This document shows, in pieces, positions 1 to 34,107 of a stretch of 34,107 bases of DNA. The notes beneath the pieces were generated by a model. That model was not told where the DNA came from. It saw nothing but the letters and a program-made list of their open reading frames with translations, and did no database searches. Within the stretch, counting starts at the first letter, position 1. Each line of letters begins with the position of its first letter. The position numbers were made by a program, and so were the translations under genes. Source of the stretch: Gammaproteobacteria bacterium (GTDB lineage: Bacteria; Pseudomonadota; Gammaproteobacteria; JACCYU01); assembly GCA_013696315.1 (NCBI GenBank), contig JACCYU010000211.1, forward strand, positions 1 through 34,107, read 5' to 3'.

Positions 1-124
1 ACACCCATCACTTGCCGCAAACCGCCCTCAATGCCAAGCCACCCATCCAGGCGATGAAGCAATGGCATGCCAAGCACCCTGCGTTGTTTCATCGTAAGCC
101 TTATAATCGTCCGGGACTTGACAT

Positions 125-2245
125 TTACTCAAGCGCGCCGCGCCTTTGCGCTGCAGTGCGCGATACGCCAAGATATTTCTGCCGCAGCAGCTTTTCGGCG
201 TCGGCGGCGCAGACCGGCTTGCTGAACAGGTAGCCCTGCGCCCGCTCGCAGCCAGCCTCCGTCAGAAATACCTGTTGCGCCCGGGTTTCCACGCCTTCGG
301 CAATTACGTTGAGACCCAGGCTGTGGGCCAGCGCGATGGTCGCGCGAGTAATGGCCACGTCATTGGCCTCGTCCGGAATGCCATCCACAAACGAGCGGTC
401 GATCTTGAGACTTCGAAGCGGAAAGCGCTTCAGATAGCTGAGCGACGAGTAGCCGGTGCCGAAGTCATCGATACTGAGCCCGATGCCCATTGATTGGAGT
501 TCGAGCAGCAGCTCGCGCGCCCGCTCGGGATCCTGCATGGCCATGCTCTCGGTGATTTCCAGCTCCAGCGCGTGGGTGCCCAGACCGGCGTCGGTCAGCG
601 CTGCGGCGATCCGCTGAGGCAGTTCGGCCTGGCGGAACTGTCGCGCCGAGAGATTTACCGCCAGACACACATTCTCAATGCCTTTTGTTTGCCAGTCACG
701 CATCTGTGCGCAGCCCGTACGCAATACCCAGTCGCCGATCTGCAGGATCAAGCCGGTCTCCTCCGCCAGCGGAATGAAGCGCGCCGGCGACAACAGGCCC
801 AGTTCGGGGTGCCGCCAGCGGATCAGCGCCTCCACGCCGGTGATGCGGCCGGTGGCGAGTTCTATGCACGGCTGATAGTGCAGTTCGAATTCCTCGCGCT
901 CCAGCGCCAGCTGCATGGCGTTGCCGAGCATCAGCCGTTCGGCCGCGCGCGCGCCCATCTCCTCGGAAAAGAACTGGTATTGGTTACGGCCCTTCTCCTT
1001 GGCGTGATACATCGCCATATCGGCGTTGCGCATCAAGGTTTGTACATCGCGCCCATCGTTCGGATAAATGCTGATGCCGACGCTGCACTGCGTATCGAGC
1101 ACGTGGTCGACGACATTGTAAGACTGCGAGATGGAGGCCACGATCTTCTGTGCGATCAAGGCGACGTCCTGCGAGTGCTTCATCCCGCCTAGCGCCATCA
1201 GGAATTCGTCACCGCCCAGGCGCGCCACAAAGTCGCTCTTGCGCATACACTGGCACAGGCGGGCGGCTACCTGCTTCAGTAACTTGTCGCCGACCAGATG
1301 GCCGAGCGAATCGTTGATGGTCTTGAAATAATCGAGATCGATAAAAAGCAGCGCCAGGGAGTCACCGTGACGATCGCCTTGCGCGATCATCTGACCAATG
1401 CGCTCGGTCAGCAGGGTGCGGTTGGGTAGGCCGGTGAGGCCATCGGACTGGGCCAGATATTGAATGCGCGCCTCGGACTGCTTGCGCTCGGTGACGTCGC
1501 GCGAGACCACGATGATCTTCGATACCTCCCCGCATTCATCGCGGGTCGCGCTGCCCTGCGACTCGATGTACCGTACGCCGTGCTCGCCAAGCGCCAGGCG
1601 ATACTCGCAGCGCTGGCCGATGCCGGTGGCCACCGTTTCGCAAAACACGCGCCGCACCCGCTCCTTGTCGTCCGGATGCACTTCGCCGAACGAGTCGGTG
1701 CCCACGATCGCCGCCGGATCGGCGAACAGCGCCTGATACGATCTGCTCGCAAACAGCCGCCGGCCTTGCGCGTCCACCACCATGATCAGATCGTTGACGT
1801 GCTCCATGATCAGCCGCAGTTTTTCGTCGCTGTCCTTGAGCGCCATCTCCGCCCGCCGCCTCCTGGCGCGTTCCACCGCCTCGCGCAGCTCGCGCTGGAC
1901 GGCCGGATACAGCCGCGCGAGATCGTGTTTCAAGAGGTAGTCATGCGCACCGGCCTTCATCAGCGCGACGGCGGCGTCGGCGCCGATATGCCCGGAGATG
2001 ACGATGAATGGCATATCGAGACCCTGGCGTTGCAGCAGGTGCAACGCGCGTTCGGCGCTGAACCGCGGCATTGAATAGTCCGCTAGTATGAGGTCGGGTG
2101 CGGGGTCGAGACCGGCGATGTATGCGGCCTCGGTTTCCACCCTGCGCGGAATGACTTCAAGACCGTTATCGGTCAGCGCATGCAAGATCAGTTCGGCGTC
2201 ATCGTCCGAATCCTCCGCGTGCAACACGTGCAGTGGCCGCGACAT
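125..2245 (-). CDS. REC-PAS-GGDEF-EAL response regulator (cyclic-di-GMP turnover)
   Basis: 706-residue cytoplasmic signalling protein. Residues 1-125 are a CheY-like receiver with the acidic pocket near residues 11-16 and the phospho-acceptor Asp56 in the LILADYSMP strand. A PAS domain spans about 140-258. The GGDEF domain keeps an intact GGDEF signature at 344-348, and the EAL domain (about 440-690) keeps EAL at 472-474 plus the DDFGTGYSS loop. Both diguanylate cyclase and phosphodiesterase activities are therefore possible on motif grounds; which dominates cannot be told from sequence. The start lies 1 bp after the stop of the upstream receiver gene, so it is the last gene of a kinase-receiver-effector operon. 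By inference, the kinase phosphorylates one or both receivers and so alters cyclic-di-GMP level and surface or motility behaviour. Confidence 0.93.
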   Translation of the reverse strand: MSRPLHVLHAEDSDDDAELILHALTDNGLEVIPRRVETEAAYIAGLDPAPDLILADYSMPRFSAERALHLLQRQGLDMPFIVISGHIGADAAVALMKAGAHDYLLKHDLARLYPAVQRELREAVERARRRRAEMALKDSDEKLRLIMEHVNDLIMVVDAQGRRLFASRSYQALFADPAAIVGTDSFGEVHPDDKERVRRVFCETVATGIGQRCEYRLALGEHGVRYIESQGSATRDECGEVSKIIVVSRDVTERKQSEARIQYLAQSDGLTGLPNRTLLTERIGQMIAQGDRHGDSLALLFIDLDYFKTINDSLGHLVGDKLLKQVAARLCQCMRKSDFVARLGGDEFLMALGGMKHSQDVALIAQKIVASISQSYNVVDHVLDTQCSVGISIYPNDGRDVQTLMRNADMAMYHAKEKGRNQYQFFSEEMGARAAERLMLGNAMQLALEREEFELHYQPCIELATGRITGVEALIRWRHPELGLLSPARFIPLAEETGLILQIGDWVLRTGCAQMRDWQTKGIENVCLAVNLSARQFRQAELPQRIAAALTDAGLGTHALELEITESMAMQDPERARELLLELQSMGIGLSIDDFGTGYSSLSYLKRFPLRSLKIDRSFVDGIPDEANDVAITRATIALAHSLGLNVIAEGVETRAQQVFLTEAGCERAQGYLFSKPVCAADAEKLLRQKYLGVSRTAAQRRGALE

Positions 2246-2246
2246 C

Positions 2247-2690
2247 TCAGCATGCCGTCCGCGGCGGCGGCTCGTTCAGCATCAGCCAATAGAGGCCCAG
2301 TTGCCGCGCCGCTTCCACGAAATGATCGAAATCTACGGGTTTGCGCACGTAGCTGTCGGCGCCCAGCCGATAGCTTTCCACCAGATCCGGCTCTTCGCGC
2401 GACGACGTCAGGATCACCACGGGCAGGGCGCGGGTGCGGGAGCCTTCGCGCAGCCGCTTGAGCACCTGCAGGCCGTCGATCTTGGGCACCTTGAGGTCCA
2501 GCAGGATGAGTGTCGGCAGGCTCGCTTCGCGCTGCGCGGAGGGCCCGGTCGCGAACAGGTAATCAAGCGCCTCGGCGCCATCGCGCGCCACGACAATCTC
2601 ATTGGCGAGCCCGTGGCGCTCGAACGCGCGCAGGGTTAGCACTTCGTCGTCGGGATTGTCTTCGACCAGCAGGATGATTTTTTCAGACAT
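2247..2690 (-). CDS. Single-domain CheY-like response regulator (Rcp1-like)
   Basis: 147-residue stand-alone receiver. It has the acidic pair in LLVEDNPDDE (residues 7-16), phospho-acceptor Asp65 in LILLDLKVP, the Thr of VVILTSS, and the conserved Lys-Pro in YVRKPVDF. No output domain follows. The extra spacing between beta3 and beta4 resembles Rcp1-type receivers that partner with phytochrome-like kinases. The start at MSEK is chosen because it overlaps the kinase stop by 8 bp; an ATG three codons upstream is possible. It sits between the kinase and the GGDEF-EAL effector, so a role as phosphorelay partner or phosphate sink is likely but inferred. Confidence 0.9.
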   Translation of the reverse strand: MSEKIILLVEDNPDDEVLTLRAFERHGLANEIVVARDGAEALDYLFATGPSAQREASLPTLILLDLKVPKIDGLQVLKRLREGSRTRALPVVILTSSREEPDLVESYRLGADSYVRKPVDFDHFVEAARQLGLYWLMLNEPPPRTAC

Positions 2691-4407
2691 GGTGTGCATG
2701 CGCCTCGTCAGCGGGAGAGAGGGTGAAATAAAATTTCGCCCCCTGATCGACCGCGGCCTGCGCCCATATGTGGCCGCCATGGCGGTGAACGATGCGCTGC
2801 ACGTTCGCGAGCCCGATGCCGGTGCCATCGAACTCCGCGCGGCTGTGCAGGCGCTGAAAGGCGCCGAAGAGTTTGTCGGCGTAAGCCATATCGAATCCAC
2901 AGCCGTTGTCGCGCACGTAGAACGCTGTGCCACCGGCGTGTGGCTCAACGCCGATCTCTATGCGCGCGTCAGGCTGCTTGCCGGTAAACCTCCACGCGTT
3001 GCCAATCGGGTTTTCCAGCGCGACCCGCGTCAACCGCGCATCCGCCATGTCTTGCAAGCCGGGCGCGATGTGCAGTTCCACCTCGCGCGCCGGCTCAGCC
3101 GCCTGGCATTCCGCGAGGGCGTCGCGCGCCAGACTGGCCAGATCGACTGGAGCCAGGCGCATCTCGCTGCGAGCGAGGCGCGAGAGCGCCAACAGGTCAT
3201 CTATAAGCTGACCCATACGCTGGGCCGCATTGCGCACGCGCTCAAGATCGGCCGTGCCGCGTGCGTCCAGCTTGTCGGCGTAATCAAGCGCCAGACTGCG
3301 ACTGAAGCCGTCGATCGCGCGCAACGGTGCGTGCAGGTCGTGCGATACCGAGTAGGCGAACGCTTCAAGCTCACGATTGACCAGTTGCAGTTGCGTGGTA
3401 CGGTCGGTGACGCGCTGTTCAAGAGTCTCGTTAAGTGTTTCGATTTCTTCCTGCCAGCGCTTGCGCTGGGTGACGTCGCGAACGCAGGCGCTGAATTCGT
3501 ACTTTTCTCCCAGCATGAGCGGGGAGATCGTCAGTTCAATCGGGAATTCGCCACCCTTTTTGTGTAGCGCCGTCAGATCCAGTCGATGGTTTAGGGCCGG
3601 GCCTATGCGGGTTTCCAGAAAGTGTTGCAGCCCGCGGCGATGCGCCTCGCGATGCACTTCCGGGATAATCAGCTCGTCCAGGTTGCGGTGCATGGCTTCG
3701 TCGTGTTTCCAGCCGAACGTTGCCTCGGCCTGAGGGTTCCAACCGGTAATACTCCCGTCTTCGCTCATCGTCACGATTGCGTCCAACGATGTGTCCACGA
3801 TCAGCCGCACCCGATGTTCGCTTTCCCGTAACAACCCTTCGGCGCGCTTCTGGTCATCGATGTCGGTGTTGGCGCCGACCCATATGATGATCTGGCCCCC
3901 GTCGTTGCGTATCGGCAGGGCGCGGCTCAAGTGCCATCGATATGCGCCGTCAGCGCGTCTGCACCGTTGCTCCAGGAGGAACGGCTGGCCGCTATCGATC
4001 GCTGTCTGCCAGCGCTGCATGTTTGTCTCCACATCATCGGGATGGATAAACTGCGTCCAGCCCCAATCGCGGATGATGTCGAAGGGCAGGCCAGTGAACT
4101 CCGACCACTGCGGGTTGAAATAATCCACTTCGCCTTGTGCGTTGGCGGTGAAAATCTTCTGCGCCATGGAATCCAGCACCAGCCGCAGGCGCGCTTCGCT
4201 CTGACTGACGCCATTGCCCTCCAGTGCTCCCATGTCCAGCCCGATGTAGTCCAGCCACCGCTGATTGCAATAGGTGAGATGGCCGTCAGCGCGTGCGCGC
4301 CAGACGCCGTGCGCCGACATTTCGATGAGCTTGCGGTAACGAGCCTCATGTAACCGTCCTGCCTGTTCGGTAGGCAGGGCTTCAGTGATGTCCTGAACAA
4401 AAGTCAT
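2683..4407 (-). CDS. Multi-PAS sensor histidine kinase
   Basis: 574-residue kinase with no transmembrane segment visible, so probably cytoplasmic. Order: an incomplete PAS-like segment (about 20-62), a PAS/PAC unit (about 70-190), a second PAS/PAC unit (about 195-318), a coiled-coil linker (about 318-350), the dimerisation/phosphoacceptor domain with His356 in YSVSHDLHAPLRA, and a HATPase domain with N-box near 465-475, DNGCGFD near 500-506 and GTGIGL near 528-533. The H-box type matches phytochrome-like kinases. The first PAS stops after about 40 residues and runs straight into the next unit, which suggests an internal deletion or PAS fusion. It is the first gene of the three-gene signalling operon. 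The signal sensed cannot be deduced. Confidence 0.92.
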   Translation of the reverse strand: MTFVQDITEALPTEQAGRLHEARYRKLIEMSAHGVWRARADGHLTYCNQRWLDYIGLDMGALEGNGVSQSEARLRLVLDSMAQKIFTANAQGEVDYFNPQWSEFTGLPFDIIRDWGWTQFIHPDDVETNMQRWQTAIDSGQPFLLEQRCRRADGAYRWHLSRALPIRNDGGQIIIWVGANTDIDDQKRAEGLLRESEHRVRLIVDTSLDAIVTMSEDGSITGWNPQAEATFGWKHDEAMHRNLDELIIPEVHREAHRRGLQHFLETRIGPALNHRLDLTALHKKGGEFPIELTISPLMLGEKYEFSACVRDVTQRKRWQEEIETLNETLEQRVTDRTTQLQLVNRELEAFAYSVSHDLHAPLRAIDGFSRSLALDYADKLDARGTADLERVRNAAQRMGQLIDDLLALSRLARSEMRLAPVDLASLARDALAECQAAEPAREVELHIAPGLQDMADARLTRVALENPIGNAWRFTGKQPDARIEIGVEPHAGGTAFYVRDNGCGFDMAYADKLFGAFQRLHSRAEFDGTGIGLANVQRIVHRHGGHIWAQAAVDQGAKFYFTLSPADEAHAHHV

Positions 4408-4798
4408 TGGTTTTATTGCTTGCGTCTTGATCCGTGACCCTGCCAGAGCACATTAATGAATCGCTCCGGCGCGTTTGTTATCGCCCATCCTGGAGCCGTG
4501 CGCCCCCATTCGCGCATATCACATCCGCGCGAGATAGCTGATTAGTAGCGCAGGCTGCCGCAAAAACTAAGTGGCCCATGGCACCTGCACGCGCGGGCGG
4601 CAGCGATCAGCCGACGTGCGGTTGCGGCCATAGTGAGCAATGCCGCCGGTCGGTAAAATGCGGCGTAAACCTTCTTCGCATCGGCGGCAGGGAACGGCAA
4701 ATGAACGATCTGCCGAAAGTGCGGCGCAAAGCGGTGCATACGGGCGTTTGTGGACGGTGCTTGGGCCTGCCTGCTAACCTACGCGCCATGTATACCGT
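4408..4798. other. Intergenic region between the kinase gene and tRNA-Ser
   Basis: No credible gene: reading frames here are short and resemble no family I know. It should hold the kinase promoter (minus strand) and the tRNA-Ser promoter (plus strand). A TAACCT hexamer just upstream of the tRNA could be a -10, but I see no convincing -35 at standard spacing. Confidence 0.4.
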
Positions 4799-4888
4799 GG
4801 AGGGTTGGCAGAGCGGTTGAATGCACCGGTCTTGAAAACCGGAAAAGGCGAAAGTCTTTCCAGGGTTCGAATCCCTGACCCTCCGCCA
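4799..4888 (+). tRNA. tRNA-Ser(UGA)
   Basis: 90-nt class II tRNA including encoded CCA. The acceptor arms GGAGGGT and ACCCTCC pair fully, with G as discriminator. The anticodon arm CCGGTCTTGAAAACCGG places TGA in the loop. There is a long variable arm (AAAAGGCGAAAGTCTTT region), and the T-arm is CAGGG-TTCGAAT-CCCTG. Long variable arm plus UGA anticodon identify serine. Confidence 0.97.
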
Positions 4889-5009
4889 GCTTGATCTGTC
4901 TGCCCGGGTCGCTCCCAGCGTTACTCTCCAACGCTTAGCCAGCATGTCTTACAGCACGATCCGCAACAAATTTACCAATATGTTTGCGCGCGTCAGCGAC
5001 GTGACAAGC

Positions 5010-5504
5010 ATGGTGGAATCGCCGCCGAAGGTGAAGGTCCTGTTCGTCTGCATGGGCAATATCTGTCGCTCGCCGACCGCGCAGGGCGTATTCGACAAGC
5101 TGGTGGCGGACGCCGGGCTGGCGCGCGTGATTGTGGCGGATTCGGCGGGCACGCACGCCTACCGTATCGGCAAGTCGCCTGACAAACGCGCCGTGGCGGC
5201 GGCTTCGAAGCGTGGGTACGACCTAACCCGGCAGCGCGCGCGCCGCGTCGAGCCGGCCGACTTTTCGCGCTTCGATTACATATTGGCGATGGATGACGAA
5301 AATATGCATGAGATACGCGCGCTGGTCGCGCCCGCGGCGGCAGTCAACGTGTGGCTGTTGATGGATTTCGCGCGCCAGCCGGTACACGCGGAGGTGCCGG
5401 ATCCCTACTACGGCGGCGGGGGCGGCTTCGAGCGGGTACTGGACATGGTCGAGGACGGCGCGGGCGGCTTGCTGGAGCACATACGGCGCCACCACCAGCT
5501 ATGA
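5010..5504 (+). CDS. Low-molecular-weight protein-tyrosine phosphatase
   Basis: About 164 residues. The N-terminal P-loop VLFVCMGNICRS gives the CX5R signature (Cys14 nucleophile, Arg20), and the general-acid Asp is in DPYYGG near the C-terminus. It is therefore a Wzb/Etp/arsenate-reductase-fold phosphatase that dephosphorylates phosphotyrosine on proteins. In bacteria such enzymes often counter BY-kinases in polysaccharide export, but no such kinase or export gene is nearby. The start is uncertain: in-frame ATGs also exist at 4944 and 4980 and none has a clear Shine-Dalgarno. The 5010 start puts the P-loop at the usual distance from the N-terminus. A tRNA-Ser lies upstream and an IS630 element downstream. 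Confidence 0.9.
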   Translation: MVESPPKVKVLFVCMGNICRSPTAQGVFDKLVADAGLARVIVADSAGTHAYRIGKSPDKRAVAAASKRGYDLTRQRARRVEPADFSRFDYILAMDDENMHEIRALVAPAAAVNVWLLMDFARQPVHAEVPDPYYGGGGGFERVLDMVEDGAGGLLEHIRRHHQL

Positions 5505-5537
5505 ATGGCAACTGGCCGGTCCTGTCTTGGTGGATAC

Positions 5538-5585
5538 GCCCGCAACACTTGCGTGTGGTTGTCGACTTTGGCGGCGGGCTTTTTC
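5538..5585 (+). terminator. Possible terminator after the tyrosine phosphatase
   Basis: GCCCGC (5538-5543) pairs with GCGGGC (5574-5579), followed by a run of five T. A small nested hairpin ACAC-TTGC-GTGT lies inside. The outer loop is long, so this is a weak call. It sits between the phosphatase stop and the left end of the IS element. Confidence 0.35.
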
Positions 5586-5597
5586 ATATATGACCTA

Positions 5598-6751
5598 GTG
5601 TAGTGTCCCAGTAATACGTAGCACATTTATTGCTTTGTTTTCGGGTATCTTTGTTGCGGGAGATGCCCGATGGTGACCGGACGACCTAAGCCTGCGTTGA
5701 TGCTGAGTGTGCAAGAGCGCGAGCAGTTGCAATCGATGGCGCGATCGCGTTCGCTGCCGGCCGCGCTGGTGCAGCGTGCCAAGCTGGTGTTGGCGTGCGC
5801 TGCTGAGCCCAGCAATCGAGCGGTGGCGCACCTGCTGGGCGTGCATGCGGCCACGGTAGGCAAGTGGCGCAGCCGCTTTATTGAGCGGCGTATCACGGGG
5901 CTGCACGATGAGTTGCGTGCGGGCAAGCCGCGTTCGATTGACGATGAGCGGATTGCCGAGTTGATTCGTCGCACGCTGGATACCAAGCCGCGGGCTGGTA
6001 CGCACTGGAGCGTGCGCGGCATGGCGGCCGAGGCGGGGCTGTCGAAGAGTGCGGTGCAGCGCTTTTTCAAGCTCTTTGGCCTGCAACCGCACCGCACGCG
6101 TGGCTTCAAGCTCTCGACCGATGCGTTCTTTGTGGAAAAGCTGCGCGATGTGGTGGGGCTGTACCTGCATCCGCCGGACAAGGCCATCGTGCTGTCGGTG
6201 GACGAGAAATCGCAGTGCCAAGCACTGGCGCGCACGCAGCCGATGCTGCCTTTGGGACTGGGCTATGTCGAAGGCATCACGCATGACTATGAGCGCCATG
6301 GCACGACCATGCTGTTCGCCGCCCTCAACGTGCTGGATGGCAGAGTACTGGCGCAGTGCAAACCGCGCCACCGGCATCAGGAATTTTTGTCCTTTTTGCG
6401 ACATATTGAAGCCAACGTCCCGGCTGAGTTGGAGGTGCATTTGGTGCTCGACTACGGCACCCACAAACATCCCAAGGTCAAGGCTTGGCTGGCGCGACGC
6501 CCAAGATGGCATCTGCACTTCACCCCGACTTACGCGTCTTGGCTCAACCAAGTTGAGCGCTTCTTTGCGCTCATTACCGGCCAAGCCATCCGGCGCGGCT
6601 CGTTCACAAGCGTCAAAGAACTGATCGCCAAGATCGATCACTTCATTACTCACCACAACCAAAATGCGCAACCCTTCGTGTGGACCGCTACCGCCGATTC
6701 GATCTTAGCCAAGCTGGCTAGACTATGCCAGCGTATTTCTGGGACAGGACA
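5598..6751 (+). mobile_element. IS630-family insertion sequence, about 1.15 kb
   Basis: The ends are imperfect inverted repeats. The left end reads TGTAGTGTCCCAGTAATACG from 5599; the reverse complement of the right end reads TGTCCTGTCCCAGAAATACG; 17 of 20 match. TA dinucleotides flank both sides (5596-5597 and 6752-6753). Removing the element and one TA leaves CCTAGCC, i.e. a CTAG site, the preferred target described for IS630. One transposase gene fills the element. It lies between the tyrosine phosphatase and the 3' end of rne, 38 bp beyond the rne stop codon. Confidence 0.88.
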
Positions 6752-6782
6752 TAGCCTCACGCGCTTGCGAGCACTGCTATAA
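5670..6782 (+). CDS. IS630-family transposase
   Basis: 370-residue DDE transposase. The N-terminal helix-turn-helix region (about 20-150) is followed by a catalytic core with Asp in VLSVDEKSQ, Asp in [11 protein letters not shown] and Glu in [10 protein letters not shown] 5670 has GGGAG seven bases upstream. Two oddities: the second catalytic strand normally reads D-N-Y-[GA]-T-H in this family, but the Asn codon is missing here, which may impair catalysis; and the frame runs through the right inverted repeat (encoding RISGTGH), leaves the element and stops in host flank at 6780-6782. The reading frame is otherwise intact. Whether the element is active cannot be told. Confidence 0.9.
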
Positions 6783-6791
6783 AATTATCAA

Positions 6792-9044
6792 TCAGGCGTC
6801 AACCTTCTTCTCCGGGGACTGCGGCCGTTCCGCGGGCTCCCCCGGGGTTGGTGGCGAGCTTTCTTGCGAGGGGCGATCGGGTTGCGCTGGAGATGTTGCC
6901 GGCGGCGCCTTGTGAGTTTCTTCGTCGCGCGCTGAAGTGTGGCCCGAATCAACTTGCGCCGGTGGCGGCCCGGAAGGATTGCCTGGCACGGGACCGGAGC
7001 CAGCGTCAGATGTATCGCTCGACTGGTTCGATTTGTCGGCGCTCTGTGTCGATGGTGCGCCATCCTGCGGTTTGCGCCGCCTGCGCGCGCCACCCCGGCT
7101 ACGACGGCGGCTACCGGACGAAGGTTTCGTTTCCTGCGTGTTTGGCTCGGTCTGCGGCGGTTTGCGCGGTTCGATTTCGTTAGTGTTGCTGTCACTCGTC
7201 GCCGGTTTGCTCTTCGCCGGCTCCCGGGATGTCTCCCGACTGTTTTTGCCGCGCGCGCGCGAACTCCCTGTTTGCGAGCGGCCATTGTGCGGACGCGGCG
7301 AACGGCGTGACTCGACTTTGGCCGCGGTCTTCGCAGGTGGCGCTGGAGTCTCGGTGCCGACCGCGAACATGTTGCGCCACAGCCGTACGAAAAACCCGTC
7401 CTTGATGCTTTCAGGCAGATGCTCGGGCGCGGGCGCCGGCGCGGGATGGGTGGGCACGATCGCCTGCACCGCCGGTGTCTCGAACGCGGCGCGCTGGCGG
7501 CCGAGCAGTGGCGCGGGCGGCGCTTCGGGTGTCACGAGTTCGTAGCTGCTCTTGCCCTTGAATTCTTCGTCGTCCGCCCGATAGCGTGAAACCTGAAAAT
7601 GCGGGGTTTCCATATTGGGGTTCGGCACCACGATCAACTGCACCTGATGGCGGTTTTCGATATCCGCGATCATGGCGCGCTTTTCGTTGAGCAGAAAACT
7701 GGTGATCTCCACCGGCACCTGCGCGACCACTCTGCCGGTCTTGTCCTTCATCGCTTCTTCTTCCATCAGGCGCAACACCGATAGGGCGAGCGACTCGACG
7801 CCGCGGATGTTGCCATGCCCCGAGCAGCGCGGACACACGATCTGGCTGGATTCGCCCAGGGATGGCCGCAGCCGCTGGCGCGACATTTCCAGCAGCCCGA
7901 AGCGCGAAATGCGGCCAACCTGCACGCGCGCCCGGTCCAGGCGCAGGGCATCGCGCAGGCGGGTTTCGACTTCGCGCTGATTCTTGCCGGACGCCATATC
8001 GATAAAGTCGATCACGATCAGGCCGCCCACGTCGCGCAACCGCAACTGGCGCGAGATCTCGTCAGCCGCTTCCAGATTTGTGTTAAGCGCAGTCTCTTCG
8101 ATATCGCCGCCCTTGGTGGCGCGTGCGGAGTTGATGTCAACCGACTCCAGCGCCTCGGTGTGATCGATCGCGATCACACCGCCGGAGGGCAGATACACGA
8201 TGCGCTCGAACGCCGATTCGATCTGGCTTTCGACCTGGTAGCGGTTGAACAGCGGCACGCGATCCTCGTAAAGCTTGAGCTTCTTGAGGTTGTGCGGCAT
8301 GACGTGCTTCATGAACTCGGACGCCTGAGCGAACACGCTCGCATCGTCGACCATGATCTCGCCGATGTCGTTACGCAGGTGATCGCGCAGCGCGCGCAGG
8401 ATGACGTTGCTTTCCTGATGCACGAGAAACGGCGCGGATTTCTCAGCACTGGCGCGCTGGATCGCCTCCCAGAGGGTCGTCAGGTAATCGAGATCCCACT
8501 GCAGCTCTTCTTGAGACCTGCCGACGCCGGCGGTGCGCACGATCACGCCCATGCCTGGCGGGATCTCGATCTGGCTCAGGGCTTCGCGGATCTCGTCGCG
8601 TTCTTCGCCCTCGATGCGCCGCGAGACGCCACCGGCGCGCGGATTGTTGGGCATCAGCACCAGGTAACGACCGGCGAGGCTGATAAAGGTGGTCAGCGCC
8701 GCGCCCTTGTTGCCGCGTTCCTCTCGCTCGACCTGCACGACCAGTTCCTGGCCTTCTTTCAGCAGGTCCCTGATAGAGCGCTTGTCGCCGTTGTCCAGGT
8801 CGGTGGACTCGAACGCGCTACGCACGATTTCCTTTAGCGGCAGAAAGCCGTGACGTTCCGCGCCATAATTGACGAACGCGGCCTCCAGGCTGGGCTCTAC
8901 CCGTGTGACGGTACCCTTATAAATATTGGACTTGCGTTGCTCCCGTGAGGGCAGCTCAATATCCAGATCGTATAATTTCTGCCCATCCACCATCGCCACG
9001 CGCAGTTCTTCCTGCTGCGTTGCGTTGATCAAAATTCGTTTCAT
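6792..9044 (-). CDS. rne: Ribonuclease E
   Basis: 750 residues; endoribonuclease that starts mRNA decay and processes rRNA and tRNA precursors. The catalytic half aligns with E. coli numbering: S1 domain about 35-125, 5' sensor/RNase H region, DNase I-like domain with metal ligands Asp303 (SVDINSA) and Asp346 (VIDFIDM), and the Zn-link CPRCSGHG with Cys404 and Cys407. The C-terminal part (about 510-750) is low-complexity, rich in Arg, Pro, Ser and Glu, and shorter than in E. coli, as expected for a degradosome scaffold. The start at MKRILIN matches the family; an upstream in-frame extension is not conserved in type. It is divergent from rluC, the usual gammaproteobacterial arrangement. Confidence 0.97.
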
Positions 9045-9514
9045 CGGATTGTTCTCGAACAATGCGTCCTGTCCGTGCCGCTGGCGCAGATGCAGGTTCG
9101 CAGGCCATACCATGCTGCGCGAGTACGGCGCTCACGAACCAGAAAAGCTTAACCAGCCACGTTTGCCGGACAGGTCCCGGACAGAAGGGAATCGCGTTTT
9201 TCAAATCACCGCTCAAATGTTTAAGTTACGTGTCTGTACCACGTCCGTGAGCGATACCCAAATGTGTTGCTGAATAACCCGCATCTGACGCCGCGCATAA
9301 AGTATTGCGTGTTTGCTGGCGATCATTCGGCAGGTTACTGGAGCAACACCCCAATTTCGGAGCCGGAACGGCCCGCATGAAAATCTGATCGATGCGCGGC
9401 GGCGGGACTAATTGAGTTAAATTATAGGACTGCCCAGTCTTATCCGCGCGAGTTCAATATAGCAGCGATGAGTAATCCCATCAAATACATGCCTTGTGCG
9501 CGGTGGCGCGGGGC
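9045..9514. other. rne/rluC divergent intergenic region with long rne leader
   Basis: 470 bp with no credible gene. A perfect TATAAT on the minus strand (9426 to 9421) would start rne transcription near 9414 and give a leader of about 370 nt. E. coli rne likewise has a leader of about 360 nt, used by RNase E to autoregulate its own mRNA. Whether equivalent hairpins exist here needs folding. The rluC promoter is not clear. Confidence 0.5.
9421..9426 (-). promoter_or_regulatory. Candidate -10 box of the rne promoter
   Basis: TATAAT, consensus on the minus strand. No good -35 lies at 17 bp; a TTGAAC exists but 25 bp away. The call rests on the perfect -10 and the leader length it implies. Confidence 0.4.
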
Positions 9515-10462
9515 ATGAGCAGTCCCACCGACCCGCAGCGGGCGGCAGTCAGGCAGGTCGTCGTCGAGAACGACCAGGCCGGACAGCGCATCGATAACTT
9601 CCTGCTGCGCTGTCTCAAGGGTGTGCCGCGCAGCTACGTTTACCGCATCCTGCGTAGCGGCGAAGTGCGAGTCAACAAGGGCCGGATCAAACCGACGTAT
9701 CGGCTGGCCGCGGATGACCGCATTCGCATACCGCCGGTGCGCAGCGGTAACCGTACACCGGTGGCGGCGCCGGCCGCGCTTTGCGAGCGTCTGGAAACAG
9801 CGATTCTACTCGAAGACGAGGATCTGATAGCACTAGACAAGCCGTCCGGGCTGGCCGTGCATGGCGGCGGCGGCGTGGATTACGGGGTGATCGAGATCCT
9901 GCGGCAGGCGCGACCGCACGCACCGCAGCTGGAACTTGTGCACCGCCTGGATCGTGGCACCAGCGGCTGCCTGCTGCTCGCCAAGTCACGATCGATGCTG
10001 AACGCGCTGCATCGCCTGCTGCATGATGGCGGCATCGACAAACATTATCTTGCGCTGGTACAGGGTCGCTGGGCAGGCGGCGCACGCAGGGTTACCGCCG
10101 CGCTGGAGCGGTTGCCCGAGCACAGCCGGGTGACGACCGACGCGCACGGAAAGCACGCGGTGAGCCTGTTTATGCCCGTGGCTCGATTCGGCAACAGCTC
10201 GCTGATGGACGTGTCCGCACTGAGCGGACGCACGCATCAGATTCGTGTGCATGCCGCGCATCTCGGTCAGCCGATCGCGGGCGACGACCGCTACGGTGAC
10301 CACGGGTTCAACCGAGAAATGCGGGCCCGCGGTCTGCGGCGGCTGTTTTTGCACGCGTCGCGCCTGGACTTCCGGATTCCCAACTCAGGAAAACGCTACA
10401 GTATCGAGGCGCCGCTGGAGCCGCGCCTGCAACAGGTTGTGGAGAATCTAGCAGGATGTTGA
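9515..10462 (+). CDS. rluC: 23S rRNA pseudouridine synthase RluC
   Basis: 315 residues. An N-terminal S4 RNA-binding domain (about 15-75; QRIDNFLLR, then a VRVNKGR strand) precedes a RluA-family catalytic domain with HRLDRGTSGCLL, whose Asp is the catalytic residue. RluC isomerises uridines in 23S rRNA (955, 2504 and 2580 in E. coli). Divergence from rne supports RluC over RluD. ATG 9515 follows a GCGGGG stretch; a TTG seven codons upstream is less likely. The last codons and the TGA stop (…LAGC) lie inside the left end of a small repeat element, so the original C-terminus has probably been replaced. Confidence 0.94.
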   Translation: MSSPTDPQRAAVRQVVVENDQAGQRIDNFLLRCLKGVPRSYVYRILRSGEVRVNKGRIKPTYRLAADDRIRIPPVRSGNRTPVAAPAALCERLETAILLEDEDLIALDKPSGLAVHGGGGVDYGVIEILRQARPHAPQLELVHRLDRGTSGCLLLAKSRSMLNALHRLLHDGGIDKHYLALVQGRWAGGARRVTAALERLPEHSRVTTDAHGKHAVSLFMPVARFGNSSLMDVSALSGRTHQIRVHAAHLGQPIAGDDRYGDHGFNREMRARGLRRLFLHASRLDFRIPNSGKRYSIEAPLEPRLQQVVENLAGC

Positions 10463-10604
10463 AAAAGGGTTGTCCTGCCCTTTTTCGCGACGGGTCCGGC
10501 GCATGTCCGGACCCGTCTACGCGAATCAAACACTTGCGTGTTTTAGTTCGCGGGCAGGGCATCCATGCCCCGCACTAGCAGGCTGTTTTTCAACAGCCTG
10601 CTAG
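10448..10604. repeat. 157-bp palindrome-rich MITE/REP-like element
   Basis: Terminal inverted repeats: the left end is CTAGCAGGATGTTGAAAAA (10448-10466); the right end reads, in reverse complement, CTAGCAGGCTGTTGAAAAA. The right end is itself a perfect 13-bp hairpin (10575-10587 with 10592-10604, loop TTTC). Inside are an 11-bp perfect hairpin GACGGGTCCGG/CCGGACCCGTC (10489-10517) and a compound hairpin from CGCGAA to TTCGCG (10520-10552). It carries no gene and covers the rluC stop codon. It could also terminate rluC transcription. Confidence 0.75.
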
Positions 10605-10706
10605 AAGCGCATGGCGCGCGTTGCGGTGAGCTGTGAAATCGCGTCGTTGTATACTCCAGGCCAATGTTAGACTGACGGCGCTTTCGTGCTCACGCAGGTA
10701 AATCGC

Positions 10707-11687
10707 ATGGCAAACGAACCAACCGAATCAACCTCAGCAAAGACACAGGGAGATGCCCTCGGCTGGGAGCGGGAGACGCTGGCACAGCTGGCGGCCGCGG
10801 GGCTGACGGAGCAACGCCGTACACGGCGCTGGGGAATTTTTTTCAAGCTGCTGGGTTTCGCGTACCTTTTCTTTCTGCTCTTTGTGCTGGGCGCGTTGAA
10901 GACGGGGCCGGACTATGCCGTGACAGGCGGCAAACATACGGCGCTGATCGAGCTGGAGGGCGTCATCGCCGCGGACCAGGCTGCCAGTGCCGAGAATGTG
11001 ATCGCCGGGTTGCGTGCGGCCTTCGACGACAAACAGACTTCCGGCATTATCCTGCGCATCAACAGTCCCGGCGGCAGCCCGGTGCAGGCGGGTTACATCA
11101 ACGACGAAATCTATCGCCTGCGCGAGCTCCATCCGGACATCCCGCTGCATGCGGTGGTCTCGGACGTGTGCGCCTCCGGCGGCATGTACGTGGCGGTGGC
11201 GGCGGACAGGATTTTCGCGAACGAGGCCAGTCTGGTCGGTTCCATTGGCGTGCGCATCGACAGTTTCGGTTTTGTCGAGGCGCTGGACACGCTGGGCGTG
11301 GAACGGCGGCTCTACACCGCCGGCGAACACAAGGGCATGCTGGATCCTTTTCTGCCACAGGACCCGGCCGAGCGCGCGCACATCGAGGCGATGCTGGAGG
11401 AAATTCACCAGCAGTTTATCGACGTGGTCAGGGAGGGCCGTGGCGACCGGCTCAAGGACGGCCCTGGCCTGTTCTCGGGCCTGGTCTGGTCGGGCAAGCG
11501 CGCGATGAGGCTGGGTCTGGTGGACGAAATGGGCAGCGCCGGTTACGTGGCGCGCGAGGTCATCGGCGTCGACAACGTCGTCGATTTCACGCATAGACAA
11601 GATTATCTGGAGTGGTTCGCCGATCGTCTGGGCACGACCTTAGCGCGCGAAATCGAGGCGCGCCTGCTGTTGCCCGATTTGCGCTAG
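10707..11687 (+). CDS. sppA: Signal peptide peptidase SppA-type S49 protease
   Basis: About 326 residues. A single transmembrane segment (about residues 49-67, FKLLGFAYLFFLLFVLGAL) anchors the N-terminus, and the rest is a ClpP-fold S49 peptidase domain. The nucleophilic Ser is in VCASGGMYVA and the general-base Lys is in AGEHKGMLDPF. It degrades signal peptides left in the membrane after secretion. The size is that of the short, single-domain bacterial SppA rather than the E. coli tandem protein. ATG 10707 is preferred (AGGTA upstream) over a GTG seven codons earlier. Its position between rluC and yceF matches the pseudomonad-type order. Confidence 0.92.
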   Translation: MANEPTESTSAKTQGDALGWERETLAQLAAAGLTEQRRTRRWGIFFKLLGFAYLFFLLFVLGALKTGPDYAVTGGKHTALIELEGVIAADQAASAENVIAGLRAAFDDKQTSGIILRINSPGGSPVQAGYINDEIYRLRELHPDIPLHAVVSDVCASGGMYVAVAADRIFANEASLVGSIGVRIDSFGFVEALDTLGVERRLYTAGEHKGMLDPFLPQDPAERAHIEAMLEEIHQQFIDVVREGRGDRLKDGPGLFSGLVWSGKRAMRLGLVDEMGSAGYVAREVIGVDNVVDFTHRQDYLEWFADRLGTTLAREIEARLLLPDLR

Positions 11688-11717
11688 TGTGGGAGTTATA
11701 CCTCCCGATCGTAACCG

Positions 11718-12617
11718 CTAACCTGCGGCACGCTCGGACTGAACCGTTATTTGGTCTGCGCCCGGCTGCTTGTACGGCGTGGCGACATGACCGTACACGT
11801 GGCGATTGTTATAGTCCATGATGCGGGGGAACAGCAGCATGGGCACCCGCCACTGTTTGTGACTGAACAACCAGCGGTTGTCGTAGAACACGCCACTCAT
11901 TTTCTCCTCGCTGTTGCGCATGCGGTTGATTAGCACCCCGTGATGCTCGGCCTTGTTGAACGATAAGACTTCTGCCGTGAACTCATCGCCCAGAAACGCG
12001 GAGATTTTTGTGAGCGACTGGGAGGGAAACAGGCAAAGCTCCTCGTAGCTCAGCTGCGCCGAGGGCACGCCGAGCCGCTTGATCACGGCCTGATTCTCAC
12101 GGTTCTCCCTATACCAGCGCCGGAACAGCCGTGAGGACATGTTGCGCGTAAACCGCTGATAGCGCGGCAGCTTTCTGAACTGCTGATTCTGGTGTTCGCG
12201 CAGTGACACGGTCCACGCGCGCACGTCCTTGATGACGTAAAATGTCTTGACCTGCACATGCGGGAGTGTAGTCAGCGCTGCCAGCGCCGGCATCGCTTTG
12301 GAGGAATCGACAGGGGCCTTGTCGTCGCCGAAACGAGCCTTGAATCCATCCAGAAAAATCTGATAGCGCCCGGCTGCGGTGGCTTCGTCCGAACCCCGCA
12401 GGCGACTGACGACTTCGCCCCAGAACGTGCAGTCGTTGGCGGTCTTGCCGCACGAGCATTGCACGCCCTCCGGGTTGGCAAAGCGCTCCGAGCCTGGCCT
12501 GATCAGGCCGTAAACCTCGCCCACGCTCACGTATCTGGGGTGTGCGCCGATCATGAGGCTCAACAGGCTGGTGCCGCTGCGCGGGATGCCCGAGATAAAT
12601 ACGATATTCTGTTTCAT
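11718..12617 (-). CDS. Sulfotransferase family protein
   Basis: 299 residues. The N-terminal motif IVFISGIPRSGTSLL (about 5-19) is the 5'-phosphosulfate-binding loop of PAPS-dependent sulfotransferases, followed by GEVYGL. A Cys cluster (CSCGKTANDC, about 54-63) and a basic C-terminal half follow. It would transfer sulfate from PAPS to an unknown acceptor such as a glycan or lipid; nothing in the neighbourhood suggests which. It interrupts the usual sppA-yceF adjacency and is convergent with sppA, so it may be a later insertion. No mobile element borders it. Confidence 0.85.
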   Translation of the reverse strand: MKQNIVFISGIPRSGTSLLSLMIGAHPRYVSVGEVYGLIRPGSERFANPEGVQCSCGKTANDCTFWGEVVSRLRGSDEATAAGRYQIFLDGFKARFGDDKAPVDSSKAMPALAALTTLPHVQVKTFYVIKDVRAWTVSLREHQNQQFRKLPRYQRFTRNMSSRLFRRWYRENRENQAVIKRLGVPSAQLSYEELCLFPSQSLTKISAFLGDEFTAEVLSFNKAEHHGVLINRMRNSEEKMSGVFYDNRWLFSHKQWRVPMLLFPRIMDYNNRHVYGHVATPYKQPGADQITVQSERAAG

Positions 12618-12723
12618 GCGAGGCTCGTGGGGTGATTGCTGTAGTTATTAATTTGCAAGCGACATATTAGTTCATGCGCAAATCACGTGCCTAGTTAATT
12701 CATCAGCGCACCACGCGTCCGGC

Positions 12724-13335
12724 TCAAGCCCGATCGCGATCGAGCGCGTCGCTCAACGGGCTTAGCCCGGCCCGCGTCAGCATGCTCACCAGTTGAATCA
12801 GGGGCAGTCCGATTAGAGCGGTCGGGTCCGGCCCCTCGATTTTCTCCACCAGCGCGATCCCCAGACGGTCGGACATGAAGCTGCCGGCGCATTGATAAGG
12901 TGTCTCGCGGCGTACATAAGTCGTGATCTGAGCGCGTGAAAGGGTTCGAAAGGTGACTTTGCTTATTACCTCGTCAATCTGAGTCTCGCCGCTCGCGGTG
13001 TCAAGCAGGCACAGACCGGTGTGAAAGGTCACGCAGCGTCCTGCGCTGCCCGCGAGCTGCTCGACAGCGGCGTCGAAGCCGCCCGGCTTGCCGAGAATTT
13101 CCCCGTCCCGCATGGCGCACTGATCGCTGCCGATGACCAGCGCGCCGGCACGCTGCGCGCCTACCGCTCGCGCCTTCAGCAGCGCCAGTCGCGTCACCAT
13201 ATCGGTGGCGATCTCGCCCGGGCGCGGTGTTTCATCCACGTGCGGCGCAACCACTTCGAAATCCAGGCCGAGACGCTTCAGCAGCGCCTTACGGTGGGGC
13301 GAACTGGAAGCGAGAACAAAATGACTCGTTGACAA
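12724..13335 (-). CDS. yceF: Maf/YceF-family nucleoside triphosphate pyrophosphatase
   Basis: About 203 residues. Maf motifs present: FVLASSSPHRKALL near the N-terminus, the Glu of HVDETP, and GSDQ. YceF hydrolyses modified nucleotides, m7GTP in E. coli, to the monophosphate and pyrophosphate; the yceD-rpmF-plsX context supports YceF rather than YhdE. The chosen start is TTG 13335 because GAGGT lies five bases upstream on the coding strand and it gives the usual short lead-in to LASSSP; a further TTG at 13365 is possible. It is divergent from yceD, whereas in many relatives they run together in neighbouring positions. Confidence 0.9.
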   Translation of the reverse strand: MSTSHFVLASSSPHRKALLKRLGLDFEVVAPHVDETPRPGEIATDMVTRLALLKARAVGAQRAGALVIGSDQCAMRDGEILGKPGGFDAAVEQLAGSAGRCVTFHTGLCLLDTASGETQIDEVISKVTFRTLSRAQITTYVRRETPYQCAGSFMSDRLGIALVEKIEGPDPTALIGLPLIQLVSMLTRAGLSPLSDALDRDRA

Positions 13336-13510
13336 GAGATACCTCAGCCGGGACAGACCCGCCAAGCGTGATCGCTGACGGTTCGCAGGAACGGTGTTGG
13401 CGCTACGACGCTAGCGAGCCCGACAGACAGATCGCCCCGCAAGCACAAGGCGAATACTACAGTGCATTGCTTTGACGCGCGGCTGGCGAGCCTATAGACT
13501 CCGCGGGCTT

Positions 13511-14065
13511 ATGTCCAGGGAGTTGCCATTGCGGATCGATCCTCGCCGCCTGGCGGAGCAACACGTGCGCCTGCGGGGTTCTTTGCTGCTCGCGCGGATG
13601 AAGCGACTGGGCAGATTGTTGATGACATCGGACACGCTGATCACATCCAGCGGGGCCGTTTATGTGTCGCTGTACTTCGGTCGCAACGCGAGTGGCCTGC
13701 AAGTGATAGCAGGCGCGATCAGTGCGCGGCTGGAGATGGAATGTCAGCGCTGTCTGCGGCCGTATACGCAAGCGGTTGATCGCAGGTTCGAGCTGGTGCT
13801 GGCGCAGGGTGAGGCCGAGGCCCAGCGGCTGCTGGCGGATTACGACGTTCTGGAAGTCGCTGATACCGACATCTTTACACAGGATGTTATTGAAGATGAA
13901 TTGTTGCTGTCGATACCGCTGATTCCAGCGCACGCGGACGCGGCGCTTTGCGAGCGGGTTAACCCGGGCGGTCAGACAGCGGACACAAGCGTAGTCAACG
14001 CGGCGGAGGACACGCCGCCGGCACGTAATCCGTTCAGCGTGCTTGAAGGTCTGAAGACGAGCTAG
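13511..14065 (+). CDS. yceD: YceD/DUF177 family protein (23S rRNA accumulation)
   Basis: 184 residues. DUF177 proteins next to rpmF are needed for normal 23S rRNA accumulation. A CQRCLRP motif near residue 80 is the characteristic paired-Cys element, and a strongly acidic segment with EDELLLSIPLIP follows. ATG 13511 is preferred over an upstream TTG at 13472. A perfect 8-bp inverted repeat (GCTAGCCG/CGGCTAGC) spans its stop codon. rpmF follows after 54 bp, so the two are probably cotranscribed. Confidence 0.92.
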   Translation: MSRELPLRIDPRRLAEQHVRLRGSLLLARMKRLGRLLMTSDTLITSSGAVYVSLYFGRNASGLQVIAGAISARLEMECQRCLRPYTQAVDRRFELVLAQGEAEAQRLLADYDVLEVADTDIFTQDVIEDELLLSIPLIPAHADAALCERVNPGGQTADTSVVNAAEDTPPARNPFSVLEGLKTS

Positions 14066-14090
14066 CCGGTTCCCGACGATTTCGGCTAGC
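14061..14090 (+). other. Inverted repeat across the yceD stop codon
   Basis: GCTAGCCG (14061-14068) and CGGCTAGC (14083-14090) are perfect 8-bp arms with a 14-nt loop. No T-run follows, so it is not a clear terminator; an RNA processing or attenuation site between yceD and rpmF is possible. Confidence 0.4.
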
Positions 14091-14119
14091 CCTGGCGCAA
14101 TTATTACTGGAGAATACCG

Positions 14120-14314
14120 ATGGCCGTACCACAAAGACGCCGCTCCCGCTCGCGCCGGGACAAGCGCCGCGCGCACGATTCGCTGACCGGGCCGACCCTG
14201 GCAACCGATTCCACCTCCGGTGAAACACGTCTGCGTCACCACATCGGGCCTGACGGCTATTACCGTGGCCGCCAGATCATCAAGCCCGACGACGATACCG
14301 AAGAAGAAACCTGA
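14120..14314 (+). CDS. rpmF: 50S ribosomal protein L32
   Basis: 64 residues. It begins [20 protein letters not shown] and continues with LTGPTL and [11 protein letters not shown], all hallmarks of L32. It lacks the Cys residues of zinc-binding L32 forms, as is normal in this class. A good CTGGAG lies upstream of ATG 14120. It has an acidic C-terminal tail (DDDTEEET). Its position between yceD and plsX is diagnostic of the operon. Confidence 0.97.
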
Positions 14315-14407
14315 GACGCACACACGCGCGCGATCCGTTCGGTATTTTGTCGTTGGAACGGGTTTGCAGCCGTGTCATCTGACATCTAGCTGTCCGTCTT
14401 GTCGGCG

Positions 14408-15436
14408 ATGAAGGAGTTCGTCACCATCTCCCTGGACGCCATGGGCGGTGATCACGGGATTCCGGTGGTTGTGCCCGCGGCGATCAACATGCTGCACCGC
14501 TTTGACGACCTGCAGGTCATCCTGGTCGGCGACGAGCAGCAGATCGCGCGGCAACTGGAAAAAGCGGGCGGGCGCGATCAGCCGCGGGTGCAAATCACGC
14601 ACGCCACGCAGACGATCCCGATGGATGAGCCGCCGGCGCAGGCGCTGCGGTTCAAGAAAGATTCCTCGATGCGGGTCGTGATCAACCTGGTGCAATCGGG
14701 CGCGTCCCAGGCCTGCGTGAGCGCCGGCAATACCGGCGCGCTGATGGCCACCGCGCGTTTCGTGCTCAAGACGCTTGCCGGCATCGACCGGCCGGCCATT
14801 ATCACCGGCATGCCGTCGATCAAGGGTCATACGCACGTGCTGGACCTGGGCGCCAATGTCGACTGCAAGGCCGAACATCTGTTTCAGTTCGCGGTAATGG
14901 GGTCGGTGCTGGCGAGTGCTGTGGATGAGCTCGACAGCCCCAGGGTGGGCCTGCTCAATGTCGGGCAGGAAGCCATCAAAGGCAATGATCAGGTCAAGGA
15001 GGCGAACCGCCTGCTGGAACGTAGTCTGCTAAACTACGTGGGCTATGTAGAGGGGGACGCCATTTACTGCGGCGATGTTGACGTGGTGGTGTGCGACGGC
15101 TTTGTCGGCAACACCGCGTTGAAAGCCAGCGAAGGGGTAGCCCAGATGATCGCACAACTGGTGCGGGAAGAATTCAGGCGCACGGCACTGTCGCGGTTGC
15201 GGGGGCTGGTCGCCATGCCGGTGCTGAAAGCGTTTCGCGGCCGCATCGATCCACGGCGTTACAATGGCGCAAGTCTGGTGGGCTTGCAGGGCATCGTGAT
15301 CAAGAGTCACGGCGGCGCTGACATTCTTGCTTTCGAGCACGCCATCCGGATCGCCCGCGTGGAGGCTCGCAAGGCGGTACCCCAGCGCATCGACAAGCAG
15401 CTGGCAAGATTGCTGAACGACCAGCGAGCCGGATAA
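14408..15436 (+). CDS. plsX: Phosphate acyltransferase PlsX
   Basis: 342 residues. The N-terminal signature [19 protein letters not shown] and the [10 protein letters not shown] motif identify PlsX, a peripheral membrane enzyme that converts acyl-ACP and phosphate to acyl-phosphate for phospholipid synthesis. ATG 14408 is chosen; the frame could open three codons earlier at a TTG. It lies 93 bp after rpmF and about 30 bp before fabH, in the conserved order, so it links fatty-acid synthesis to membrane lipid supply. Confidence 0.96.
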
Positions 15437-15466
15437 AACCGGAGCAGAACAACCCGGAGCGGAATA

Positions 15467-16444
15467 ATTATTTCAGCCAAGCATGCGCGCATTACCGGAA
15501 CCGGCGGCTACCTGCCGCGCAAGGTGCTGACCAATCACGACCTCGAAAAGCTGGTCGATACTTCGGACCAGTGGATTACTGAACGCACCGGCATCAGGAA
15601 ACGCCACATCGCGGCGGAGGGTGAATCGACTGGCGACATGGCCGAAGCCGCCGCGCGGCGCGCGTTGGAAATGGCGGAACGACGCCCGCAAGACGTGGAT
15701 CTTATCGTGCTCGCCACCACCACGCCAGACAAGATCTTTCCCGGCACCGCGTGCCTGCTGCAGAAACGCCTGGGCATTCACGGCTGCGCGGCCTTCGACG
15801 TACAGGCTGTATGCACGGGTTTCGTTTACGCGCTGGGTATCGCCGATCGTTTTATCCGCACGGGCGGCGCGCGCTGCGCGCTGGTCCTGGGCGCCGAATC
15901 GCTGTCGCGTCTGCTGGACTGGACGGATCGCACCACCTGCGTGCTGTTCGGCGACGGTGCCGGCTCGGTGGTGCTGGAAGCAAGCGAGGAGCCGGGAATT
16001 CTGTCCACGCATCTGCATGCGGACGGCAGTTTCGAGCATCTTTTGCACGTGCCCGGCGGCATAGGCCAGGGTCAGGAGTCGCTGCTCGATGGCGGCGCTT
16101 TTGTGACGATGAAAGGCAATGAGGTGTTCAGGATGGCGGTGCGCACCCTGCATCGCATCGTCGATGAGACCCTAGCCGCCAATTTTACCGACAAGGAAGA
16201 CATCGACTGGCTGATCCCGCACCAGGCGAATTACCGCATCATCGAGGCTACCGCGCACAAGCTGAAAATGTCCATGGACCATGTGGTGGTGACCATCCAG
16301 GATCACGGCAACACCTCCGCGGCGTCCATCCCGCTGGCGCTGGACGTGGCGGTGCGCGACGGCCGCATCCAGCGCGGCGAGATTTTGATCATGGAGGCTT
16401 TCGGCGGCGGCTTTACCTGGGGTTCCGCGCTGGTCAGGTTCTAG
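15467..16444 (+). CDS. fabH: Beta-ketoacyl-ACP synthase III, apparent ATT start
   Basis: About 325 residues; condenses acetyl-CoA with malonyl-ACP to start fatty-acid synthesis. The catalytic triad is present: Cys116 (VQAVCTGF), His252 (IPHQAN) and Asn282 (HGNTSAAS). The C-terminus [14 protein letters not shown] is typical. Homology requires [17 protein letters not shown] at the N-terminus, but no ATG, GTG or TTG exists in frame between the plsX stop and GTG 15524, which falls after this strand. GGAG at 15456-15459 is seven bases from ATT 15467, so a rare ATT start is the best fit (ATT 15470 is the next option). The usual fabD-fabG-acpP genes do not follow. Confidence 0.88.
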
Positions 16445-16476
16445 GCGCCGCTGGCCAGGACTCGTTTCCGCGGGGA

Positions 16477-16504
16477 TTCATGTCTCGTTTCCGCCAAGTA
16501 TAAT
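16477..16504 (+). promoter_or_regulatory. Candidate promoter upstream of the CYTH gene
   Basis: A consensus TATAAT (16499-16504) with a weak -35 TTCATG (16477-16482) at 16 bp. It precedes the CYTH start by about 30 bp and may also serve uvrC and pgsA. Confidence 0.4.
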
Positions 16505-16536
16505 ATTTGTCCGTTTTGCCTCTCTCGCGTGCACAT

Positions 16537-17007
16537 ATGGCGACCGAAATCAAACGCAAGTTTCTGCTATGTTCCGACGCCTGGCGCGCGGATGTGATCC
16601 GCCGCGAGCGCTATGTGCAAGGCTATCTCGCCAACACGGCCTTAAGTTCGATTCGGGTGCGGGTGTGCGACACCCGCGCGTGGCTCAATATCAAGCAGGC
16701 GGTGCCGGGCAGGCAGCGCGGAGAATACGAATACCCCATCGCGATCGCCGACGCGCGCGAAATGCTGGAGAATCTGTGCGAAGGTCATCGCATCGAGAAG
16801 ACCCGTCATTCCGTGTATGGTGGCGATGATCTGTGGGAAATCGACGAATTCGAGGGCGTCAATCAGGGCCTGATTGTGGCCGAGATCGAGCTGCAATAGG
16901 CGCGGCAAACATTCGATCGTCCCCGCTGGCTCGATCGCGAGATCACCGACGATCTGCGCTATTACAACAACCGGCTCGCCTCTCACCCCTACGCCGAGTG
17001 GGGCTGA
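16537..17007 (+). pseudogene. CYTH-domain triphosphatase-like gene with internal amber codon
   Basis: The intact part begins MATEIKRKFLL, the ExExK-type CYTH/triphosphate tunnel metalloenzyme signature, and continues through VRVCDTRAWLNIK and IDEFEG to IVAEIELQ. A TAG at 16897-16899 then ends the frame at 120 residues. The same frame continues past the TAG with a clearly family-like tail (FDRPRWLDREITDD, then YYNNRLASHPYAEWG) to a TGA at 17005-17007. The full product would be about 156 residues, the usual length. Such proteins bind and hydrolyse inorganic or nucleoside triphosphates. The truncated product lacks the terminal tunnel strand and helix, so loss of function is likely unless the amber is suppressed or is a sequencing error. 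Confidence 0.88.
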
Positions 17008-17078
17008 GCGCGCCCACGCGAGGTCCGCCGCCGCAAGGCCGATTCCCTACGCGCGCCGCGCCGGATTACAATGGGACG

Positions 17079-18908
17079 ATGACCGCGCACACCGAACCCG
17101 CGTTCGATATCGATCGCTTTTTAAGTAATCTCACCCACCGTCCAGGCGTGTATCGCATGCTGGATCCACGCGGCAAGTATTTGTACGTTGGCAAGGCCAA
17201 GGATCTAAAGAAAAGGGTGTCCAGCTACTTTCAGCGGCGCGGACATGGGCCACGTATCGACACCGTGGTCGCCCAGACCCAGCAGGTGGAGGTTACGGTT
17301 ACCAGCACCGAGGCCGAGGCGCTGCTGCTGGAAAATAACCTGATCAAGGAGCATCGTCCCCGTTACAACGTGGTGCTGCGCGACGACAAAAGCTATCCGT
17401 ATATTTACGTTTCTACCGAGCAGGACTATCCCAGATTGTCGTTTCATCGCGGCGCGCGGCGCGGCAAGGGCCGTTATTTCGGGCCTTATCCTAATGCTGG
17501 CGCGGTGCGCGAGACCCTGAATCTGCTGCAGAAGCTCTTCAAGGTGCGCCAGTGCGAAGACAGTTTCTGCCGCAACCGCACGCGGCCGTGTCTGCAATAT
17601 CAGATCGACCGCTGCACCGCGCCCTGCGTCGGCTTCGTCGACGGCGATGAGTACCGGATCAACGCGCAGCATGCGATCAAGTTTCTGGAAGGCAAGACCG
17701 GCGAGGTGATCGAGGCTCTGATCGAGCGCATGGAAGCGGCTTCCGCGCGCCTTGAGTTCGAGCGCGCGGCCGCTTACCGCAACCGGATCGAGAGCCTGCG
17801 CCGCATCACCGAACAGCAATACGTCAGTGGCGAGGGCGGCGATCTGGACATCATCTCCGTTACGCTGGGACAGGGACTGGCAGGTGTGCAGGTGTTCAAC
17901 ATCCGCGCCGGTCACAATCTCGGCAACAAGAGCTTTTTCCCTCGCGCGCCTGAGGATATGCATGAGGCGGAACTGCTGACTGCGTTTATGGGGCAGTATT
18001 ATCTGACTCACGACGTGCCGGCCGAGATCATCGTCAGCCACCAGCCCGCCGATTTCGAGTCGCTGATCGGGATGCTGACGACCCGGCGCGGCATGAGCGT
18101 GCGGATTACGTCCACCGTACGCGGCCCGCGCGCGCGCTGGCTGGACATCGCGAACCGCAATGTCGTGCATGCGCTGGGCGAACGCCTGGCTTCCAGGGCA
18201 GACATGCAGCGTCGCGTTGACGCACTGCAGGAAGAGCTGGACCTCGCGGCGGCGCCGGGCCGCATGGAATGTTTCGACATCAGCCACACGATGGGCGAGG
18301 CGACGGTGGCGTCGTGCGTGGTGTTCGATGCGCAGGGCCCGGTCAAATCCGATTATCGTCGGTTCAATATATCAGGCATAGAACCCGGCGATGACTACGC
18401 CGCCATGCGCCAGGCCCTCACGCGACGCTACACGCGGCTGAAGGCGGGCGAGGGCAAGCTGCCGGACATTCTGTTTATTGACGGTGGCAAGGGCCAGGTC
18501 CGGCAGGCGGTGGAAGTGCTGGAAGAACTGCAGGTGGCGGGTGTGACTATCATCGGCGTGGCGAAAGGCGAGGGTCGCCGGCCAGGACTCGAAAGTCTGA
18601 TTGCTAGCGACCGGCGTACGCCCGTGGTGCTGTCGGCGAACTCGCCCGCGCTACACCTGGTCCAGCAGATACGCGACGAGGCGCATCGATTCGCGATCAC
18701 CGGCCATCGTCAGCGCCGCGCCAAAAGCCGCACGCAGTCACCACTAGAGCAGATTCACGGGCTGGGACCAAAAAGACGGCAGAATCTGCTGAAATATTTT
18801 GGCGGCATGCGTGGCATAAGCCGGGCCGGGATCGAGGACCTCGCCAAGGTGCCAGGCATCAGCGCGGGTACGGCACGAGAGATATACGATGCCCTCCATG
18901 CGTATTGA
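17079..18908 (+). CDS. uvrC: Excinuclease ABC subunit C
   Basis: 609 residues; makes both incisions in nucleotide excision repair with UvrB. An N-terminal GIY-YIG nuclease (GVYRMLD, YLYVGKAKDLKKRV, about 20-95) is followed by a Cys-containing region, the UVR domain that contacts UvrB (about 204-240), an RNase H-like C-terminal nuclease (MECFDISHTMGEA; ILFIDGGKGQV) and tandem helix-hairpin-helix motifs at the end. ATG 17079 gives the standard N-terminus; the frame is open further upstream through the CYTH region but without homology. Its end overlaps pgsA by 20 bp, implying translational coupling. Confidence 0.97.
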   Translation: MTAHTEPAFDIDRFLSNLTHRPGVYRMLDPRGKYLYVGKAKDLKKRVSSYFQRRGHGPRIDTVVAQTQQVEVTVTSTEAEALLLENNLIKEHRPRYNVVLRDDKSYPYIYVSTEQDYPRLSFHRGARRGKGRYFGPYPNAGAVRETLNLLQKLFKVRQCEDSFCRNRTRPCLQYQIDRCTAPCVGFVDGDEYRINAQHAIKFLEGKTGEVIEALIERMEAASARLEFERAAAYRNRIESLRRITEQQYVSGEGGDLDIISVTLGQGLAGVQVFNIRAGHNLGNKSFFPRAPEDMHEAELLTAFMGQYYLTHDVPAEIIVSHQPADFESLIGMLTTRRGMSVRITSTVRGPRARWLDIANRNVVHALGERLASRADMQRRVDALQEELDLAAAPGRMECFDISHTMGEATVASCVVFDAQGPVKSDYRRFNISGIEPGDDYAAMRQALTRRYTRLKAGEGKLPDILFIDGGKGQVRQAVEVLEELQVAGVTIIGVAKGEGRRPGLESLIASDRRTPVVLSANSPALHLVQQIRDEAHRFAITGHRQRRAKSRTQSPLEQIHGLGPKRRQNLLKYFGGMRGISRAGIEDLAKVPGISAGTAREIYDALHAY

Positions 18909-19521
18909 TGGAGAGTTGTCCGGCAAAGCGCCACTAGCCGCCACGGTGGCAAAGCGGCACCGCGTTATCATCAATATTCCGATTGTCCTTACGTTACTGC
19001 GAATCGCCCTGATACCGCTGTTTGTGCTGGTGTTTTATTTACCCTATGGATGGGCTTATCCGGCGAGTGCAGCGATATTCACGCTGGCTGGCATTACCGA
19101 CTGGCTGGACGGATATCTTGCGCGCCGTTGGCGCCAGATCTCAGCGTTCGGGGCGTTTCTAGATCCGGTGGCGGACAAGCTCATGGTGGTCGCGGCACTT
19201 GTGATGCTGGTCAGCAGGCACGGCACCGTGTGGCTGGCGGTCCCGGCGATCATCATCACCGGACGCGAGATTGCCGTCTCCGCGTTGCGCGAATACATGG
19301 CGGAACTGGGTCAGAGCGGCATCGTGGCAGTATCGTTTACCGGAAAAATCAAGACTACATGCCAGATCATCGCGCTGCTGTTGCTGCTGTATCACTACCC
19401 GCTGTTCGGCCTGCCCACGCACGCCATCGGCGTAGCACTCATGTATATCGCCGCCGGACTCACCTTGTGGTCGATGGTTTTTTACCTGCGCGCCGCATGG
19501 CGTACGCTGGATGGCGGATGA
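18889..19521 (+). CDS. pgsA: CDP-diacylglycerol-glycerol-3-phosphate 3-phosphatidyltransferase
   Basis: 210 residues, inner-membrane CDP-alcohol phosphatidyltransferase that makes phosphatidylglycerol phosphate. The motif D-x2-D-G-x2-A-R-x8-G-x3-D-x3-D is complete (ITDWLDGYLARR, then FLDPVADK). Several hydrophobic segments are visible: IVLTLLRIALIPLFVLVFYL, the region after DPVADK, and the C-terminal third. ATG 18889 overlaps uvrC; an ATG three codons on is possible. The N-terminus is about 20 residues longer than in E. coli, and the extra residues would be encoded largely within the overlap. Confidence 0.95.
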   Translation: MPSMRIDGELSGKAPLAATVAKRHRVIINIPIVLTLLRIALIPLFVLVFYLPYGWAYPASAAIFTLAGITDWLDGYLARRWRQISAFGAFLDPVADKLMVVAALVMLVSRHGTVWLAVPAIIITGREIAVSALREYMAELGQSGIVAVSFTGKIKTTCQIIALLLLLYHYPLFGLPTHAIGVALMYIAAGLTLWSMVFYLRAAWRTLDGG

Positions 19522-19556
19522 CGATTGCTTGACAGCGACTCGCCGATACCTAAAAT

Positions 19557-19848
19557 GCGTGACTCATGCGGGGTGAGCCGGATGAAGAATTCGGTCCAGT
19601 GAATCGAATTCCCGGCGAACGACCGGTCAGGGATGACCGGGCCGGTGTCAGACAACGCGATTATGTTGCGCCATGGATGGCCTTCAATCAGTCAGACAAG
19701 AGCGGGAATAGCGCAGTTGAATGAGCCGGATCAAGGCAAATGTCCGGTGCACATTTGCCCTGGCGAACGACCGGGCAGGGATGCCCGGGCCGGTGTAAAT
19801 CGGAGTGATGAAGCTTCGCCATGGATGGCAGCAATGAGTCGGATTAAT
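19557..19848 (+). repeat. Two tandem 148-bp units abutting tRNA-Gly
   Basis: Landmarks recur exactly 148 bp apart: GAGCCGGA (19575, 19723), GGCGAACGACCGG (19614, 19762) and CCATGGATGG (19671, 19819). Each unit holds two hairpins at matching positions. Hairpin 1 is GAATTCG/CGAATTC (19587-19611) in unit 1 and GGCAAATGT/ACATTTGCC (19735-19759) in unit 2. Hairpin 2 is CCGGTCA-GGGA-TGACCGG (19623-19640) and CCGGGCA-GGGA-TGCCCGG (19771-19788). Unit 2 opens with GCGGGAATAGCGCAGT (from 19702), nearly the tRNA-Gly 5' end. No gene lies here; this accounts for the whole pgsA to tRNA-Gly gap. Confidence 0.88.
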
Positions 19849-19923
19849 GCGGGAATAGCTCAGTGGTAGAGCACAACCTTGCCAAGGTTGGGGTCGCGAG
19901 TTCGAATCTCGTTTCCCGCTCCA
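19849..19923 (+). tRNA. tRNA-Gly(GCC)
   Basis: 75 nt with encoded CCA. The acceptor GCGGGAA pairs with TTCCCGC. The D-arm is GCTCAGTGGTAGAGC, the anticodon arm is CAACC-TTGCCAA-GGTTG with anticodon GCC, and the T-arm contains GTTCGAATC. It corresponds in position to glyW of E. coli. A degenerate copy of its first ~24 nt lies 147 bp upstream. Confidence 0.97.
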
Positions 19924-19935
19924 GTTTGATGAGGG

Positions 19936-19956
19936 CCCCGGTTCAGCCGGGGTTTT
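19936..19956 (+). terminator. Rho-independent terminator after tRNA-Gly
   Basis: CCCCGG-TTCAG-CCGGGG stem-loop directly followed by TTTT. It separates tRNA-Gly from tRNA-Cys, so the two may be independent transcripts here. Confidence 0.75.
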
Positions 19957-19995
19957 GTGTTTGCGGTCCGGGGTGTCTGCACTTCTCCACGATGC

Positions 19996-20001
19996 TATGA
20001 T
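19996..20001 (+). promoter_or_regulatory. Candidate -10 for tRNA-Cys
   Basis: TATGAT, 12 bp before the mature tRNA-Cys 5' end and downstream of the terminator. The -35 is poor, so this is tentative. Confidence 0.3.
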
Positions 20002-20013
20002 TTCGCCTCCCGC

Positions 20014-20087
20014 GGCTGGGTGGCAGAGTGGTCATGCAGCGGCCTGCAAAGCCGCGTACGTCGGTTCGATTCCGGTCCCAGCCTCCA
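20014..20087 (+). tRNA. tRNA-Cys(GCA)
   Basis: 74 nt with encoded CCA. The acceptor GGCTGGG pairs with CCCAGCC, with U73 as the discriminator typical of tRNA-Cys. The anticodon arm is GCGGCCTGCAAAGCCGC with GCA. Same place as cysT in E. coli. Confidence 0.97.
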
Positions 20088-20163
20088 TACTCACTCAGCG
20101 CCGCCCCGGTTGGTGAACCTGGCAATTGCATGGCCCAGGAGCGACGCGAATATAAGTTGCGCC

Positions 20164-20250
20164 GCGGCTGTGACGGAATAGGTAGACGTACCAGACTTAA
20201 AATCTGGAGGCCGCAAGGCCGTGCCGGTTCGAGTCCGGCCAGCCGCACCA
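20164..20250 (+). tRNA. tRNA-Leu(UAA)
   Basis: 87-nt class II tRNA with encoded CCA. The acceptor GCGGCTG pairs with CAGCCGC, with A73 as discriminator. The anticodon loop is CTTAAAA with TAA, and there is a long variable arm. It corresponds to leuZ. It is the last core gene before the accessory region. Confidence 0.97.
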
Positions 20251-20340
20251 TCATCGCGTGACCCATGATCGACGCTCAGGCGGCAACAAGCTTGCAAGAG
20301 TTTGCGCGGATGCAGGCTGCGGGGCGCGCCGCGCAATGGC

Positions 20341-20595
20341 CTATCCGCGCGGCCGACGGATAAGGCGTTTGGCGGAGTAGCGCCGGGTACGCTCGTGCAG
20401 CGGGTCATTTGCTTCATCAACGATGTATTCGATGATCTCATCGGTAAAGGCCGCGCCGGTATTCGCGTCGTTGAGCACCTGCGACAGTTTGACGTTGTTC
20501 TGGATAAGCTTAATCGCTTCCTGGTGAGTCGATGCCGAAACCTGCACCGGCACCCGCACCACGGCCATGATATGTACGGTGTATTTCTGACTCAT
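20341..20595 (-). CDS. Small conserved-type hypothetical protein
   Basis: 84 residues from the MSQKYTVHIMAVVRVPV start. I do not recognise a named family. The N-terminal half looks like a short beta-rich domain (alternating V/I in YTVHIMAVVRVPVQVSA) followed by a helix (HQEAIKLIQNNV); the C-terminal third is basic. The amphipathic pattern and plausible codon use suggest a real gene, but there is no strong Shine-Dalgarno. It is convergent with the tRNA block and divergent from the phasin gene. No function is assigned. Confidence 0.5.
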   Translation of the reverse strand: MSQKYTVHIMAVVRVPVQVSASTHQEAIKLIQNNVKLSQVLNDANTGAAFTDEIIEYIVDEANDPLHERTRRYSAKRLIRRPRG

Positions 20596-20980
20596 GCGTT
20601 TCACTGAAATGTTCACTCGCAAGGCAATGTTAGTGCAATATGCACGCCGTGTCTTACGCGATTCGATATGTCCGCACCAATTTGCGCCTTTACCGGACCC
20701 TGTAGGCAAAGCGAATTAGATTTCGTGGTCTGCATTTTAACCTGCCAGCGAAGCACATGTTCATTATCGAATGCGGCGATCGTCCGCGCCGGCGCCTCGC
20801 GATGTGGAGGTCATGCCGGACGCGCGGCATAGGCGGTTCTTTTCGAGGTTAAAAAAACTGAAATTTTTCCAGGATACCCTTGACGCTTTTGGCTGAGAGC
20901 GTTATGCTGCACCGCACAAGTTCCGAGAGGCGCTCCCAAGCGGTTCTCATCTCACCATCACTACCTGGAGGTAATTAAGC
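20596..20980. other. Intergenic region upstream of the phasin gene
   Basis: About 385 bp without a gene. It holds the phasin promoter (20880-20908) and Shine-Dalgarno. The rest shows an A-rich tract near 20851 (TTAAAAAAACTGAAATTTTT) that could be an UP-like or curved element about 25 bp ahead of the -35. Confidence 0.45.
20880..20908 (+). promoter_or_regulatory. Sigma-70 promoter of the phasin gene
   Basis: TTGACG (20880-20885), 17-bp spacer, TATGCT (20903-20908), with an A/T-rich tract upstream. Transcription would start near 20915 and give a leader of about 65 nt ending in CTGGAGGTAATTAAGC before the ATG. Confidence 0.75.
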
Positions 20981-21358
20981 ATGGCCGACAATACCGTACA
21001 ATTCGTAAATCAGGCTCAGGACGTAAATCGCTCCATCAGCGAGGCGATCCAGGGATTGACTGGTACGCAGTTCAACATCATGCAGCGTCTCGGTGACGTA
21101 CAGCGCAGCATGTTCAGCCAGGCCGTAGAAGCTGCCAACGAGCAGATGCAGGTTCTGGCCCGAGTTCGTGATCCTCGGGAATTCGCCACGGCGCAGGCCG
21201 ATCTGGTCAAGAGTTACGGCCAGAAGTACGTCGAGAGCGTCAACGAAGCGGTCGACATCGTCGCCGATGCCTGGCAGGACTATGGCGACAAAGTGGAAAA
21301 AACTGTCAACTCCGTGAGCGACAAGGCTCAGAAGGCAGCGCCGTCCAAGAAGTCGTAA
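20981..21358 (+). CDS. Phasin family protein
   Basis: 125 residues, almost wholly helical and amphipathic, with the phasin pattern (NIMQRLGDVQRSMFSQAVEAANEQ, broken here as NIMQRLGDVQ and AVEAANEQMQ; later FATAQADLVKSYGQKYVE). It ends in a Lys/Ala-rich tail. Phasins coat polyhydroxyalkanoate granules and control their size. No synthase or depolymerase gene is nearby, so the gene acts at a distance from its pathway. It has a strong GGAGGT Shine-Dalgarno and a good promoter, consistent with abundant expression. Confidence 0.85.
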   Translation: MADNTVQFVNQAQDVNRSISEAIQGLTGTQFNIMQRLGDVQRSMFSQAVEAANEQMQVLARVRDPREFATAQADLVKSYGQKYVESVNEAVDIVADAWQDYGDKVEKTVNSVSDKAQKAAPSKKS

Positions 21359-21441
21359 GCGGATGAATGTGCAGGGAATGAGTGACTCAGGGAGAAACAA
21401 CGCAGGGAAAATGGATTAATCGCACTCTAAGGAGCCACTCA

Positions 21442-21489
21442 ATGGTTATTCGAAAGCCCCGCCGGACAGCGTGGCTTTCTCGTGTTTGA
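21442..21489 (+). CDS. Possible 15-codon micro-ORF with strong ribosome-binding site
   Basis: ATG 21442 preceded by AAGGAG (21429-21434) at seven bases; encodes MVIRKPRRTAWLSRV then TGA. The hairpin of 21452-21479 lies entirely inside it. It could be a regulatory leader peptide, a real small basic protein, or chance. No family is recognised. Confidence 0.3.
   Translation: MVIRKPRRTAWLSRV
21452..21479 (+). terminator. Hairpin downstream of the phasin gene
   Basis: GAAAGCC-C-CGC, loop CGGACA, GCG-T-GGCTTTC: a 10-bp stem with one internal mismatch (C/T). Only short T-runs follow (TCGTGTTT), so termination is plausible but not certain. Confidence 0.45.
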
Positions 21490-21513
21490 CCGGCGCGTTT
21501 TGGTGGCGAGCGT

Positions 21514-21529
21514 TTAGCGCGGGCGCTAA
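21514..21529. promoter_or_regulatory. Palindrome upstream of ku
   Basis: TTAGCGC-GG-GCGCTAA, perfect 7-bp arms, about 75 bp before the ku start. It has the form of an operator for a dimeric regulator; no regulator is identified. Confidence 0.35.
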
Positions 21530-21604
21530 CATACAGGCGAATGTCGATGGCCCGTTACATGCGTCGGTGCCAGCGTGAAACCGTTCGATTACCGAGGTCT
21601 CATC

Positions 21605-22563
21605 ATGGCGCGACCCGTCTGGAAAGGGCATATCTCGTTCGGCCTGATCAATATCCCGGTGACGCTTTACTTCGCCGAACGGCGCTCCGACCTGCACTTC
21701 CGCATGCTGGACAGCCGCAACATGGCGAAGATGCGTTATGAGCGGGTCAACGAGGACTCAGGCGAAGAGGTGCCGTGGGATCAGATCGTCAAGGGCTTCG
21801 AGTACGGCGATGGCAACTACGTGTTGCTCGATGACGATGATTTCAAAAAGGCTGCGGTCGAAGCCACGCAGTCGGACGACCTGGAGGGCTTCGTCGAAGC
21901 CAAGGCGATCGACTACGTTTACTTCGATAAGCCCTATTATCTGGTGCCCGGCAAAAATGCCGAAAAGGGTTACGCGCTGCTGCGCGAAACCCTGCGTCGC
22001 ACGGGCAAGGTCGGCGTCGCCAGAGTCGTCATTCGTACACGGGAATATCTCGCTGCGCTGTTGCCGGAAGGCGATGCGCTGGTGCTCAATATGCTGCGCT
22101 ATCATCAGGAGCTGCGCCAGCCCGACGAGTACGAACTGCCCGGGAAGTTTCCAACAAGGAGATCGAAATGGCGGAACAACTGGTCGAATCCATGACCGTG
22201 GACTGGCATCCGCCGCAATATCACGAAGAATACCGCGATGCGCTGATGAAATGGATAGATAAGAAGGCGCGCGCCGGCGACAAGGGCGTTGCGCCTCCGG
22301 CGGAATCTGAACAATCAGACGCGAGTGAGGACGCGCAGATCATCGACATGATGGCGCTGTTCAAAAAAAGCGTGAAGAAAGATGGCGGTACCAGGCGCAC
22401 CAGTGGCGCCAAGTCCCAGGCAAAGAATCCCCCCACAAAAAAGCCCCATACAAAAAAGCCCCACCCAAATAAATCAGCGGCCAGCGCTAAATCCAAGACT
22501 CAGGTTAAAACAACAAGCCGGCGTCCGGCATCCGCCGCCGGCCGCAAGCGCAGCGCTGGCTGA
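21605..22563 (+). pseudogene. ku: Ku protein for non-homologous end joining, frameshifted
   Basis: Bacterial Ku binds DNA ends as a homodimer and recruits LigD. The N-terminal part starts MARPVWKGHISFGLINIPVTLY and follows the Ku fold to YHQELRQPDEYELPG. There the frame breaks: near 22141-22155 the reading jumps one register, and the downstream frame continues with VSNKEIEMAEQLVESM, the conserved Ku segment, then a Lys-rich DNA-binding tail to TGA at 22563. In the original frame translation would run into missense residues and stop at 22195, deleting part of the dimer and the tail. One missing base in CCCGGGAAGTTTCC explains it. ligD follows 24 bp later and is intact, so a sequencing error is as likely as decay. 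Confidence 0.9.
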
Positions 22564-22587
22564 GCGCGGGTCACGCGGGCCGGTTTC

Positions 22588-25233
22588 GTGAGCCTCAAGG
22601 ACTATCAGCGCAAGCGCGACTTCCGCAAGACTACCGAACCGGAAGGCGGCAAGCGATCACGGCGCAAGGGCAATCTGTATATTATTCAGAAACACGACGC
22701 GCGACGTCCGCATTACGATTTTCGACTCGAACTAGATGGCGCGCTAAAAAGCTGGGCGGTGCCCAAAGGCCCGAGTCTTGACCCGGGCGAAAAACGTCTT
22801 GCCGTGCAGGTCGAGGATCATCCGCTTGCTTACGGTGAGTTCGAGGGCATAATCCCCAAAGGTCAATACGGCGGCGGTACCGTGATGTTGTGGGATCGCG
22901 GTCGCTGGGAAGGCGTCGGTGACATTGAGGCGAGCTTTCGGTACGGCAAACTCAAGTTCGAACTGTCCGGCGAAAAGCTGCGCGGCCGCTGGACACTCGT
23001 GCGCATGGGCGGCAAGGCCACTTCGCAAGGCAAGAACTGGCTGCTGATCAAAGAAAAAGATGACATCGCTGGCGCGTGCAGTGCACCCGATGTGCTGAAG
23101 GAACAGCCGCAGAGTGTGAAATCTGGACGCTCGATGGATGAAATTGCGGCTGCCGAAGATCGGGTATGGAAAAACGGCCAGTCGGCAAAACCCCGCAAGA
23201 AAAAAACAGGCGGTGACCGAACGCCAAGAACATCCGGATCGAAAAAAGGGAATACGCGCACTTCACCGCACGCCGATACGCGGGCCGCCGAGCTTGCGAA
23301 CGCGCGCAAGCGCGACATGCCGCGCGATGTCAAACCGCAACTGGCGATCCTGGTCAAAGAGGCGCCAAAAGGCGATGGCTGGCTGCACGAGATCAAGTTC
23401 GATGGCTATCGGCTGCTGTGCGCAATCAGCAACCGCAAGGCGCGCCTGATCACCCGCAACGGCCATGACTGGACGCGCAAGTTTCCGCGCATCGCCGCGG
23501 CCGCGGCCGACCTTCACATGAGCGATGCGTGGCTGGACGGCGAACTGGTCGCGATGAAGGCCAGCGGCGTCAGCGACTTTCAGACGCTTCAGAATGCTCT
23601 CAAGCAGGGCGCCGACGCGGAGCTCGCGTATTATATTTTCGATCTGCCGTTTTGCGATGGCCACGATCTCACCCGCACGCCGCTGATCGAGCGCAAGCGG
23701 CTGTTGCGCCAGTTGCTTAGCACGAGCGACGCCGGGCCGTTGCGCTACAGCGATCACCTGCAAGGGGAAGGCGGGCGCATGTACGGCCAGGCGTGTTCGC
23801 ACGCGCTGGAAGGCATTATCTCCAAGCGCGCTGACAGTCCGTATCAATCACGACGCGCACGCACATGGGTCAAAATCAAGTGCATGCGCGCCCAGGAATT
23901 CGTGGTGTGCGGCTACACCGATCCGGCCGGTTCGCGCAAATATTTCGGCGCCTTGCTGCTGGGTTATCACGACCCGGACGGTCGGCTCGTTTACTGCGGT
24001 CGCGTGGGTACCGGCTTTGACTCGAAATCGTTAAAGGCCGTGCATGAATTGCTGTCCGCGCGGACACGCAAAACCTTGCCAGTGCGGGAATTGCCGAAGG
24101 ATTTCGACAAGCGTGGCGTGTACTGGGTGCGGCCCGATCTGGTTGTCGAAGCGACCTTCGCGAACTGGACGGATGACGGCTTGCTGCGGCAGGCGTCGTT
24201 TAAGGGCATGCGCGAGGACAAAAAGCCGCGCGAGGTCGTGCGCGAGCAGCCGACAGCCGTGCCTGCGCGCTCCGCCGCTTCGCGTAAGCCCGCGAGCATC
24301 CAATCAAAAACGACAACCGCAACCCGTTCGAATTCGCTACAGGCCCGTATCGCCGGCCAGCACCTGACGCACCCTGATCGAATCCTGTATCCAGGGCAAG
24401 GCGCCACCAAGCAGGATCTCGCGCTGTTTTACGAGCGCATCTCGGACTGGGTGCCGCCGCATATAGCAGAACGGCCGCTATCGCTGGTGCGCTGCCCGCA
24501 AGGGAGTGGCAAGAGTTGTTTTTTTCAGAAGCACATCACCGACGCGCTTCCGGACGCGCTCAAGGGCGTCACCGTGCAGGAGAAAGAAAAGCGCGCGACA
24601 TACATCACGATCAGCGACCTGTCCGGCCTGATCGCGCTGGTGCAGCTCGGCGTGCTGGAGATCCATCCCTGGGGCAGCCGCGCGGACAATCCGGAGAAGC
24701 CGGATCGTCTGGTGTTCGATCTCGATCCTGACCCGGAACTAGGCTGGAAAGAGGTCATACAGGGCGCGCGCATGTTGCGCGAACGTCTGGACGAACTGTC
24801 GCTGAAAAGCTTCGTCAAGACTTCGGGCGGCAAGGGCTTGCACGTGGTCGTGCCGGTGACGCGGCGCACGAGCTGGGAGGAATTCAAGGCGTTTTCGAAA
24901 GGCGTCGCGCAAGATGCCGCGCGCTGTGATCCGCAACGCTACATCGCGACCATGAGCAAGGCAAAGCGCAAAGGGAAAATATTCATCGACAGGTTACGCA
25001 ACGGCCGAGGCGCCACCAGCGTGGCCGCATATTCCACGCGAGCGCGCGCGCAAGCGCCGGTGTCGACGCCGGTAAGCTGGGATGAACTGGACGACATCGA
25101 AGGGCCCGGCGCCTTCACCTTGGCCAATCTTCCAGCACGGCTGGAATCATTGAAGGCGGACCCGTGGCAAGACTTTTTCGAGACGCGCCAGTCGATTACC
25201 ATCGCCATGCTGAAAGCGGTGCGCGCGGCCTGA
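22588..25233 (+). CDS. ligD: Multifunctional DNA repair ligase LigD (PE-LIG-POL)
   Basis: 881 residues. The N-terminal 3'-phosphoesterase domain (about 1-180; QKHDARRPHYDFRLELDG supplies the metal-binding His and Asp) is followed by a Lys/Arg-rich linker, an ATP-dependent ligase with catalytic Lys270 in EIKFDGYR, its OB domain to about 560, another linker, and a C-terminal archaeo-eukaryotic primase-type polymerase with metal Asp711 and Asp713 in VFDLDPD. This order matches Pseudomonas LigD. It starts at GTG 22588. Paired with ku it forms a complete NHEJ operon if the ku frameshift is not real. It trims, fills and seals Ku-bound breaks. Confidence 0.96.
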   Translation: MSLKDYQRKRDFRKTTEPEGGKRSRRKGNLYIIQKHDARRPHYDFRLELDGALKSWAVPKGPSLDPGEKRLAVQVEDHPLAYGEFEGIIPKGQYGGGTVMLWDRGRWEGVGDIEASFRYGKLKFELSGEKLRGRWTLVRMGGKATSQGKNWLLIKEKDDIAGACSAPDVLKEQPQSVKSGRSMDEIAAAEDRVWKNGQSAKPRKKKTGGDRTPRTSGSKKGNTRTSPHADTRAAELANARKRDMPRDVKPQLAILVKEAPKGDGWLHEIKFDGYRLLCAISNRKARLITRNGHDWTRKFPRIAAAAADLHMSDAWLDGELVAMKASGVSDFQTLQNALKQGADAELAYYIFDLPFCDGHDLTRTPLIERKRLLRQLLSTSDAGPLRYSDHLQGEGGRMYGQACSHALEGIISKRADSPYQSRRARTWVKIKCMRAQEFVVCGYTDPAGSRKYFGALLLGYHDPDGRLVYCGRVGTGFDSKSLKAVHELLSARTRKTLPVRELPKDFDKRGVYWVRPDLVVEATFANWTDDGLLRQASFKGMREDKKPREVVREQPTAVPARSAASRKPASIQSKTTTATRSNSLQARIAGQHLTHPDRILYPGQGATKQDLALFYERISDWVPPHIAERPLSLVRCPQGSGKSCFFQKHITDALPDALKGVTVQEKEKRATYITISDLSGLIALVQLGVLEIHPWGSRADNPEKPDRLVFDLDPDPELGWKEVIQGARMLRERLDELSLKSFVKTSGGKGLHVVVPVTRRTSWEEFKAFSKGVAQDAARCDPQRYIATMSKAKRKGKIFIDRLRNGRGATSVAAYSTRARAQAPVSTPVSWDELDDIEGPGAFTLANLPARLESLKADPWQDFFETRQSITIAMLKAVRAA

Positions 25234-25265
25234 CGATATCAAATCAACTCAACGACAAGAATCCA

Positions 25266-25739
25266 ATGCAAACGAAAAATCACGATGCAGGCAAAGGCCG
25301 GCTGGAACGGCTGGCGTGGCTGCTGGACAGCTCCATCCCGTTGCCGGGGACGAACTTTCGCGTGGGTCTGGATGGCGTGATTGGCCTTATCCCCGGCATC
25401 GGCGACGCGGTGGGCGGCGTGTTATCCAGTTACATCGTCGCCGAAGCCGCACGCATGGGAGTGCCTAAAACCATACTTATCCGCATGGCCTTTAACGTGA
25501 TCGTAGAAACCGTGATCGGCATGATTCCGATCGTCGGCGATCTGTTCGACATCGCGTGGAAAGCCAACAACCGCAACGTGGCCCTGCTGCGCGAACACTT
25601 AGGCGACCCGCGCCGCACGAGCACCCGCAGCCGCGTGTTCGTGATCGTTCTGAGCGTTGTCCTGTTCGCCGTTATCATCGGCATCATCGCGCTTGGCGTC
25701 CTGGTCATCGCCGCGCTGGTGCGGGCGCTGTCGGGGTGA
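25266..25739 (+). CDS. DUF4112 membrane protein
   Basis: 157 residues. The LDSSIPLPGTNFRVGLDGVIGLIPGIGDAVGG region is the DUF4112 signature (key pieces: SIPLPGT, GLDGVIGLIPGIGD, IPIVGDLFD). One strong C-terminal transmembrane helix (about 124-152) and weaker hydrophobic stretches before it suggest membrane attachment. The function of the family is unknown. ATG 25266 gives the natural N-terminus; the frame is open upstream into the ligD end. It lies 32 bp after ligD and may be cotranscribed with it. Confidence 0.85.
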   Translation: MQTKNHDAGKGRLERLAWLLDSSIPLPGTNFRVGLDGVIGLIPGIGDAVGGVLSSYIVAEAARMGVPKTILIRMAFNVIVETVIGMIPIVGDLFDIAWKANNRNVALLREHLGDPRRTSTRSRVFVIVLSVVLFAVIIGIIALGVLVIAALVRALSG

Positions 25740-25791
25740 ATGCGTGAAGTAGGCGTCCGGCGAGCATTTTCTCAGGAGCACTATTCAGAAC

Positions 25792-25829
25792 TTGACCCGG
25801 AAACCGAACGGTTTCAGAATGAAACCGTT
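25792..25829 (+). promoter_or_regulatory. Promoter and operator-like palindrome of the FitAB-type module
   Basis: A perfect inverted repeat GAACGGTTTC (25805-25814) / GAAACCGTTC (25820-25829) with 5-bp centre. A possible -35 TTGACC (25792-25797) and -10 CAGAAT (25814-25819) place the palindrome over the promoter, as expected for autorepression by an antitoxin-toxin complex. Confidence 0.55.
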
Positions 25830-25854
25830 CTGCATCTATCGTGAGACTATCGCA

Positions 25855-26091
25855 ATGCCAGTTACTCTTTCAATCAAACACGTTCCAGACCACATCGCGC
25901 AAGGACTGAGGGAGCGCGCGGCGACAAATCATCGGTCGATTCAAGGCGAATTGATGGCGATCCTTGAGGCCAGTCTCCACCAGGAGAGAAGGCTTACCGC
26001 GCGGGAGTTGCTGGAACAGGTGCGCGCACTGGGCCTGAAAACGCCAGACGACGCAGTGGCCATGATTCGCGCGGACCGAGATGCGCGCTGA
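25855..26091 (+). CDS. FitA/VapB-type antitoxin
   Basis: 78 residues. The N-terminus MPVTLSIKHVPDHIAQGLRE followed by RAATNHRSIQGELMAIL is a ribbon-helix-helix DNA-binding domain of the FitA-like kind; the C-terminal half would wrap the toxin. It binds its own operator and neutralises the PIN-domain toxin encoded next. ATG 25855 is chosen because the preceding frame (from 25792) overlaps the operator palindrome. It ends 26 bp before the toxin's likely start. Confidence 0.85.
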   Translation: MPVTLSIKHVPDHIAQGLRERAATNHRSIQGELMAILEASLHQERRLTARELLEQVRALGLKTPDDAVAMIRADRDAR

Positions 26092-26117
26092 GGTTCGCGC
26101 CTGAGAGGCTTGATCTC

Positions 26118-26507
26118 CTGGTAATCAAAGTCGTCGACGCCTCAGCCCTGGCGGCGCTTGTATTTCAGGAGTCTCGCGCCGACGAGGTGGCCGATCGGTT
26201 GGTGCAGGGCCGACTGGTGGCGCCCGCGCTTCTAAACTTCGAAATGGCCAGTATCTGCCGAAAAAAGATTGCAGTCGCGCCACGCCAGCGCGAAACGATG
26301 ATTGCCGCCTATCACCAGTCGTTGCGGCTCGAAATCGAGTTCCTTCCAGTCGATTTCCACGCGCTCGTTCAGACGGCGGAGAAGGCTCGGCTTACAACCT
26401 ACGATGCCGCTTACTTGTGGCTGGCCAAAACACTGCCCGCGCAACTGATAACACTGGACGAACGCCTCGCCAACGCGGCAAGGCGCGCGGCTCGAAGCGC
26501 CAGGTAA
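26118..26507 (+). CDS. PIN-domain toxin (VapC/FitB type), apparent CTG start
   Basis: 129 residues from CTG 26118. The four PIN acidic residues are present: Asp7 (VVDASAL), Glu42 (NFEMASI), Asp96 (TYDAAYLWLA) and Asp114 (TLDERLA). It is an RNase toxin held by the upstream antitoxin. The first in-frame ATG/GTG/TTG is GTG 26187, which would remove the catalytic VVDAS strand. Upstream the frame has only CTG codons; CTG 26118 follows GAGAGG by nine bases and gives the normal VIKVVDASAL N-terminus. A non-standard start is therefore inferred. Confidence 0.83.
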   Translation: MVIKVVDASALAALVFQESRADEVADRLVQGRLVAPALLNFEMASICRKKIAVAPRQRETMIAAYHQSLRLEIEFLPVDFHALVQTAEKARLTTYDAAYLWLAKTLPAQLITLDERLANAARRAARSAR

Positions 26508-26555
26508 GATGCGGCTGCGAAGACAGTGCTTATAATGCAACGAAGGGACGCTTCA

Positions 26556-29500
26556 ATGAAAGCTCTGCAACATGCCTGCAAGCCGCGCGAAACCGTTTTC
26601 GACAAGACGCGGCGTGACACAGTGCTCGATCTTGGTGATCTCATCCAAGACCGCATCGATGTGGAAGACTTCTTCGCGGAAAATCACGTCACCGAGGGCA
26701 TGGAAATCCTGCTGACGGAAGGCTTCCGCCGGCTGGAGCGTAAATCCACACAAGGCGTTTTCAAGCTGACGCAGGCGATGGGCGGCGGCAAAACCCATAA
26801 CCTGCTCGCCTTCGGTTTGCTGGCCAGGAACCCGAGTTGGCGTCGGAAGGTTATGGCCGGGTTCTACCAGCCGGCCGATATTGGCGAAGTCCGGGTCGTC
26901 GCGTTTTCGGGTCGCGAGAGCGACGCACCGTATGGCTTGTGGGGCGCGATCGCCGCGCAGCTTGGCAGGAAAGAGCAGTTCAAGGATTATTACAGCCCGT
27001 TGTCCGCGCCGGGACAGACGGCCTGGGTCAACCTGCTCAAGGGCGAGCCGCTGGTTATCATGCTCGACGAGTTGCCACCGTATTTCGAGTACGCGAAGTC
27101 GAAGACGATCGGCAACTCGGATCTCTCGGTGGTCACGGCCACCGCGCTGTCGAATCTCCTGGTCGCTCTGGGCAAAGACGAGCTCAGCAATGTCTGTCTG
27201 ATCATCGCCGACCTGACGGCATCGTATGCCGGCGGCAGCTAGAAGATCATTCACGCCCTGAAAGACCTGGACAAGGAGACCGGCCGTAGCGCGATGAACC
27301 TGGAGCCGGTGCGCATGAACACGGATGAGTTTTATCACATTCTGCGGAAGCGGATATTCGCGGAATTACCCACCGAGGACGAGATCGCGGAGGTCGCGCA
27401 AGGCTACGCTCGCGCCGTGCGCGACGCGCACCAGATGGATGTCACCAATGCCTCACCGGAGCAGTTCGCGCAGCGCATCGCGGAGTCTTATCCGTTCCAT
27501 CCTGATATTCGTGACCTATACGCCCGGTTCAAGGACAACAGCGGCTTTCAGCAAACGCGAGGACTGATACGCCTCATGCGCATCGTGGCCTGCCGGTTGT
27601 GGGAAACCGACGAGGCAGCCAGCAAGTATCTTATCGCCGCGCATGATGTTGATTTGAACGATAGAGAGACCTTGACCGAGATCAACCAGATCAACAACAC
27701 GCTGGAGGCCGCCATCTCGCACGACATCGCGTCCGGCGGTCAGTCGGTGGCCGAGATCATGGACACCAATCTCGGCGGTCATGACGCCCGTGATGTCATG
27801 CGTCTGCTGTTCGTGGCGTCGCTGAGCAACGTGTCCGGCGGCACCAAGGGCCTGACTGTATCTGAAGTCATTGCCAATCTCTGCGCGCCGGGCCGCGATA
27901 TATCGAAACTCCGCAACGAGGTCATCAACCGTCTGTTCACCGCCGCCTGGTATCTGCACACCAGCCGGGATGGCCGGCTGTTTTTCAAGAACGTGCAGAA
28001 TCTGGTGGCGCGGCTGCACACCACGGCCGAGAGTTACCTGCGCGACCAGTCGATCAAAGAACTTAAAGAGCGGCTTGTCGAGCTGTTCAAACCGGTGAAC
28101 GCCTGGTGCTACCAGCGCGTGATGCCGCTGCCGGCGGTCGATGAGATCGATGTCGCCCAGGACAAAGTGGTTCTGATTATTTCCGAGCCGCATTCCCAGG
28201 GTCTGAATCCCGACCTCAGGAAGTTTCACGAGAATCTGGACTTCAAGAACCGCGTTTGTTTTCTCACCGGCCAGCGCAATTACGACGCGGTGCTCAATTC
28301 AGCCAAAGAGCTGAAAGCGATCAACCACATCATTGGCGAAATAATCAGCGAAGGTACGCCGGACAACGACCCGCAGCTCGTGCAGGCACGCGAACTCCTG
28401 GACCGCGTTCAGACCCAGTTCCTGAGCGCCGTGCGCGAGACCTTCACCACGCTCTTTTATCCAACGCGGGAACGGCTGATGTCCGCCGATTTTCTGATGG
28501 AATTCAGAGGCAACCAGTATCAGGGCGAGGATCAGATCATCAAGGCGCTCAAGGACAAGATGAAGTACACGGAAGATATCAGCGGCGAGACCTTTCGCAT
28601 AAAGGTCGAGGAGCGGCTGTTCACGCAGAAGGCTATGCCATGGAACGAGATCCAGCGGCGCGCCGCGATGAACCCGGCATGGCAATGGCACCGCGCCGAT
28701 GCGCTGGACAAGCTCAAGGACGAGAGCGTGCACCGGGATATCTGGCGGGAGCAGAGCGGTTACGTCGAGAAGGGGCCTTTCGCAAGGCCCGCTACCGGTG
28801 TCAAGGTACAGCAACTATCGCGAGACGACGAAACAGGCCTTGTTAAACTGCGTATCACGCCGGTGAATGGCGATGCGGTCTATGTCGAGACCGGCGGCCC
28901 CGCAACGACCGCATCACAAAAGCTCGCCGGACGCGACTATGAAACCAGTGAATTCAGGGTCTCCTTCCTGGCCGTCGATTCCAGGGGCGAGTACGAGACG
29001 GGCGAGCCGGCGCCCTGGTGCAACCAGATCACCATCCGCTCGCGCGTCTACCAGCATGGCGACGCGCGCATGGTGGAGCTGCGGGCCGCGCCGCCGGCGC
29101 CAATCCGGTACACCAAAGGATGGCTCCGATCCAAAGCTGCAGGGCGGCCGCTACGATGAGCCTTTCGCCGCGCCCGCCGGCACGCGCCTGGTACTCGCGG
29201 TTGCCGAGTACGATGGCATTGTCTCGGAGTTGCACAAACGGGAATCACCTGGCACAAAGATGAAGGCGAGAAACCTGTCGATAAGGCTCTGCCGGCCACT
29301 TGGCGGCCCGCCGACGGTTTAACCTTCAGTGAGACGCGCGTTTGCTATGGCTTTATCGAGCGCCTGCGCAAACACGCGGGTCGGGCCGGCGTTCAGCGGA
29401 TAGGCGTGCTGGTCGATGACAGTCAATGGGCTGAGTTCATTCTGGCTGATCGCATGGCGCTGGATGCCGATCAGATCGAACGCACCGTCGAGCAATTGCG

Positions 29501-29624
29501 GGGGCTGATCGAAGCGGGTGAAATCAGTATCGAAGCCAGCTTCATCGCATTCGCCACAGGCCAGAATCTGCTCGACTATATTCAGGAGTTAAAGGTGGAG
29601 CTACGGCGCGGTGAGGTCGAGTAG
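26556..29624 (+). pseudogene. DUF499 (COG1483) AAA+ ATPase of a defence cassette, three lesions
   Basis: Reconstructed length about 1,020 residues, normal for the family. Walker A is QAMGGGKTHN (Lys79) and Walker B is LVIMLDELPPYFEYA. Lesion 1: an in-frame TAG at 27240-27242 (codon 229), after SYAGGS; the same frame resumes at once with KIIHALKDLDKETGRSAMNLEP. Lesion 2: one extra base in ACCAAAGG near 29115 ends the frame at 29159 while the family sequence continues one register on (DGSDPKLQGGRYDEPF). Lesion 3: one missing base near 29243 (GGGAATCACC) returns to the first register (TWHKDEGEKPVDKALPATW), ending at TAG 29624. AAGGGA precedes ATG 26556. DUF3780 starts five bases later. These ATPases accompany anti-phage DNA methylases. 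Confidence 0.88.
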
Positions 29625-29629
29625 TAAGT

Positions 29630-30277
29630 ATGGCCGCACACTCGAAGGTGACCTACGAAGGCTTCGGTTTCTGCCCGCGGGAATCCGCGCATCATTTTGT
29701 GGTGAACATCCCGGCCAGCAACCGTGAGGATGTGGCCATCTCCGAGCACTTCACGTTCGATGCCATCGAAGGGCGCAGCCCGCCAACGTTCGGCGCGGGC
29801 CAGAACGACGGCAAGCTGCGCTCGATCCTCGCGCGGCCGAAGTGGGGCGCCATCGCCGACGAGCTGCGCGTGGCGTTCAACCGTCGCCTCAAGGCGCAGG
29901 GGATCAAGGCGGGCCGCTGGAAGACTGGCATCAATCCTGTTTCGCGGTTATTGGGCAAGGAGCTGACGTTGCTGGCTTGGGGCATCGAGGAAGCCGATCC
30001 CGCGCTGATCGCAACGGCCATCAAGAACTGGCAGGGCCTTGTACCGGAGGAGCGCTGGTGGTTGTTCACCATGACCGCCGCCGCCACCGGCCACGCCGTA
30101 CATGGTCGCGGCCACGGCTGGCGCAAGGCGATCCGTTACGCGCTCACGGAAAACCCGGTGACGGACGCGCCGCATCAGCCGCCACCGATGTTCCGGCTGG
30201 TCGCGCGGGAAAATGAAATTACAGCGGGAAGGCCGGACAAACGGAAGCGCAAATCTTCCGGCAAGATCGCGTCATGA
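29630..30277 (+). CDS. DUF3780 protein of the DUF499/DUF1156 defence cassette
   Basis: 215 residues. The start VTYEGFGFCPRESAHHFVV and the segment RWKTGINPVSRLLGKELTLLAWGIEEAD fit DUF3780, a family found almost only between DUF499 ATPases and DUF1156 methylases. The tail is basic (RPDKRKRKSSGK). The biochemical role is unknown; a nucleic-acid-binding or bridging subunit is only a guess. It lies 5 bp after the ATPase stop and overlaps the methylase start by 4 bp (ATGA), so expression is coupled. Confidence 0.85.
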   Translation: MAAHSKVTYEGFGFCPRESAHHFVVNIPASNREDVAISEHFTFDAIEGRSPPTFGAGQNDGKLRSILARPKWGAIADELRVAFNRRLKAQGIKAGRWKTGINPVSRLLGKELTLLAWGIEEADPALIATAIKNWQGLVPEERWWLFTMTAAATGHAVHGRGHGWRKAIRYALTENPVTDAPHQPPPMFRLVARENEITAGRPDKRKRKSSGKIAS

Positions 30278-33228
30278 ACGACTCGCCGCGCGCGGCGGAG
30301 AATGCGCCCTCGATAAACTCCAAGCTCGCTGCCGATGCGGATGCCAATACCTTTATCGAAATCCAGTTCCCCGTCTCAAAGCTCTCCAAGGAAAGCTACA
30401 AGGAGCGCAAGGCCAACTACAGCCAGACATTGACCGGGCTCGGCAAATGGTCGGGCCGCAAGCCGCTGATCATGGTCCGCGCCACCATCCTGGGTCTGCT
30501 GATGCCGGCGAGCGACGATCCGCAAAAAGATCGTGAGATCTTTCTGAAGGTCCTCACCATGGACGAGGTGGGCTTGTGGCGGCGCAAGCGCAAGAGCATT
30601 TCTCTGCGCGATATCCATGCGCGGCTGAGTGACGCGGAGCGTCGATCATGGTTCGACGCCGACGCGAATCCCGAGCGCCCTGGATTGATAAGCGGCTTGA
30701 CCCGCGTGCAGAAAGACGAACTGCAAAGACTTGTTTTCGACCGCCTGAGCTACGACGGCAAGCTGGTTTACTACGACCGGCCCGAGCAGATTGACGGCCC
30801 ATCGGAGCAGGCGTGGATTGAGATCAACGCCCACCTGAACACGCACGCGAACAATCTGCCGGAACTCGTGCGCGAGCTGGGCATGCGGCGTTTCGGTCAC
30901 GCGCCTAGAGTCGGCGATGCGTTCTGCGGCGGCGGCAGCGTGCCGTTCGAGGCGGCGCGCATGGGTTGCGAAGCGTATGGCTCGGACCTGAATCCGGTCG
31001 GCGCTTTACTCACCTGGGGCGCGCTGAACATCGTCGGCGGCGGCGAGGAAGTCGCCAAGCCGGTGCGCGCGGCGCAAAAAAAGGTCTGCGAAGCCGTTGA
31101 CCGGCAGGTCACCGAGTGGGGCATCGAGCACAACGCGCAGGACTGGCGCGCGGACGCCTATCTTTATTGCACCGAAACGATTTGCCCGGAATGCGGCTGG
31201 AAAATACCGCTCGCGCCATCCTGGGTGATCGGTGAGAAGACACATACGATTGCGCGCCTTGAAGCCGATGAGCAGAATCGTTGCTTTCACATCGAAATAC
31301 ACGAGGGCGTTCCGAAAGAAGAACTGGCTGACGCCCGCGGAAGAGGCACGGTGCGTAGCTCACGTCTGGAATGTCCGCATTGTCGGAACTCCACGCCGAT
31401 AAATGTCATTCGCGGCGACCGGCGCGGTGACGGTGTCAAAACCTACGGTTTGCGTTTGTGGGAGAACGAAGACGTGACCCCGCGCCCGGACGACGTGTTT
31501 CAGGAACGGCTTTATTGCATCCGCTGGGTGGAAACCTGGATTGACGATGCGGGCACGCCGCATCGAAAACGTCACTATCGCGCGCCCGACGCGGCGGACC
31601 TGGAGCGCGAGCAGAAGGTGCTGACGTTGCTGCAAGAGCGCTTCGCCGACTGGCAGGCCAGGGGCTATATTCCCAGCCGGCGGATCGAGCCGGGCGACAA
31701 AACCGATGAGCCGATCCGCACGCGCGGCTGGACGCATTGGCATCATCTGTTCACGCCGCGGCAGTTGTTAGTGCATGGTCTAATCATAGAAGACGTTTTC
31801 GAAGAAAGTGCAGGAGATGCAGCCAAGGTCTCCGGGCTATTCATTGCAGGCCGGTGTGCCGATTGGGATTCTCGTCTAGCTCGATGGATAGCAGATGCTA
31901 CGAAGGAGAATGGAGCGCAAACGTTCAGTAACCAAGCTTTGAATACGCTGAGCAACTTTTATGGAAGGCCTTTAAGTCTTCTGACCACAACCATTTTAGC
32001 TCCGATCGAAAGCTCTAGGCTCTTTGGCGGAGCGCTGGTAGCAACATCTGATGCCCGCGAAGTGGAAGACGACTCGGACATCTGGGTAACCGATCCCCCC
32101 TACGCCGACGCCATTAACTACCACGAGCTTTCCGAGTTCTTCCTCGCCTGGTACGAAAAGCACCTGCCCGGGCTGTTCCCAGACTGGCACACTGACAGCA
32201 AGCGCGCTTTAGCGATCCGGGGATCGGGAAGAGACTTCCGGCAGGGCATGGTCGACGCTTACCGGAATCTGGCTTCCCACATGCCGGATAACGGCCTGCA
32301 GGTAGTCATGTTTACGCATCAGGATGCGAGCGTATGGGCGGATCTCGCCTTGATTCTGTGGGCCGCGGGACTGCGCGTTACGGCAGCTTGGACTATTGCG
32401 ACCGAGACGGAATCCGCGCTGAAGGAAGGCAACTATGTGCAGGGCACGGTGTTGATGGTGCTGCGCAAGCAGATGGCCGGGGAAACCGCGTTTCTTGACG
32501 AGATCGTGCCGCAAGTCGAGATCGAAGTCGAAGCTCAGCTTGCCTCTATGCTCAAACTTGAAGACAAGGACGACCCCAATTTCAGCGACGCTGATTACCA
32601 GCTCGCCGCCTACGCCGCCGCGCTGCGCGTGTTGACGCAGTACAAGGGCATCCAGGAGCTGGACGTGAACTACGAACTCGCCAGCGAGCGAAAACGGGGC
32701 CAGACTTCGCCCATCGAGAAGATCATCGAAGACGCGGTCAAGACCGCCAGCAACTTTCTCGTGCCCAAAGGTATCGACAAGCCTCTGTGGCGGCGGTTGA
32801 GCGCGGAAGAAAAGTTTTATCTGAAGGCCCTCGAAGTCGAGTCCCACGGCGACTATCGCAGCGGCGTGTTTCAGGAGTTCGCGCGCGGCTTCGGCGTGCG
32901 TGAGTACGATGATCTTCTACACAGCGGCAAGGCGAATCAGACGCGGCTCAAAACGGCCTCGGAATTCAAGCGCAAAGGACTGGGTGGCGACGGCTTCGCG
33001 GCAACACTGTTGCGTCAGGTGCTGTTCGCCGTGTTCCGCGTCGCCGAACGCGAGGAAACCAAAGAGGGTATGACCTGGCTCAAAACGGAGATTGCCGATT
33101 ACTGGGCGCAGCGGGAGAATATCGTCGATCTGGCCCGTTATCTCAGCGGCTTGCCAATGCCGCACTGGGCGCGGGACGTCGCCGCGGCGCGTCTATTGGC
33201 CGGCGCGGTGGAAAACGATCACGTGTGA
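30274..33228 (+). CDS. DUF1156 (COG1743) Zn-ribbon adenine-specific DNA methylase
   Basis: 984 residues. SAM-binding motif I lies near 215-235 (DAFCGGGSVPFEAARMG, then SDLNPVGALL). A Zn-ribbon follows (Cys304/Cys307 in CPECGWK; Cys367/Cys370 in CPHCRN), then catalytic DPPY at 607-610 (WVTDPPYADAINYHE), with a long insertion between motif I and DPPY likely to contain target recognition. It modifies adenines so that the partner system can tell self from phage DNA (inferred from family). From about 31768 to 32052 the codons turn AT-rich (TTA, CTA, ATA, AGG) against a GC-rich background. The frame is intact. Confidence 0.92.
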   Translation: MNDSPRAAENAPSINSKLAADADANTFIEIQFPVSKLSKESYKERKANYSQTLTGLGKWSGRKPLIMVRATILGLLMPASDDPQKDREIFLKVLTMDEVGLWRRKRKSISLRDIHARLSDAERRSWFDADANPERPGLISGLTRVQKDELQRLVFDRLSYDGKLVYYDRPEQIDGPSEQAWIEINAHLNTHANNLPELVRELGMRRFGHAPRVGDAFCGGGSVPFEAARMGCEAYGSDLNPVGALLTWGALNIVGGGEEVAKPVRAAQKKVCEAVDRQVTEWGIEHNAQDWRADAYLYCTETICPECGWKIPLAPSWVIGEKTHTIARLEADEQNRCFHIEIHEGVPKEELADARGRGTVRSSRLECPHCRNSTPINVIRGDRRGDGVKTYGLRLWENEDVTPRPDDVFQERLYCIRWVETWIDDAGTPHRKRHYRAPDAADLEREQKVLTLLQERFADWQARGYIPSRRIEPGDKTDEPIRTRGWTHWHHLFTPRQLLVHGLIIEDVFEESAGDAAKVSGLFIAGRCADWDSRLARWIADATKENGAQTFSNQALNTLSNFYGRPLSLLTTTILAPIESSRLFGGALVATSDAREVEDDSDIWVTDPPYADAINYHELSEFFLAWYEKHLPGLFPDWHTDSKRALAIRGSGRDFRQGMVDAYRNLASHMPDNGLQVVMFTHQDASVWADLALILWAAGLRVTAAWTIATETESALKEGNYVQGTVLMVLRKQMAGETAFLDEIVPQVEIEVEAQLASMLKLEDKDDPNFSDADYQLAAYAAALRVLTQYKGIQELDVNYELASERKRGQTSPIEKIIEDAVKTASNFLVPKGIDKPLWRRLSAEEKFYLKALEVESHGDYRSGVFQEFARGFGVREYDDLLHSGKANQTRLKTASEFKRKGLGGDGFAATLLRQVLFAVFRVAEREETKEGMTWLKTEIADYWAQRENIVDLARYLSGLPMPHWARDVAAARLLAGAVENDHV

Positions 33229-33260
33229 TTACAAGATGCGCCTTATCGGAGGTCAGCACT

Positions 33261-33512
33261 ATGAAATTTACGCGAATTACGATTAACCCCAAACAGATGG
33301 GTGGGGCACCGTGCGTACGGGGCCTGCGCATACCTGTCGCAACCGTGGTGGGCATGGCGGGCGACGGAATGGCGGAGACCGAGATCCTCAAGGCTTACCC
33401 GGACCTGGAGCCGCAAGACATCCATGAAGCACTGCAATATGCGGCTGAGGCCGTGCGGGAACGCGAGCTGCCTTGGCACGTTAACAGACAGGGGGAGATC
33501 GCAATACGATGA
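33261..33512 (+). CDS. DUF433 antitoxin-like protein
   Basis: 83 residues. The start MKFTRITINPKQMGGAPCVRG and IPVATVVGM, then the helical ILKAYPDLEPQDIHEALQYAAE, match DUF433, a winged-helix-like family usually paired with a DUF5615 PIN-like toxin. GGAGGT lies upstream of the ATG. No DUF5615 partner follows; the stop overlaps the next antitoxin-like gene by ATGA. It may act as the regulator of the downstream RelB-ParE pair or be an orphan. Confidence 0.85.
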   Translation: MKFTRITINPKQMGGAPCVRGLRIPVATVVGMAGDGMAETEILKAYPDLEPQDIHEALQYAAEAVRERELPWHVNRQGEIAIR

Positions 33513-33718
33513 ACACCACTGTAAAGGAAGCCGCCAGAAAACTTGTCGAGGAACTGCCCGATGAAGCGACCTGGGACGATCTCATGTACGAGATATACGT
33601 CCTGCAGAAGATCGAGGAGGGTGTGCGGGCGGCGGATGAAGGGCGAGTCTTGTCTCACGAAGAGGTCAGGCAGCGGTTCGGCCTTAAGAGCCTATCCCAA
33701 AATTCTCAGGGCTCGTAA
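33509..33718 (+). CDS. RelB-like antitoxin, C-terminus altered by a MITE
   Basis: 69 residues. The core KLVEELPDEATWDDLMYEIY, then QKIEEGVRAADEGRVLSHEEVRQRFGLK, is the small antitoxin commonly encoded before RelE/ParE toxins. The native end is probably at RFGLK: the last nine residues (SLSQNSQGS) and the TAA are encoded by the inserted 129-bp element. Removing the element restores AAG-TGA, with the stop overlapping the toxin GTG. Antitoxin function probably survives, but translational coupling to the toxin is lost. Confidence 0.85.
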   Translation: MNTTVKEAARKLVEELPDEATWDDLMYEIYVLQKIEEGVRAADEGRVLSHEEVRQRFGLKSLSQNSQGS

Positions 33719-33816
33719 TTCCCGCTCGTGTTGAGCCTGTCGAAGCACGACCGGAAGCGATTGCAGTGCATGGTACTTCGACAGGCTCAGTGCGAACGGA
33801 ATTTTGGGACAGGCTC
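33688..33816. mobile_element. 129-bp MITE-like element with TAA target duplication
   Basis: Terminal inverted repeats GAGCCTATCCCAAAATTC (33688-33705) and GAATTTTGGGACAGGCTC (33799-33816) match at 17 of 18 positions. TAA flanks both ends (33685-33687, 33817-33819). An inner inverted pair GAGCCTGTCGAAG / CTTCGACAGGCTC is the widespread palindromic repeat seen in many bacterial genomes. No coding capacity. The repeat type and TNA target suggest mobilisation by an IS5-family transposase (inference). Confidence 0.85.
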
Positions 33817-33819
33817 TAA

Positions 33820-34107
33820 GTGAAGCTCGAATGGACCGAGCCGGCGATCAGTGCGCTCCAGGCAATTCACGATTTCATCGCTCTGGATCAACCGTTTTAT
33901 GCCGCTCGCTTTGTCGACCGGCTGACCGTGGCCGCTGAGCGGCTTATCGATTTTCCGAAACTTGGCCGTAGAGTACCGGAGGCGCGGCGCGGGGAAGCCC
34001 GCGAACTGGTCTTCCAAGGCTATCGAATTATCTATCGCGTTCGCCCCGATCGGGTACAGGTGCTGAACGTGCTGCACGGCAGCCGTGATCTTTCACGCAT
34101 GAAGCCG
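33820..34107 (+). CDS. RelE/ParE-family toxin (runs off the window end)
   Basis: 96 codons visible, no stop before the window end. It begins at GTG with KLEWTEPAISALQAIHDFIA, then FVDRLTVAAERLIDFPKLGRRVPEA, GYRIIYRVRPDRVQVLNVLHGSRDL, all typical of ParE/RelE toxins (the longest piece is given only by its ends GYRIIY and HGSRDL). The C-terminus seems nearly complete. Its GTG now follows the right end of the MITE directly, so its native ribosome-binding site within the antitoxin gene is 129 bp away. Confidence 0.88.
   Translation, partial: MKLEWTEPAISALQAIHDFIALDQPFYAARFVDRLTVAAERLIDFPKLGRRVPEARRGEARELVFQGYRIIYRVRPDRVQVLNVLHGSRDLSRMKP

Follow-up and report, generated by a model that had tools for sequence, protein, structure and literature searches.

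The regulatory RNAs CsrB/C, RsmX/Y/Z, RsmV and RsmW carry several hairpins with the loop ANGGA, the consensus bound by CsrA/RsmA, and are products of one or a few dedicated sRNA genes. The element described here has hairpins of the same kind; unlike these sRNAs, it is dispersed (3–148 copies per carrier genome examined whole), has two sites per unit, is carried in tRNA leaders and 3' UTRs, and has no Rfam match. A repeat tied to a tRNA gene is known from E. coli tyrT, where the tandem repeats of rtT lie beside the gene and carry a copied piece of the tRNA. There, tRNA 3' ends are copied downstream of one tRNA, whereas in our case 5' ends are copied upstream of many. REP/BIME palindromes are dispersed intergenic hairpins mobilised by RAYT transposases. 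The element resembles them in being dispersed and intergenic and in forming inverted pairs between convergent genes in Xanthomonadaceae DHS20C11, but it is larger, with three hairpins and conserved loops, its insertion at tRNAs duplicates a long stretch of target, and its copy number is not tracked by Y1 transposases.

Each half of the mechanism proposed below has a precedent (PMC7694677, PMC8144298). First, RsmU (sRX061), from the comEA 3' UTR of Xanthomonas, is a GGA-hairpin RNA that binds RsmA (PMC7694677); the element is likewise a GGA-hairpin RNA found in 3' UTRs in the same wider group, but RsmU is single copy and has no tRNA link. Identity of the two was rejected, as the comEA 3' UTRs of Xanthomonas sp. 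AmX2 and Pseudoxanthomonas scored at best 11 bits, near background. As a separate observation, the comEA 3' UTR of Pseudoxanthomonas spadix and P. wuyuanensis (L288, L285) is rich in ANGGA, as in Xanthomonas RsmU; RsmU has been reported from Xanthomonas only and may be older than thought. Second, E. coli rrA, rrB and rrF are described as CsrA- and Hfq-interacting sRNAs from rRNA operons (PMC8144298). Like the RNA proposed here, they are CsrA-interacting small RNAs from stable-RNA transcripts; unlike the element, they lie between rRNA terminators, in three copies, and are not mobile.

CsrA-sequestering RNAs are known, but to our knowledge a transposable kind borne in tRNA leaders is not, and none was found in the literature searched.

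Two repeat units in front of tRNA-Gly

The window (the whole stretch of DNA analysed, 34,107 nucleotides from a gammaproteobacterium) contains two 148-bp units within 19568–19848, between a sigma-70 type promoter and a tRNA-Gly gene. The features of this region are:

18889–19521: pgsA (PF01066)
19529–19556, + strand: sigma-70 type promoter TTGACA-16-TAAAAT (11/12 consensus matches)
19568–19572, + strand: truncated copy of the tRNA-Gly 5' end, GCGGG, which opens unit 1 (alignment to the empty site, junction of GCGTGACTCAT and GCGGGAATAGC)
19572–19681, + strand: element copy 1, comprising P0, P1, HP1, HP2, GGCCGGTGT box and HP3 (model match 118 bits, E 6e-27, the copy being in the model seed)
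19587–19611, + strand: hairpin 1 (HP1) of copy 1, arms hypervariable but changing in a compensatory manner, loop without GGA (double-sided changes in 9/9 pairs)
19623–19640, + strand: hairpin 2 (HP2) of copy 1, loop C-AGGGAU-G, matching the CsrA/RsmA consensus (loop GGA in 124/138 copies)
19670–19681, + strand: hairpin 3 (HP3) of copy 1, GCC-AUGGAU-GGC, a second CsrA/RsmA consensus site (loop GGA in 115/138 copies)
19702–19717, + strand: duplicate of the tRNA-Gly 5' end as far as the D-loop, which opens unit 2; target-site duplication (15/16 bases; same layout at many other tRNAs)
19720–19829, + strand: element copy 2 (model match 110.6 bits, E 5e-25, likewise in the seed)
19735–19759, + strand: hairpin 1 of copy 2 (sequence comparison of the units, covariation)
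19771–19788, + strand: hairpin 2 of copy 2, loop C-AGGGAU-G (loop GGA counts)
19818–19829, + strand: hairpin 3 of copy 2, GCC-AUGGAU-GGC (loop GGA counts)
19830–19848, + strand: spacer from the element to the tRNA, taken to be the leader half of the target duplication after divergence (recent copies have the duplication starting right at the end of the element; L067, 39 nt)
19849–19923, + strand: tRNA-Gly(GCC), intact (ARAGORN; Rfam RF00005, 71.9 bits)

The same TTGACA-16-TAAAAT promoter drives tRNA-Gly directly in relatives, and at the same-genus empty site L292 it is joined to tRNA-Gly; considering its position here, both units would sit in the leader of the tRNA-Gly transcript. The layout set out in the original prediction held in each respect. 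The units are offset by 148 bp (19611–19681 against 19759–19829, 80% identity, ungapped), and hairpin 1 occupies corresponding positions in both, its arms differing almost wholly with pairing kept. Pairing in hairpin 2 survives a T:A to G:C swap (CCGGTCA-GGGA-TGACCGG to CCGGGCA-GGGA-TGCCCGG), and GCGGGAATAGCGCAGT at the start of unit 2 is a copy of the 5' end of the tRNA-Gly gene 147 bp further on. Tandem Repeats Finder did not report the two-unit array, presumably owing to the divergence of the units.

Some further features of the window were recorded. Adjoining genes for Ku and LigD, the bacterial end-joining pair, lie beside the tRNA cluster (21575–25233), and a short run of 3.3 tandem copies of CAAAAAAGCCCCACA separates them at 22421–22469. 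At 26526–33228 are a DUF499 gene, divided between two open frames, and DUF3780 and DUF1156 methyltransferase genes, all matching the like-named PADLOC models and, weakly, Hma; this is a candidate defence locus in which DUF499 is possibly broken. A transposase gene with a DDE_3 domain (IS630-like) is at 5670–6782.

A structured RNA family with two fixed loops

BLAST with the two-unit region found eight further places in its own genome, and six of the seven loci fetched lie upstream of other tRNAs (Ser, Thr-GGT, Trp, Thr-TGT, Val and Lys). As the covariance model was seeded only from nine own-genome copies, its matches in other genomes are out-of-sample. The search of genome and relatives that had been proposed as a check on the prediction returned about 30 copies of a ~110-nt element in the own genome and further copies in other genomes: 28 in a same-genus genome, 17–18 each in G002, G013 and G042, and 13 in G021, in which a seven-unit tandem array with a period of 145 precedes tRNA-Met. 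In an even sample of Gammaproteobacteria, 29/204 genomes had a match at E <= 1e-6. Carriers found by a pattern scan and then confirmed with the covariance model include Solimonas, Nevskia, Stenotrophobium, Stagnimonas, Pseudoxanthomonas, Lysobacter maris and Thermomonas, with tandem arrays in Luteimonas saliphila (six units) and Xanthomonas sp. AmX2 (three units). Whole-genome counts reached 148 in Xanthomonadaceae DHS20C11 (G064) and 39–40 in two Solimonas, with 21, 17, 14, 10, 6 and 3 in others; the whole genome of Stenotrophomonas maltophilia D457 had none. An Rfam search of the window at gathering and permissive thresholds gave tRNA matches only, phage and plasmid records gave no BLAST match to the element, and pattern matches in viral contigs all scored below 18 bits by the model. 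A different intergenic repeat occurs at L131:1463–1700 (D457) and L193:117–374; its two CsrA-type loops (CAUGGAUG, CAGGGAUG) are enclosed by a long GGGCCGGGGUGG/CCACCCCGGCCC stem, and it may be a second family of paired CsrA-hairpin repeats in Stenotrophomonas.

The element is a structured RNA with a covarying structure. The fold of copy 1 was taken from covariation in own-genome and multi-genome alignments and consists of a short outer helix, P1 topped by the hypervariable hairpin 1, hairpin 2, the GGCCGGTGT box and hairpin 3. Among ten own-genome copies aligned with plain MAFFT, RNAalifold gave 26 pairs, 18 with compensatory changes. Across 138 copies from the own genome and relatives, aligned to the model, 93% of cells were paired and 819 changes were double-sided; the covariation score was 0.563, compared with 0.144 when shuffled and at most 0.039 with the partners slid; this alignment leans towards its own model, whereas the MAFFT alignment does not. 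The observed covariation was never reached in 500 shuffles. Other copies with compensatory changes, the absence of which had been named among the grounds for refuting the prediction, are present in number. Folded singly, the units have unremarkable energies (z = -1.3 and -0.7); what supports the structure is the comparison between copies. Ordinary folding energies are what chance duplication or an assembly error, with no functional RNA behind it, would give. We assign that explanation a negligible probability, considering that independent copies occur in dozens of genomes, and regard it as refuted by covariation far above shuffles in the 138 copies and by the empty site in a same-genus relative described below.

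All stem pairs vary among the 138 copies while the loops of hairpins 2 and 3 stay fixed. The loop contains GGA in both hairpins in 106/138 copies, with conservation of G 99%, G 98% and A 95% in hairpin 2 and G 94%, G 96% and A 98% in hairpin 3. The exact form C-ANGGAX-G occurs in 87/138 copies for hairpin 2, where 15 further copies have pentaloops, and in 97/138 for hairpin 3; the median GGA–GGA distance is 44 nt. Hairpin 1 has neither a conserved GGA nor a fixed loop, and the loop constraint is therefore specific to hairpins 2 and 3.

Insertion at tRNA genes and elsewhere

The two units of the window are insertions. In the same-genus genome G001, the interval between pgsA and tRNA-Gly (L292; PgsA 93% identical) is an empty site at which TCTAAAATGCGTGACTCAT runs directly into GCGGGAATAGCTCAG; in the window, the same promoter is followed by GCGTGACTCATGCGGG, both units and then GCGGGAATAGC once more. 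Three genomes of the same class (G013, G042, G047) are also empty at the corresponding position, and G002 (other genus, same family) has an apparent decayed element copy before tRNA-Gly.

At other tRNA genes, the first 18–40 nt of the tRNA are usually copied before the element, the copy ending after a G/GG that lies in the D-loop or the anticodon arm. In the least diverged cases (L067, L055, L076), the duplication is 32–39 nt long and starts at or near the element 3' end. The ~20-nt spacer before the tRNA is therefore best read as its leader half, and the unit length as 148 = 110 + 38. The reading that the duplication stops precisely at the mature 5' end of the tRNA was rejected, since in these three cases it extends into the leader. 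Different targets are directly duplicated at different sites, namely tRNA Lys, Val, Trp, Thr, Arg, Ser and Phe, a terminator and atpC. At the terminator (L024:1480–1650) the element lies within a terminator-like hairpin, the first half of which is directly duplicated (26/26). A 51-nt duplication spans the atpC start codon (L082), and the same pattern is found at the first codons of hslU (L027), the gene start being restored at both. No duplication is seen at most of the copies that follow genes, nor at most of those in DHS20C11, and the latter shows that insertion chemistry is not uniform. At tRNAs, insertions that keep the tRNA intact must be at a selective advantage, a possible reason for the restriction of hits to 5' halves.

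Ten tRNA transcription units of the own genome have the element immediately upstream in sense. Among 178 copies examined, a tally in which at least one locus was entered twice under two names, 36 are in sense within 60 nt upstream of a tRNA, none is antisense there, and ten are convergent with a tRNA. Copies stand 5' of many tRNAs, mostly accompanied by a duplicate of the 5' end of the tRNA concerned, which bears out the tRNA-anchored repeat family offered among the original candidates; this and the structured RNA, the candidate that the covariation substantiates as a dispersed element, are one and the same thing. The prediction did not extend to the fixed loops of CsrA type, to copies behind protein genes or to the distribution over the class.

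At six loci common to G000 and G001, the tRNA copy is 94% identical (107/114) and the element 83%; identity is 70% in the 20 nt preceding the tRNA copy and 69% in the spacer that follows the element. The copied tRNA piece appears maintained, for which selection, conversion or re-insertion could be the cause. Alternatively, the element might be a leader that governs, in cis, the maturation of the downstream tRNA: the copied 5' end would compete for the 3' acceptor strand, and CsrA bound to the hairpins would tip the balance between copied and real 5' ends. The excess of that copy's identity over its flanks speaks for such a leader, as do the element–tRNA distance, usually held at ~20 nt, and the minimum-energy fold of the window precursor, in which GCGGG from unit 1 is paired to CCCGC at the tRNA 3' end. 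Even so, we consider it improbable: the same element and loops also occur behind protein genes and at a terminator, away from any tRNA; tRNA-Gly unit 1 has a truncated tRNA copy, and at Thr-TGT none is recognisable; and repeated re-insertion or conversion might equally keep the copy fresh. Exchange or re-insertion is suggested at tRNA-Trp, as two same-genus species bear different hairpin-1 types at the same place.

Behind protein genes, the element may provide the stop codon: among the 72 non-tRNA copies that start with GGTG, 28 have a GGTGAG whose TGA closes an open frame 60 or more codons long, compared with at most 3 cases for any other position; examples are rpmJ (L022, by eye), a rimK-like gene (L003) and Xanthomonas sp. 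AmX2 (L200). In DHS20C11, copies often form convergent pairs, and some are inserted in GGA loops of other copies (L301–L318; GCCATGGATG/GGTGAG, GCACATG/GGTGAG).

The agent of mobility was sought among two known types. No reverse transcriptase (RVT_1) was found in G000, G001, G021, G042, G057 or G064, and a retroelement driven by RVT_1 was rejected, as several of these genomes are high-copy. No Y1 transposase was found in G064 (148 copies), G062 or G013, and Y1 presence does not track copy number, for which reason REP/RAYT mobilisation was also rejected.

These data bear on an unlikely alternative in which the units are a selfish REP/MITE-like repeat, with hairpins that serve only its own mobility at no gain to the host and GGA loops that bind the transposition machinery or exploit CsrA as a host factor. 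A copy number of 0 to 148 across genomes of the wider group, nesting at CANGGATG loops, the long target duplication at tRNAs and a hairpin 1 as hypervariable as in REP palindromes would all suit such a repeat, and a selfish element might retain GGA loops for its own ends. Against it are the loops fixed to the CsrA consensus amid drift, even in copies common to different genera, the sense bias at tRNAs together with the 3' UTR placement, and the finding of neither a reverse transcriptase nor a consistent Y1 partner.

Probable CsrA binding and a proposed distributed sponge

The high-affinity CsrA/RsmE site is given as an ANGGAX hexaloop set directly on a stem (PMC4005645) and as A/U-CANGGANG-U/A (PMC4353343). 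Compared with the published consensus, the loop and the closing C–G pair of the element match, and the next pair outward is variable. CsrA/RsmA-sequestering RNAs are recognised by ANGGA in hairpin loops at two or more sites per RNA, a pattern that the element shows, most copies having GGA in the loops of both hairpins. On this likeness, binding of CsrA by the element hairpins is highly probable; a spacing of 44 nt between the two GGA sites would suit a single CsrA dimer, and arrays in tandem would multiply the CsrA sites as in CsrB. The loop motif does not equal function, since, in the RsmU study, changing all four GGA motifs abolished neither RsmA binding nor the phenotype (PMC7694677). csrA was present in 22/22 genomes tested, a weak test because the gene is near-universal in the class; in the own genome, it lies directly upstream of a tRNA-Ser bearing two elements. 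CsrB (Rfam RF00018) was above threshold in 0/11 genomes tested.

We favour, at a probability of roughly 0.6, the reading that the units are a mobile, non-autonomous CsrA-binding RNA element acting as a distributed CsrA sponge. In transcribed DNA, the element would insert after G/GG; where it enters a tRNA gene, ~40 nt of target would be duplicated, so that an intact tRNA is rebuilt downstream. Each copy would be transcribed in sense and would fold into the hypervariable hairpin 1 and two C-ANGGAX-G hairpins able to bind a CsrA/RsmA dimer. We infer that tRNA-leader copies are made from tRNA promoters and released by RNase P at the tRNA 5' end, that CsrA is titrated, and that the element is mobile at the present day. 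The tRNA-leader processing array, also among the original candidates, is likely. Copies behind protein genes would end up in 3' UTRs; together with tRNA-leader copies they would form the sponge, its supply tracking stable-RNA transcription. More tentatively, this could be a CsrA-wired transposable RNA, in which tens of tRNA-leader copies are one distributed, growth-rate-linked sponge that replaces sRNAs of the CsrB/RsmZ type and the copied tRNA 5' end is under selection.

The mobile RNA family is real and apparently undescribed and, from its loops, most likely a CsrA-binding module. With very strong covariation, it would make a new Rfam RNA family. In Xanthomonas, CsrA/RsmA is a master regulator, yet the classical antagonist sRNAs are reported to have no homologue (PMC7694677). 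Considering this gap, the lack of any CsrB match above threshold in the 11 genomes tested, and the many copies with the exact CsrA loop, the element is a concrete candidate for a missing CsrA antagonist in Luteimonas, Pseudoxanthomonas, Solimonas, Nevskia and at least one Xanthomonas. The findings suggest a mobile element able to spread a protein-binding site over tRNA leaders and 3' UTRs, coupling CsrA activity to tRNA synthesis, such that tRNA transcripts may double as CsrA sponges.
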